Below, piece by piece: positions 1-64,000 of a stretch of 64,000 nt of DNA; the stretch's first letter is position 1, and every line of letters starts with the position of its first letter. Under the pieces are notes generated by a model that did no database searches, had not been told where the DNA came from, and was given only the letters and a program-made list of their open reading frames with translations. This DNA comes from Pseudomonadota bacterium (lineage in GTDB: Bacteria; Pseudomonadota; Gammaproteobacteria; Burkholderiales; Burkholderiaceae_C): positions 62,001 through 126,000 of the forward strand of contig JAKAZQ010000004.1 in assembly GCA_021815805.1 (NCBI GenBank), written 5' to 3'. The position numbers were made by a program, and so were the translations under genes.

Positions 1-3000
1 TCCTGCACGCCGTTGGCGTTGGCATCGCCGAGCAGGCGCCCGCGCGAACCGTCGATGAAGCCGAAGGCGCGATCGCGCGGTGCGGCGTGGCTCAGATCCC
101 CCAGCCCGATGCGATCGAACAGCTGCCCCCACTCCTGCCGCGTGCCCTGCAGCAGCCACTCCGGGGTATCGGAGTACAGCTCGCCGTCCAGTGCCTGCAG
201 CCCGGAACTCACCGAACCCTGTCCGATCAATGCATTCATGCGCGTGTACAGCGCCCCGCTCGCCGTGAGCACGACGCTGTCCAGCACGTGCGCCACCTGC
301 AGCTGGTTCGGCGTCAGGGCCAGGCTGCTGAAGGGATGCGCCGCCGCGACGGTGAACAACACCTGAGGATCGAGCACGTACTGCAGCGCGTAGGCCTGCA
401 GCGCCTGCGGACTGACGACCTGCAGGCTGGAGAAGCCGCCCACCAGCGTGCTGCCGGCAGGCGCCTGCATGAGCACGTAGGTGCGCCGCAGGTAGTGCCC
501 CGGCAGCAGGTCGATCACCAGCTTGCCGCCCAGCTTCAGCTGCGGCCCGGCGACATACAGCGTGCTGTTCGCGCCCGGCGCGACCCATGCGGTGGTGGTG
601 CCGCTGGCGCCCTGCGAGAAGCTTCCGCCGACCTGCAGGGTGCCCATCGCCTGGGGCGAGCCGAGTTGCAGCTCTCCACTGTTGTCGAGGCCGCCGGCGA
701 CTGCCGCCGCACCTTGGCTCAGCAGCACCCCGCCCGGCCTCACGACGAGGCCCGACGCCAGCCGGCTGCCCGGCCCGAGCGTCAGTGCGCCAGCCTGCAC
801 GGTGGTGGCGCCGGTGTAGGTCTGCACGCCGCTCAGTTCCTGCTGGCCGCCTTCGAGTGTCAGCCCCCCGGTGCCGCCGATCTGGCCGGAGAAGTCTCCG
901 GCGCCCTGGGTCAGCACCAGGTCGTTGCTGCCCAGCGCGACCTGCCCGGAGCCGGACAGCCCGGCCAGCGCCACCGTGCCCGCGCTGCCGGCGCCGGAGA
1001 CGTCGAGGCGGCCGTCCGCCAGTACCTGCGTGGGCGCCGCGGCGGCGCTGCCCGACAGGATCAGGCTGGCGCCGCTGGCGATGGTCGTGGGCCCCGTATA
1101 GGTGTCGCTTCCTGCCAGGGTCTGGCTGCCCGCCGCCACGGTCAGGCCGCCACTGCCGGCGATGTTTCCATGCAGGGTTCCGCTGGCCTGCTCCAGCGTG
1201 AGGGTGCGCGCGCCGAGCGCGACATTGCCGCTGCCCTGCAGGCTGCCCACCGCAGCCCCGGAGGTCGTCGCGGAGATGTCCAGCACGCCGTTGTCGGAAA
1301 CCGCCGACGATGCCACGGAGCCGCCACCGACCAGATCGAGCGTGGCCCCGCTGCTGATGGTGGTGGCGCCGGTGTAGCTCTCCGCCGCCCCCAGCCCCTG
1401 GCTGCCGGCGTCAATCTGCAGCCCGCCGCTGCCGGTGACGAGTCCGCTCAGCGTGCCGCTGGCGGCGCTCACGCGCAGCGTGCTGGCACCCAGCGCGACG
1501 CCGCCGCTGCCGGCGATGGCGCGCACGCTGGAGCCAGCCGTGGTGCCAGAGACGTCGAGCATGCCGTTGTCCTGCAACTGCGACGACGCGGCGACGCTGC
1601 CGGTGCCGGACAGCGCCAGCGTCGCGGCGCTGCCGATGCTGGTGGATCCGGTATAGGCATTGTTGCCGCCAAGGGTCTCGATGCCGCCGGACACGCTCAC
1701 CGCGCCGCTGCCCGAGATCACCCCGGAGAAGGTGCCCGCAGCCTGCGTGAGGATCAGGCCGCCCGCGCCCAGCAGCACGCTGCCTTGGCCGCCAAGGTCG
1801 TGCAGCGCGAGCGGCGCGCTGCTCGCCGAGGCGTCCAGCGCACCGTTGTCCAGTACCGTGCTGGCTCCGAGGGTGCCGACTCCCGACACCGCAAGCGTGG
1901 CTCCGCTGGCGATGCTGGTCTGTCCGGAATAGCTGTTCACCCCTGCCAGTACCTCGGTACCTCCGAGCAGCGACAGGTTGCCGCTGCCTGCGATCACGCC
2001 GCTCACGGTTCCCGAGGCATTGCGAAGGCTCAGCGTATTCGCGCCGAGGTTGATGTTCCCCTGTCCCGCGATGCTGGTGATGGACTCGGCGGCCTGCGCC
2101 CCCGATATGTCGAAGCTTCCGGCATTCGTCACCGTCGAGTTCGTGATGCTTCCGGCGCCCGCGAGGGCCAGCGCGTCCTGGTATCCGATCGTGGTCGAGC
2201 CGCTGTAGGTGTCGGCGCCACTGAAGGTCGCCTGCGCGGCGTTCACCACCACTCCGCCGCTGCCGCTGATGACCCCGGAGAAATTCCCATTGCCGCGAAG
2301 AGTCACGCTGTTGGAACCGAGGCGCAGCGTACCCGCACCACTCAGGCCGCCGAGGCTCGTCGGCGCCGTGGCTCCCGAAATATCCAGGACTCCCTGGATG
2401 GTCTCGGCAGCGCTTCCGAGCGTCCCCGTACCGCTGAGCGCGAGCTGGGCGTTGCTGGCGACGATCGTCTGGCCGCTGTAGCTGTTGCTCCCGCTGAACA
2501 CCTCGGAGCCTGCCGCGACATTCACGCTACCGCTGCCCGCGATCACTCCGCCGAAGGTCCCGGCGCCGCTGGCGATGGTCAGCGCGCTGGAGCCGAGTTG
2601 TACCTGACCGTTGCCATTCAGCGACCGCACGGCGGTCCCTGCCGAGGACTGCGAGATGTCGAGAAGACCGTTGTCGGTCACCCCTGAATCGGCGATCGAG
2701 CCGGACCCTGCGAGGCTCAGCGAGCTGGAACTGCCGATGTTCGTGCCTCCGGAATAGGTATCCTTGGCGCTGAGCTGGACATGGCTGGTACTCAGGTTCA
2801 GGCCGCCGGAGCCCTGGATGGTCCCGGCGATGGTGCCGGTGTTGTTGGTGAAACCCAGGGTCCCGGAATCGACCTCTGCGGCCGACGCCAGGGTGCCGCC
2901 GCTGAGCAGATTCAGGGTGGCGCCGTTGCTGATCTGGACCGTGCCGGTGTTGGTGTTTTTGCCGGACAGGTACGCCACGCCACTGGCCACCTGCACCGTG

Positions 3001-4229
3001 CCGCTGCCGGCGATGCTCACGGACACCGGAACGCTGTCGTCGATCAGGGTCAGGGTGCCGGCATCCTGCACGGGCGATGCCAGCGAGCCGCTGCCCGACA
3101 GGATCAAGCCTGCTCCGCTGCTGATGAAGGTGCCGCCGAACAGCGAATTGGCTGCCGTGAGAACTTCGCTGCCACCCTGCACGATCAGTTTGCCGTTGCC
3201 CGAGACATTGCCCGACCAGGGTGCAGCGGCTCCCGCCCCGGAGGTCACGATGAGGGAATTGCTGCCCAGGACGACCCCGCCGCCGCCGCTCAGCGCCTGG
3301 ACGCTCATCGGCGTCGCGCCGGCATAGCGGCTGAGGTCCAGGGTGCCCGCGACATTGAAGGCCTGCGGCGAGGAATAACTCCCGTTCAACGGGGCGAGGG
3401 ACGCTCCGGCCGCGATCGATACCGTCCCGGTGGTGGTGATGCCGTTGTTGACGCTGACTGCGCCGCCGCCCGTGATGCTCAGGTTGGCCGCGCCCGAGGC
3501 GCTGCTCTGCCCGATCGTCGAAAGCACCACCTGGTTGCCGTTGCTGTTGATGGCGCCGGCCGTGGACTGCAGCGTGACCGGAGCGGACAGCGTGACCGGT
3601 GCCTGGAAGGCCAGGGTCGGGGTCCCGTTGCCGCCGCTGCTGTCCAGCACCACCCCGCCCGAGGATGCGCCCAGATTCAGGTTCGACGACAGCGCGAGGG
3701 TCATCCCGGAGCCGATGACAGTCTGTCCGCTGCCCGTGCTTGCGGGCTGCCAGCTCGGATCCAGATTCACCCATGCCGGCGTCGTGCCCTGCAGCACATA
3801 GGCCACGGTCAAGCCCGACTGCAGGAGCATTCCGGGTGCGATCATGGACAGCGTGTAGGGCGCCGCGGAACCGGCCACCTGGAACTGCAGCCCCGACGTC
3901 CACTGCGCCGTGTTGCTGAGCTGGACCAGAGGAGTCGAGGTGGTCAACTGGACGCAGTCGGTCTGGATCGCATAAGCCAGCGAGCCGTTGCTGGTGCCGG
4001 AATACTGGGTGACCGGCCAGGCGCAAATGGCAGCCTGTGCCGAGACCCCAGGAAGGGCCAGCAAGGCACCGACCAGCGCGTCGGCCAGGCGACTGCGGCG
4101 CAACGGTGCGACGTCGTGCGCAGGCGCCGCGGCGCGGCCGAGGTGTCGCGCCCGGGAGCGCAGGCTTGCATCATCGTCGATGTTCTTGAACCCTCGTGCT
4201 CGCACGGGCGTCAGGCGGCGCTTTGGCAT
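1..4229 (-). CDS. Giant autotransporter adhesin with PATR-type repeats, 3' end beyond the window
   Basis: Translated on the minus strand from an ATG at 4229, the frame stays open to base 1, giving at least 1409 residues. The N-terminus has a long basic leader followed by a hydrophobic stretch ending in VSAQA, a likely signal peptide cleaved near residue 70. The body is Gly/Ser/Thr-rich and repetitive: about 92-residue units carry the TYSGQT / LSGTG / FSGVISGSG pattern of passenger-associated transport repeats. Near base 550 to 130 come a typical autotransporter linker (LKLGGKLVIDLLPG, then SLALTPNQLQVAHVLDS), and the C-terminal beta-barrel should begin just outside the window. A weak ribosome site (GCGAGAC) precedes the start. 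I infer a type V surface protein that exports its own passenger across the outer membrane. The ligand is unknown. Confidence 0.85.
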   Translation of the reverse strand, partial: MPKRRLTPVRARGFKNIDDDASLRSRARHLGRAAAPAHDVAPLRRSRLADALVGALLALPGVSAQAAICAWPVTQYSGTSNGSLAYAIQTDCVQLTTSTPLVQLSNTAQWTSGLQFQVAGSAAPYTLSMIAPGMLLQSGLTVAYVLQGTTPAWVNLDPSWQPASTGSGQTVIGSGMTLALSSNLNLGASSGGVVLDSSGGNGTPTLAFQAPVTLSAPVTLQSTAGAINSNGNQVVLSTIGQSSASGAANLSITGGGAVSVNNGITTTGTVSIAAGASLAPLNGSYSSPQAFNVAGTLDLSRYAGATPMSVQALSGGGGVVLGSNSLIVTSGAGAAAPWSGNVSGNGKLIVQGGSEVLTAANSLFGGTFISSGAGLILSGSGSLASPVQDAGTLTLIDDSVPVSVSIAGSGTVQVASGVAYLSGKNTNTGTVQISNGATLNLLSGGTLASAAEVDSGTLGFTNNTGTIAGTIQGSGGLNLSTSHVQLSAKDTYSGGTNIGSSSSLSLAGSGSIADSGVTDNGLLDISQSSAGTAVRSLNGNGQVQLGSSALTIASGAGTFGGVIAGSGSVNVAAGSEVFSGSNSYSGQTIVASNAQLALSGTGTLGSAAETIQGVLDISGATAPTSLGGLSGAGTLRLGSNSVTLRGNGNFSGVISGSGGVVVNAAQATFSGADTYSGSTTIGYQDALALAGAGSITNSTVTNAGSFDISGAQAAESITSIAGQGNINLGANTLSLRNASGTVSGVIAGSGNLSLLGGTEVLAGVNSYSGQTSIASGATLAVSGVGTLGASTVLDNGALDASASSAPLALHDLGGQGSVLLGAGGLILTQAAGTFSGVISGSGAVSVSGGIETLGGNNAYTGSTSIGSAATLALSGTGSVAASSQLQDNGMLDVSGTTAGSSVRAIAGSGGVALGASTLRVSAASGTLSGLVTGSGGLQIDAGSQGLGAAESYTGATTISSGATLDLVGGGSVASSAVSDNGVLDISATTSGAAVGSLQGSGNVALGARTLTLEQASGTLHGNIAGSGGLTVAAGSQTLAGSDTYTGPTTIASGASLILSGSAAAAPTQVLADGRLDVSGAGSAGTVALAGLSGSGQVALGSNDLVLTQGAGDFSGQIGGTGGLTLEGGQQELSGVQTYTGATTVQAGALTLGPGSRLASGLVVRPGGVLLSQGAAAVAGGLDNSGELQLGSPQAMGTLQVGGSFSQGASGTTTAWVAPGANSTLYVAGPQLKLGGKLVIDLLPGHYLRRTYVLMQAPAGSTLVGGFSSLQVVSPQALQAYALQYVLDPQVLFTVAAAHPFSSLALTPNQLQVAHVLDSVVLTASGALYTRMNALIGQGSVSSGLQALDGELYSDTPEWLLQGTRQEWGQLFDRIGLGDLSHAAPRDRAFGFIDGSRGRLLGDANANGVQ
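805..2960 (-). repeat. Tandem ~276-base repeats coding for PATR passenger units
   Basis: Inside the autotransporter gene, the codons for the Y-S/T-G anchor recur at about 812, 1095, 1375, 1651, 1929, 2206, 2477 and 2754, a spacing of 271 to 283 bases (about 92 codons). A shorter, degenerate unit follows near 2949. Each unit reads roughly YSGQTIVAS, LALSGTGTLG, LDISGA, LSGAGTLRLGSN, FSGVISGSG. The units differ in DNA sequence, so this is an old, diverged array rather than a recent expansion. Confidence 0.8.
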
Positions 4230-4443
4230 ATTTGTCTCGCTGTTGAACAGTGCAATTTCGGGATGGATGGACTGCGCGTTATTCTGCAGACAAAACCATC
4301 TACAAAAACTTCGGCGAGCGACTCTGGTAATCGCACAAAGTTCCGGCGATGGTATGTCGTGAACCCGCCCGAAAAATGCCCGTCACACTCATCAAATACA
4401 CGATTCAAGCCAGCGCAACGCTCCAAAAAATGCGCTATTTACC

Positions 4444-4706
4444 GGCTGTTGAAATACCGCCGGGGGGTCGCGTTGGTGCCGCATCGGGATGATGGGCGTG
4501 CGCCGGATCTTGCGCGGGCCGGGCGCCCGCGCAAGATCCGGGGTGCCGCCAGCGCCCGATTCCGCACCAAGCCTTCGGGCGCAGGCGCTGCGGGCGATCT
4601 GCGGCGTTGCCCAGGCAGGCCAGGCGCCCAGCCTGGCCTTGGCCTGGGCGCCTTGCAGCTCATCCCGCAGCGCCTGCGCGCGGCCCCCTGCGGTATTTCA
4701 ACAGCC
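4444..4706. mobile_element. MITE-like element with 17-base terminal inverted repeats
   Basis: The sequence ggctgttgaaataccgc at 4444-4460 is matched by its exact reverse complement at 4690-4706, enclosing about 230 bases with no coding capacity. Inside lies a perfect hairpin with 16-base arms, 4503-4518 against 4526-4541, around a 7-base loop. Perfect terminal repeats, small size, no transposase and an internal palindrome fit a miniature inverted-repeat element. I saw no clear target-site duplication. A structural RNA or protein-binding repeat is an alternative. Confidence 0.5.
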
Positions 4707-5047
4707 TGTTAATCGTTCATCGCTTCCTGGATTTTTTGAAAATCACCCGGTATACCGGCGGGGGCAGCCGGCGACGCCCCGCCCGGTCCCGCGCGGTGGC
4801 GCAAACCCGGTGGCCAGCGTGGCAGCGCGCGGCGGCGTGCACCGCGGTGCCGCCCGCGGCACCGCGTCGGGATCGCGGGCGCGGCGCAACCGGCAGGTTG
4901 TCGCAAAACCCCTGGAGAGCGCAGGGACGCAGCATCGGGGTGCTGGCCTTGCGGCGGACCGCGCAGCGGGCCGGGCGCCCGCGCGGGCTTCGGGCCAAGC
5001 TGGGAGCCTGGCCCCGCGGCTGCAACGCCGCATGCGCCCTGATAACA

Positions 5048-5094
5048 GGCTGTTGAAATACCGCAGCGGGCCGCCCTGGGGTATTTCAACAGCC
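5048..5094. repeat. Third and fourth copies of the inverted-repeat end, forming a hairpin
   Basis: ggctgttgaaataccgc recurs at 5048-5064, and 15 bases of its reverse complement follow at 5080-5094 after a 15-base spacer, so the pair can fold into a stable hairpin. It sits 10 bases past the stop codon of the PAS-GGDEF gene, so it may act as its transcription terminator. The 4690 and 5048 copies also face each other as an extended inverted pair sharing a further taaca/tgtta, enclosing 4712-5042. A 19-base block at 4514-4532 is repeated at 4966-4984 in that interval, suggesting a second, decayed element. Confidence 0.6.
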
Positions 5095-5103
5095 TGACAA
5101 GGC

Positions 5104-6102
5104 TCACCCCGAGGGGTTCGGCGCCTGCTCCGCGGCGATGGTGCGGGCACGCCCTGCGGCCTTGGCGGCGTACAGCGCCTTGTCGGCGCTGCCGAGCAAC
5201 CACGCCAGCAGATCCCCGTCGGCGGGGCCGTTCCAGGCGGCCAGGCCGACGCTTACCGTCAGTGCGCCCAGCGCCGTGCGCACCGCGCGCACGCCCTCAT
5301 GCACACGCTCGGACACGCTCCGCGCGATGCCGGCGTCGGCACCGGGAAGCCACAGCACGAACTCCTCTCCGCCGAGGCGGATCACCAGGTCGGTGGCGCG
5401 CACGCTGGCGCGCAAGCGCTGCGCCAGCGCCACGAGCACGCGGTCGCCTTCCGGGTGCCCGCAGGCATCGTTGATGCGCTTGAAATGGTCGACGTCGACG
5501 AGCAGCAGCGATCCCACGCAGGCGTGCCCGCTGGTCGGTTGCCAGGCATGCAGCGCCAGTTCGAGCGCACGCCGGTTCTTCAGGCCCGTCAGGGGATCCG
5601 TCAGGCTGAGTTCGGACAACTCGCGATTGCGCTGCTCGACGCGTTCAGCGCGTTGCGACAGTTCGTGGTTCAGTCGCTCCACCTGCTCGCTGCTTGCCGC
5701 CAGGCGAGCCGCCAGGCCTTCGGCATCGGCGCGCGCCTTGATCAGTTCCGCCTCGAAGCGACTGCGCTCCAGCGCGACGAACACTGCCCACACGATGAGG
5801 TCCTCGGCGTCGGCGCCGCCCCGCTTGCGCACGGCATTCAGCATGACCGGGACGGGCACGCCGTCGGCGCCGAGCAGGTGCAGGTACAGCTCCTTGACGC
5901 CCTGCGCATGCAGCAGCATCGGAAACATGTAGGTCTGCGCGAAAATGCGCGCCGCCGGCGGCAGCAGTTCCTCCATCGGCCGGCCGTGCCAGTGGCGCTG
6001 CGTGCCGCCGACGATGCGCAGGAACTCGAGGTTCATGCGCTGCACGCGTCCCTGCACATCGGTCACCATCATGGCGCAGGGGATGTCATCGACCGCCAGC
6101 AT
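5104..6102 (-). CDS. PAS-GGDEF diguanylate cyclase
   Basis: A 332-residue cytoplasmic sensor and cyclic di-GMP synthase. An N-terminal PAS domain (about residues 1-115; MLAVDDIPCAMMVTD, then PVPVMLNAVRKRGG) is followed by a coiled-coil linker rich in Glu/Arg (about 120-170) and a C-terminal GGDEF domain. The active-site loop reads RLGGEEF, with an RATD inhibitory (I-site) motif five residues before it, so it should be active and subject to product inhibition. I chose the ATG at 6102 (preceded by GGCGGGAGCAAGG) over an upstream one inside the preceding gene. The start lies inside the 3' end of the RsbQ-like hydrolase gene, implying translational coupling. The PAS segment resembles that of Bacillus RsbP from memory. 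No membrane segment is visible. Confidence 0.9.
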   Translation of the reverse strand: MLAVDDIPCAMMVTDVQGRVQRMNLEFLRIVGGTQRHWHGRPMEELLPPAARIFAQTYMFPMLLHAQGVKELYLHLLGADGVPVPVMLNAVRKRGGADAEDLIVWAVFVALERSRFEAELIKARADAEGLAARLAASSEQVERLNHELSQRAERVEQRNRELSELSLTDPLTGLKNRRALELALHAWQPTSGHACVGSLLLVDVDHFKRINDACGHPEGDRVLVALAQRLRASVRATDLVIRLGGEEFVLWLPGADAGIARSVSERVHEGVRAVRTALGALTVSVGLAAWNGPADGDLLAWLLGSADKALYAAKAAGRARTIAAEQAPNPSG

Positions 6103-6121
6103 GGCCTTGCTCCCGCCGAAC

Positions 6122-6952
6122 TCAGGTGCGCGCGTAGAACCCGCGCATGGCATCGATCACCTGGTCCGGGTGGCTCATGTGGGCGCAATGCCCGGCCACG
6201 TCGAGCACGCGCAGGCTGCTGTCGTGCAGGTGATGGTGCAGGTACTCGCCAACCGCCTGCGGCGCCAGCGAGTCGCGTGCGTGCTGCAGGATCAGGCTGG
6301 GCGTGCGCACCCGCGGCAGGTCGGCCCGGTTGTCGGCGAAGAACGTGGCACGCGCAAACACCCTGGCGGCCTTCGGATCGGTCGAGCAGAAACTTTGCGA
6401 CAACTCGCCGGCCACGCCCGCTTCGCCCGCTTCGTTCTTTTCGCCCTTTTCGCCCGACACGATCGTGCCGAGAAGACTGGCCCAGCCGATGTAATTCTGG
6501 TCCATCAGCTGCAGCATGCCCTCCAGGTCGGCTGACTCGAATCCCCCGTGATAGTCGGGGGGATGGTTGAGAAAGCACGGCGATGGACCGATCAGCACGA
6601 GATCCGCGAACCACTCGGGCCGAAGCGCCGCCGCCAGCAGCCCGATGCTGCAACTCACCGAATGCCCGACGAAATGCACCCCCGCGCGCAGCCCGAGCGC
6701 ATCGAGCATCTCCAGCAGGTCCTGCACATAACCGTCCAGCGAGGCATGGCGCACGGGGTCGAAGCCCGCCGGATCCGAAAGACCGCTGCCCGGGTAGTCG
6801 AACAGTACCTGGCGGTGCGTGCGCTGAAAGGCCGGCGTGACCTGTCGCCACATGCGGTGGTTGCAGCCGAAGCCGTGGCCGTACACCAGCACGGGGGCAT
6901 CGGGCACATCCGCTTCCAGGATCTGGATATGTTGTCGGTCGAGCGTGTGCAT
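6122..6952 (-). CDS. RsbQ-like alpha/beta hydrolase (putative ligand-sensing receptor)
   Basis: About 276 residues of alpha/beta-hydrolase fold. The nucleophile elbow is GHSVS, the acid is in LQHARDSLAP and the histidine in GHCAHMSHPD. Blocks GHGFGCN, FDYPGSGLSD, GPSPCFLNHPPDYHGGFE and NYIGWA closely follow Bacillus subtilis RsbQ as I recall it, so this belongs to the RsbQ/KAI2-D14 group, in which the enzyme acts as a receptor or processes a small hydrophobic ligand. Between NYIGWASLLGTIVSG and the next conserved block (SFCSTDP) is a Gly/Glu/Ala-rich insert (EKGEKNEAGEAGVAGE). The start is uncertain: 6952, 6961 and 7021 are all in frame, none with a strong ribosome site, and 6952 best fits family length. 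The stop codon lies 20 bases upstream in coordinate terms of the start of the PAS-GGDEF gene, on opposite sides of the boundary at 6102-6122; the two genes are separated by only 19 bases or overlap if the longer cyclase start is used. Confidence 0.85.
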   Translation of the reverse strand: MHTLDRQHIQILEADVPDAPVLVYGHGFGCNHRMWRQVTPAFQRTHRQVLFDYPGSGLSDPAGFDPVRHASLDGYVQDLLEMLDALGLRAGVHFVGHSVSCSIGLLAAALRPEWFADLVLIGPSPCFLNHPPDYHGGFESADLEGMLQLMDQNYIGWASLLGTIVSGEKGEKNEAGEAGVAGELSQSFCSTDPKAARVFARATFFADNRADLPRVRTPSLILQHARDSLAPQAVGEYLHHHLHDSSLRVLDVAGHCAHMSHPDQVIDAMRGFYART

Positions 6953-7317
6953 GATGGGCATCGGGTATGTGGCGCAGGCGCCTCGACCCGCGCAATCCTG
7001 CACCATTGTGCCCCCGAACATGGGCTCTCGACTGTCAGATTTGTCGCAAAAATCCTCATTTTCGGCCGCGCCGGGTGCCTGTCACCCGGCGTGTCCAGCC
7101 CGCGCGCCCTGCGCGCCGGATCACGCGATGCGCCATGCATGCCGGAGCGACAAGCCATGCGCAGGCTGCGGGTCGAGCGTGATGCGCGCCCTGGCGTCAG
7201 CCATGGCGTCGAATCCGCAAGCCCGACGCCGTGGCCTGCCGTGGCGCTGGCCGTGTCGGACGGCGGCCGCGTCGCCGCGCTGCATGCGGCCACGTGGGAG
7301 CAGCGAGGCCGGGGTAC
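6953..7317. other. Intergenic region between the NRPS 3' end and the hydrolase
   Basis: A 365-base gap (296 if the hydrolase starts at 7021). It is GC-rich except for an A+T-rich patch at about 7036-7063, which would suit a promoter for the hydrolase-cyclase pair on the minus strand, but no clear -35/-10 pair is visible. No convincing small gene or terminator was seen. Confidence 0.4.
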
Positions 7318-10300
7318 TCACTGCGCGGCGCCGCGCCGTGCCCATCGCCGGCCGAAGCGCTGCAGCCACGACGAGCGGGCAGCCGGCGCAGGAGCCTGCG
7401 CCTGGTTGCCGGCAGGCAGCTGGACTCCGACGGCGAGTTGCGCCAGGGTTTCGTGCACCATGCGGCGAAGCGGCAGGCGCTGCCCCGTGGCCGCGGCGAA
7501 GCGCGAGGCGACCTGGTTGGCCAGCAGCGAGTGCCCACCGACATCGAAAAAATTGTCGCTGCGCCGGACTTCCGGCACTCCCAGCAATTCCCGCCAGATA
7601 CCCGCGAGCAACTCCTCGACGGGGCCTTGCGGCGGATCCTCGACGGCATGTCCGCTGCCGACGCCTTCGCCCGGCGCAGGCAAGGCGTGGCGGTCGACCT
7701 TGCCGTTGGGCAGGCGTGGCAGCGCCTGCAGCACATCGATCCCTTGCGGAACCATGTAGCCCGGGAGTTCCGTGCGCAAGGCCTCGCGCAGCTGCGCCGC
7801 CAGCGGCTGCTGTCCCGGCTGCGGGGCGACGTAGGCCACCAGTCGTGCGCCACCGACAAGGTCGTCGCGCAGCACCACCACGCATTCCGCGACACCGGGC
7901 TGACGCAGCAGCGCCGACTCGATATCCCCGGTTTCGATGCGATAGCCACGCAACTTGACCTGGAAGTCCAGGCGTCCCTGGTGTTCGAGCCGTCCGTCGT
8001 GGCGCCAGCGCCCGCGGTCGCCCGTGCGGTACATGCGCGCGGCGCCGCCCGCCGCCGACTCGGGCAGGAAGCGCTCGCGGGTGAGTTCAGGACGCTGGTG
8101 ATAGCCGATGGCAACCCCGTCTCCGGCGATGTGGATCTCTCCACTGAAACCGATGGGGCACGGTTCGCCGAATTCGTCGAGCACATGCACCCGAGTGTTG
8201 GCGATGGGGGCCCCGATGCTGATTCGCGCCGCCTCCCGCGGAACCTTCCAGCACGTGGACCAGACGGTGGTCTCGGTGGGGCCGTACAGGTTCCATACCT
8301 GCGCGCAGCGCTCCCGCAGCGCCCCGGCCAGTTCCGGATGCAGCGCTTCCCCGCCGATCAGCGCACGAAAGCCCGGCCGTGGCTGCCAGCCGGCGTCGAG
8401 CAGCATGCGCCAGGTGGCAGGGGTGGCCTGCATCATGGTGGCCGAACTGGCCTGCAGCCGCTGCTGCAAGGCCTGCGCGTCCGCCGCTTCGTCGCGCGTG
8501 GCGATGCAGACGCACGCTCCGACGTACAGGCCGAGCAGCAATTCGAGTACTGCGATGTCGAAACTCAGCGTGGTCACCGCCAGCAGTACGTCGTCAGGGC
8601 CCATGCCGGGCGCGCGCGCCATCGACACCAGGAAATTGACCACGGCATGGTGCGGCACCAGCACGCCCTTGGGCTTGCCGGTCGATCCCGAGGTGTAGAT
8701 CATGTATGCGGGATCCTGCGGTGTCGCGCCGGTGCCTGCGGGCGGCACGCCGGCCCTGTCGGCCTGCGGCGCCGGCACGGCTCCCGCGCGGGGCGGCACG
8801 AACAGCGCAACGTCGAACCCGTCCCAGCCCGGGCGCGAGGCCTCGTCGGCCAGCACAAGCGCCGGCCGGGCATCGTCGATCATCGCCCGCAGCCGCGCGC
8901 GGGGAAACTCCGGATCCAGCGGCACGTAGGCGGCGCCCGTCTGCAGCACCGCCAGTTGCGCCACCACCATGTCGACGCCGCGCTGCATTCCCAGTCCGAC
9001 AAAGCATCCGCGCCCGATTCCCTGAGCGCGCAGTCGTTGCGCCAACTGCGCCACCGCGGCCCACAGCGTCGGGTAGTCCAGCTCGACTCCACCGGCATCG
9101 CGCAGCGCGATTGCGCGGCGGTTGCGCTGCCGCTCGAGCAGTTCGATCACGGTCGCGGCGCGGGGCAGTTCCATCGCGGTGTCGTTCCATCGTGCGATGC
9201 GCTCGCGTTGCGACGGGGATGCGCTCCACAGACGGTGCAGCGCCTGTGCGGGGTCTGCGAGCGCGCGCTGCAGTCCCTCCAGGTACAACTGCGCAAGCTC
9301 CTGCATGCTGGCGGGCTCGAACAGTTCAGTGGAGTAGTCGAGAATCAGGGCCTTGAGACCTTCGGTGCTGACGGTCAGCGACAGGTCGAACTGGACCCAT
9401 TCCGACGGCAGGGATACATGGCTGGCTTGCAGCCTGGAGAAACGCAGCGGCGCGTGCGGACTGTTGAGCACGTTGAACAGCACCCTGGGCTGCACCCCGC
9501 CACCCGGGCTGCCGCTGGCCCGCAGGCGCTCGACCAGATGGTCGAACGGCAGATCCTGGTGGCTGAAGGCTCCCAGCGCCGCGGGGCGTACCTCCTCGTG
9601 CAGGAAGGCACCGAAACTGAGCTCCGGATCCACACGCGTGCGCAGCACCAGGGTGTTGACCAGCGACCCGACCAGCGTCTCGGATTCCAGGCGGGTGCGT
9701 CCGGCGATCGGAAAGCCCACGGCCACGTCGTGCTGCCCACACCAGCGTCCAAGCAGCGAAGCAAACGCGGCGTAAAGGGTCATGAACGGCGTGACCCCCT
9801 GGCGCGCGCCGAAGGACTGCAGGCCGAGCAACCACGCGTCGGACAAGGGTACGCGCAGGCGCGCACCGCGGCTGCCCTCGCGCCGGCCGTTTCCCTTGTC
9901 CACCGGCAGGTTCAGCGGGCTCATGCCGCGCAGCCGCTGCAGCCAGTAGTGCAGCTGGGAAGCGAAGGCCTCGCCGCCGAACTGCCTGCGCTGCCATGCG
10001 GCGTAATCGGCGAAACCCAGTTCAAGCTGCGGCAAGCGCGCCGCACCAGCTCCTGAATGGGCTTCGTAAAGGAGGTTGAACTCGCGCACGAGCAGCGCGA
10101 ACGACCAGTCGTCGGTGACGATGTGGTGCATGGCCAGCACCAGCAAGTGGTGGTCGTCGGCGATGCGCGCGAGCAGCAGGCGATGCAGGGGTCCGCGCTC
10201 GAGGTCGAAGGGCATCGCGGCCCGCCTGGCCGCGGCATCGAACACGGCGCGCTCGCGCAGCGCCGCGTCGGCCGACGTGTCGTCGATCGCGAGATCCTCG

Positions 10301-13300
10301 ATGTGCGCTGAGGTCGGCGGATCGATTCGCGCGTGCGGCAGTTCGCCGGACAGTTGCACACGGGTGCGAAACGCCTCGTGGCGGGCAACGAGCTCATCCA
10401 GCGCAAGCTGCAGGGCCTTGCGGTCGAGCGGGCCGACCAGTCGCAGCGCGAGCCGCACGTTGTAGGCGCCGCTTTCCGGGTCGAGCTGGTAGAGCAGCCA
10501 CATGCGCTGCTGGGAGAACGAAAGCGCCAGCGGACCGTCGCGGGCGATGCGCTCGATACCCTGCTGCGCCGCGTCGGCGCAGCCGCCGCGCATGCGCCGC
10601 TGGATTTCCGCGGCGAGTTCCGCCACCGTGCGATGATCGAACAGCGCCTGCAACGGCAACTCGACCCCGAGGCTGGATTGAATGTGCGACGCCACCTGGG
10701 TGACGTTGAGGGAATGTCCGCCGAGGGCGTAGAAATCCTCATGCACTCCGAAGCCCGATCGATGCAGCACGCTCTGCCAGATTTCCAGCAGCATGGCTTC
10801 CAGCGGCGAGCGCGCCGCCGTGGGCGCGGCCTGCGCACGCTCACGCGGCTCGGCCAGGGCCTTGCGATCGATCTTGCCGCTGGGCAGTCGCGGCAAGGCA
10901 TCCATGCGCACGAAGCTCGCCGGCACCATGTACTCGGGAAGTGCCTGCCGCAGCGACTTGCGCAACGCCGGCGCATCGAGTTCGTCGGCGACGGCGTATG
11001 CGACCAGCCGCGGCACGCCGGCATCCTGGCCGTGCACGACGACCGCGGCCTGGCGGACTCCCGCCTGCAGCCTCAGCACGGCCTCGATCTCGCCAAGCTC
11101 AATGCGCAGCCCGCGCAGCTTGACCTGCTGGTCGGCGCGACCGAGGAATTCCAGGCTGCCGTCGGCGCGCCAGCGCGCGACATCGCCGGTGCGATACATG
11201 CGGCCGCCGGGCTCCCAGGGGTCGGCCACGAAACGCTCGGCGCTCAGGTCCTCGCGCCGCAGGTAGCCGCGCCCGACCCCGATTCCAGCGATATGAAGCT
11301 CCCCGCTCGCGCCCACCGGCTGCAGTTGCCCCTGCGCGTCGAGCACATGCACCCGCACATTGGGCAGCGGACGGCCGACCGGCACCATGCGCAGGCGCGG
11401 ATCGCAATGCGGACTTTCGACATCGAGCCAGTTGCTGCAGATGGACGTCTCGCTGGGGCCGTAGCTGTTGCTCAGCCGAGCGCCGGGGAAGCGCTCGAGA
11501 AAGCGCTTCGCAAGTGCCGGATCCAGCGGCTCGCCGCCGCAGATCATGTGGCGCAGCGGCAGTTCCAGTCCTTCGGCCGGTTCGTCGAGCAAGGCGCGCA
11601 GCAGGCTCGGAACAAGGCCGGCGATGGTGACCCGCTGCTCCGCCAGGATGCGCAGCATGCGACGCATGTCGGCCTGGCTGCCGGGTTCGGCCAGCACCAG
11701 TCGCGCACCACGGACGAGGGGCGCGAACACCCGCCAGATCATGGCGTCGAACGCGATGGAGGTGCTCAGCAGCAGGCCGTCATCACGGGTCAACGCCAGG
11801 CGTTCGCACAGGACGTGCACCACATTGCGCAGGCCCTGCTGCTGGATCAGCGCGCCCTTGGGCGTGCCCGTGGAACCCGAGGTGTAGATGACATAGGCCA
11901 GGTGTCGCGGCAGACTGCGGGGCAGCGTTCGCGCCATGCTGCCCGCGGCGGCCTGCGGCGCCTGCGCAGAATCCGGAACGCTGAACACCCGGCAACCACG
12001 TTCGGCGAGCGTCGAGGCATCGAGCCATGCGGGGGCGGTCATCACGGCACGGGGGCTGGCGTCCTCGAGCATCGCCAGCAGGCGCTGGCGGGGATGCTCC
12101 GGGTCGAGCCCGAGGAAGGCCGCCCCGGCCTTGGCGACCGCCAGCAGGCACACCACCATCGCCGGGCCGCGCGGCAGGCAGACGGCCACCAGATCCTCCG
12201 GACCGACGCCGGCGTCGAGCAGCCAGCCGGCCCAATCGGTCGACAGTCGTTCCAGGCGCGCATAGCTCATGCGCTGCGATCCCATCTGCAGCGCAATGGC
12301 CTCGGGGTCGCGCACAGCCTGCGCGCTGATCAGTTCGTGCAGCGGGGTGTCCAGCGGGAACGCGCGCGGCGGCGCCTGAAACTCCCGCAGCAGCGCATGC
12401 CGCGCGGCCTCGTCGGTCAGCGCCAGGCGGTCGATTGCCCGCGACGGCTCGTCGACGATCTCACGCAACAGACAAAGGTAGGCCTGCGCAAAACTCCGGA
12501 TGGTCCCGGCCTCGAACAGGTCGCTGCGATAGCGCCAATAGGCAGCCCCTTGCTGTTCGTCGTCGAACACCGCCACGGAAAGATCGAACAGGCTGAAGTG
12601 GCGCAGCAGTTCGACATACTCGCTGGACATCCCGGGCAGTTGCAATGCGCGGTCGGGAATGCTCTCCAGCGAGAAGGCTGCCTGGCACAGCGGGTTGCGC
12701 CCGGGTTGCGCGACCGCGGCCGCGGCGCTGACGACTTCGGCGAAAGGGAGTTCAGCGTGGAGCAGAGCCTGCTCGACACGGGCATGGGTGGCCGCGAGAA
12801 AATCCGCAAAGCCGGGCGCCGGCACTGACTCGTCGACCCTGGCGCGGATCGCCAGGGTGTTGACCAGATAACCCACGCTGTGCGCGGCGTGTGCGCCGCG
12901 GCGCACGGCCGCCGGCAGGCCCACGGCCACGTCGCGCACGCCTGCCAGGCGCATCAGCAACACCTGGAACGCCGCCAGGTACACCCGGGTACGGGTGGTG
13001 CCGTGGCGGCTGGCCAGTGCTCGAAGCGCGGCGCCGAGGCTGCGCTCGATGGGCACGCGCAGCGTGGCGCCAGCGTAGCGCGCCTGGCTGTCGCGCAGGA
13101 AATCGGTCGGAAGGTCGAGTGCCGGAGTGGCTTCCAGAGCCTGCTGCCAGTAGTCGCGATGAGAGTCGAATTCGCCCGCTGCCCGGCGCGCGCGCTCCTC
13201 GTTGGCGAACTCGATCGGGCCCCATGCGGCGACCGGCAGTTCGACCGCCGCGCCGTCGCCGGCATACAGACGACCGAGTTCGCGGTGCAGCAACGCCAGC

Positions 13301-13800
13301 GACGTGCCGTCGCCCACGATGTGATGCACCGCCAGCACGAACAGATGCTGTCTCGGGTCGATGCTCCAGCAGGCGGCACGCACCAGTGGAGCCCGCTGCA
13401 GATCGAATGCCCGCCCGGGGCCGCGTTCCACCCGCCACGCCAGCGCGTCGCCATCGGCCTCCTCGGCGGCGATCGACCCGCGCACGAATTCCGCAGGGCC
13501 GACGGCAGCGGCCGCAAGCTGCTGCTGTCGCCAGCCCCGGGCCTCGCGAACCAGCCGTATGCGCAGCGCCGGGTGGCGTGCGACCAGAACCTGCAGACAG
13601 CGCTCGAGACGGTCGACATCCAGCGCTCCGTGCAGCCGTGTGGCGCGGCAGATCACGTAGGCCTGGTTGGCCTCGCCCGAGGCTGCGATCAGCGCCAGCG
13701 CCTGCTGGGCGCCCGACATTGCAGCGGTGGGTTCGGTGCCGGTGAGTTCGGGATCGGGTTGGCGGTCCACGGCGATTCGATCGTCCTGACGATTCTGCAT
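7318..13800 (-). CDS. Two-module non-ribosomal peptide synthetase, C-A-T-C-A-T, no release domain
   Basis: A 2160-residue multimodular enzyme starting at the ATG at 13800 (MQNRQDDR), with GCAAGG upstream. Domains in order: condensation 1 (HHIVGDG near residue 158), adenylation 1 ([11 protein letters not shown] near 637; [16 protein letters not shown]), carrier 1 (GGHSL near 1026), condensation 2 (HHIVTDD near 1223), adenylation 2 ([11 protein letters not shown] near 1700; [11 protein letters not shown]), carrier 2 (GGHSLL near 2087) and an Arg-rich tail. By alignment to GrsA, the second adenylation pocket reads D-I-L-Q-I-G-L-V-W, very close to the known glycine code. The first reads D-A-W-G-I-G-S-I-C, which I cannot assign beyond hydrophobic. 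Beginning with a condensation domain suggests an acylated start or an upstream partner. No thioesterase, reductase, MbtH-like protein or phosphopantetheinyl transferase is nearby, so product and release route are unknown. Confidence 0.93.
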
Positions 13801-14260
13801 GAGGGCTTGCCTTGCGCGAGGATGCGGCGTACGACGATGACTCCGATTGTCCGGGCTTGGATGCGGTTGCGTAAGTCCACGAACACCATCGGATACACAT
13901 GGCGCGCCGCCGGCGGCGCACGCTGCCACCGCGGGCGACCGCGCGGCGCGTCGCCTGCCTGCAAGCCTGGCACAGGCATGTTCACGCAGCACCGCGCGCA
14001 TCTGGCGCATGCACTCGAGGCCATCTTGATGCGGCGCGTTGATGACGGCCGGTTCGCGGGCGCCTGGCCGTGCCCGGCGCCGCTGCCCCCCAGGCGTCCG
14101 GCCGGGCAAGCCCGCGGCTTCGCAGGACGCGCCCGAGCCCGTTGCGCCCTGCGCGTCGGGGCGCACACTGCGCCGATGCTCCCGCGCGGGGAGTGCGGCA
14201 ACGCCATCCGCCCCCGGCACGGTTCGCGGGCGTCGCTGCGTGCCGCGAGCCGCGCTTGCC
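13801..14260. other. Intergenic region upstream of the NRPS
   Basis: 460 bases between the NRPS start and the guaA stop. Open frames here are only readthrough of the NRPS frame and lack matching coding character. It should contain the NRPS promoter. I see no clear promoter hexamers, operator palindrome, riboswitch or terminator. It marks the boundary between the accessory block and the conserved guaA-guaB region. Confidence 0.4.
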
Positions 14261-15853
14261 TCACTCCCACTCGATGGTCGCCGGCGGCTTCGACGAGATG
14301 TCGTAGGTGACGCGGTTGATCCCCCGCACCTCGTTGATGATCCTGCTCGACACGCGTTTCAGCAGCGCATACGGCAACTCCGCCCAGTCCGCCGTCATGA
14401 AGTCGCTGGTGTTCACCGCACGCAAGGCCACCACGTAGTCGTAGGTGCGACCGTCGCCCATCACGCCAACGCTCTTCACCGGCAGGAACACCGCGAAAGC
14501 CTGCGAGGTCAGCTCGTACCAGGTGCGTCCGCTCGCGGCATCGCGCGTGCCGCGCAACTCGTCGATGAAGATCGCGTCCGCCCGGCGCAGCAGGTCGGCG
14601 TACTCGCGCTTGACCTCGCCGAGGATGCGCACGCCCAGGCCGGGCCCGGGAAACGGATGGCGATCCACCATCTCCGCCGGCAGGCCGAGCGCCTTGCCGA
14701 GTTCGCGCACCTCGTCCTTGAACAGCTCGCGCAGCGGCTCGAGCAGCTTCAGGCCGAGGGTCTGCGGCAGGCCTCCGACGTTGTGGTGGCTCTTGATGGT
14801 GCTGGCCTTCTTGGTCTTCGCCCCCCCGGACTCGATGACATCGGGGTAGATCGTGCCCTGCGCCAGCCACCGCGCGCGCTCGAGCTTGCGCGCCTCGCGC
14901 TGGAACACCTCGACGAACTCGCGCCCGATGATGCGGCGCTTGCCCTCGGGGTCGGACACGCCGTGCAGAGCCTGCAGGAACTCGGCGCTGGCATCCACGT
15001 GCACCACCTTGGCGTGCAGGCGCCCGCGGAACATGTCCAGCACCATGCGCGCTTCGTCCTGGCGCAGCAGCCCGTGGTCGACGAACACGCAGGTGAGCTG
15101 GTCGCCGATGGCGCGGTGGATCAGCGCCGCGGCCACGCTCGAATCCACGCCGCCCGACAACCCCAGGATGACCTGCTCGTCCCCGACCTGCTCGCGGATG
15201 CGCTGCGTGGCCTCGGCGATGTAGTCGCCCATGACCCAGTCGCCGTCGCAGCCGCAGATGTCGCGCACGAAGCGCGTCAGCATGGCCTGCCCCTGCACGG
15301 TGTGCGTGACCTCGGGATGGAACTGCAGCGCGTAGTAGCCGCGCGCCTCGTCGGCCATGCCGGCGATCGGGCAGCTCGGCGTGCTGGCCATGAGCCTGAA
15401 CCCGGGCGGCAGCGCGGTCACCTTGTCGCCGTGGCTCATCCACACCTTGAGCATGCCGTGACCCTCGGCGGTGTGGAAGTCCTCGATGCCGTCGAGCAGT
15501 CGGGTATGGCCCCGCGCGCGCACTTCGGCATAGCCGAATTCCCGATGCTCGCTCCACTCCACCTTGCCGCCGAGCTGCGCGGCCATGGTCTGCATGCCGT
15601 AGCAGATGCCGAGCACCGGCACGCCGCAATCCCAGACGGCCTGCGGTGCGCGCAGTTCCTGCGACTCGTAGGTGCTGGCGTGGCTGCCCGACAGGATGAT
15701 GCCCTTCAGGCCCTCGGCGAGCATGTCGCGGATGAAGGCGTCGTCGACGTCGTTGGGGTGGATCTCGCAGTACACGTGCGCCTCGCGCACGCGGCGCGCG
15801 ATCAGCTGCGTGACCTGCGAGCCGAAATCCAGGATCAGAATTTTCTGGTGCAT
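14261..15853 (-). CDS. guaA: GMP synthase (glutamine-hydrolysing)
   Basis: A 530-residue enzyme that converts XMP to GMP using glutamine and ATP, the last step of guanine nucleotide synthesis. An N-terminal class I glutamine amidotransferase domain starts [13 protein letters not shown] with the catalytic cysteine in GICYGMQ (Cys84). The central ATP-pyrophosphatase domain has the LSGGVDSS loop near residue 230, and the C-terminal dimerisation domain ends in the family's usual PPATIEWE. The start at 15853 fits the family; upstream codons in the frame belong to the guaB 3' end region. It lies 19 bases after guaB, so the two are almost certainly one operon. Confidence 0.98.
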
Positions 15854-15872
15854 GAGGTCGGGCGCGAAGCGC

Positions 15873-18005
<2,133 letters not shown>

Positions 18006-18042
18006 CTAGTGTCCTGTCCCGTATTACGGGACAGGACACTAG
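18006..18042. terminator. Perfect 37-base palindrome between convergent genes
   Basis: Arms ctagtgtcctgtcccgta (18006-18023) and their exact reverse complement (18025-18042) flank a single base. It begins 13 bases after the DUF4124 stop, and the far arm contains the TAG stop of the asparaginase gene. Its position fits a shared bidirectional terminator, though there is no T-tract on either side, and so long and perfect an arm could also be a mobile-element end or dispersed repeat. Confidence 0.5.
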
Positions 18043-19037
18043 CGCAGACCCTGGAGCAGCAGGCGCACGCGCACCTTGACGGCATTCAGGCCGTCGAAAT
18101 CCCCGCCCTCGCACGGCCCGTTGCGCGGCACCACGTGCACCTGCACGCCCGCATCGCGCGCCTCGTCGAGCGCCGTCTGCAACTGCGCGTGCACGGTGCC
18201 ACCGCCGGTGCCGAGCACCACCAGCGCCGACAGCGGGGGCCGCACCAGCCCGTCTCGCGACGCCGCCAGCAGCGCGCGCACCACCGCGCCGTCGGCCCCG
18301 GCATGGCTCGACACCAGTTCGACGCGCGGCCATTGCGCCTGCTCGGGCTCACCGCGCCATGGCGCGCGCCAGCCCGCCGCGGCGCCCGCCGGCAGCTCGC
18401 GCGTGAAGCGCAGCCCGCGTGCATCGATGAACCCGAGCGGGCCGCGCTCTCCGGAGCCGAAGGCATCGACGCGGGCGGGATGCTGCTTGCCGACATCGCG
18501 TGCCGCGTGCACGCGGCCGTGCGCGACGCAAAGCACGCCGTGGCCGGCGGCCTGCGCATCCGCAGCCACGCGCACGGCATCGAACAGGTTGCGCGGACCG
18601 TCCGCCGACAACGCCCCGGCGGGCAGCATGGCCGCGGTGCAGACCACCGGGGAACCCGGCTCGAGCAGGCAGTCCAGCGCGTAGGCCGTCTCCTCGAGGG
18701 TGTCGCTGCCATGCGTGATCACGCACCCGCCGGCTCCGGCCTCGGCACGCCACTGTCGCACCCGCTGCGCCAGCTGCAGCCACAGCAGCGGCTGCGCGTC
18801 CTTGCTGTCGATGTTGCAGACCTGTTGCAGCTGCAGCCGCGCCAGCCCGTCCACTCCCGGCGCGCCCTGCAGCAGTTGCTGCAGGCCGAGCACGCCGGCG
18901 GTGTAGCCGGCACCCGTGGCCCTGTGTGCGTCGGGCGCGACCCCGGCGATGGTGCCGCCGGTGCCGAGCACCAGCACACGCGAAAGCTCGGCGGCCGGCG
19001 CATGCGCGCCGTCGTGCGACGAAGGGAAGTCTTGCAT
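18039..19037 (-). CDS. L-asparaginase
   Basis: A 332-residue asparaginase/glutaminase-family amidohydrolase converting asparagine to aspartate and ammonia. The first nucleophile motif is GTGGTIAG (Thr29). The second reads [14 protein letters not shown], where the position usually held by a second active-site threonine is serine and the following aspartate is kept. No signal peptide is visible, so it is probably cytoplasmic. The start at 19037 ([10 protein letters not shown]) is the ATG nearest the divergent lexA; the ribosome site is weak, and an upstream extension would run through lexA. The promoter must overlap the lexA SOS box region. The symbol is left blank because type I and II naming cannot be settled from sequence alone. 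Confidence 0.9.
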
Positions 19038-19048
19038 GATGCGGAAAT

Positions 19049-19064
19049 CTGTACAAAAATACAG
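19049..19064 (+). promoter_or_regulatory. LexA (SOS) box
   Basis: CTGTACAAAAATACAG matches the CTGT-N8-ACAG LexA operator. It lies 40 bases before the lexA start and 12 bases before the divergent asparaginase start, so it should provide lexA autoregulation and could affect both genes. Confidence 0.85.
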
Positions 19065-19103
19065 CAGAACATTCATACAGTGCCTGCCCGAGGAGCCGCC
19101 TGC

Positions 19104-19775
19104 ATGACCCAAGCCGCGAAGCTTACCGCCCGCCAGGAGGAAATCCTCCGGCTCATCGCGCGCAGCATCGAGCGCAGCGGCTATCCGCCGACGCGCGCCG
19201 AAATCGCCGCGGAACTGGGCTTCCGTTCCGCGAACGCCGCCGAGGATCACCTGCATGCCCTCGCGCGCAAGGGCATGCTGGAACTGGCCTCCGGCACCTC
19301 CCGCGGCATACGCCTTACACCGCAGGCCCGCACGGCGTTGCGCCCCGCGGGTGCGGCTGCGGCGCTGGCGCGCGCGCTGCCCGGCATGGAACAACTGATG
19401 CTGCCGCTCATCGGGCGCGTGGCCGCCGGGCACCCGATCCTGGCGCAGGAGCACGTCGAGGCCACGCTCGGCGTCGACCCCGGGCTGTTCAGCGCCCGCC
19501 CCGACTACCTGCTCAAGGTGCGTGGCGCCAGCATGCAGGGCGCCGGCATTCTCGACGGCGACCTGCTGGCGGTACGCCAGACCCAGGACGTGCACAACGG
19601 CCAGATCGTGGTCGCGCGCCTCGGCGACGAGGTCACGGTCAAGCGCCTGCGGCGCGGCGCATCGCGTGTCGAACTGCTGCCCGAGAACCCCGATTTCCAA
19701 CCCATCGTGGTCGAGCAGCACCAGGCGTTCGCGATCGAGGGACTGGCCGTCGGCCTGCTGCGCAACGGCATGTGA
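19104..19775 (+). CDS. lexA: SOS-response repressor and self-cleaving protease LexA
   Basis: 223 residues. The N-terminal winged helix-turn-helix (about residues 1-70; [26 protein letters not shown]) binds SOS boxes. The C-terminal S24 protease domain has the cleavage site in GRVAAGHP (Ala108-Gly109), nucleophile serine in GASMQG (Ser143) and the general-base lysine in VTVKRL (Lys180). RecA filaments trigger self-cleavage on DNA damage. AGGAG lies nine bases before the ATG, and an SOS box is 40 bases upstream. Its 3' end is six bases from that of the convergent RraA-like gene. Confidence 0.98.
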
Positions 19776-19781
19776 CGCGGC

Positions 19782-20342
19782 TCACGGCGCCGGCAGGTCG
19801 ATGTCCGGGTCGGCATCGCCGCCATGCAGCGGCTGCCGGCTGACCAGTATCCCGTCGGCGTCGGCATACAGCCACTCGCCGGGGCGCACCGGCACGCCCT
19901 GGATACGCACCGGCACATCGCACTGGCCGGAGCCGAGCTTGCGCGGCGGCACCGGCATGCTGCCGAGAGCCCGCACCCCCAGCGCGCTGGCCTGGATCTC
20001 CTGCACGTCGCGCACGCAGCCGTCGATCACGACGCCGGCCCAACCGTTGCGCAGCGCGAGCGCGGCAAGTTGTCCGCCGAGCAGCGCATGACGCAGCGAG
20101 GCTCCGCCGTCGATCACCAGCACGCGCGCCATGCCCGCCTGCTCGAGACTCGCGCGCACCAGCGAGTTGTCCTCGAAGCATTGCACGGTGGCAACCTTTC
20201 CGAAAAAGTGTCCCTGACGCCCATAATGACGAAATACCGGGGGAAGTGCCCGGACGTCGCCGCGCGCGATCGCGTCCGTCTGCTGGTCGCAGAAATCGCA
20301 GGTGTTCACGGCTGCGGCGGCCGGCATTCTCGAGGTAGGCAT
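19782..20342 (-). CDS. RraA-like protein (ribonuclease E activity regulator family)
   Basis: 186 residues of the RraA/MenG fold. Blocks GHFFGKVATVQCFEDNSLV, VLVIDGGASLRHALLGG and GVVIDGCVRDVQEI are typical, and E. coli RraA has the closely related FGGQIITVKCFEDN. Unlike E. coli RraA, the central loop keeps R-D-x2-E as in hydroxymethyl-oxoglutarate aldolases, but the acidic residue normally 21 positions before that arginine is glycine, so an aldolase site looks incomplete. The start at 20342 has GGAGAG just upstream; an earlier ATG at 20369 has none. The N-terminus carries CDFC, an unusual pair of cysteines. Role inferred: inhibitor of RNase E or a related function. Confidence 0.8.
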   Translation of the reverse strand: MPTSRMPAAAAVNTCDFCDQQTDAIARGDVRALPPVFRHYGRQGHFFGKVATVQCFEDNSLVRASLEQAGMARVLVIDGGASLRHALLGGQLAALALRNGWAGVVIDGCVRDVQEIQASALGVRALGSMPVPPRKLGSGQCDVPVRIQGVPVRPGEWLYADADGILVSRQPLHGGDADPDIDLPAP

Positions 20343-20492
20343 GAGACTCTCCGAATCCTGTGGGTTCATGATCTGTATCGGCGACCGGGGCTGCCGCTGC
20401 TGCTGCCGATGCGCGTACTGGCGTACCGCCCCGATTGCACGTGCTGCGGCGTCGGCGCGTCCTGCCCCAGATCAAAGGAAGCCGCGGCGCGC

Positions 20493-20609
20493 ATGGCGCG
20501 CATGGCGCGCAGGCCTGCATTTTCGCCCGGCTTCGGCGCAGGGATTATGCTTGCGGGCTGCGCGGGCCTCGCCAAGCTGCCCGCGGCACCGCGGGCGCCC
20601 GCCCGCTGA
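20493..20609 (+). CDS. Possible small lipoprotein (38 residues)
   Basis: A short frame reading MARMARRPAFSPG, then FGAGIMLAGC and a short Ala/Pro tail. The basic start, short hydrophobic stretch and LAGC lipobox resemble a miniature (entericidin-like) lipoprotein. It abuts the CtaG-like gene, whose possible TTG start is the next base. No clear ribosome site is seen, and GC-rich DNA makes such frames by chance, so this is tentative. Confidence 0.25.
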   Translation: MARMARRPAFSPGFGAGIMLAGCAGLAKLPAAPRAPAR

Positions 20610-20618
20610 TTGCTGCGC

Positions 20619-21482
20619 ATGTTCCTGAACTGGTTGCTCCCGTGGTATCCGTCCTGGCCCATGGCGCTGTTCCTGGCGCTGGGCGCCGGGCTCTACCTGC
20701 GCGGCTCGCGGCGACGCCGCACCCCGGTGTGGCGCCAGGCGCTGTTCTGGGTCGGCTGGGTTTCGCTGTGGCAGGCCCTGCAGACGCAGTGGGACTATTT
20801 CGCGGAGCACCAGTTCTTCGTGCACATGCTGCAGCAGACCGTGCTGCATGACCTCGGGCCGATGCTGGTCATCGCCGCGTGGCCGGGCCCGACCTGGCGC
20901 GCCGGACTGCCGGCGCGCTGGCGACGGCGCTGGCTGGTGCCGATGCGGCGCCTGCCTCCCGTGCGCTGGAGCGCCGCGCTGCTGCTCAACCCGTGGATCG
21001 CGGTCGTCATCTTCTCGGGCCTGGTCGTGTTCTGGCTGGTGCCCAAGGTGCATGTCGGGGTGATGCTCAACACCGATCTGTACCAGTTCATGAACTGGAC
21101 CATGGTGTTCGACGGCCTGCTGTTCTGGTGGCTGGTGCTCGATCCGCGCGCGAGCCCGCCGGCGCACCTGCGCCCCGGCCTGCGCATCTTCCTGCCGGTG
21201 GTCGGCATGCTGCCGCAGATGCTGCTGGGCGCCGTGCTGGCACTGAACAGCACCGACTGGTACCCCATCTACACGCTGTGCGGGCGCGCCATCTCGGGGC
21301 TGAGCGCGCTGTCCGACCAGCATATCGGCGGCCTGATCCTGTGGATGCCCGCGTCGGCCATCAATGTCGTGGCCTCGATCGTGGCCATGCGCCGCTGGAT
21401 GCACCTGTCGGAACGTCGCGCCGCGGCCACGGCGCGGCGCGCCGACGCAGCGGCGTCGGCGCTGGCCGCGGGCCGCGCCTGA
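20619..21482 (+). CDS. CtaG-like (caa3-type) membrane protein
   Basis: 287 residues with about seven hydrophobic membrane-spanning segments and conserved His/Trp positions (FFVHMLQQTVLHDLGPML, WIAVVIFSGLVVFWLVP, QFMNWTMVFDGLLFWW, SALSDQHIGGLILWMPAS). This is the caa3_CtaG family, associated with cytochrome c oxidase assembly in some bacteria and unrelated in sequence to the Cox11-type CtaG. No oxidase genes are in view, so the role is not confirmed. ATG at 20619 or TTG at 20610 could be the start; neither has a good ribosome site. It converges on clpB. Confidence 0.8.
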   Translation: MFLNWLLPWYPSWPMALFLALGAGLYLRGSRRRRTPVWRQALFWVGWVSLWQALQTQWDYFAEHQFFVHMLQQTVLHDLGPMLVIAAWPGPTWRAGLPARWRRRWLVPMRRLPPVRWSAALLLNPWIAVVIFSGLVVFWLVPKVHVGVMLNTDLYQFMNWTMVFDGLLFWWLVLDPRASPPAHLRPGLRIFLPVVGMLPQMLLGAVLALNSTDWYPIYTLCGRAISGLSALSDQHIGGLILWMPASAINVVASIVAMRRWMHLSERRAAATARRADAAASALAAGRA

Positions 21483-21557
21483 GCGGCATCACGGCGCCCG
21501 GGTCGTCGAGCGCCCGGCGCCGCACGCGGGCTGCGCACCACGATGCCGCGCGGCGGC

Positions 21558-24155
<2,598 letters not shown>

Positions 24156-24180
24156 GGAACTCTCCGTGGGTACACGCTGA

Positions 24181-24208
24181 ACATGCGGAACGCCAGAGCA
24201 TTTTCAAG
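24181..24208 (-). promoter_or_regulatory. Sigma-32 (heat-shock) promoter of clpB
   Basis: On the minus strand, CTTGAAA (24208-24202), a 13-base spacer and CCGCATGT (24188-24181) match the RpoH consensus CTTGAAA / CCCCATnT with a single mismatch. It lies 26 bases before the clpB start, where such a promoter is expected. Confidence 0.8.
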
Positions 24209-24391
24209 GCCTTGCGGGCAACTCATGTTGATCTGGATACAGCACCTTCGAGGGCCGTCGGTGGCATGATGTGCCGGTCGGGCGCAGGTCTTCGGATGCA
24301 CAGGGCCGGCGCCCGGGTTTAAGCTAGGACAAGCGGCCGCGCCCACGGCGCGCAGGCCATCCATCCAAATCAGACAGCGGGAGAAGCCATC

Positions 24392-24730
24392 ATGGCCAAG
24401 ATCGCGAGCAACGCCGAAGCCGCAGCGGAAGGCGCACGCACCACCAGCAAGCTGGTCACCGACCTGCGCGAAGTCGCGTCCGACGCCGAGGAATTGCTCA
24501 ACCTGACGGCCAGCCAGGCCGGCGAGCGCATCGCCGACGTGCGCGCGCGCCTCGGCGAGAGCCTGGCCGATCTCAGGGGACAACTCCGGGATCTGGAGGC
24601 CGACATGGTCGAGCGCGGCAAGCAGGTCGCGCGGGTCACCGACGACTACGTGCACGACAACCCCTGGAAGTCCGTTGGCATCGGCGCCGGCGTGGCCTTC
24701 CTGCTCGGCCTGCTGGTCGGCCGGCGCTGA
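24392..24730 (+). CDS. DUF883 (ElaB/YqjD-type) inner-membrane protein
   Basis: 112 residues: an amphipathic helical N-terminal part rich in Ala/Glu/Arg, ending in a single C-terminal transmembrane helix (SVGIGAGVAFLLGLLVGRR). This is the YqjD/ElaB layout, whose E. coli members anchor to the inner membrane and bind stationary-phase ribosomes. GGGAGAA precedes the ATG. It is first in a three-gene operon with YqjE-like and YqjK-like genes, the same order as the E. coli yqjD-yqjE-yqjK group. Role here is inferred from family. Confidence 0.88.
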   Translation: MAKIASNAEAAAEGARTTSKLVTDLREVASDAEELLNLTASQAGERIADVRARLGESLADLRGQLRDLEADMVERGKQVARVTDDYVHDNPWKSVGIGAGVAFLLGLLVGRR

Positions 24731-24744
24731 CGCGTCGAGGCCAC

Positions 24745-25128
24745 GTGAACGATCCACTGGGCGCCAGCGGCGGCCTGCGCCGCCGCCTCGACCTGCTGCT
24801 GCAGAGCGCACACACGCGGCTGCAATTGCTGGGTGTCGAACTGCAGCAGGAAAAACTGCGCCTGGCGCGCCTGCTGTTGGGCATCGTGCTGGCCGCGCTG
24901 CTGCTCGGCTTCGCGCTGGTGTTCGGGCTGATCTGGCTGACGGTCGCGCTGTGGGATACCCACCGCGAACTCGGTCTCGCTGTGGCCACGCTGGTCGCGC
25001 TGCTGCTCGGCCTCGGCGCAGCCGGGGTCGCGGCAAGCGCCTGGGCCGACGGTAGTCAGCTGTTCGCCGCCAGCCTGGCCGAGCTCGAACGCGACCGGCG
25101 TGCGCTGGAGCAAGATCGTGCGCCCTGA
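24745..25128 (+). CDS. YqjE-like membrane protein (phage holin superfamily III fold)
   Basis: 127 residues with a GTG start (GAGG upstream). Two adjacent transmembrane helices (LARLLLGIVLAALLLGFALVF and LAVATLVALLLGLGAAGVAA) are flanked by helical, charged ends (RRRLDLLLQSAHTRLQLLGVELQ). It starts 14 bases after the DUF883 gene. The holin name is a family label only; there is no phage context. Function unknown, probably envelope-associated. Confidence 0.8.
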   Translation: MNDPLGASGGLRRRLDLLLQSAHTRLQLLGVELQQEKLRLARLLLGIVLAALLLGFALVFGLIWLTVALWDTHRELGLAVATLVALLLGLGAAGVAASAWADGSQLFAASLAELERDRRALEQDRAP

Positions 25129-25450
25129 GCAGGTGCAACTGCTGCTGCGCAAGCAACGCCTGCAATGGCGCATTGCCGAGCAGCGCAGCGCCTGCGTGTC
25201 GCTGCTGCGCGAGGTGGAAGGCGCCGCCGCCATCGTCGAGCGTGCCCGCTCTCTGGGCGCGCGCCTGCGCGGGCTGTGCCGCGCGCATGCAGCCGAACTC
25301 GCGGTGCTCGGCGCCACGCTGCTGGTCTGGCGCCCGCGGCGCGCGTTGCGCTGGCTGCGCCGCGCCTGGTGGCTGTGGCGCGTCGTGCGCCTTCAGCAGG
25401 GGCGCCTGGGCGCCCTGCTGCAACTGCTTTCGCGCCTGGCCGGCAGCTGA
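25118..25450 (+). CDS. YqjK-like protein
   Basis: About 110 residues, rich in Arg/Leu/Ala, with LLRKQRLQWRIAEQRSAC near the start and a hydrophobic stretch (ELAVLGATLLVWRPRRALRWL). The position, third after the DUF883 and YqjE-like genes, matches the E. coli yqjD-E-K layout. A GTG at 25118 has GGAG seven bases upstream and overlaps the previous gene by 11 bases; a GTG at 25100 is an alternative without a ribosome site. Function unknown. Confidence 0.65.
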   Translation: MRPEQVQLLLRKQRLQWRIAEQRSACVSLLREVEGAAAIVERARSLGARLRGLCRAHAAELAVLGATLLVWRPRRALRWLRRAWWLWRVVRLQQGRLGALLQLLSRLAGS

Positions 25451-25462
25451 GCCAGCCGCGGC

Positions 25463-25957
25463 TCAGGCGCCGTCGTGCGCGCTGTTGTCCGACGCCACGC
25501 CCCAGCGCGCCAGCGCGCGGTCGTCGGATTCGCGGGCATCGACCCATTGCGCGCCCGCCGGGGTCGACTCCTTCTTCCACAACGGGGCCTGGGTCTTCAG
25601 GTAGTCCATCAGGAAGGCACAGGCTTCGAAGGCGTCATGGCGGTGGCTGGTGGCCACCGCCACCAGCACGATCGGATCGCCCGGCTGCAGGCGTCCGATG
25701 CGGTGCACGACCACCGCGGCCTGCAGCGGCCAGCGCGCGCGCGCCTGCTCGACCATGCGCTCGATGCTGGCCTGGGTCATCTCGGGATAGTGCTCGAGTT
25801 CCAGCGCCTGCACCGGCCGCCCGTCGCAACCCGGGGCGTGATCGCGGCAGATACCCTCGAAGACCACCAGCGCGCCGATGTCCACCCGGCCGGCGCGCAG
25901 GCGCCGGCTTTCCTCGGCGGCATCGAAGGCCGCGTGCTGAATACGTACCTGGAACAT
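25463..25957 (-). CDS. moaE: Molybdopterin synthase catalytic subunit MoaE
   Basis: 164 residues forming the large subunit of molybdopterin synthase, which inserts two sulfurs from MoaD thiocarboxylate into cyclic pyranopterin monophosphate. The signature stretches LVVFEGICRDHA, LELEHYPEM, VVVHRIGRLQPGD, VATSHRHDAFEACAFLMDYLK and the catalytic APLWKKE are intact. The ATG at 25957 has AGGA upstream. An upstream start at 25993 would overlap moaD but lacks a ribosome site. It lies in the moeA-moaD-moaE run and converges on the YqjK-like gene. Confidence 0.95.
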   Translation of the reverse strand: MFQVRIQHAAFDAAEESRRLRAGRVDIGALVVFEGICRDHAPGCDGRPVQALELEHYPEMTQASIERMVEQARARWPLQAAVVVHRIGRLQPGDPIVLVAVATSHRHDAFEACAFLMDYLKTQAPLWKKESTPAGAQWVDARESDDRALARWGVASDNSAHDGA

Positions 25958-25985
25958 GGTTCGTCGATCCTGCGGCGCGTCGCCG

Positions 25986-26243
25986 TCAGCCACCCGTGAC
26001 AGGGGGAAAGAACGCGAGCTCGCGCCCGGGTTGCAGCGGCGCGTCGGCCGCCACCATCACATGGTCGCAGGCCACGCGCAGCACGCGCGTGGCGCCGAGC
26101 GCCGCGGCGTGTCGTTCGCTGCGCGCGGCCAGCCAGGCGCGCGCATCGGCCAGCGTGCGCACGCTGTCCGGCAGATCCACGGTCTCGCTGGCGCAGCCGA
26201 CGGCTTCGCGCACGCTGGCGAAGTAGCGAATGGTTGTTTGCAT
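25986..26243 (-). CDS. moaD: Molybdopterin synthase sulfur carrier MoaD
   Basis: 85 residues, ubiquitin-like fold, starting MQTTIRYFASVREAVG and ending FPPVTGG. The C-terminal Gly-Gly is adenylated and converted to a thiocarboxylate before sulfur transfer within the MoaD-MoaE complex. It lies directly upstream of moaE on the same strand, 18 bases after moeA. Confidence 0.95.
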   Translation of the reverse strand: MQTTIRYFASVREAVGCASETVDLPDSVRTLADARAWLAARSERHAAALGATRVLRVACDHVMVAADAPLQPGRELAFFPPVTGG

Positions 26244-26261
26244 CGTGCAGCCTCCCCCGGT

Positions 26262-27491
26262 TCAGCCGAGCAGGCTCGAGAACGGAACAAAGCGCACCGC
26301 ATCGCCGGCGGCGAAACCCTGCCCGGCCGGATTGTCCACCAGGCCGTCGGCCCACACGGTGGAACTCAGCACGGCCGAGTTCTGCTGCGCGTACAGTTCC
26401 ACGCGGCCCTGTGCATCGAGCCGCGCGCGCAGGAACTCGCGGCGGCGGTCGGGGCGTGGCCAGTCGCTGGCACTGGGCAGCAGCAGCGACGGCGCCGCAA
26501 GCTCGGCGGCGCCCTGCAGCGCCAGTACGAACGGGCGTACGAACACCGCGAAGGTTACGAAACTCGACACCGGATTGCCGGGCAGGCCGATGAAATGCGC
26601 AGCGCCGCCATCGACGCGCCGAAGCTCGCCGAAGGCCAGCGGCTTGCCCGGCTTCATGGCGATGCGCCAGTGCGTCAGGCGGCCCTGCGCCTGCACGGCC
26701 GGACGCACGTGATCCTCGCCCCCCACCGACATGCCGCCGGAGCTGAGCACCAGGTCATGGTCCCGCGCGGCTGCCGCCAGCGCATCGCGCGTGGCCTGCA
26801 GCGTGTCGGCGACCTGTCCCAGGTCGCTGACCCGGCAACCGAGCGCCTCGAGCATGGCGCGCAGCATGAAGCGATTGCTGTTGTACACACCGCCGGGCCG
26901 CAGGGCCTGCCCGGGCATCGCCAGTTCGTCGCCGGTGCAAAGCAGCGCCACTCGGGGTCGCGGAGCCACCTGCAACTCGGCCACGCCGACCGAAGCGGCC
27001 TGGCCCAGATCCTGGGGACGCAGCCGATGTCCGCGCCGCAGCACCACGCTGCCGCTGCGCACGTCGAAGCCGCGCCGGCGCACCCACTCGCCCGGCTGCG
27101 GCACATGGTCGACCAGCACATGGTCGTCGCCACCGCGACACTGCTCCTGCATCACCACCGCATCGGCGCCGTCGGGAATCGGCGCGCCGGTGAAAATGCG
27201 CGCCGCCTCGCCGGCAGCCAGCGCGCGGCCGACCTGACCCGCGGCAATGCGCTGGGTCAGCGCCAGGCGCGCGCCCGGCTCGCGCACGTCGGCGCTGCGC
27301 ACCGCATACCCGTCCATCTGGCTGTTGTCCATGCCGGGGACGTCGATCGGGCTGAGCACGTCGCACGCCAGCACGCGACCCAGCGCCTGCTCGGTGGGCA
27401 CGCGCTGCGCCGGGCCGAGCGCAGTTGCCTGCTCGAGCAGGCGCGCCAGCGCGGGTTCGACATCGAGAACATCGGAATCGGCTTGGGACAT
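26262..27491 (-). CDS. moeA: Molybdopterin molybdenumtransferase MoeA
   Basis: 409 residues. MoeA inserts molybdate into adenylylated molybdopterin. Recognisable blocks are LSPIDVPGMDNSQMDGYAV near the N-terminus, IFTGAPIPDGADAVVMQE, LCTGDELAMPGQ, SGGMSVGGEDHV and GLPGNPVSSFVTF. The start at 27491 (MSQADSDVLDVEPALARL) fits the family length. It lies between mobB and moaD, all on one strand, so the cofactor genes are probably co-transcribed. Confidence 0.96.
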   Translation of the reverse strand: MSQADSDVLDVEPALARLLEQATALGPAQRVPTEQALGRVLACDVLSPIDVPGMDNSQMDGYAVRSADVREPGARLALTQRIAAGQVGRALAAGEAARIFTGAPIPDGADAVVMQEQCRGGDDHVLVDHVPQPGEWVRRRGFDVRSGSVVLRRGHRLRPQDLGQAASVGVAELQVAPRPRVALLCTGDELAMPGQALRPGGVYNSNRFMLRAMLEALGCRVSDLGQVADTLQATRDALAAAARDHDLVLSSGGMSVGGEDHVRPAVQAQGRLTHWRIAMKPGKPLAFGELRRVDGGAAHFIGLPGNPVSSFVTFAVFVRPFVLALQGAAELAAPSLLLPSASDWPRPDRRREFLRARLDAQGRVELYAQQNSAVLSSTVWADGLVDNPAGQGFAAGDAVRFVPFSSLLG

Positions 27492-27566
27492 CGTCGGATC
27501 GTGGGCCTCGCAGGAATGCGGCGCCGACCGCGCCGCGACACGCCGATGATACGAAGCCCCGGCGGA

Positions 27567-28100
27567 TCAGTGCGCCGGCGCGCGCGAGTCTCGACCGACG
27601 ACGAACTGGGCTCGGCGTTCGAGCAGCCAGTCGGCGATGCCCGGCGCATCCTGCAGATCCAGTCGCGGGCGCGCCACGCCCGCCGGCAGCGGGCCGTCGC
27701 TGGCCACCGCCAGCACGCGCGCGTCGTCGGGGCGACTCAGCGGCTTGCCGGTGGCCGCGCGCCAGACCTCGACCTTGGCCATCTCGGCGTGCCGGAATCC
27801 CTCGACGAACACCCAATCCACCGCATCCAGGCGCCGCAGCAGTTCCGGCAGTTCGTACTCCCGCGGCTCGCGCGTCTCGCGCTGCAGCGCCAGCAGGTGG
27901 GGCGACGCCACCAGCACCTCGCAGGCCCCGGCCTTGCGGTGGCGCCACGAGTCCTTGCCCTCGCGGTCGAGCTCGAAGCCGTGATGCGCATGCTTGATCA
28001 CCGACACCCGCAACCCGCGCGCCGCGTACTCGCGCAGCAGGGCTTCGATCAGCGTGGTCTTGCCGCTGCCGGAGAAACCGACGAAACCGACGACGAACAT
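27567..28100 (-). CDS. mobB: Molybdopterin-guanine dinucleotide biosynthesis adapter MobB
   Basis: 177 residues, GTP-binding P-loop protein. It begins MFVVGFVGFSGSGKTTL (Walker A residues 8-15), followed by SVIKHAHHGFELDREGKDSWRHRKAG, the family's conserved lysine/histidine-rich block, and VDWVFVEGFRH. MobB aids MobA in converting molybdopterin to the guanine dinucleotide form. The ATG at 28100 is 12 bases after the thrC stop; longer frames run into thrC and are shadows. Confidence 0.93.
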   Translation of the reverse strand: MFVVGFVGFSGSGKTTLIEALLREYAARGLRVSVIKHAHHGFELDREGKDSWRHRKAGACEVLVASPHLLALQRETREPREYELPELLRRLDAVDWVFVEGFRHAEMAKVEVWRAATGKPLSRPDDARVLAVASDGPLPAGVARPRLDLQDAPGIADWLLERRAQFVVGRDSRAPAH

Positions 28101-28111
28101 CGCTGCGGGCC

Positions 28112-29518
28112 TCAGCAATGCTCGGCGATGTAGGTCTTGAGCGCCTCGACGTCGGGCTTCATGACCACGAAGCGTTGCGGCTTGCGCTCGATGTCGTGGG
28201 CCGCCCGCGGGCGCTCGGGGGAGCGTCCGATGGCCTCCTGGATGGTGGCCTCGAACTTCGCCGGCAGCGCCGTCTCGACCACCAGCATCGGTACGCCCGG
28301 CTCGAGGTGGCGCCGCGCCACGGCGACGCCGTCGGCCGTGTGCGGGTCGATGATCACGCCGCTGCCCTGCCAGGTCTCGCGGATGGTGCGCAGGCGCGTG
28401 GCGTGGTCGCTGCTGCCGGAGACCATGCCCTCGCGCATGCGCGCGAACGCCGGGTCGGCCGACAGGTCGAAAAAGCCGCGCTGCGCCAGCTCGTCCTCGA
28501 ACAGCGCGCGCGTGCGCGCCGCGTCGCGCCCGAGCATGTCGAACACATAGCGCTCGAAATTCGAGGCCTTCGAGATGTCCATCGACGGGCTCGACGTGTG
28601 ATGGGTCTGCGCCGTCGCGCGCGGCCGGTACACACCGCTGCGCAGGAATTCGTCCAGCACGTCGTTCTCGTTGGTCGCCAGCACCAGGCGCCGCAGCGGC
28701 AGCCCCATGCCGCGTGCCAGGTGGGCGGCGAGGATGTTGCCGAAGTTGCCCGACGGCACCGTCACGTCCAGCGGCTCGCCGACGTCGCGCACGCTGCGCA
28801 GGTAGCCGGCGAAGTAGTACACCACCTGCGCAGCGACACGCGCCCAGTTGATGGAATTGATGGTGCCGATGCGCCAGCGCCGCTTGAACGCCAGGTCGGC
28901 CGACACCGCCTTGACCATGTCCTGGCACGTGTCGAACACGTCCTGCACCGCGATGTTGTGGATGTTCGGCTCGTCGAGGCTGTACATCTGCGCCGTCTGG
29001 AACGGACTCATGCGTCCGAACGGCGACAGCATGAACACGCGGATGCCGCGGCGTCCGCGCATCGCGTATTCGGCGGCGCTGCCGGTGTCGCCCGAGGTCG
29101 CCCCGAGAATGTTCAACTCGGCGTCGCCGGCCGCCAGCGCGTGCTCGAACAGCCGCCCGAGCAGTTGCATGGCCATGTCCTTGAAGGCCAGCGTCGGGCC
29201 CTGCGACACGCCGAGCAGGCCGATGCGATCGTCCAGACGCTGCAGGCGGATGATCGCGTCGCTGCCGAAGGCCTGCGCGGTGTAGGTCTGGCGCAGCAGC
29301 GCGCGCAGCACTTCGGCCGGCATCGGCTCGACGAAGGGCAGCAGCACCTCGAAGGCCAGGTCGGCGTAGTCCATCGACTGCATGCGCCGCAATTGCACCG
29401 GCGTCCACTGCGGATAGCTGGCGGGGAGGTACAGCCCGCCGTCGGGCGCCAGGCCTTCGAGCAGGATCTCGGCGAACGACAGCCGCGGCGCCGCGCCGCG
29501 CGTGCTCTGGTACTGCAT
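28112..29518 (-). CDS. thrC: Threonine synthase
   Basis: 468 residues, a pyridoxal-phosphate enzyme that converts O-phosphohomoserine to threonine, the last step of the pathway. It begins MQYQSTRGAAPRLSFAEILLEGLAPDGGLY. The PLP lysine is in GPTLAFKDMAMQ (Lys113), and the phosphate cup lies in the downstream GATSGDTGSAAEYA region. The ATG at 29518 shares its first base with the TGA stop of hom (TGATG), so translation is coupled. Confidence 0.97.
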   Translation of the reverse strand: MQYQSTRGAAPRLSFAEILLEGLAPDGGLYLPASYPQWTPVQLRRMQSMDYADLAFEVLLPFVEPMPAEVLRALLRQTYTAQAFGSDAIIRLQRLDDRIGLLGVSQGPTLAFKDMAMQLLGRLFEHALAAGDAELNILGATSGDTGSAAEYAMRGRRGIRVFMLSPFGRMSPFQTAQMYSLDEPNIHNIAVQDVFDTCQDMVKAVSADLAFKRRWRIGTINSINWARVAAQVVYYFAGYLRSVRDVGEPLDVTVPSGNFGNILAAHLARGMGLPLRRLVLATNENDVLDEFLRSGVYRPRATAQTHHTSSPSMDISKASNFERYVFDMLGRDAARTRALFEDELAQRGFFDLSADPAFARMREGMVSGSSDHATRLRTIRETWQGSGVIIDPHTADGVAVARRHLEPGVPMLVVETALPAKFEATIQEAIGRSPERPRAAHDIERKPQRFVVMKPDVEALKTYIAEHC

Positions 29519-30828
29519 CAACGCAACTCCTCCTTGCGCAGTCTCACCACCGGCGCGAGCACGGTATCGAGCCCCTGGATGCGCGCCAGCGCCTCGTCCA
29601 TGCGCTGCTCCAGGGTCTCGTGGGTGAGCAAGATGACATCGGTATGTTCGTCGTGGTCTGCCGACGGACGCTGCAGCAGCGCATCGATGGACATGCCGCA
29701 GTCCGCCAGGATGCGCGTGATCTCGGCCAGCACGCCCACCTCGTCGCGCACGCGGATGCGCAGGTAGTACGACGTGCGCACCAGCGGCATGTCGAGAATC
29801 GGCGTATCCGCCAGCGCGCCCGGCTGGAACGCCAGGTGCGGCACGCGATGGCCCGGATCGGCGGTATGCAGGCGCGTGATGTCGACGAGGTCGGCGATCA
29901 CGCTCGAGGCGGTCGGCTCCGAGCCCGCGCCCTTGCCGTAGAACAGCGCCGGACCTACGGCGTCGCCCTGCACCACCACCGCGTTCATCGCGCCCTCGAC
30001 GTTGGCCACCAGACGCGTGGCCGGGATCAGCGTGGGATGCACGCGCAACTCGATGCCCTGCTCGCTGCGCCGCGTCATCGCGAGCAGCTTGATGCGGTAG
30101 CCGAGTTGCTCGGCATAGCGGATGTCCGCGGTGTCGAGGTCGCGAATGCCCTGCACATGAGCGCGCGCGAACTGCACCGGCACGCCGAAGGCGATCGCGC
30201 ACAGCAGGGTGATCTTGTGCGCGGCGTCGACGCCGTCGATGTCGAAGCCCGGATCGGCCTCGGCATAGCCGAGGCGCTGTGCCTCGGCCAGCGCGGTGGC
30301 GAAATCCACGCCACGGTCGCGCATCGACGACAGGATGAAGTTGGTGGTGCCGTTGATGATGCCGGCCACCCACTCGATGCGGTTCGCCGCCAGGCCCTCG
30401 CGCAGCGCCTTGATGATCGGGATGCCGCCGGCGACGGCGGCCTCGAAGGCCACCATCACCCCGCTCGCCTGCGCGGCGGCGAAGATCTCGTTGCCATGCA
30501 GCGCGAGCAGGGCCTTGTTGGCCGTCACCACATGCTTGCCGGCCTGGATGGCGGCCAGCACGAGTTCGCGCGCCGGCTCGATGCCGCCCATCAACTCGGC
30601 CACGATGTCCACGTCGTCGCGCGTGGCGAGGCCGCGGAAGTCGTCGGTCAGCGCGAGGTCGTCGCCGATCGAGCGCCGCGCCTTCTGCGCGTTGCGCGCG
30701 GCCACGGCCACGACCTCGATGCCGCGACCGGCGCGGCGGCAGAGTTCATCCTGGTTGCGCCGCAGGACGCGGACCACGCCCGACGCCACGGTTCCGGCGC
30801 CGAGCAGTGCGATTCGCATAGGTTTCAT
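29518..30828 (-). CDS. hom: Homoserine dehydrogenase
   Basis: 436 residues reducing aspartate semialdehyde to homoserine. Nucleotide-binding motif LGAGTVASGVVRVL at the N-terminus; central catalytic domain with VAGGIPIIKALREGLAANR, NGTTNFIL and DVDGVDAAHK-type motif (FDIDGVDAAHKI); C-terminal ACT domain (about 355-430; TSYYLRIRVRDEVGVLAEI) for feedback control by threonine. It is a monofunctional enzyme without a kinase domain. Two ATG codons (30828, 30819) are possible. It lies in the alaA-hom-thrC order typical of betaproteobacteria. Confidence 0.97.
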   Translation of the reverse strand: MKPMRIALLGAGTVASGVVRVLRRNQDELCRRAGRGIEVVAVAARNAQKARRSIGDDLALTDDFRGLATRDDVDIVAELMGGIEPARELVLAAIQAGKHVVTANKALLALHGNEIFAAAQASGVMVAFEAAVAGGIPIIKALREGLAANRIEWVAGIINGTTNFILSSMRDRGVDFATALAEAQRLGYAEADPGFDIDGVDAAHKITLLCAIAFGVPVQFARAHVQGIRDLDTADIRYAEQLGYRIKLLAMTRRSEQGIELRVHPTLIPATRLVANVEGAMNAVVVQGDAVGPALFYGKGAGSEPTASSVIADLVDITRLHTADPGHRVPHLAFQPGALADTPILDMPLVRTSYYLRIRVRDEVGVLAEITRILADCGMSIDALLQRPSADHDEHTDVILLTHETLEQRMDEALARIQGLDTVLAPVVRLRKEELR

Positions 30829-30916
30829 GTGGGATTCACGGGTGGCTCATGCAGAAGACCATCGAAGGTCCGTGCGCGCACGGCTGCGCGCTCGGTACAC
30901 CTGTTGCGGCGGCGGC

Positions 30917-32155
30917 TCAGGCCACCGCCACCAGACTTCTGCGGGTACGGTCGAGAAAACGCGCGATGCGCCCGATGGCCTCGTGCAGGTCGTCGGCGCT
31001 GGGCAGGAACACGAGCCGGAAATGATCCGGCCGCGGCCAGTTGAAGCCGCTGCCCTGCACGATGAGCACGCGCTCCTGCGCCAGCAGGTCGAAGGCGAAC
31101 TGCTGGTCGTCGGCGATCGGGTAGATCTTCGGATCCAGGCGCGGGAACATGTACAGCGCCGCCTTCGGCTTGACCACGCTGACCCCGGGGATCTGGGTCA
31201 GCAGCTCGTAGGCCAGGTCGCGCTGGCGCGCGAGCCGGCCCCCGGGGGCCACCAGGTCCTTGATGCTCTGGTAGCCGCCGAGCGCGGTCTGGATGGCGAG
31301 TTGCCCCGGCGTGTTGGCGCACAGCCGCATGGAGGCCAGCATGCCGAGGCCCTCGATGTAGTCGCGTGCATGGCGCTTGTCGCCGGACACCACCATCCAT
31401 CCGGCGCGGTAGCCGCACGAGCGGTAGTTCTTCGACAGGCCGTTGAAGGTGATGAACAGCACGTCGTCGGCCAGCGACGCGATGCTGGTGTGGGTGTTTC
31501 CGTCGTACAGGGTCTTGTCGTAGATCTCGTCGGCGAACACGATGAGCTGGTGCTGGCGCGCGATCTCCACCAGTTCCAGCAGCATCTCGCGCGGATACAG
31601 CGCGCCGGTCGGGTTGTTCGGATTGATCACGACCATCGCCTTGGTGTTCGGCGTGATCTTGCGGCGGATGTCGTCCAGGTCCGGCAGCCACTCGCTCTGC
31701 TCGTCGCACACGTAGTGCACCGGGCGACCGCCGGACAACGAGACCGCGGCGGTATACAGCGGGTAGTCGGGCGCCGGCAGCAGCACCTCGTCGCCGTTGT
31801 TCAGCAGCGCGTTCATGCTCATGGTGATCAGCTCGGACGCGCCGTTGCCCACGAACACGTCGTCGATCTCGACCCCGGCGATGCCTTTTTCCTGCGTGTA
31901 GTGCTGGATCGCCTTGCGCGGCGCGAACAGGCCCTTGGAATCCGTGTAGCCCGCGGCCCCCGCGAGGTTGCGGATCATGTCCTGCACGATCTCGTCGGGA
32001 GGGTCGAAGCCGAACACCGCCAGATTGCCGATGTTGAGCTTGATGATGCGCTGGCCGTCTTCCTCCATCTGCCGGGCCTTGTCCAGCACCGGGCCGCGGA
32101 TGTCGTAGCAGACGTCCGCCAGTTTGTCCGATTTGCGAAATTCCCGCGTCGCCAT
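30917..32155 (-). CDS. alaA: Alanine aminotransferase AlaA-type
   Basis: 412-residue class I aminotransferase that makes alanine from pyruvate and glutamate. Close throughout to E. coli AlaA as I recall it: KLADVCYDIRGPVLDKA, KLNIGNLAVFGFDPPDE, GNGASELI, PAPDYPLYTAAVSLSGG, INPNNPTGA, FADEIYDKTLYD, and the PLP-lysine motif FNGLSKNYRSCGYRAGW (Lys near 240). It lies 88 bases upstream of hom on the same strand and is likely co-transcribed. Confidence 0.93.
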   Translation of the reverse strand: MATREFRKSDKLADVCYDIRGPVLDKARQMEEDGQRIIKLNIGNLAVFGFDPPDEIVQDMIRNLAGAAGYTDSKGLFAPRKAIQHYTQEKGIAGVEIDDVFVGNGASELITMSMNALLNNGDEVLLPAPDYPLYTAAVSLSGGRPVHYVCDEQSEWLPDLDDIRRKITPNTKAMVVINPNNPTGALYPREMLLELVEIARQHQLIVFADEIYDKTLYDGNTHTSIASLADDVLFITFNGLSKNYRSCGYRAGWMVVSGDKRHARDYIEGLGMLASMRLCANTPGQLAIQTALGGYQSIKDLVAPGGRLARQRDLAYELLTQIPGVSVVKPKAALYMFPRLDPKIYPIADDQQFAFDLLAQERVLIVQGSGFNWPRPDHFRLVFLPSADDLHEAIGRIARFLDRTRRSLVAVA

Positions 32156-32415
32156 GCCGATTCCCGCCTTGATGCGCCTCCGGGGTGGCGCGCGTGTGCC
32201 GTGCTGCCGGATCCGCCCGGCGCGGGCGGGCCCCGGGGCCCGCCGCCGCCGCCCACGCCGCGCGGCGAGGGCGAACCCTATAATGTACCCGTTCGGTATT
32301 CGCGCGCCCCGTCCGGCGCGAGAGTTTCCCGGGCCCGGCCGCCGCGCCGGACCCGACCCGTGCCGTATCGGGTCCGCAAACCGTACGGCGGATCGGGTCT
32401 TTCCACGAGACCGCG

Positions 32416-32802
32416 ATGAAATTCCAAGCTGAAGACAACCAGGCCGCCTACACCGTCAGCGCCCATGGTGAGGGCTTCGTCGAGGTCAACCGCGTGCGCT
32501 ACGTGCAAGGCATCTGCGTAGGCCCGGACAAACCTCCGGAGCGCTGGGGCGAAGGCGGCTTCGAGTCGCTGACAGAACAGGACTTCGCGCGCCTGGCCGA
32601 GGCCCGTCCGGAAATCGTGGTCGTCGGCACTGGAGCGACACAACGATTCGCCAAGGCCTCGCTGCTGCGCGCGCTGATCCAGCAGGGCATCGGATTCGAG
32701 GTCATGAGCACTCCCGCGGCCTGCCGCACCTACAACATCCTGGTCGGCGAAGGACGGCGTGCGCTGGCCGCCCTGCTGGTCGATGCGCCGGCCCACGATT
32801 GA
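32416..32802 (+). CDS. Mth938-like domain protein
   Basis: 128 residues of the Mth938/DUF498 family. GFVEVNRVRYVQGICVGP, EIVVVGTGATQRFAKASLLRALIQQGIGFEVMSTPAACRTYNILVGEGRRALAALL follows the family pattern. The family is widespread and its function is not firmly known, although relatives are linked to respiratory-complex assembly in eukaryotes. It is divergent from alaA. A TATAAT at 32279-32284 may be its -10 element, but I see no matching -35. A perfect 20-base GC palindrome lies at about 32225-32244. Confidence 0.85.
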   Translation: MKFQAEDNQAAYTVSAHGEGFVEVNRVRYVQGICVGPDKPPERWGEGGFESLTEQDFARLAEARPEIVVVGTGATQRFAKASLLRALIQQGIGFEVMSTPAACRTYNILVGEGRRALAALLVDAPAHD

Positions 32803-32992
32803 AGGATCGGCGGCCTGCAACGCGCGCGCCGGCGCGACGTCCGGCGACGCATGCAGGGTGATTTGTAACTTGAGTTGGTAAAATGGCTTTCGTGACTCGA
32901 CGCGCAGGCTCCCCGCGCTGCGCCGCACTGCGAGGCGGCGCAGCGCGGCATACCGGGGGAAGCCGGCGCGGCCGACGCTAACAGGAGACTTC

Positions 32993-33457
32993 ATGGCTTT
33001 GGTTCTGAACAAAGTGGTTCCCGACTTCGAGGCAATCGCCACCAGCGAGATCAAATTCAGCCCGAAGAACTATCTGGGCAAGAATCTGATCCTGTACTTC
33101 TACCCCAAGGACATGACCCCGGGCTGCACTACCGAAGCCCAGCAGTTCCGCGATCTGTACGCCGAATTCACCGAGGCAGGTGCCGTGATCTTCGGCGTGT
33201 CGCGCGACAACCTGGCTTCGCACGACAAGTTCCGCAGCCAGTTCGAACTGCCCTTCGACCTGATCGCCGACACCGAGGAAAAGCTGTGCCACATGTTCGG
33301 CGTGGTCAAGAACAAGATCATGTACGGCAAGAAGGTCAAGGGCATCGAGCGCAGCACCTTCCTGGTCGACGCCGAAGGCGTGTTGCGCCAGGAATGGCGC
33401 GGCGTGAAGGTGGCCGGGCACGTGCAGGAAGTGCTCGACGCCGTGCGCAAGCTCTGA
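32993..33457 (+). CDS. bcp: Thioredoxin-dependent peroxiredoxin, Bcp family
   Basis: 154 residues reducing hydrogen and organic peroxides in the cytoplasm. The peroxidatic cysteine is in YPKDMTPGCTTEA (Cys45). The resolving cysteine that many Bcp proteins carry five residues later is absent (glutamine-rich EAQQF instead); the only other cysteine is Cys99 (EEKLCHMF). It may therefore be a 1-Cys type or use Cys99. ACAGGAGACTTC precedes the ATG. A TAAAAT at 32879-32884 could be its -10 box. Confidence 0.93.
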   Translation: MALVLNKVVPDFEAIATSEIKFSPKNYLGKNLILYFYPKDMTPGCTTEAQQFRDLYAEFTEAGAVIFGVSRDNLASHDKFRSQFELPFDLIADTEEKLCHMFGVVKNKIMYGKKVKGIERSTFLVDAEGVLRQEWRGVKVAGHVQEVLDAVRKL

Positions 33458-33621
33458 GACACATCGGCGCCAGGCTCTTGCCCGCCACGCCCTCTTCCGG
33501 CCCCCGGGGACGCGCGCGCGCCACCGGAACGTAGCGTCGCAGCCGCGGCCGGCGCGGGCTTGCCCGCAGGTTGCCGCGGCGGCTGCGAACACACCGACTG
33601 TTCCTGCTCCTGTCTGCCGCC

Positions 33622-35361
33622 ATGCCGCTGCCCAAGCCCCCCACCAAACTCGGTTCCCTGCTCAGCGCGCCGGGCGCGCGCGCCACGCCGGAGGAACCCG
33701 CCCAGCCGGCGCGTGGAGCGCCCAGCGCGGTGCTCGAACGCCCACCGGCGCGCAAGGGCCGCGGCGCGGCCACCGCGCCGCGGACTGCAGCCGCGCCCGC
33801 TGTGAGCCCGGCCGCGCCCGCGGCGAGCCCGATTGCGCCTGCCGAGGTGGCGGCGCGTGCGCCCGGCACCCCGCGTCAGCGCGACACGACGCCTGCGCAG
33901 GCGGTTGGCAAGTCCGCCGTGGCGCGCAAGACGCCGCCGCGCAAGAGCCGCGACCGCGCCGACGCCGACGCCGACAAGCTGTTCGTGCTCGACACCAACG
34001 TGCTGATGCACGATCCGATGTCGCTGTTCCGCTTCGAGGAGCACGACGTCTACCTGCCGATGGTCACGCTCGAGGAACTCGACGGGCACAAGAAGGGCAT
34101 GTCGGAAGTCGCGCGCAATGCCCGCCAGGCCAGCCGCGAACTCGACGCCCTCGTGGCCGGCGTGGAAGCCGGCATCGAGCAGGGCATCCGCCTCGACCAC
34201 AGCGGCCACGGCGAAGCCCGCGGGCGCCTGTTCTTCCAGACCCGCGCGCACGAGGCGCGCCTGCCCGAGGCGCTGCCGCAGGGCAAGGCGGACAACCAGA
34301 TCCTCGGCGTGCTGCAGGCCCTCACGCAGGCCTTTCCGCAGCGCTCGGTGGTGCTGGTGTCGAAGGACATCAACATGCGCGTGAAGGCGCGCGCGCTGGG
34401 CCTGAACGCCGAGGACTACGCCAACGACAAGACCCTCGACGACGCCGATCTGCTGTACACCGGCCTGCTGGCACTGCCGGACGACTTCTGGGAGCGCCAG
34501 GCGCAGTCCCTCGAGAGCTGGCAACAGGGCGGCCAGCCCTTCTACCGTCTGCAGGGCCCGCTGGTGTCGTCGATGCTGGTCAACCAGGCGGTGTACTGGG
34601 AGGCGCCGAGCGCCAGCGCGCTGTACGCGCGGGTGCGGGAAATACGCGCCTCCACCGCGGTGCTGCAGGTGGTGCGTGACTACACCCATCCCAAGAACAG
34701 CGTGTGGGGCGTCACCGCGCGCAACCGGGAGCAGAATTTCGCCCTCAACCTGCTGCTCGACCCGGAGGTCGACTTCGTCACGCTGAGCGGCCAGGCCGGC
34801 ACCGGCAAGACCCTGCTGGCGCTTGCCGCCGGGCTGCAACAGGTGCTGGAGGAGCGGCGCTACAACGAGATCATCATCACCCGCGTGACGGTCCCGGTGG
34901 GCGAGGACATCGGCTACCTGCCGGGAACCGAGGAAGAAAAGATGTCCCCATGGATGGGGGCGCTGGACGACAACCTCGAGGTTCTCAACCAGTCCGGCAG
35001 CACCAACCACGGTGGCGAATGGGGACGCGCCGCGACTCAGGAACTGATCCGCTCGAAGGTCAAGGTCAAGAGCATGAACTTCATGCGAGGGCGCACCTTC
35101 CTGAACAAGTACGTGATCATCGACGAAGCGCAGAACCTCACCCCGAAGCAGATGAAGACCCTGATCACGCGTGCCGGACCCGGCACCAAGATCATCTGCA
35201 TGGGCAACCTGGCGCAGATCGACACGCCGTATCTCACCGAAGGAAGCTCGGGGCTGGCCTACGCGGTGGATCGCTTCAAGGGCTGGAAGCACTCCGGCCA
35301 CATCACGCTGGCACGCGGCGAACGCAGCCGCCTGGCCGACTACGCCACCGAGATCCTCTGA
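33622..35361 (+). CDS. PIN-PhoH family ATPase
   Basis: 579 residues. Residues 1-118 are an unusual Ala/Pro/Arg-rich, low-complexity leader (probably disordered). Next comes a PIN nuclease-like domain (FVLDTNVLMHDP, Asp124), and a C-terminal PhoH ATPase domain with Walker A GQAGTGKT near residue 391 and a Walker B-like KYVIIDEAQNLTPKQMK. PIN-PhoH proteins (PhoH2) have been linked to RNA unwinding and cleavage. I chose the ATG at 33622 (MPLPKPPTKL); the 33571 start has no better ribosome site. A hairpin near 35367-35385 follows the stop codon. Confidence 0.9.
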   Translation: MPLPKPPTKLGSLLSAPGARATPEEPAQPARGAPSAVLERPPARKGRGAATAPRTAAAPAVSPAAPAASPIAPAEVAARAPGTPRQRDTTPAQAVGKSAVARKTPPRKSRDRADADADKLFVLDTNVLMHDPMSLFRFEEHDVYLPMVTLEELDGHKKGMSEVARNARQASRELDALVAGVEAGIEQGIRLDHSGHGEARGRLFFQTRAHEARLPEALPQGKADNQILGVLQALTQAFPQRSVVLVSKDINMRVKARALGLNAEDYANDKTLDDADLLYTGLLALPDDFWERQAQSLESWQQGGQPFYRLQGPLVSSMLVNQAVYWEAPSASALYARVREIRASTAVLQVVRDYTHPKNSVWGVTARNREQNFALNLLLDPEVDFVTLSGQAGTGKTLLALAAGLQQVLEERRYNEIIITRVTVPVGEDIGYLPGTEEEKMSPWMGALDDNLEVLNQSGSTNHGGEWGRAATQELIRSKVKVKSMNFMRGRTFLNKYVIIDEAQNLTPKQMKTLITRAGPGTKIICMGNLAQIDTPYLTEGSSGLAYAVDRFKGWKHSGHITLARGERSRLADYATEIL

Positions 35362-35558
35362 TCCACGACCCCCGTTCGGGGGCCGTCGGCGAGCCCCGCC
35401 GCAGCGGGCTGCAAGACCCTTTCGGCATCGAGTTCGGCGCTTCTCCGGGATACTCCCGGCAGGAGCCGGCGAGCCTCGCCGGCGCTTGCCGTCGGCATGG
35501 ACCGGACACGGCCCATCGTCGATCAAACCCTGATCCGCGTACGGAAAAGGAGCGCCCG

Positions 35559-37031
35559 ATGTCCAAGACCATCCAGCAGTCATCCTGCCGAGACGAGGTC
35601 CGCCGCCAGGCCCCGGCACGCGCACGCAGCGCCTGCGCCCTGACCCTGCTGTGCGCCGGCCTCGCGGCATGCGGCGGCGGCCAGTTGTTCCGGAGCTACA
35701 GCGTGGGGGGCGACGCCACCGGGTTCAGCGGCGAACTGCGCCTGCTGAACAACGGCGACGACGCGCTGTCGCTGACCCAGCCCGGGCCGTTCACGTTCGG
35801 CAAGCTGCAGTCCTGGCACAGTTCCTACTCCGTGACGGTCGGCACGCATCCACCGGCGCAATGGTGCGACGTGTCCAACGGCAGCGGCAGCATCACGGGC
35901 AATGTGCATGACGTGCAGGTGCAATGCCGCGCCGGCGCACTGAGCTCGGTGGCCCGATTCGCGAGCGACCCGACCGACGCCGCGCAACCGCATGGCGACG
36001 TGATCCAGGGCCGCGACGGCGCGCTCTACGGCATCAGCGCTGCGGGAGGAAACCACGGCGCGGGTACGGTCTACAAGGTCGCCGCCGACGGCACCAAGTC
36101 GGTGGTCTATTCCTTCGCCGGTGGCCACGATGGCGCACGCCCGGCCCATGGCCTGACCGCGGGGCCGGGCCCGCAAGGCACCCTGTACGGGGTGACCCTC
36201 GGTGGCGGCGCGAACGGCCAGGGCGTGGTGTTCACGCTGGACGCCCAGGGGCGCGAGTGCGCGCTTCATGCCTTCGCCGCGGGCACCGCGAATGGCCTGC
36301 AGCCCTCGGGCATCCTGTTGCGCGCGCGTGACGGAAGCCTGTACGGCGTCACCAGCCGGGGCGGAGCGCACGGCCATGGCACCATGTTCCGGATCGACCC
36401 GTCCGGGCGCTTCGAACTCGTGCACTCGTTCGGCGTGTCGGCGTCGGATCTGTCGTCTCCGGGCGGACGCCTCGTGCAGGATGCCGATGGCATGATCTAC
36501 GGCACCAGCGCCGCCGGCGGCGCATCCGGGCGTGGCGGGATCTACCGCTTCGACCCCTCGACCCGCAGGGTCGCGGTGGTGATGTCGGCCGACGCCGCTC
36601 TGGTCGGCGCGGGAGCCCTGGAGTTCGGCCTGGTCCGGGGCCGCGACGGCAACTTCTACGGCGTCGCGCCGCAGGGCGGCGCCTACCATGTCGGCACGGT
36701 GTTTCGCGTCACGCCATGGGGTGCCGTCCAGAGCTTGCATGATTTCCAGGGTGCCGCCGACGGCCAGCAACCCAGCGGCGCGCTGATCCAGGCCAGCGAC
36801 GGCGCGCTGTACGGGGTGACCGCCGCGGGAGGGGCGAACTCCAGGGGCACCGTGTACCGGGTCAGCCCGTCGGGTCGCGCCAGCGTGCTGACGGCCTTCG
36901 GCGCCCGTGGATCCAGCGAGCGTCCGGCGGGGCGCCTGCTGCTGGGCGCCAACGGCTACCTGTACGGCATCGCCAGCGACCCGGTCGCGTCGACGGCGGC
37001 GCCCGCAGGCACGCTGTTCGCGCTGGACTGA
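35559..37031 (+). CDS. GloVer-repeat surface lipoprotein
   Basis: 490 residues. A basic N-terminus is followed by a hydrophobic stretch and the lipobox LAACGGG, so it should be a lipoprotein. The body (about residues 145-480) holds around eight tandem units with the signature DGALYGITAAGG, GTVYKV, VYSFAGG seen in the choice-of-anchor GloVer-repeat family, which probably folds as a beta-propeller-like array. The N-terminal third (residues 45-130) has a beta-sandwich-like composition. AAAAGGAG precedes the ATG. Function unknown. Its last 76 bases overlap the 3' end of the minus-strand gene that follows. Confidence 0.85.
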   Translation: MSKTIQQSSCRDEVRRQAPARARSACALTLLCAGLAACGGGQLFRSYSVGGDATGFSGELRLLNNGDDALSLTQPGPFTFGKLQSWHSSYSVTVGTHPPAQWCDVSNGSGSITGNVHDVQVQCRAGALSSVARFASDPTDAAQPHGDVIQGRDGALYGISAAGGNHGAGTVYKVAADGTKSVVYSFAGGHDGARPAHGLTAGPGPQGTLYGVTLGGGANGQGVVFTLDAQGRECALHAFAAGTANGLQPSGILLRARDGSLYGVTSRGGAHGHGTMFRIDPSGRFELVHSFGVSASDLSSPGGRLVQDADGMIYGTSAAGGASGRGGIYRFDPSTRRVAVVMSADAALVGAGALEFGLVRGRDGNFYGVAPQGGAYHVGTVFRVTPWGAVQSLHDFQGAADGQQPSGALIQASDGALYGVTAAGGANSRGTVYRVSPSGRASVLTAFGARGSSERPAGRLLLGANGYLYGIASDPVASTAAPAGTLFALD

Positions 37032-38425
37032 GGCCGTGCGCCGGGGCCGGGGCCTGTGCTGGCCCCGGCCCCGGCCGCGGCATCCATGCAGTACAGACCG
37101 GGCAGCCCGACGGCCGAGCGTCGTCCGAAGTAGACCAGCGCGTCCGGGCTGCAGTCATCGGCGTAGTCGAGAAGCATGCGGGGATAGTCCGCCCCCATGA
37201 CGCTGCAATCCGTCCACAGCACGCCATGCGCGAAATCGACGTGGTCGCAGACTTCGTTGTACGGGCCCTGGGGTCCGGCGTTCAGCACGTCGCACACCAG
37301 GCCCCCGTCCTCGTTCGACATGGTGCTCCCGGGATCGCAGAGGTCGCGATACCACGTGGTCGCGCGCACCATGTCGCCCTCGGGCGTCGGACACAAGGCC
37401 GAGACGGTTCCGACGGACGGGTCGTAGTGCGCCGACTTGCAACCGTCGAGGTAGCTGCCAGCCGGAAACGGCGGTGCGGCCACCCGGTACCAGTGCAGCA
37501 TGGCGTCGGCGCCCGCCGCGTGCATCAGGCGTCCATCCGGGGCCATGTCCGCCGCGGCCATGCCGCTCGCTGCGCAGCCGGCCTGGCGCCAGGGCCCGGG
37601 CGCGCCGCCGGCGTCGAGATCGGCGAGCAGGCCCGACGCGTTGGCGTCGGCGCTTGCGACGTACAGATGCGAGCCTTCGGGGGAGATCACGACGGCCGCC
37701 GCCGGCACCGCTACCGACGTGGTGCCGCGCGCATCGAGGCGCCCCTGGAAGGCTTGCACCGCGAAGTGCTCCAGCCGGTTGTCGGAATCGATGGCATAGG
37801 CCTGTGTGCCGTCGGGGCGGAAGGCCAGGCGTCCGACGAGGTTTCGCGCCACACGCTGCTGCCCCTGCCAGGCCGGCAGCCCATGGCGCTTGTCGACGCT
37901 GAACCAGTCGAGCCTGCGGTCGACGCTGGTGACATAGATGCGCCGCACATCGGGTGTCATGCTCAGGCCGTTGCGGTCGCCGCCCTGCGTGATCGGCGTG
38001 GTCTGCAGGTAGTGCAGCAGGCCGTCGGAGTGTGAAACGCTGTAGGTGACGAGAAAATGGCTACCCCCGTCCTTCACGTAGGCATATGCGAAGCCACCGG
38101 AGGGAGCCAGGGCCAGCGCCCGCACGGGGCCCGGCGCAGCCGCGCCGATCGTGGCGCGATAGGCGAGCCCGCCGTCGGGCTGCACGCCATAGACGTCGAT
38201 CACGGCGGCCTGCGGGTCGACGGCGTACACGAAATCGCCCAACGGCGAGTCCAGCACCTGCTGGTACGCGACATGTCGTGCGGGCAGCGATCCGAGCAGG
38301 CTCAGGCTGCCGTCGGTGGCCGCGCTGGCACCCGGGGAGGAATGCGGCGCCGCCTGCGCGGCAGCGCCCGACAGCAGGCTTGCGACGAGGATCTCCCGGC
38401 AAAGCCTCAAGGCAAAGGATGTCAT
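36956..38425 (-). CDS. Exported beta-propeller-like protein of unknown function
   Basis: 489 residues. A signal peptide (MTSFALRLCREILVASLLSGAAAQA) is followed by seven or so repeats of the type FVYAVDPQAAVIDVYGVQPDG, IYVTSVDRRLDWFSVD, HLYVASADANASG, typical of lactonase/YVTN-like propellers. The C-terminal third is rich in cysteines (RDLCDPGSTMSNEDG, NEVCDHVDF, TDCSVMG, DDCSPDA), so several disulfides are likely in the periplasm. The start at 38425 is the signal-peptide ATG. I do not recognise a function. The last 76 bases overlap the GloVer lipoprotein gene, convergent. Confidence 0.8.
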   Translation of the reverse strand: MTSFALRLCREILVASLLSGAAAQAAPHSSPGASAATDGSLSLLGSLPARHVAYQQVLDSPLGDFVYAVDPQAAVIDVYGVQPDGGLAYRATIGAAAPGPVRALALAPSGGFAYAYVKDGGSHFLVTYSVSHSDGLLHYLQTTPITQGGDRNGLSMTPDVRRIYVTSVDRRLDWFSVDKRHGLPAWQGQQRVARNLVGRLAFRPDGTQAYAIDSDNRLEHFAVQAFQGRLDARGTTSVAVPAAAVVISPEGSHLYVASADANASGLLADLDAGGAPGPWRQAGCAASGMAAADMAPDGRLMHAAGADAMLHWYRVAAPPFPAGSYLDGCKSAHYDPSVGTVSALCPTPEGDMVRATTWYRDLCDPGSTMSNEDGGLVCDVLNAGPQGPYNEVCDHVDFAHGVLWTDCSVMGADYPRMLLDYADDCSPDALVYFGRRSAVGLPGLYCMDAAAGAGASTGPGPGARPQSSANSVPAGAAVDATGSLAMPYR

Positions 38426-38535
38426 CTTGGCAGGCCCGCGGCAAAACGCCGCTTGTGGCGGGCGGGCAGACCGGATCATGCCCGTTTCGCAGCGCCCTGC
38501 CCTCAGCAGGGTCGATGGGGACCTGCCGGGGCGCC

Positions 38536-39900
38536 CTAGAACGGCCGCGCCAGGTTCTCGAAACGCGTGAGCTGGCGCAGGAATGCCACGTTCACGGTGC
38601 CGATCGGGCCGTTACGCTGCTTGCCGATGATGATCTCCGCAATGCCTTGATCCTTGGTGTCCTTGTTGTACACCTCGTCGCGGTAGATGAACAGGATCAC
38701 GTCGGCATCCTGTTCGATGGCCCCCGATTCGCGCAGATCGCTCATCACCGGACGACGGTCGGCGCGCTTTTCCAGATCCCGGTTGAGCTGGGACAGCGCA
38801 ATCAGCGGACACTGCAGTTCCTTGGCCAGCGCCTTCAGCGAGCGGGAGATCTCCGAGATCTCGGTGGCGCGATTCTCCCCGTCCCGCGCCGAGGTCATGA
38901 GTTGCAGGTAGTCGACGACGATGAGCCCGAGCTTGCCGCACTGGCGCGCCAGACGGCGCGCGCGCGCGCGAACCTCGAGCGGGTTCAGCGCGGGGGTCTC
39001 GTCGATGTGGATCTGCACGTCGTCGAGACGTTCGATGGTCTCCGGCAGACGCGTCCACTCCTCCTCGCTGAGCTGTCCGGTGCGCAGATGCGACTGGTCG
39101 ATTCGCCCGAGCGAGCCGACGATGCGCAGCACGAGCTGCGAGGCGCCCATCTCCATGCTGAACACGGCCACCGGCAACTGCTCGTGCACCGCCACGTGCT
39201 CGGCGATGTTCAGTGCGAACGAGGTCTTGCCCATCGACGGACGCCCGGCCACGATGATCAGATCCCCGGGCTGCATGCCGGCCGTCATGCGGTCGAGGTC
39301 GAGGAACCCGCTGGCCACACCGGTGATCTCCGAGCCGCCCTGCTCCGACAGTTCCTGCACGCGATCCAGCAGTTCGCCGAGCAGCTGCTTCATCGGCTGG
39401 AAGCCGGCCTTGCCGCGCGCGCCATCCTCGGAAATGGCGAAGATGCGCGATTCCGCCTCGTCGAGGATCTGCTGCACCGCGCGTCCCTGCGGATTGAGGG
39501 CGCTCTGCGCGATCTCGTCGCTGATCGTGACCAGATTGCGCAAGACCGCACGCTCGCGCACGATCTCCGCGTAGCGCCGGATATTGGCGGCGCTGGGCAC
39601 GCTCTGGGCGAGCGCGTTCAGGTAGGACAGGCCGCCGCAGGCTTCGTCCTGGCCGTGCAGGCGCAGCGCCTCCAGCACCGTGACCACATCGGCCGGCTTG
39701 CCGGCCTGGATCAGGTCGGCCGTGGCCTGGTAGATCAGGCGATGCTCGTGGCGGTAGAAAAAATTGACATGCAGCAGATCGGCCACCCGATCGAAGGCCT
39801 CGTTGTCCAGCAACAGGCCGCCCAGCACGGACTGCTCGGCCTGCGCGGAGTGGGGAGGCGTGCGCAGGTTCTCCAGCGCGGGATCGAGGGTGGCGGACAT
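38536..39900 (-). CDS. dnaB: Replicative DNA helicase
   Basis: 454 residues, hexameric 5'-3' helicase that unwinds the fork and loads primase. N-terminal domain (AEQSVLGGLLLDNEAFDRVADLL, RHEHRLIYQ), then the RecA-like motor with Walker A GRPSMGKT (near residue 218), FSMEMGASQL, LIVVDYLQLM and the C-terminal DLRESGAIEQDADVILFIYR. The start at 39900 (MSATLDPALENLRTPPHSAQ) fits the family; the frame upstream is noncoding. It lies downstream of the ribosomal cluster rpsF-priB-rpsR-rplI, a common arrangement. Confidence 0.97.
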   Translation of the reverse strand: MSATLDPALENLRTPPHSAQAEQSVLGGLLLDNEAFDRVADLLHVNFFYRHEHRLIYQATADLIQAGKPADVVTVLEALRLHGQDEACGGLSYLNALAQSVPSAANIRRYAEIVRERAVLRNLVTISDEIAQSALNPQGRAVQQILDEAESRIFAISEDGARGKAGFQPMKQLLGELLDRVQELSEQGGSEITGVASGFLDLDRMTAGMQPGDLIIVAGRPSMGKTSFALNIAEHVAVHEQLPVAVFSMEMGASQLVLRIVGSLGRIDQSHLRTGQLSEEEWTRLPETIERLDDVQIHIDETPALNPLEVRARARRLARQCGKLGLIVVDYLQLMTSARDGENRATEISEISRSLKALAKELQCPLIALSQLNRDLEKRADRRPVMSDLRESGAIEQDADVILFIYRDEVYNKDTKDQGIAEIIIGKQRNGPIGTVNVAFLRQLTRFENLARPF

Positions 39901-40005
39901 GGAACCTAGCTTAACAAAGGGGGCTCCTGCGGGTCGCCCACGCCATGCCGCGGCATCGCCCGCACCCTGCGTGCGACGTGCGCGGGTCGTCAGGCACCGC
40001 GGATG

Positions 40006-40030
40006 AAAAAGCCGCGCACGGGGCGCGGCT
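40006..40030 (-). terminator. Rho-independent terminator after rplI
   Basis: Read on the minus strand: AGCCGCGC (40030-40023), a 5-base loop, GCGCGGCT (40017-40010), then a run of five T (40010-40006). It lies about 80 bases beyond the rplI stop and separates the ribosomal cluster from dnaB, which must then have its own promoter or readthrough. Confidence 0.75.
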
Positions 40031-40107
40031 CGGCGAAGCTCGGGGCGGCAAGGCAGCGACACGTCGCGGGCCCTGCGGCCCGAACGGTCACGCGCCGCGG
40101 CTGCGAC

Positions 40108-40560
40108 TCAGAGATGCTCGCCCAGCACCGACACCGTGATGGTGACGTCGACATCGGTGGCCAGCGACAGCTGCACGCTGTGGTCGCCGACGGTCTTCAG
40201 CGGCCCCTCGGGCAGGCGCACCACCGACTTGTGCAGGTCGAAGCCGGCCTTGGCCAGGCCCGCGGCGATGTCCTGCGTGGTCACGGAGCCGAACAGGCGT
40301 CCGTCGACACCGGCCTTCTGCACCAGTTGCACGGTCAGGCCGTCGAGCTTGGCGGCCATCGCCTGCGCCGCGGCCTGCTTCTCGGCGGCGGCCTTCTCGA
40401 GTTCGGCGCGCCGGGCCTCGAATTCGGCCAGCGCCTGCGGCGTGGCCGTGCGCGCCTTGCGCTGCGGGATCAGGAAGTTGCGCCCGTATCCGTCGCGCAC
40501 CTTCACCACGTCGCCCAGGTTGCCCAGGTTGGCGACTTTTTCGAGCAGGATGACTTGCAT
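40108..40560 (-). CDS. rplI: Large-subunit ribosomal protein bL9
   Basis: 150 residues. [36 protein letters not shown] is the bL9 signature, followed by the long connecting helix ([23 protein letters not shown]) and the C-terminal globular domain ([17 protein letters not shown]). It binds 23S rRNA and helps keep reading frame. Last of the rpsF-priB-rpsR-rplI operon, 29 bases after rpsR. Confidence 0.98.
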
Positions 40561-40589
40561 GGAATGTCCTTTGCGGTTGACGCGGCGAC

Positions 40590-40871
40590 TCAGCTCTTGT
40601 GCTGATCCGAGAACGGCAGCAGCGCCAGGAAACGCGCACGCTTGATCGCGGTGTTGAGCTGACGTTGGTAGATCGCGCGGGTGCCGGTCAGGCGCGCCGG
40701 GATGATCTTGGCGTTCTCCGCCAGGAAGTCGCGCAGGGTGTCGACATCCTTGTAGTCGATGCGTTCCACGCCCGCGACGGTGAAGCGGCAGAAACGCTTG
40801 CGCTTGAACAGCGAGGATTGCTGGTTGCGCTTGGGCTTGTTCTTACGGTCGGTTTTCTTGAAGTAGGCCAT
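40590..40871 (-). CDS. rpsR: Small-subunit ribosomal protein bS18
   Basis: 93 residues. [50 protein letters not shown] is the family sequence, with the conserved [27 protein letters not shown]-terminal part. bS18 pairs with bS6 in the 30S platform. The start at 40871 is 29 bases inside the 3' end of priB, so translation is coupled. Confidence 0.98.
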
Positions 40872-41172
40872 GATCGCCCTCCTGGATCCAATCGATGATG
40901 TTGAGCTTGAGAACGCGCGCGCCACGGCGGCTGGGCATCAGGAACCCGACCAGGTGCAGCACCTGTCCGGCTTTCGCGTGCTGCAGGCGGCGCGCCATGT
41001 CGGCGAACGCCACGCACTGCAACTCGAGTTCTATGCGCTGCGGCCCTCCCGGAGCGGCCTGCGTGGACTGGTGTCCCACCCGCAGATCCAGCGCTTCCAC
41101 TCCGGCCGGTGTGTAGCGCAGGGCTCCGAGCTCGCGCAGCTCGGCGCGAATCTCGACGCGGTTGATGCTCAG
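40843..41172 (-). CDS. priB: Primosomal replication protein N (PriB), probable CTG start
   Basis: About 109 residues of single-strand DNA-binding OB fold, used with PriA in restarting stalled forks. [35 protein letters not shown] matches the betaproteobacterial N-terminus, and the body ends [22 protein letters not shown]. No ATG, GTG or TTG precedes the conserved beta strand before an in-frame TGA. The best start is CTG at 41172, overlapping the rpsF stop (CTGA) and preceded by GGAG at a spacing of eight. A GTG at 41100 would remove the conserved first strand. The 3' end overlaps rpsR by 29 bases. Confidence 0.85.
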
Positions 41173-41531
41173 GCTGCCTGCTCCGGATGCGCCTTGCGGG
41201 CTTCCTCACGCTCGACCGAGCGCATCATCACCGACGGCTGGGTCTCGGCCTTGTCCATGCGCACCACCAGGTGGCGCAGCACGGCATCGCTGAACTTGAA
41301 ACCATGCTCGAGTTCGGCCAGCACTTCCTGGTCGGCCTCGATGTTCAGGCACACGTAGTGAGCCTTCGCCAGTTTCTGGATCTGGTAGGCCATCTGGCGG
41401 CGACCCCAGTCCTCGAAGCGGTGCACGACACCGCCCTTGCTGGTGACGACGTTCTTGTAGCGATCGATCATCGCCCCGACCTGTTCGCTCTGGTCGGGGT
41501 GAATGATCAGCACGATTTCATAGTGACGCAT
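41169..41531 (-). CDS. rpsF: Small-subunit ribosomal protein bS6
   Basis: 120 residues: [78 protein letters not shown]. bS6 forms the 30S platform dimer with bS18. First gene of the rpsF-priB-rpsR-rplI operon, with AAGGAGAAGCC before the start. Confidence 0.98.
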
Positions 41532-41544
41532 GGCTTCTCCTTGA

Positions 41545-41563
41545 CCCGGCCGGGGCGGCCGGG
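41545..41563 (-). promoter_or_regulatory. Hairpin in the rpsF leader
   Basis: A 7-base-pair GC stem (CCCGGCC / GGCCGGG) with a 5-base loop lies 13 bases upstream of the rpsF start, just before the AAGGAG ribosome site. bS6:bS18 leader elements that repress this operon are known in many bacteria. This hairpin could be one, or a simple stem controlling access to the ribosome site. The + strand also reads as a stem followed by TTCTTT, so a terminator of ppsA is not excluded only if transcription came from the left, which I do not see. Confidence 0.35.
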
Positions 41564-41668
41564 CTTCTTTGCGGATCAAGCCACCCAGGTGCGAACGGGC
41601 GAGGTCACTGCTCTGCCCAAGCCCTGGTGTGGCAAAGAAACACTCGAGTATATACGAGTCGGCCGGCC

Positions 41669-44068
<2,400 letters not shown>

Positions 44069-44280
44069 GGAATACCCTCAATAGAATGAACAAAATCGGT
44101 GTGCCCGCCGGGTCGGGGTCGCGACAGTCGTCGCAGCGCGTGGCGTCGACGCCGCGGGCCCGGGGCTCGTCGCGTGTCCGGCCGGTGTTGTTCGAGTTCT
44201 CCGGCACGGCCGCGCGTGAGCGGGTCGCGAGTCAGGCATGATGCCGGGGATTCTAGTGTGCTGATCTTGTGCGGTGCGAC

Positions 44281-45099
44281 ATGCCCAATCGATCCGTGTT
44301 CTTCGTCTCCGACGGTACCGGCATCACGGCCGAGACCTTCGGCAATTCCATCCTGGCGCAATTCGACCTGCAGCCGCATCGCGTGCGGCTGCCCTTCGTC
44401 GACGACGTGGCGAAGGCCCGCCAGGCCGTCATGCGCATCGATCAGGCGGCGCGCCAGGAGGGACAGCCGCCAGTGGTGTTCATCACCCTGGTCGATCCCG
44501 ACGTGCGCGAGGTCATCCGCGGCTGCAACGGCATGGTGATGGACATGTTCACGACCTTCGTCGAGCCGCTGGAGGTGGCCTTCGGCGTCAAGTCGAACCA
44601 CCGCATCGGACAGTTTTCCGACATCTCGAAAAGCGAGCGCTACCACACGCGCATGGACGCGATCAATTTCGCGCTGATGCATGACGACGGCCAGTCGTCG
44701 CGCAACCTGGCGCTGGCCGACGTGATCCTGGTCGGCGTGTCGCGCAGCGGCAAGACACCCACGTCGCTGTACCTGGCCATGCAGCATGGAGTGCGCGCGG
44801 CCAACTACCCGCTGATCCCGGAGGATTTCTCGCGCATGACCCTACCGGGCGAACTGGTGCCGCATCGGGGCAAGCTGTTCGGCCTGAGCATCGCGCCGGA
44901 GCGCCTCAGCGAGATCCGCAACGAGCGCAAGCCGGACAGCCATTACGCCTCGCTCGCCAACTGCACCGAGGAAGTCGCGGAGGCCGAGCGCCTGATGCGC
45001 CGCGAGGGCGTGCGCTGGCTGTCGTCGACGAACAAGTCGATCGAGGAAATCGCCACCACCATCCTGCAGCAGATCCGTCCGGATCGGCTGGAGTACTGA
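44281..45099 (+). CDS. ppsR: PEP synthase regulatory protein (kinase/pyrophosphorylase)
   Basis: 272 residues of the DUF299 family. MPNRSVFFVSDGTGITAETFGNSIL, FVDDVAKARQAVMRIDQAA, and the P-loop GVSRSGKTPTSLYLA (near 151-158) match the bifunctional ADP-dependent kinase / phosphate-dependent pyrophosphorylase that inactivates and reactivates PpsA. The start at 44281 is preferred over a GTG at 44269. Divergent from ppsA, supporting the partnership. Confidence 0.95.
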   Translation: MPNRSVFFVSDGTGITAETFGNSILAQFDLQPHRVRLPFVDDVAKARQAVMRIDQAARQEGQPPVVFITLVDPDVREVIRGCNGMVMDMFTTFVEPLEVAFGVKSNHRIGQFSDISKSERYHTRMDAINFALMHDDGQSSRNLALADVILVGVSRSGKTPTSLYLAMQHGVRAANYPLIPEDFSRMTLPGELVPHRGKLFGLSIAPERLSEIRNERKPDSHYASLANCTEEVAEAERLMRREGVRWLSSTNKSIEEIATTILQQIRPDRLEY

Positions 45100-45127
45100 A
45101 GCCGCCACCCCACGCCCCCCGCGAGCC

Positions 45128-46186
45128 ATGAGCGACCAAACACAGCAGCCCCCGAAGAACGAGTACCTGCTGGGTTTCGCGTCGACCCAGCAGCAGCGAG
45201 CGCAGCGCGAATCGGTGCTGCCGGTGGATCCGACGCGCCTCAGCCAGCCTTTCGGCATCGTGCTGGTCGACGCCTCGGCCGACGTGTCGTCGTCGATGCT
45301 GAACCATCCGCGCCTGCGCGTGCTTCCGCTCGCGGTGCGCTGGCCGGGACGCACCCTGCTCGACAAGGGCACGCGCTCGCGCCTGCGCCATCTCGGCCGG
45401 GAAGCGCTGCGCGAGGCGCGGGTGTCCGCGCCCGCGATCGACTCGCTGGAATACCGCCTGTTTCCACCGCTGGCGATCAACGCCGACTGGCTGATCCACC
45501 TCGGCACGCGCCACGAACTGATCGACGTCGCGCCGGCGCTGCAGCAGATGCTGCACGGCCACGCCGACGAGATCCGCGACATGCGTCGGCAGCGCGGGCT
45601 CGACGAGGCGCTGCATCTGGTGCTGGTCGAGAGCGGCTCGCTGCTCGCCGGCACCGCGCTGCAGGCGCGCATGCTGCTGCGCATGCTGGAGGCCGGAGTG
45701 TCGCCGGCCGAAGTGACGCGGCGCGGCCACAGCCTGCGCGATCACACCCGCCTGTGGCTGCTGCCCCAGTATCCTGCGGACACCCTCGCCGTGCTGCAAC
45801 GCCTGGACCAGGGATCGCTGGGGCCCTGGGAACAGGCTTGCGCCCGTCCGCTGCGCCACCTGCTGCACCGAGCACCTGTACTGGAGGCCGACGCGCGCGG
45901 AATGTTCAGCGACCACCGTGCGAAAAACTGGCGCGCCTCGGTGGTGCTGGTATTCGAACAGGTCGCGGAACTGCTGCGGGCGCAGCGCGCCCCCGGCGCC
46001 TGCCTGCAGGTCAGCTTCGATGGCAGCCTGCGCGAGCTTCAGGCCTGGCCCGAGTTCGAGGCGCTGCGCCAGCAGGCGATCGCCTCGCGCACCATCATGC
46101 ATCTCACCCACATGAGCCCGGCGGGTCGCATCTGGGCCTCGGCCGACTCGCTCAGCGTGGCGCTGTACCTGCCGCCCGCGGCCTGA
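45128..46186 (+). CDS. DegV-like protein, divergent
   Basis: 352 residues with no strong named family. The N-terminal part (FGIVLVDASADVSSS, then RLRVLPLAVRWPGRTLLDKG) and middle (HLVLVESGSLLAGTALQARMLLRMLEAGVSPAEV) follow the layout of DegV fatty-acid-binding proteins, in which a conserved D-S/T-x-A-D motif and an S-x-S/G-x2-x-G stretch bind lipid. Here the motif is D-A-S-A-D and later glycines are partly missing, so lipid binding is an inference. It starts 28 bases after ppsR, likely in the same transcript, and converges on the TrmH-type gene. Confidence 0.55.
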   Translation: MSDQTQQPPKNEYLLGFASTQQQRAQRESVLPVDPTRLSQPFGIVLVDASADVSSSMLNHPRLRVLPLAVRWPGRTLLDKGTRSRLRHLGREALREARVSAPAIDSLEYRLFPPLAINADWLIHLGTRHELIDVAPALQQMLHGHADEIRDMRRQRGLDEALHLVLVESGSLLAGTALQARMLLRMLEAGVSPAEVTRRGHSLRDHTRLWLLPQYPADTLAVLQRLDQGSLGPWEQACARPLRHLLHRAPVLEADARGMFSDHRAKNWRASVVLVFEQVAELLRAQRAPGACLQVSFDGSLRELQAWPEFEALRQQAIASRTIMHLTHMSPAGRIWASADSLSVALYLPPAA

Positions 46187-46205
46187 GGCTGGGCCGCGCG
46201 TCTGC

Positions 46206-46991
46206 TCAGCGCGCCTGCGCCACCAGGCGTTGGCGCAGGCCCTCGTATAGGCATACCGCGGCGGCGGCGGCCACGTTCAGCGACTCGATGCGGCCCGCCT
46301 GCGGGATGCGCACGCGGCCGTCGCAGCGCGCCAGCACCTCCTGGGCCACGCCGCCCCCCTCGTTGCCGAACACCCAGCTCACCGCGTCGCGCAGGTCGAG
46401 CCCGTACAGCTCGAGCTCGGCCTGCGCCGCGGTGGCGTAGCACGGACGCGGCAGGCGCGGCTCGATGTCCTGCCAGGCGACATCCTCGACCACCGACAGC
46501 GCGAAATGCGCGCCCATGCCGGCGCGCAGCACCTTCGGCGTCCAGGCGCCGGCACACCCGCGAAGGCAATACACCACGCCGGCGCCCGCGGCAGCCGCGG
46601 TGCGCAGCATGGCGCCGACGTTGCCGGCGTCCTGCACGCGGTCGAGCACCACGGCGACGCCCGCGGCGGCCGCCCGTGGCGCCGGACGGCGCACCAGCAG
46701 TCCGAGCTCGCGCCCCTGGCGGACTCCCGACAACTGACGGAACAAGGCGCCGCGCAACTGCAGCACGAGCGGGTCGCCGACACGCGCGGCGAGCGCCGCG
46801 ACCTCGGGCTGCCGCAGCGCCTCGGCGGTGCACACCAGGGCCAGCGGCGTCAGCCCGGCGTCGAGCGCCGCCGATGCCAGGTGCACGCCCTCCAGCCAGG
46901 CCTGGTCGAGGCGCCGCACGGCGGATGGATCCTGCGCCAGCGCGCGCAGGTTCTTGAACAACGCGTTGTCGGCCGACTCGATGAGCTTCAT
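46206..46991 (-). CDS. TrmH-family (SPOUT) RNA methyltransferase
   Basis: 261 residues with the SPOUT knot. The conserved motifs are [24 protein letters not shown] (motif 1), [25 protein letters not shown] (motif 2) and [19 protein letters not shown] (motif 3). An N-terminal L30e-like substrate domain (residues 1-95; [22 protein letters not shown]) is present. It probably 2'-O-methylates rRNA or tRNA; the exact target is not clear. It overlaps the rnhB stop by four bases (ATGA). Confidence 0.88.
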
Positions 46992-47596
46992 GGCGCGACG
47001 GGAGCCGTGCCGCTGCGCAGCGCGACAACGCGGCGCACCGGCGCGAAACTGTGGCGATGCTCGGCGCACGGGCCGAGCGTGCGCAGTGCCTGCAGATGCT
47101 GCGCGGTGCCGTAGCCGAAGTGGCGCTCGAAGCCGTATCCGGGATGGCGCTCGGCGAGGCGCGTCATGTGCGCATCCCGCCACACCTTGGCGACGATCGA
47201 CGCCGCGCTGATCAGCGGCTCCGTGGCATCGCCGCCGACGAGCGTGCGCACCGGCATGGTCAGCGCCGGCGCCTGGTTGCCGTCGACCAGCACCAGCGCG
47301 GGCCGCTGGCGCAGCGCGTCGACGGCGCGCCGCATGGCCAGCAGCGTGGCCTGCAGAATGTTCATGCGGTCGATCTCGTCGGCGCCGGCCAGGCCGATGG
47401 CCAGGTCGACGCAGCAGTCGCGGATGGCCCCATCCAGCGCCTGCCTGCGGCGCGGCGACAGGGTCTTGGAATCCGCCAGCCCGGACGGCACGCGCCGTGG
47501 ATCCAGGATCAGCGCGCAGGCGACCACGGGCCCGGCCCAGGTGCCGCGCCCGACCTCGTCGCAGCCCGCCACCGGCGCAGGCCCGGTCCGGCTCAC
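46988..47596 (-). CDS. rnhB: Ribonuclease HII
   Basis: 202 residues that remove ribonucleotides from DNA by cutting RNA-DNA hybrids. The catalytic acids lie in [15 protein letters not shown] and VDG, followed by [15 protein letters not shown] and [18 protein letters not shown], as in the family. It ends in the TGA overlapping the TrmH-type start (ATGA) and starts four bases within the lpxB 3' end. Confidence 0.96.
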
Positions 47597-48780
47597 GCGG
47601 CGCCTCCGTCGCGCGGCGACGGCGACAGCCCTGCCGCCTCGGCGATGGCCTGCGCCGCGAGCGCCGCGGTCGGACGAAGCAGCTCAGCGTGCATGTGCTC
47701 GAAGCGCTCGCGCAGGCGCACGCAACGCGCCGGATCGTCGAGCAGTGCGGCGGCGCTGCGCGCCAGCGCCTCTCCGGTGCAGGCATGCTGCAGCAGTTCG
47801 TCAACCAGCGCTTCGCCGGCCAGGATGTTCGGCAGGCCGACCCACGGCAGGTAGCCGCGATCCTTCATGAGACGCCAGGACAGCCACGGCAGGCGATAGC
47901 CGATGACCATCGGCCGCTTGTACAGCGCGCATTCCAGCGTCGCCGTGCCGCTGGCCACCAGCGCCAGGTCGCAGGCCTCGAGCACACCGTGCGAATCTCC
48001 GACGATCCATTGCAGGCGCAACGAGGGGTGGCGCTGCGCCATGCGCTGCAGCGCCGGCAGCAGCCCGCCATGCGCGACCGCGACCAGCACGTGCAGGCCG
48101 CGCGCGCGTTGCAGGCGCTGCGCCGCCTCGAGCATGGCCGGGCCGATGTGCTGCACCTCGCCGGCGCGACTGCCCGGCAGCAGCGCCAGCACGCCCGCGG
48201 CGGCCTGCGCGCAGCCGAGCCGGGTGCGCGCCGCGCCGGCATCGGGGCGCCGCGGGATGACCTCGGCCAGCGGGTGCCCGATGTACGTCGCGCGCACGCT
48301 CGTGCCGGCGTAGAGCGCGGGCTCGAACGGGAACACGCACAGCAGGTGATCCACCGCGCGCTCGATGCGCTGCATGCGCTCGCGCCGCCAGGCCCAGATC
48401 GAGGGGCTGACAAAATGCACGGTCGGAACGCCGCTGCGGCGCAGTCGCGCCTCCAGCGCGAGGTTGAAATCGGGGGCATCCACGCCGACGAATACCGCCG
48501 GCGGCTGGGCCAGCAGGCGACGCGCCAGCCGGGAGCGGATGCGCAGCAACTCCGGCAGCCGCGGCAATACCGCGGCGAAGCCGTTGACGGCCAGGCGCTG
48601 GCTGTCCCACCACGCCTCGAAGCCGCGTGCCCGCATCTGCTCGCCACCGATGCCCGCGCAGCGTGCCGCGGGAAAGCTGCGATGCAGTTGCGCCACCACA
48701 TGCGAGGCCAGCAGGTCGCCCGAGGGCTCGCCCGCGACCATCGCGATCAGCTGTGCGGGCATCGTCCGCGCACCGCTCAC
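47593..48780 (-). CDS. lpxB: Lipid-A-disaccharide synthase
   Basis: 395 residues, glycosyltransferase family 19 at the inner membrane, joining UDP-2,3-diacylglucosamine and lipid X. Motifs [60 protein letters not shown] and [21 protein letters not shown] are intact. A GTG at 48780 shares GTGA with the lpxA stop; an ATG at 48762 is an alternative. Confidence 0.97.
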
Positions 48781-49571
48781 GGCCGCATGATGCCGCGCCG
48801 ACTCGACAGCACGAATTCGCGCAGCAGCCGCAGGTCGTCCGCGCTTTCGGCCGGCTGCGCCGAGCCGTCCTCGTGCAATTGCTCGCAGGCCTGCTCCAGG
48901 TTCAGCCCTTGGCGGTAGAGCACGCGATAGGCCCGCCGCAGCACGGCGATGCGCTGCGGCGTGAACCCGCGTCGGCGCAGGCCCTCGACATTGATGCCGT
49001 GTGGCGCCACCGGCGTTCCCCCGAGCAGCATGAAGGGCGGCACGTCCTGGGTCAGCACGGAATGGATTCCGGCCATGACATGCGCGCCCACGCGCACGAA
49101 TTGATGCACCCCGGTGAAGCCGCCGAGCACGGTCCAGTCGCCGATATGCACATGGCCGGCCAGCTGGGTGCTGTTGGCGAACACCACGTGATCGCCGACC
49201 TGGCAGTCATGGGCCACGTGCACGTAGGCCATGATCCAGTTGTCGTCGCCGATGCGCGTGACGCCGACGTCCTGCGCGGTGCCGAGGTTGATGGTGCAGC
49301 ACTCGCGAATCGTGTTGCGCGACCCGATGTGCAGCTCCGTCGGTTCGCCGGCATACTTCTTGTCCTGCGGCGGCGCCCCGAGGGAGCAGAACGGATGGAC
49401 GACGTTGTCGCGACCGATGCGCGTGCGTCCCTGCACGACCACGTGCCCGATCAGGCGCGTTCCGCTGTCGATGCGCACTTCCGGGCCGACCACGCAATAA
49501 GGGCCGACCTCGACCCCCTCGGAAAGTTCTGCCCCGGCATCGACCAGGGCGGTGGGATGGATCCGCTGCAA
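48777..49571 (-). CDS. lpxA: UDP-N-acetylglucosamine acyltransferase
   Basis: 264 residues of left-handed beta-helix. First step of lipid A synthesis, adding a beta-hydroxyacyl chain at O-3. The hexapeptide repeats begin HPTALVDAGAELSEGVEVGPYC. The catalytic histidine is in VHVAHDCQVGDHVVFANSTQLAGHV. It begins with TTG at 49571 (GGAG upstream, spacing eight). It follows fabZ by 22 bases. Confidence 0.97.
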   Translation of the reverse strand: MQRIHPTALVDAGAELSEGVEVGPYCVVGPEVRIDSGTRLIGHVVVQGRTRIGRDNVVHPFCSLGAPPQDKKYAGEPTELHIGSRNTIRECCTINLGTAQDVGVTRIGDDNWIMAYVHVAHDCQVGDHVVFANSTQLAGHVHIGDWTVLGGFTGVHQFVRVGAHVMAGIHSVLTQDVPPFMLLGGTPVAPHGINVEGLRRRGFTPQRIAVLRRAYRVLYRQGLNLEQACEQLHEDGSAQPAESADDLRLLREFVLSSRRGIMRP

Positions 49572-49593
49572 GGCTTTCGCTCCGGCCCGCGCC

Positions 49594-50040
49594 TCAGTCG
49601 ATCAGCCGTTCGGTGCACATCAGTTCGGCCTCGGCGACCATTTCGTCGCCGACCCGCGCCTGGGCCTGGAACTTGTAGATGTTGCGCATGTGGCGCCCCA
49701 GGCGCACGTCCAGCATCAGCTGGTCGCCGGGTTCCACGGGGCGCTTGAACCGCGCGCCATCCACGCCCACCAGGTAGTACACCGATTCCTCGGCCGCCTG
49801 CACATCCAGCGTGCCGAAGGCCAGGATGCCCGCCGCCTGCGCCAGCGCCTCGAGAATCAGCACGCCGGGCATGATGGGTTTTTGCGGAAAGTGCCCGGTG
49901 AAGTACGGCTCGTTGAACGAGACGTTCTTGTAGGCCAGGATGCGCTCGCCCTTGACGAATTCGACCACGCGATCGACCAGCAGGAAGGGGTAGCGGTGTG
50001 GCAGGAGTTTCTGGATCTGGTTGATGTCGAACACGGTCAT
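49594..50040 (-). CDS. fabZ: 3-hydroxyacyl-ACP dehydratase FabZ
   Basis: 148 residues of hot-dog fold. MTVFDINQIQKLLPHRYPFLLVDRV and GHFPQKPIMPGVLILEALAQAAG carry the catalytic histidine and glutamate. It dehydrates beta-hydroxyacyl-ACP and sits between lpxD and lpxA because it competes for their substrate. The ATG overlaps the lpxD stop (ATGA). Confidence 0.98.
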   Translation of the reverse strand: MTVFDINQIQKLLPHRYPFLLVDRVVEFVKGERILAYKNVSFNEPYFTGHFPQKPIMPGVLILEALAQAAGILAFGTLDVQAAEESVYYLVGVDGARFKRPVEPGDQLMLDVRLGRHMRNIYKFQAQARVGDEMVAEAELMCTERLID

Positions 50041-51128
50041 GGCTTTTCTTGGACGGGTGTTTTCTGGGACTCGTGGGACTCGAGCCTGCTCTCGAGTTGC
50101 CGGATACGGTTGCGCAATTCAGCGAGATGACGCAACGCGGCAGCATTGGCGGACCAGTTCTCGTGGCGGTCCAGCGGAAAGGCCCCGGTGTAGTGACCCG
50201 GTTGGCGTACCGAGCGCGAGACCAGCGACATGCCTCCGATGACGGTGTGGTCGGCGATCTCGAGATGCCCGGCGATGCCCACGCCACCGCCGATGAAGCA
50301 GTACGCGCCGATGCGCGCGCTGCCGGCGATGCCCACGCAGCCGGCCAGCGCCGTGTGGCGTCCGATCTGCACGTTGTGCGCGACCTGCACCAGGTTGTCG
50401 ATCTTCACGCCGTCGGCGATGCGCGTGTCGTCCAGCGCGCCGCGGTCGACCGTGGTGTTGGCGCCGATGTCGACATCGTCGCCCACGATCACCCGCCCGG
50501 TCTGCGCGATGCGCACCCCGGCGCCCTGCTCGTCGCGTGCCCAGCCGAATCCGTCGGCGCCCACCACCGCCCCCGGGTGCAGCGTGCAGCGCTCGCCGAT
50601 GACACAGTCGTGCATCACCACGCTGCGCGCCAGCAGGCGTGTGTCGGCGCCGATGCGCGATCCGGCGCCGACAAAGCAGCCGGCTCCGACGTAGGCGCGT
50701 GCGCCGATCACGGCGTCGCGCTCGATCACCGCGCAGGCGTCGATGCAGGCATCCGGCGCGACCTGCGCGCTGTCGTGCACGCACGCCGTGGCGTGGCGTC
50801 CCGGCGCAGGCGCCGGCGCGGCCAGCGCCTGCAGCCATTGCGACAGTCGGGCGTAGTAGAGATACGGGTCGCGCGCCTGGATGACGGCGGCGAAGCGCGC
50901 ATCCGGCTCGACGTCCTCGGGGACGATGACGCAGGAAGCCCGGCTCGACTCGAGCAGGCGCGACTGCTCGCGGCGCGCCAGGAAACTCACCTCCCCGGCC
51001 TGCGCGCGCTCCAGCGGCGCCAGGCGTGAAACGCGCAGCCTGGGGTCGCCGTGCAGCGTGCCGCCGAGACGCGCGACGATGTCAGCGATCGGCAGGCCCT
51101 GGCCTGCGCCCGCGGCCGCGTGGCTCAT
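50037..51128 (-). CDS. lpxD: UDP-3-O-acylglucosamine N-acyltransferase
   Basis: 363 residues. N-terminal uridine-binding domain (residues 1-110; VSFLARREQSRLLESSRASCVIV), then left-handed beta-helix repeats (VAPDACIDACAVIERDAVIG) with the catalytic-histidine region VQVAHNVQIGRHTALAGCVGIAGSA, and a C-terminal helix (LRHLAELRNRIRQLESRLESH). It is slightly longer than E. coli LpxD. The start overlaps the skp stop (ATGA). Confidence 0.97.
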   Translation of the reverse strand: MSHAAAGAGQGLPIADIVARLGGTLHGDPRLRVSRLAPLERAQAGEVSFLARREQSRLLESSRASCVIVPEDVEPDARFAAVIQARDPYLYYARLSQWLQALAAPAPAPGRHATACVHDSAQVAPDACIDACAVIERDAVIGARAYVGAGCFVGAGSRIGADTRLLARSVVMHDCVIGERCTLHPGAVVGADGFGWARDEQGAGVRIAQTGRVIVGDDVDIGANTTVDRGALDDTRIADGVKIDNLVQVAHNVQIGRHTALAGCVGIAGSARIGAYCFIGGGVGIAGHLEIADHTVIGGMSLVSRSVRQPGHYTGAFPLDRHENWSANAAALRHLAELRNRIRQLESRLESHESQKTPVQEKP

Positions 51129-51694
51129 GGCCTCGGGGTCTGCGCGTCGAGCGCCTTCAGGACCTTGTCGGTGATGTCGATGCGCGGATTCACGTACACC
51201 GCTTGCTGGAAGATGATGTCGTAGTTGCCCTGCTGCGCGACCTGCTTGACCACCTGGTTGGCCTTGTCGAGCACGGCCGCCAGCGCCGCGTTGCGCCGCG
51301 CGTTCAGGTCCTCGGCGAATTCGCGCTGCTTGCGCTGGAATTCGCGGTTCAGGTCTCCGAGCTTCTGCTGCGCACTGCTGCGCTCGCTGTCGCTCATCAC
51401 CGGCCCGTCCTTGTCGAGCTTGGCGCTCAGCGCCTTGATGCGCGCGGCCATCGCGCGCAGGTTCGCATCGCGCTGGGAGAATTCAGCCTCCAGCTTGTGC
51501 TGGGCCTGCTTGGCGAGCAGCGAGTCCTTCAGGATGCGCTCGGTGTTGATGAAGCCGATCTTGCCCGAGGGCACGCCGCTGGCGGCCGCCGCGGGAGTGG
51601 CGCCGAGCGCCGGCGCGCCCGCCGCGAACAGGCATGCCGCGACGAACAGTCCGGCCCTCGCGGCACGATGGATGGCGGTTGCGAAAGGTGTCAT
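51125..51694 (-). CDS. skp: Periplasmic chaperone Skp/OmpH
   Basis: 189 residues. A signal peptide (about 1-38; GLFVAACLFAAGAPALGATPA) precedes GKIGFINTERILKDSLLAKQAQHKLEAEF and two long helices (QKLGDLNREFQRKQREFAEDLNARRNAAL) that form the tentacles of the trimer. It carries unfolded outer-membrane proteins to BamA, which is directly upstream and co-transcribed. Confidence 0.92.
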   Translation of the reverse strand: MTPFATAIHRAARAGLFVAACLFAAGAPALGATPAAAASGVPSGKIGFINTERILKDSLLAKQAQHKLEAEFSQRDANLRAMAARIKALSAKLDKDGPVMSDSERSSAQQKLGDLNREFQRKQREFAEDLNARRNAALAAVLDKANQVVKQVAQQGNYDIIFQQAVYVNPRIDITDKVLKALDAQTPRP

Positions 51695-51703
51695 GGAACA
51701 GGC

Positions 51704-53989
51704 TCAGAACGCGGTGCCGACGGTGAACTGGAAGGTCTGCGTCAGGTCGCCGGGGCGCGAGCGCACCGGCTTGGCCAGGCTGAATTTCAACGGCCCGATC
51801 GGGGAGATCCAGGACACCGCTACGCCGACCGCGGCGCGCAGGTCGCTGAGCTGGATTTTCTGGTTCTCGCCCCAGACGTAGCCACTGTCCAGGAAGGTGG
51901 ACATGCGCAGGCTGTGGTCGGCCCCCGATCCGGGGAACGGGAACTGGTACTCGATGTCCCCGACCAGCAGCTTGGCGCCGCCCAGCGCGTTGCCCTGCGC
52001 ATCGCGCGGTCCAAGGGAGCTCTGCTGGAAGCCCCGCACGGTTCCGATGCCCCCGGCATACAGGTACTTGAAGATCGGCAGCGGCTGGCCGTGCAGGCCG
52101 CGCGCGTAGCCGATCAGGCCGTTCACCGCCAGGTTGGTCAGGTGGGTGACCGGGAAGAACTGCTCGTACTGGTAGCTGGCACGCACGTAGCGCAGGCTGC
52201 CGAACGGGCTGAAATCGGCGCTCAGGCGCTGGTAGCGACCGTCGGTGGGCACCAGCGCGCTGTTGCGACTGTCGCGCTGCCAGCCGAGGGTCAGCGGATA
52301 ACCCGACGACGAGCGCCCGAACTCGTTCACATACGAGATGTAGGAGGCAGGGGCGCCGGGCGCCAGATCCAGCGTGTACTGCTCGAACCCGACCCCGAAG
52401 AACACGCGGTCGAGCTCGGTGAACGGCACGCCGAACTGCACGCTCAGACCCGGTGTGACGATCTTGTAGTTGTTGCCCTGCGAGGTGTAGGGACGGATGG
52501 TGCGGTAATACGCGCTCAGGGTGCGGCTGATGCCGTCCTGGGTGAAGTACGGGTTGGTGCTGCTCAGCGCCAGCGTGCGGTAGTAGCTCGACGTGTCCAG
52601 GCTGAGGCTGAGGTTGTTGCCGCTGCCGAACACATTGTCCTGCGAGATGGAGGCATTGAACGACAGCTTGTTGGCGCTCGAGAAGCCCACCCCGAGGCCG
52701 AGCATGCCGGTGGGCTTCTCCTTGACCTGCATGTCCAGGTCGACCTCGTCGCTGGTGCCGGGGACCTCCTGGGTGCCCAGCTGCACTTTCTGGAAGAAGC
52801 CCAGGCGGTTCACACGGTCGCGCGACAGCTTGATTCGGTCGGCGTCGTACCAGGCATCCTCGAATTGCCGGAACTCGCGCCGGATCACGCTATCGCTGGT
52901 CCGGGTGTTGCCGCCGATGTCGATGTGGCGCACGTAGATGCGGCGCCCGGGGTCGGCATCGATGGTGAAGAACACCTCGTGGTGCTGGCGGTCGATGCGC
53001 GGCACCGGATCCACGCGGGCGAAGGCGTAACCGTACACGCCGAACTTGTTGATCATCGCCTTGACGCTTTCGTCCAGCTTCTTGGCGCTGTACGTATCGC
53101 CCGGCTTCAGGTCGACGAGGGCGCGGAACTCGTCGTCCAGCCCCAGATAGTTGCCGTCCAGCCGGTAGCCGGACACGACGTATTTCCTGCCCTCATGCAC
53201 GTTGACCGTGATGTGGATGGATTCCTTGTCCGCGGACAGCGCAACCTGGGTCGACTCGATGCGGAAATCGAGGTAGCCCCGATTGAGGTAGTAGGTGCGC
53301 AGGGTTTCGAGATCGGCATTCAGCTTGGAGCGCGAATACTGGTCGGCCTTCGTGTACCAGGTCAGCCATCCCGGCGTCGACAGCGTGAACAGGCCGAGCA
53401 GCGTGTGCTCGCTGTACACATGGTTGCCGACGATGCGCAGCGAGCGGATCTTGGCCACGCCGCCTTCCTGGACGTTGAAGGTCACGTCGACGCGATTGCG
53501 CTGCAGCGGCGTCACGGTGGCCGTGACGCTGGCCGCGTAATACCCCTTCGCCAGATACTGCTGCTTGAGTTCCTGCTCGGCGCGGTCGAGCAGCGCCTGG
53601 TTGAACGGCTGGGCGTCGCCGAGGCCGACCTGCTTGAGCGCCGCCACCAGCTCCTTTTTCTTGAATTCCTTGGTACCCAGAAAATCCACGTTGGCGATCA
53701 CCGGTCGCTCCTCGACGACCACGGTGACCACGTCGCCGACGGTGCGGATGCTCACGTTCTTGAACAAGCCGGTGGCGAACAGCGCGCGGATCGCCGCCGC
53801 ACCCAGTTCCGGCGTGTAACGATCGCCGATGCGAAACGGCAGGTAGGTGAACACCGTGCCCGGCTCGGTCCGCTGCAGGCCGTCGACCCGGATGTCCTTG
53901 ATGACGAAGGTGTCGGCGGCGTAGGCCTGGGCGCAGGCCATGGCGAGCACGGCCACGGCAGTACCCTGCAATGCGTGACGAAGCCTCAA
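51704..53989 (-). CDS. bamA: Outer-membrane protein assembly factor BamA
   Basis: 761 residues. A signal peptide ends AQAYA, then five POTRA domains (residues about 25-425; first FVIKDIRVDGLQRTEPGTVFTYLPF) and a 16-strand beta-barrel ending in the typical FQFTVGTAF. The surface loop VRGF motif is present as GTVRGFQQSSLGPRD. BamA folds outer-membrane proteins. The start is a TTG at 53989 with CGAGGTTAAT upstream; no ATG precedes the signal peptide. rseP ends 20 bases before. Confidence 0.97.
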   Translation of the reverse strand: MRLRHALQGTAVAVLAMACAQAYAADTFVIKDIRVDGLQRTEPGTVFTYLPFRIGDRYTPELGAAAIRALFATGLFKNVSIRTVGDVVTVVVEERPVIANVDFLGTKEFKKKELVAALKQVGLGDAQPFNQALLDRAEQELKQQYLAKGYYAASVTATVTPLQRNRVDVTFNVQEGGVAKIRSLRIVGNHVYSEHTLLGLFTLSTPGWLTWYTKADQYSRSKLNADLETLRTYYLNRGYLDFRIESTQVALSADKESIHITVNVHEGRKYVVSGYRLDGNYLGLDDEFRALVDLKPGDTYSAKKLDESVKAMINKFGVYGYAFARVDPVPRIDRQHHEVFFTIDADPGRRIYVRHIDIGGNTRTSDSVIRREFRQFEDAWYDADRIKLSRDRVNRLGFFQKVQLGTQEVPGTSDEVDLDMQVKEKPTGMLGLGVGFSSANKLSFNASISQDNVFGSGNNLSLSLDTSSYYRTLALSSTNPYFTQDGISRTLSAYYRTIRPYTSQGNNYKIVTPGLSVQFGVPFTELDRVFFGVGFEQYTLDLAPGAPASYISYVNEFGRSSSGYPLTLGWQRDSRNSALVPTDGRYQRLSADFSPFGSLRYVRASYQYEQFFPVTHLTNLAVNGLIGYARGLHGQPLPIFKYLYAGGIGTVRGFQQSSLGPRDAQGNALGGAKLLVGDIEYQFPFPGSGADHSLRMSTFLDSGYVWGENQKIQLSDLRAAVGVAVSWISPIGPLKFSLAKPVRSRPGDLTQTFQFTVGTAF

Positions 53990-54009
53990 ATTAACCTCGG
54001 CGTGGGTGT

Positions 54010-55374
54010 TTAGTGGAACGGCCCGAGCACGCGGGCGATGTCGTTGTACAAAGCCACCGCGATCATCAGCGCTATGAGGGCCAGGCCGCCCTGTTGAAGG
54101 CGCTCCTGCACGCGCTGCGGCACCTTCCGGCGTGTCAGAATCTCGAACGCATAATACAAGAGATGCCCCCCGTCCAAGACCGGTATGGGCAGCAGGTTGA
54201 GAACCCCCAGGCTGAGGCTCACCACAGCGAGAAAGCTGAGATAGGGCACCCATCCCAGTTCGGCGCTGCGGCCCGCGTAGTCGGCGATGGTCACGGGGCC
54301 GCTGAGCTGGTCGAGCGAGGCGCGCCCGATCAGCATGCGTCCGAGCGTGCGCAGGCTCAGCATGCTCAGCTCCCAGGTGCGCCGCACGCCCTGCTGCAGC
54401 GCCGGCCCGGGCGCCAGGCGCACCAGCACGCTGGGCAGGCGCTCGTCCAGCATGGCCCCGATGCGCCAGTGCGCGACACCGCGCGCATCGACCTCGCGCC
54501 GCGCCCGCACGACGAGATCGAGCACCTGCCCGGCACGCTGCACGCGCAGGCTCAGCGGATGCCCCGCGGAGCGCGCGATGGCCTGCAGCAACTGCCGGGC
54601 ATCGAAGGCCGGCGCGGCAGCCTGCGCCGCGCCAGCCCCCAGCACGACGTCGCCGGCGCGCAACCCGGCCTGCGCGGCCGGCTGGCCCGGCAGCACGCGC
54701 TCGATGCGCGCCGGCGGCTGTTGCAGTCGCAGGCCGTAGGCCCGCGCCGCATCGACGCCGCGCGACGCGACGCCCGGGCGCGGCGCCGCCAGCCACAACT
54801 CGCGCTCGCGTGCCGCGTCGCGCACGCGCAACCCGACACGGCGGCCGTCCAGCGCCGCCTGCTGCAGGCGCAATTCCAGCTGCGGCCAGCTGCGCACGCC
54901 GCGCGTGTCGCCGTCGATGCTGGTGGCCAGCACCGCCTGACCGGCGCGCACGCCGGCTGCCGCGGCAGGGCTGCCAGGCGCCGGAGCGCCGAGCAGGGGC
55001 AGCGGCTGATGCACGCCGAGAAGCGCCACCAGCGCGAACAGCAGCGAGGCCAGCAGCAGGTTCGCGGCCGGCCCGGCGACCACCACCCAGGCGCGCTTCC
55101 AGGGGCCCTGGCGATTGAAGGCGCGGTGCAGTTCCTGCGCCGCCACCGGCGCCTCGCGTTCGTCGAGCATGCGCACGAAACCGCCTAGCGGAACCGCGGC
55201 CAGCACGAACTCGGTGGCGTCGCGGCCGAAACGGCGACGCAGCAGCGCCGGACCGAAGCCGATGGAGAACTTGAGCACGCGCACGCCGCACGACAGCGCG
55301 GCCAGCAGGTGCCCGGCCTCGTGCACCGCGATGAGCAGCGCCAGGGCGAACAAGAAAGCGAACAGAGTGAGCAT
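54010..55374 (-). CDS. rseP: Site-2 intramembrane zinc protease RseP
   Basis: 454 residues. The zinc motif is VHEAGH (His18, Glu19, His22), with two PDZ domains (about 110-290) and the C-terminal VLDGGHLLYYAFEIL motif. Four transmembrane segments. It cuts anti-sigma-E and leftover signal peptides. Between dxr and bamA as in many proteobacteria. Confidence 0.95.
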   Translation of the reverse strand: MLTLFAFLFALALLIAVHEAGHLLAALSCGVRVLKFSIGFGPALLRRRFGRDATEFVLAAVPLGGFVRMLDEREAPVAAQELHRAFNRQGPWKRAWVVVAGPAANLLLASLLFALVALLGVHQPLPLLGAPAPGSPAAAAGVRAGQAVLATSIDGDTRGVRSWPQLELRLQQAALDGRRVGLRVRDAARERELWLAAPRPGVASRGVDAARAYGLRLQQPPARIERVLPGQPAAQAGLRAGDVVLGAGAAQAAAPAFDARQLLQAIARSAGHPLSLRVQRAGQVLDLVVRARREVDARGVAHWRIGAMLDERLPSVLVRLAPGPALQQGVRRTWELSMLSLRTLGRMLIGRASLDQLSGPVTIADYAGRSAELGWVPYLSFLAVVSLSLGVLNLLPIPVLDGGHLLYYAFEILTRRKVPQRVQERLQQGGLALIALMIAVALYNDIARVLGPFH

Positions 55375-55484
55375 CGGCGAGGTGTCCCGTCAGTGCGAGG
55401 CGCGAGGTCGCGCGTGCCGCCCGCGGCCACCCCCGGCGTCACGGCCGGGCTGCACGGGCTCCCGCAACGCGCATTGTGCGCGCG

Positions 55485-56660
55485 TCAACGCGCCAGCGCG
55501 TGCACCTGCAGGGCCGCCGCGCGACGCGCGCTTGCATCGAGCTCCAGCAACGCGCCGAGTTCGCGCGCCGGGGCCGCACCCAGGGCCTCGAGCACCCGGG
55601 CGTTCACGCGGTGAATGTCGGTGAACCCGAGCGCGCCGTCGAGAAAGGCCTGCACCGCCACCTCGTTGGCGGCATTGAGCACGGCGCAGGCGCCTCCCGC
55701 CAGTTCCAGCGCCGCATAGGCCAGCGACAGCCCGGGAAAGCGCGCGGCGTCCGGTTGCTCGAAGTCGAGGCGGCCGATGCGCGCAAGGTCCAGCCAGGAG
55801 CTTCCCGAGGCCATGCGCCGCGGCCAGGCCAGCCCGTAGGCGATCGGAGTGCGCATGTCGGGGGCGCCGAGCTGGGCGACCGTCGAGCCGTCGACGTAGG
55901 TGACCATCGAGTGCACGATGCTCTGCGGGTGGATCAGCACGTGAATGCGCTGCGGCGGCATGCCGAACAGATGGTGAGCCTCGATCACCTCCAGCGCCTT
56001 GTTCATCATGGTGGCCGAATCCACCGAGATCTTGCGCCCCATGCTCCAGTTGGGATGAGCGCACGCCTGTTGCGGCGTGACCGACGCCAGCAGCGCCGCG
56101 TCGGTGGTGCGGAACGGCCCTCCGGAGGCGGTCAGCGTGATGTCGCGCACGTCGTGCGCCCAGGACTGCCGGCTCTCGGGAAGGCTTTGCAGGATCGCGC
56201 TGTGCTCGCTGTCGATCGGCAGCAATTCACCGCCGCCGTCGCGCATGGCCTGCATGAACAACTCGCCGGCGACGACCAGCGACTCCTTGTTGGCCAGCAG
56301 CACGCGCTTGCCGGAGCGCGCCGCCGCCAGCGCGGACTCGAGCCCCGCGGCGCCGACGATGGCGGCCATGACGATGTCGGTCTCGGGCGCGGCGGCGACC
56401 TGCGCCAACGCCTGCGCGCCGACCAGGACCTCGGTGCGCGCGCCGTGTTCGCGCAGTGCCCGCGACAGTCGCTGGGCGGCCTGCGCGTCCTCCAGCACGG
56501 CATAGCGCGGCGCGAACTCCAGGCACTGCTCGAGCAGGCGCTGCTCGCTGCGCCGCGCGCCCAGCGCGAAGACCTCGAACGCATCGGCATGCAGCCGCAG
56601 CACGTCCAGCGTGCTGCGACCGATGGATCCGGTACTGCCCAGGATGGTCACACGTTTCAT
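55485..56660 (-). CDS. dxr: 1-deoxy-D-xylulose 5-phosphate reductoisomerase
   Basis: 391 residues; second step of the MEP isoprenoid pathway, using [87 protein letters not shown] are all intact, including the metal-binding acids. The ATG overlaps the cdsA stop (ATGA). Confidence 0.98.
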
Positions 56661-57478
56661 GGCACCAGCAGCATCACCACCGGCAGCAGCGGCAGCAACG
56701 CATCGATACGGTCGAGCACGCCGCCGTGGCCCGGCAGCAACCGACTGCTGTCCTTCACCCCGGCGCGGCGCTTGAGCAGCGATTCGAACAGGTCGCCGGC
56801 CACGCTCAGCGCCGCCAGCAGCGCGCATGCCGCGAGGGCTCCCGCAAGCCCCCAGCGCGCGTCCAGGCGCGCGCCGAGGGTGTCGTGCAATTGCGGCAGG
56901 CGCGCGCACAGGGCGGTGTAGACGAGCACGCCGAGCACGCCGCACAGCGCGCCCGAGACCGTCTTTCCGGGGCTGATGCGCGGCGCCAGCCGGCGTCCGC
57001 CGAGGGCGCGCCCACCGAAATACGCGCAGACATCGGCCACCCACACCAGCATCAGCACGGACAGCAGAAAGCCGACGCCGATGGCGCGCGCATGCCACAA
57101 CGCAACCCAGGCGGCGAACAGGATCACGAAACCGAGCAGGCACAGCACCACCGGTGCGCCGAGCCCGCGCGGCAGGCCAGCGCGCGGCAGGCTGCCCAGC
57201 AGCAGCGCGCCCCAGGCCAGCGCCGCCAGCGCGAAACTGGCATCGGGGTCGAGGCGCGCCAGCGGTGTGAACAGCACCAGCGCGACGCCGAGCATCCAGG
57301 CGACGGCCCAGCCGAGCGCGGCGGCATTGCGCATGCCGGCCAGGCGCGCCCACTCCCACATGCCGGCGGCCGCGAACAGGCCCGCGGCCGCGCCGAAGGC
57401 TCGCGTGCCGGCGAACGCCAGCAGCGGCGCCAGCAGCGCCAGCAGCACGAACGCCGTGATCAGTCGGGTGCGCAGCAT
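56657..57478 (-). CDS. cdsA: Phosphatidate cytidylyltransferase
   Basis: 273 residues with about eight transmembrane helices. Makes CDP-diacylglycerol from phosphatidate and CTP. It starts [20 protein letters not shown] and contains [37 protein letters not shown] and [38 protein letters not shown], the CDS signature. The 57478 start is 19 bases after uppS; the frame upstream is a shadow. Confidence 0.97.
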
Positions 57479-57497
57479 CGGCGGCCGCCCGCGCGCG

Positions 57498-58256
57498 TCA
57501 GGCCACGCGAAGCCCGGACGGATCGGTCCGCGTCGGCACGCGGCCGAAACGGCGCTCGCGACGGGCGAAGTCGTCCAGCGCGTCGGCAAGGGATTTCTCG
57601 TCGAAATCCGGCCACAGCGTGCTGCTGAAATACAGTTCCGTGTACGCCAGCTGCCACAGCAGGAAGTTGCTGATGCGGTGGTCGCCGCCGGTGCGGATCA
57701 GCAGATCGGGCTCCGGGATGTCCGCCAGGCACATGTGGCGCGCCAGGCTCTGCTCGGTGAGCTCGGCGCCCTCGGCCAGCGCGGCGCGCGCCGCCTGCAC
57801 GATGTCCCAGCGCCCGCCGTAGTTCAGCGCCACCGTGAGGCGCAGGCGCGGCTCGGTCACCACCGAATTCTCCGCCTGCTGCATGAGGCTGCGCATCGAC
57901 TCCTGCAACGGGCTGCGATCACCGACGAAACGCAGGCACACGCCCTGCGCGGCGAGCTCCGCGGTCTCGCGCTCGAGCGCCTGCACGAACAGGGCCATGA
58001 GCGCGGTCACCTCCTCCGCCGGGCGTTTCCAGTTCTCCGAGGAGAACGCGAACACCGTGAGGTAGGACACGCCGTGCTGCACGCAGCCGCGCACCAGGCG
58101 CTTGAGGGCTTCGGCGCCGAACTTGTGCCCGGCGGTGCGCGGCAGCAGGCGCCGCGTGGCCCAGCGCCCGTTGCCGTCCATGACCACGGCGACATGGCGG
58201 GGCACCACGGCCGGACTCTTGCGCGGGGAACGCTTGCTGGGCATGGGCGGCAGCAT
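57498..58256 (-). CDS. uppS: Undecaprenyl diphosphate synthase
   Basis: 252 residues, making the C55 lipid carrier for peptidoglycan and LPS. The substrate-binding loop HVAVVMDGNGRWA and VFAFSSENWKRP, plus LLIRTGGDHRISNFLLWQLAYTELYF, are intact. Two ATG starts are possible (58256 and 58244). It lies eight bases after frr. Confidence 0.97.
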   Translation of the reverse strand: MLPPMPSKRSPRKSPAVVPRHVAVVMDGNGRWATRRLLPRTAGHKFGAEALKRLVRGCVQHGVSYLTVFAFSSENWKRPAEEVTALMALFVQALERETAELAAQGVCLRFVGDRSPLQESMRSLMQQAENSVVTEPRLRLTVALNYGGRWDIVQAARAALAEGAELTEQSLARHMCLADIPEPDLLIRTGGDHRISNFLLWQLAYTELYFSSTLWPDFDEKSLADALDDFARRERRFGRVPTRTDPSGLRVA

Positions 58257-58264
58257 GGCGCGGC

Positions 58265-58825
58265 TCAGACGGCCATGATCTCCGATTCCTTCTGCGCGAT
58301 GGTCTTGTCGACATCGGCGATGAAGCGATCGGTGATTTTCTGGATGTCTTCCTGCGCCCGGCGCTCGTCATCCTCGGAGGCCTCCTTGGCCTTCACCAGA
58401 TCCTTCAGCTGCTGGTTGGCATCGCGCCGCAGGTTGCGCACCGCGACCTTGGTCGCCTCGCCCTCGTGCTTGATCACCTTCACCAGGTCGCGGCGGCGCT
58501 CCTCGGTCAGCGCAGGCATGGGCACGCGTATGACGTCGCCCTGGGTCATCGGGTTCAGCCCGAGATCGGATTCGCGGATCGCCTTCTCGACGACCTGGAC
58601 CATCTTCTTCTCCCACGGCTGCACGCTGATCGTGCGCGCATCCACCAGGTTCACGTTGGCCACCTGGTTGACCGGCATCGGGCTGCCGTAGTAGTCGACC
58701 ATCACATGGTCGAGCAGCCCCGCGTGCGCACGCCCCGTGCGCACCTTGACGAGGTCGGCGCGCAGGGACTCGAGGGACTTGAGCATGCGCTGTTCACAGC
58801 TTTTCTTGATCTCGGCGATGGACAT
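58265..58825 (-). CDS. frr: Ribosome recycling factor
   Basis: 186 residues. [57 protein letters not shown] and the C-terminal [22 protein letters not shown] follow the family. With EF-G it splits post-termination ribosomes. 24 bases after pyrH. Confidence 0.98.
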
Positions 58826-58849
58826 GATGGCAGACTCGGGTTGCTCGGT

Positions 58850-59560
58850 TCAAAGATGCACGAGGGTGCCCTCGGCTTCGCCCTGCACGACGCGCAGCAG
58901 GGCCCCCGGCTTGAAGATGCTGAAAACGCGTATCGGCAGCCCCTGGTCGCGACACAGCGCGAACGCGGTGGCGTCCATGATCTGCAGCCGCTTGATGATC
59001 GCCTCGTCGAAGCTGATGCGCTCGTAACGCGTGGCCTGCGGGTCGCGCCGCGGATCGTCGCTGTAGATGCCGTCGACCTTGGTGGCCTTGAGCATGACCT
59101 CGGCGCCGATCTCGGCGGCGCGCAGCGCCGCCGCGGTGTCGGTGGTGAAAAACGGGTTGCCGGTGCCGCCGGCGAAAATCACCGCCTTGCCCTCTTCCAG
59201 GTACTGCAAGGCCTTCGGGCGGACGTAGGACTCGACGACCTGGTCGATGCTGATGGCCGACATGACCCGCGCCACCAGGCCGGCATGGCGCATCGCGTCG
59301 GCCAGCGCCAGCGAGTTCATGACGGTGGCCAGCATGCCCATGTAGTCGGCGGTGGCGCGGTCCATGCCGACGGCGCCGCCGGCAACCCCGCGGAAGATGT
59401 TGCCGCCACCGATGACGATGGCCAGCTGCACACCCCGCTGCACCACCTGGGCGATGTCCTCGACCATCTTCACGATGGTCGCGCGATTGATGCCGTACGG
59501 GTCGTCGCCCATCAGGGCCTCACCCGACAACTTGAGCAACACACGCTTGTAACCGCTCAT
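58850..59560 (-). CDS. pyrH: UMP kinase
   Basis: 236 residues. [71 protein letters not shown] and [16 protein letters not shown] are UMP kinase motifs. Phosphorylates UMP for UTP/CTP synthesis. The start at 59560 fits; a further upstream ATG at 59599 is less likely. Confidence 0.98.
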
Positions 59561-59626
59561 GCCAGGTTTCTCCGGGAGATGGGGCGAATCAAAGGACAAG
59601 GCCTGCGGACTGCCGCGAAGGTCGGC

Positions 59627-60535
59627 TCAGGCACTGCGCGCCGCAGCCATCTGCGCGGCGACCTCGTCGGCGAAATTTTCCGACTTTTTCTCGATGCCCT
59701 CGCCCACGACGTAGAGCGTGAAGCCGCGCACCTTGGTCTTCGCCGCCGCCAGCATCTGCTCGACCGTCTGCTTGTCGTTCTTGACAAAGGCCTGGTTGAA
59801 CAACGAAACCTCCTTCAGGTACTTCTGCACCGCGCCCTCGACACGCTTGGCGACGATCTCGGGAGCCTGCACCGGGCGGCCCTCGGCGCGCGCCTTGTCG
59901 GCGTCCTCGGCAGCCTTCTGCGTGGCGATCGAGCGCTCGGAGTCGATCAGCGCCGCCGGCACCTCGGCGGACGACAGCGCCACCGGTTTCATCGCCGCGA
60001 CGTGCATGGCCACGTCCTTCGCCGCCACCGCATCGCCATCGTATTCGACGACCACGCCGATGCGCGTGCCATGCAGGTAGCTGGCGAGGCTGGCGTCGGA
60101 GGCGAAACGCTTGAATCGGCGGATGGTCATGTTCTCGCCGATCTTGCCGATCAGGGTCGTGCGCTGCGCCTCGATGGTGCTGCCGTCCACCTGCAGCGCC
60201 GACAGCGCCGCGACGTCCGCCGGGTCGCGCTCGGCCACCAGGCGCGCGAGCAGGTTGCCGAAGGCGAGGAAATCGTCGTTCTTGGCGACGAAGTCGGTCT
60301 CGCAGTTGATCTCCACCAGGGCCCCGACCTTGCCGTCGATGTGCGCCGCGACGATGCCCTCGGCGGTGATGCGCGCGGCCGCCTTGCTCGCCTTGCTGCC
60401 CAGCTTGACACGCAGCAGTTCCTCGGCGCGGGCCATGTCGCCGTCGGCCTCGGTCAGGGCCTTCTTGCACTCCATCATCGGGGCGTCGGTCTTGGCGCGA
60501 AGCTCAGCGACCATGGATGCGGTGATTGCCGCCAT
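59627..60535 (-). CDS. tsf: Elongation factor Ts
   Basis: 302 residues. [48 protein letters not shown] and the second UBA-like / core domain are present. It exchanges GDP for GTP on EF-Tu. Between rpsB and pyrH as in most bacteria. Confidence 0.98.
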
Positions 60536-60567
60536 ATTGCACTCCTGATTCGATCCTGGATTGAACA

Positions 60568-60589
60568 AGGGGGCTGCGAACAGCCCCCT
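60568..60589 (-). terminator. Hairpin between rpsB and tsf (attenuator-like)
   Basis: On the minus strand AGGGGGCT, a 6-base loop and AGCCCCCT form an 8-bp GC stem followed by TTGTTC, a weak T-rich tail. It sits 32 bases upstream of tsf. A partial terminator at this junction would set the S2 : EF-Ts ratio. Confidence 0.6.
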
Positions 60590-60652
60590 GTGGAAACTCG
60601 GCCGGGGCGCGCGCGCGCCCGGGCCTGGCGTTCGGATGGCCGCTGGCCGTGC

Positions 60653-61411
60653 TCAGGCCGACGCCGATTCGTCGGGCACCTCGACGAATTCGGCGCCCTC
60701 CTCGGCAGCGCCCTGCGCGACCTCGTGCAGCGCGTCGTTGCGCCCCTCGAGGATGGCGTCGGCGATGCCGCGGCAGTACAGCGCCACCGCCTTGCCCGAG
60801 TCGTCGTTGCCGGGGATGACATGGTCGATGCCGATCGGCGAGTGGTTGGTATCCACCACACCGACAATGGGAATGCCCAGCATGTGAGCCTCTTCCACGG
60901 CGATCTTGTGATAGCCGACGTCGATCACGAACATCGCATCGGGCAGCGCGTTCATGTCCTGGATGCCGCCGATGGACTTCTCCAGCTTCGCCAGCTCACG
61001 CTGGAACAGCAGCTGTTCCTTCTTGGTCATATGCTCCAGCGCGCCCTCGGCGATCTGGGTCTGCATGTCCTTGAGCTTCTTGATCGAACCCTTGACGGTC
61101 TTGAAGTTGGTCAGCATGCCACCCAGCCAGCGCGCATTGACGAAAGGCATGCCGCAGCGCTGGGCTTCCGCCTGCACGATCTCGCCGGCCTGGCGCTTGG
61201 TGCCGACGAACAGGATGGTGCCGCGGCGCGCCGCCATCTGCCGCGTGAACTTGCACGCGTCCTGGAACATCGGCAACGTCTTCTCGAGGTTGACGATGTG
61301 GATCTTGTTGCGGTGGCCGAAAATGAACGGCGCCATCTTCGGGTTCCAGAACCGGGTCTGGTGCCCGAAGTGCACGCCGGCCTCGAGCATTTCACGCATG
61401 GAAACGGACAT
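60653..61411 (-). CDS. rpsB: Small-subunit ribosomal protein uS2
   Basis: 252 residues. [44 protein letters not shown] and [34 protein letters not shown] are uS2 signatures. First gene of the block that runs rpsB-tsf-pyrH-frr-uppS-cdsA-dxr-rseP-bamA. About 214 bases of leader lie between it and a TATAAT -10 candidate. Confidence 0.98.
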
Positions 61412-61738
61412 CGGTGATTCCTAGGTTGGGTCTGAAAGCCGGCCCCTCACCCGCGCGCGCCAGGGCTCCTCGGCCCTCGCCCGCGCCGGGCACCTGGTCG
61501 GGCCGGTTCGCGAATTTCGCCGCGACACGCCGCAGCGGCTCGTCGGCAACGCCGTTCGCGCCCGCGCCATGCGCCGCATGCGGCTGCGCGGGTGCTTCCG
61601 GCTGCTTCCCGACAAAACCAAAGCATTATAGACACGAACGCCTGCTGCACCGCGGCATGCGGCGCCCGCAAAGGCACAGGCGCTATGCTGCCGGCCGGCC
61701 CGCGCGACACCGCCGCCGCATCCGATCCCGCCCAAGCC
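61412..61738. other. Intergenic region between rpsB and the DUF3422 gene
   Basis: About 330 bases between divergent genes. It contains the rpsB leader and a TATAAT -10 candidate on the minus strand (61625-61630). I see no second gene. The + strand side shows no clear promoter for the DUF3422 gene. Confidence 0.5.
61625..61630 (-). promoter_or_regulatory. -10 candidate for rpsB
   Basis: A perfect TATAAT on the minus strand (attata on +) within the only A+T-rich patch of this gap. The -35 region, 17 bases upstream, does not match TTGACA, so the call is tentative. It would leave a leader of about 210 bases before rpsB. Confidence 0.35.
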
Positions 61739-63028
61739 ATGCACGAACACGCCCTGCGCCAGCAACTGCACAACGAAATCCACGCCCGCCCGTTCGAGCG
61801 TCTGTCGGCGCCCGCCCTGGTCAGTCATATGGCGTTCCTCGCCGACGCGGCGCAGCAGGCGCAGGCGCACGAGCACCTGTGTCGCCTGCTCGACGACCAC
61901 CACCTGCCGCGCCCGGCGGCCGACAGCAGCTTCTATTCGGCCCAGGTCGGCCCGGTGCGCCTGCGCTGGGAGCGCCACGGCGAGTTCGTCTCGTACACCG
62001 TGATCCGCCCGGGCCTGCCCGAGGCGGCGTCCGAGTGGTTCGCGGGCACGGCCGCGCTGGCGCTGTCCGAAAGCTGGCGCAAGGCGATTCCCGGCGCGCT
62101 GTTGTGCGCCATCCATGTCGCGCTGCCGGCGGAGATCGCCGCCAGCCGCGACTGGGCGGCCGGCGATCTCGACGCCGTGCTCGACGCCGAGGCGCTGGTC
62201 GCCTCCGAGGTGGCCGATGCGCAGGCGCGGGTGTTCAGCGACCTGCACATCCACGCCGACGGCTTCGCCCGCTTTGTCGTGCTGACGCGCGAGATCTCGG
62301 CGCGCCGGCGCGGGCGGCTGGTGCAACGCCTGCTGGAAATCGAGACCTACCGCCTGCTGGCCCTGCTGACACTGCCGGTGGCACGCTCCATCGGCCCGCA
62401 ACTCGCCGGCTTCGAGCGTGAACTCGCCCAGATCATGGACGCCATCCGCAGCGCGGAGGGCGAGCGCGACCGCCCGACCCTCGAGCAGCTCTCGCGCCTG
62501 GCGTCGGCGGTCGAAGGGCTGTACGCCCAGCATCACGCGCGGTTCACGGCGGCGGCGGCCTACTACGATCTGGTCGGCCGTCGCATCCAGGATCTGCACG
62601 AAGTGCCGTTCGGCGGGCTGCAGTCCATCGGCCAGTTCATGGATCGGCGGCTCAGCCCGGCCATGCAGACCTGCGCCCACACGGCGCGTCGCCTGCAAGG
62701 CCTGTCCGAGCGCATCTCCCGCTGCTCCAACCTGCTGCGCACGCGTGTCGAAGTCCAGATGCAGCAACAGAACCGCGAACTGCTGGCCTCGATGAACCGG
62801 CGCCAGTCGCTGCAACTGCGCCTGCAGCAGACGGTCGAGGGCCTGTCGGTGGCGGCGATCACCTATTACACGTCGTCGCTCGTCGGGCACCTGTGCGCGG
62901 CCGCGCAACCCTGGCTGCACATCGACCCGGAGGTGGCGCAGGGTTGGTCCATTCCGGGTCTCGCGCTGCTGGTATGGCTGGGGCTGCGACGCGCCCACCG
63001 CCACCTGATGGGCGCCGAGGGCTCCTGA
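61739..63028 (+). CDS. DUF3422 family membrane-anchored protein
   Basis: About 429 residues. The family begins near LRQQLHNEIHARPFERLSAPALVSHMAF, then a long helical region (QIMDAIRSAEGERDRPTLEQLSRL; QLRLQQTVEGLSVAAITYYTSSL) and C-terminal transmembrane segments ending GLALLVWLGLRRAHRHL. Role unknown. The start is uncertain: 61739 fits the family, 61685 is the next upstream ATG. Confidence 0.85.
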   Translation: MHEHALRQQLHNEIHARPFERLSAPALVSHMAFLADAAQQAQAHEHLCRLLDDHHLPRPAADSSFYSAQVGPVRLRWERHGEFVSYTVIRPGLPEAASEWFAGTAALALSESWRKAIPGALLCAIHVALPAEIAASRDWAAGDLDAVLDAEALVASEVADAQARVFSDLHIHADGFARFVVLTREISARRRGRLVQRLLEIETYRLLALLTLPVARSIGPQLAGFERELAQIMDAIRSAEGERDRPTLEQLSRLASAVEGLYAQHHARFTAAAAYYDLVGRRIQDLHEVPFGGLQSIGQFMDRRLSPAMQTCAHTARRLQGLSERISRCSNLLRTRVEVQMQQQNRELLASMNRRQSLQLRLQQTVEGLSVAAITYYTSSLVGHLCAAAQPWLHIDPEVAQGWSIPGLALLVWLGLRRAHRHLMGAEGS

Positions 63029-63049
63029 CGCGCACGCCCGCGTGCTGCG

Positions 63050-63799
63050 TCAGGCGGCGGGCGGCGAGCCGACGCGCTGGCGCAGCGCCTCGAACACGCA
63101 CACGCCGGCCGCCACCGAGACGTTCAGACTGTCCACGTTGCCCAGCATGGGGATGCGCACCAGCAGGTCGCAGCTCTCGCGCACCAGGCGGCGCAGGCCG
63201 CTGCCCTCGGCACCCAGCACCAGCGCCGTCGGCTCGCGCAGATCGCAGGCATACAGGCTCGCGTCGGCCTCGCCCGCCATGCCCACGACCCGCACGCCGC
63301 GTTCGCGCAAACCGTTCAGCGCGCGCGCCATGTTGGTGACCATGAGATACGGCACGGTGTCGGCCGCGCCGCTCGCCACCTTGGCCACCACCGGGGTGAG
63401 TCCGACCGCTCGATCCTTCGGCGCGAACACCGCATGCACACCGGCCGCATCGGCACTGCGCAGGATGGCCCCGAGGTTGTGCGGATCGGTCACGCCATCG
63501 AGCCCGAGCAGCAACGGCGTGCCCGCCACGGCGTCGAGCACCGCGTCCAGGGTGGCGGCCTGCGCCAGCGCCTCGACCCGCGCCACCACGCCCTGATGGC
63601 GGCGATCGCCGACCAGGGCATCCAGGCGCGGCGCGTCCACCGACTGCACGGTCAGCGCGGCCTGTTCGGCGCGCGCCAGCAACTGGCGCATGCGGGCATC
63701 GTGGCGCGACCCGTCGACCAGCAGTTCGCGGATGCTCTGCGGGGCGGCGCGCAGGCGCGTGCCCACGGCGTGGAATCCGTACAGAAGTTTCAGGCTCAT
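63050..63799 (-). CDS. rlmB: 23S rRNA (guanosine-2'-O-)-methyltransferase RlmB
   Basis: 249 residues. N-terminal substrate domain ([16 protein letters not shown], then [10 protein letters not shown]) and the SPOUT domain [101 protein letters not shown]. It methylates G2251 of 23S rRNA (E. coli numbering). The ATG at 63799 shares ATGA with the stop of the upstream ABC gene. Confidence 0.95.
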
Positions 63800-64000
63800 G
63801 GGCGATTGGGTGCGCTCGGCGCCAGACGCACCACGCGCCCGGCCTGCAATTCCAGCACGACATCGCAACGCGACGCCAGCTGCGGGTCATGGGTCACCAG
63901 CACCAGCGTGGTGCCCTGCTGGCGCTGCAACTCGAACATCAGGTCGATGATGCGCGCACCGGTGGCCGCATCGAGATTGCCCGTCGGCTCGTCGGCCAGC
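63796..64000 (-). CDS. ABC transporter ATP-binding protein, LolD/YbbA type, C-terminal part
   Basis: The window ends inside this gene; only the last 67 codons are present. Walker B / D-loop [14 protein letters not shown] and the switch histidine [15 protein letters not shown] identify an ABC ATPase of the LolD/MacB/YbbA group, with the C-terminal LELQAGRVV. It overlaps rlmB by four bases. Which of these transport systems it serves cannot be told from this fragment. Confidence 0.88.

Follow-up and report, generated by a model that had tools for sequence, protein, structure and literature searches.

A probable RsbQ-PAS sensing module with diguanylate cyclase output in a Burkholderiales genome

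Within a 64,000-nucleotide stretch of contig JAKAZQ010000004.1 (hereafter the window, meaning the whole stretch of DNA that was analysed) two adjacent genes on the minus strand specify what we regard, with a probability of roughly 0.84, as a bipartite RsbQ-PAS sensing module in which an alpha/beta hydrolase is wired to a diguanylate cyclase. Nadezhdin, Brody and Price (2011; PMC3183031) described RsbQ and the RsbP-PAS domain as a module, with diguanylate cyclases among its outputs, and the pair is a fresh example of this published arrangement. As far as our searches went, what lies beyond the literature found is a locked register in the linker between the PAS and output domains, a natural fusion of the hydrolase, PAS and GGDEF domains, and a second hydrolase pair elsewhere in the same genome.

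The hydrolase gene (6122..6952, minus strand) encodes an RsbQ-type protein of 276 amino acids (P0001). In a phmmer comparison with solved structures its nearest relative was Bacillus subtilis RsbQ (1wom; E 7.5e-82), followed, among the 60 matches listed of 157, by Olei00960 (E 3.9e-66) and by plant D14/KAI2 chains from E 4.6e-47. Identity to 1wom is 49% (126 of 256 aligned residues). Alignment to S96, D219 and H247 of RsbQ places the catalytic triad at Ser98 (6659-6661), Asp227 (6272-6274) and His255 (6188-6190), and the RsbQ cavity and gate residues F27, V97, F136 and F196 are all retained, as F28, V99, F138 and F204; the roles of these RsbQ residues are taken from PMC3183031. The motifs named in a sequence-only reading of the DNA (FGC, FDYPGSGLSD, GHSV, GPSPCFLN and GHCAHMSHP) were all found, and the RsbQ pattern which that reading saw in them is, at the E value quoted, far above chance. 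The catalytic Ser and Asp occur in 32 of 32 aligned hydrolases and the His in 31. An RsbQ relative at L018:6001-6801 carries Asp in place of the catalytic His and still has its RsbP-PAS partner; it is either a non-catalytic receptor or the product of a sequencing error in a MAG. A separate observation concerns the lid region, where the window hydrolase has an insertion of about six residues of a near-tandem GEK/GEA type (6409-6457), the longest at that place among the 32 aligned relatives (L066 has three extra residues, L011 one).

The cyclase gene (5104..6102, minus strand) encodes 332 amino acids, and both genes thus stand where the sequence-only reading had put them. Its product consists of an RsbP-class PAS domain (residues 8–110; 5773..6081), a continuous 56-residue helix which is a putative coiled-coil lever (residues 111–166; 5605..5772) and a GGDEF domain (residues 167–324; 5131..5604). 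The latter is recognized by Pfam at E 9.1e-38 and has, as had been proposed, an intact GGEEF active site (5359-5373) and an RxxD inhibitory site, here RATD (5389-5400), five residues before it. GGEEF is invariant in all 27 aligned single-PAS cyclases and is accompanied by the other near-invariant GGDEF positions. An AlphaFold2 model of the monomer, built from these 27 sequences, shows a PAS-like N-terminal domain with the corresponding strands and helices, the single helix 111–166 (assigned by DSSP) and the GGDEF domain, with a mean pLDDT of 90.2; since the pTM is 0.55, the relative placement of the domains is unreliable. A fold search with the model returned generic PAS-GGDEF and GGDEF matches.

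The longest open reading frame of the cyclase starts at 6153, within the hydrolase gene. The start was placed at the methionine at 6102 because this codon is preceded by GGGAG and because it and the residues that follow (MLAVDD) are kept in five congeners, whereas the residues upstream are not. This leaves a 19-nt intergenic gap (6103..6121) holding the GGGAG ribosome-binding-site-like sequence. The genes had been thought adjacent or overlapping; they are adjacent, and the overlap disappears with the later start. Twelve nucleotides past the cyclase stop is a hairpin of 41 bases (5051..5091) which may be the transcript end; the stretch 5040-5106 folds at -34.7 kcal/mol (z -5.9). The hairpin is formed by the terminal repeats of a dispersed element, a palindromic repeat of ca. 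260 bp seen at 4445-4705 and 5049-5093, with terminal inverted repeats of ca. 30 bp beginning GCTGTTGAAATACC. The genome has 11 matches to it of at least 240 bases at 91–100% identity (the window copy included), many partial ones, and 35 exact copies of its 14-mer; the hairpin that follows the cyclase gene resembles a copy of the repeat that has collapsed. Rfam gave no match within the window.

Pfam recognizes the N-terminal domain of the cyclase as PAS_4 with 24.2 bits against a cut-off of 23.1, a match weak enough that better evidence for the PAS domain was required. Nine residues of B. subtilis RsbP (C10, L13, L48, Q53, F55, C56, Y59, E72 and P86) are characteristic of PAS domains partnered with RsbQ (PMC3183031). 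With the numbering and consensus classes of that paper, rather than an RsbP sequence, as the reference, the window PAS reads C, M, L, R, F, A, Y, E and P at these positions, the spacing from C10 to P86 being unchanged. The three altered residues (L13, Q53 and C56) fit the published consensus classes as read from the legend (hydrophobic, basic and hydrophobic, respectively), and there is also a P at position 62. The resemblance to RsbP suggested by the sequence-only reading is thus borne out from C10 to P86. Among 82 aligned PAS domains (the window's own copy, one family relative at L010, 75 loci from a genome collection and five plasmid loci) F55 is found in 76, P62 in 80, E72 in 80 and C10 in 70. 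The domain is the N-terminal one of the protein, and the hydrolase gene immediately precedes it; by eye its end shows no DIT motif and reads VALERSRFEAEL. The linker that follows is the 56-residue helix of the monomer model and belongs to a set of heptad-spaced lengths, the class being described as having a potential coiled coil of at least 21 residues.

Association of the two genes extends well beyond this genome. The genome collection yielded 144 confirmed stretches with relatives of the hydrolase, of which the best 80 were analysed; a partner was counted as directly downstream when the start of an RsbP-PAS profile match (E≤1) fell no more than 60 bases ahead of, or 250 bases beyond, the end of the hydrolase frame. 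By this measure 75 of the best 80 have such a partner, one of them (L087) on the strength of a 52-residue stub at a contig end. As to the other five, the sequence of L080 ends 148 bases past the hydrolase, at L089 a PAS-kinase frame lies directly upstream rather than downstream, and no RsbP-PAS match turned up in the available stretch of L039, L074 or L076. The 75 partner proteins, some of them cut by contig ends, include 57 with a Pfam match to GGDEF, 14 to EAL and 13 to HisKA (E≤1e-5), and no PP2C-type family appears among the 15 families listed for them; since the search began from a cyclase-linked hydrolase, these output shares favour the relatives of that protein. In a sample of 398 genomes of the phylum the hydrolase was matched at E≤1e-60 in 20, its own included. 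The 22 loci besides the window's own comprise 19 with an RsbP-PAS match downstream, one in which the domains are fused (L120), and two (L116 and L121) without an RsbP-PAS match within about 1.5 kb. The neighbourhood of RsbQ homologs is therefore not random, a point on which the earlier proposal depended. Within the genus of the window, 6 of 27 other genomes (several of them incomplete) carry the hydrolase at E≤1e-60, and for this reason we consider it accessory there.

The fusion is a single open frame of 585 residues (L120:580-2337, minus strand) on a 4.1-Mb contig (G324:C1) of a genome of the same class as that of the window. It contains the hydrolase, RsbP-PAS and GGDEF domains, and is the sole frame with both hydrolase and RsbP-PAS matches among all loci examined. 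The passages on fusion in PMC3183031 and PMC12143880 describe no such case. Plasmids carry relatives of the window hydrolase in 68 records, and six loci (L092–L097) were examined from the 30 matches listed. The partner is annotated as a SpoIIE phosphatase in Streptomyces (L093), as a histidine kinase in Neorhizobium (L095) and Hymenobacter (L097), and as an ATP-binding protein with an H-box-like motif in Salinimonas (L096); in Paenibacillus (L092) it is a PAS-GGDEF frame, and the Arthrobacter locus (L094) has no RsbP-PAS match in the available stretch. These partner types match the three output classes given in PMC3183031.

The length of the linker was measured by script in 105 RsbP-PAS frames, duplicates dropped, from the conserved leucine at its start (RSRFEAEL) to the DxLT of the GGDEF domain or to the phospho-acceptor histidine. 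Seven frames are without the first anchor and two without the second, and 48 have no output motif within 80 residues, many of them owing to a further PAS domain. Among the 33 cyclases with a direct link, a distance of 49 occurs in 24 frames, 21 in four, 35 in three, and 42 and 20 in one each; the 20 belongs to the fusion L120, in which two anchors are possible and a stricter anchor rule gives 21. The 15 directly linked kinases have distances of 23, 30, 37, 44, 51 and 58, all 15 equal to 2 modulo 7. In these frames the distance from PAS to output thus changes by sevens only in 32 of 33 cyclases (33 of 33 with the second anchor rule) and in 15 of 15 kinases, with anchors that make no use of the number seven. 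Since many of the sequences are related, we also counted distinct lengths, of which there are four in the cyclases and six in the kinases. The cyclase of Paenibacillus, a member of the Bacillota, shares the distance of 49 with that of the window. A constant register supports transmission of the signal via a fixed-register coiled coil common to the cyclase and kinase outputs. The literature search found no report of a seven-residue linker register for RsbP-PAS proteins, and the word "heptad" is absent from the available text of PMC3183031.

The published example closest in design is that of Psychromonas ingrahamii (A1SVT3; PMC3183031), which has in common with the window pair an upstream hydrolase, an N-terminal RsbP-PAS domain, a helical linker, one GGDEF domain and the class residues. 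Judged by the description in that paper, the 2011 module and the window pair are alike in architecture, both being without the DIT motif at the end of the PAS domain, and differ in host genus and sequence. With B. subtilis RsbQ-RsbP the pair shares the hydrolase family, triad, gating residues, PAS class and gene order, but the output there is a PPM phosphatase. That a GGDEF domain replaces the Bacillus phosphatase had been claimed from the sequence, and the Pfam match on the partner agrees; the only match to a SpoIIE-type phosphatase in the genome is a weak one (27 bits) on another contig. The plant receptor hydrolases KAI2 and D14, members of a family with the triad and a lidded pocket, are related to the window hydrolase, which is much closer to RsbQ, and their partners are plant proteins. 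The phytochrome-linked cyclases of the PadC type (PMC9587094) likewise use a coiled coil to connect a sensor with a GGDEF dimer, and many of its lengths are multiples of seven apart; there, however, the sensor is for light and is fused in one chain, and 54% of the linkers fit sevens as opposed to 32 or 33 of the 33 RsbP-PAS cyclases.

How might the module work? Most likely the cytoplasmic RsbQ-like hydrolase would serve as the receptor, with a small molecule passing two gating phenylalanines to reach the Ser-Asp-His pocket. Once loaded, the hydrolase would alter its contact with F-alpha of the partner PAS domain (in RsbP, the face with F55 and Y59). From there the change would be relayed along the 56-residue helix, presumed to form a coiled coil in the dimeric cyclase, and the two GGDEF domains would be reset so as to make c-di-GMP, with feedback inhibition through RxxD. 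In B. subtilis the contact between RsbQ and the PAS domain is direct, both the binding of RsbQ and signalling are disrupted by the F55A substitution in RsbP, and the triad is required (PMC3183031); a predicted 2:2 RsbP-RsbQ complex places RsbQ between the PAS domains and linkers, in a module coupled to kinases and cyclases (PMC12143880). By analogy, direct contact through F-alpha and a need for the triad would be expected in the window pair as well. The natural fusion lends support to hydrolase-PAS contact, and fits a wiring that runs from receptor through PAS contact and lever to cyclase. The signal would presumably raise rather than lower c-di-GMP, and may thereby affect adhesion or motility. 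Since the genome has 36 GGDEF (one below cut-off), 27 EAL and 3 PilZ matches, the window cyclase is one c-di-GMP input among many. In the available texts our literature search found no measurements of binding, activity or phenotype for a member of the cyclase type, and according to PMC3183031 B. subtilis was the one case with a known target.

Within the module the order of events could be different, and PMC3183031 leaves open whether the hydrolase or the PAS domain is the primary sensor. In Model 1 of that paper the hydrolase is an enzyme which converts a metabolite and hands the product to the PAS pocket, the PAS being the sensor. The nearly complete conservation of the triad also fits turnover, as do the null phenotypes that, according to the summary in the same paper, B. 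subtilis shows when triad residues are substituted, and we give this order of events somewhat less than an even chance. Against it, conservation of the PAS domain centres on F-alpha, which is needed for RsbQ contact in B. subtilis (PMC3183031 allows that ligand binding is possible there too), and the window hydrolase is related to the KAI2/D14 receptors. The relative without the catalytic His (L018) keeps its pair, which mildly favours a receptor, provided that the substitution is not a sequencing error. On this evidence we lean towards the hydrolase, rather than the PAS domain, as the probable primary sensor. A GGDEF domain need not be an enzyme either, as GGDEF proteins that serve as nucleotide-binding outputs exist; with GGEEF and the other near-invariant positions conserved in the 27 aligned single-PAS cyclases, an output of this kind, making no c-di-GMP, appears improbable here.

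The position of the pair raises the question of its neighbours. A two-module nonribosomal peptide synthetase (NRPS) gene (7318-14220, minus strand; two condensation, two adenylation and two carrier domains by Pfam, with no thioesterase in the Pfam list) ends 365 bp upstream of the hydrolase on the same strand. This position would suit a hydrolase acting as a stray thioesterase or tailoring enzyme of the NRPS, with the cyclase as an unrelated neighbour. The 49% identity of the hydrolase to RsbQ and the RsbP-PAS class signature of the cyclase speak against this, as do the congeners. When window positions 1-20000 were compared by blastn with six congener loci, the matching stretches lay within 5119-6941 in five and at 5709-6888 in the sixth, and beyond the pair there was a single 94-base repeat match. 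The flanks of these loci differ: MutS and a chaperone-usher operon at L011, with an usher also at L013 and L015; a cytosine/purine-type permease and another PAS-GGDEF protein at L012; an asparaginase at L014; and a mechanosensitive channel at L034. Because the alignment is limited to the hydrolase and cyclase genes while the congener flanks differ, we take the two genes to be a conserved unit. The NRPS side is without a blastn match at all six loci, within upstream flanks of about 1.6 to 6 kb, so a partnership with the NRPS was rejected; the NRPS looks unrelated to the pair, and a stray NRPS enzyme is in our estimate the least credible of the explanations considered.

A partnership with an adhesin was also weighed. 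At L011, L013 and L015 a chaperone-usher fimbrial operon is found downstream of the pair (a PapC-type usher in all three; the PapD match was tested in L011), but the common mutS flank (by Pfam for L011, by eye for L013 and L015) makes this one event. Downstream of the pair in the window is a long, repeat-rich Ser/Gly/Ala open reading frame (1-4229, minus strand, continuing to G000:C58:61286) which, by eye, looks like an autotransporter-type surface protein; it has no Pfam match at E≤0.001. With one event in three congeners, different flanks at L012 and L014 and no Pfam match for the window frame, the adhesin link was set aside as a hint only.

A second hydrolase pair lies outside the window (G000:C18:15303-18955, equivalent to L099:2304-5956). 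Its hydrolase, P0003 (G000:C18:15303-16130), is 30% identical to that of the window and matches KAI2/D14 at E 8.7e-53 (D14L) and RsbQ at E 4.5e-41, the best match overall (E 6.6e-54) being a chain named alpha/beta-hydrolase; by this ranking of scores it is probably KAI2/D14-like rather than RsbQ-like. Its stop codon overlaps the GTG start (GTGA) of a 942-residue frame, P0004, with three PAS stretches, a GGDEF domain whose motif is degenerate (LDADRF) and an EAL domain with intact EALLRW and DDFGTG. The first 130 residues of P0004 are without a Pfam match (apart from one at E 3 in one of the 10 aligned members), a solved chain better than E 0.57 or a match to the window-cyclase profile; they may be either an unrecognized domain or a divergent form of a known fold.

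Hydrolases of the P0003 type (E≤1e-45) were found in 10 of 27 other genomes of the genus and, for other genera in the sample, in 0 of 72. In 10 of the 10 other genomes of the genus a frame with the P0004 N-terminal domain (profile A3) follows the hydrolase; its start appears 7 bases before the end of the hydrolase stop codon in nine and 31 bases after it in the tenth (L136). EAL was read in nine of these ten partners, all but that of L142, and is present in eight, the ninth (L140) being cut by a contig end. On the 398-genome phylum sample the profile of the second type (A4) and the RsbQ profile (A2) picked out an identical set of 20 genomes, that of the window among them, and at the level of profile matches the sample gave no sign of the second pair outside the genus. 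Plasmid relatives of P0003 number 68 records, and four loci (L144–L147) were examined from the 30 matches listed: one has a sensor cyclase 289 bp past the hydrolase, in a frame without an RsbP-PAS or A3 match, one has a hydrolase followed by an RsbP-PAS kinase, and two have no signalling gene directly downstream. Our literature search found no description of a KAI2/D14-like hydrolase paired with a GGDEF-EAL protein. A wider picture, which we hold to be rather doubtful, is that the genus steers c-di-GMP both ways by RsbQ/KAI2-like hydrolases, the window pair making it and the second pair degrading it; receptor hydrolases would then have recruited two or more mutually unrelated partners, RsbP-PAS and the new domain among them, to one second messenger, the RsbP-PAS branch signalling via a heptad-locked lever common to cyclases and kinases.

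No ligand for RsbQ is named in the available portions of the literature examined, and a compact two-gene pair with c-di-GMP as its output would be a handy reporter for finding ligands of RsbQ-type hydrolases. The natural hydrolase-PAS-GGDEF fusion (L120) is a ready construct for structural work, and with the linker register constant in cyclases and kinases alike, the idea that both outputs share a mechanical coupling is open to direct test. Lastly, the second pair hints at a further class of c-di-GMP control by coupled hydrolases, undescribed as far as we have searched.
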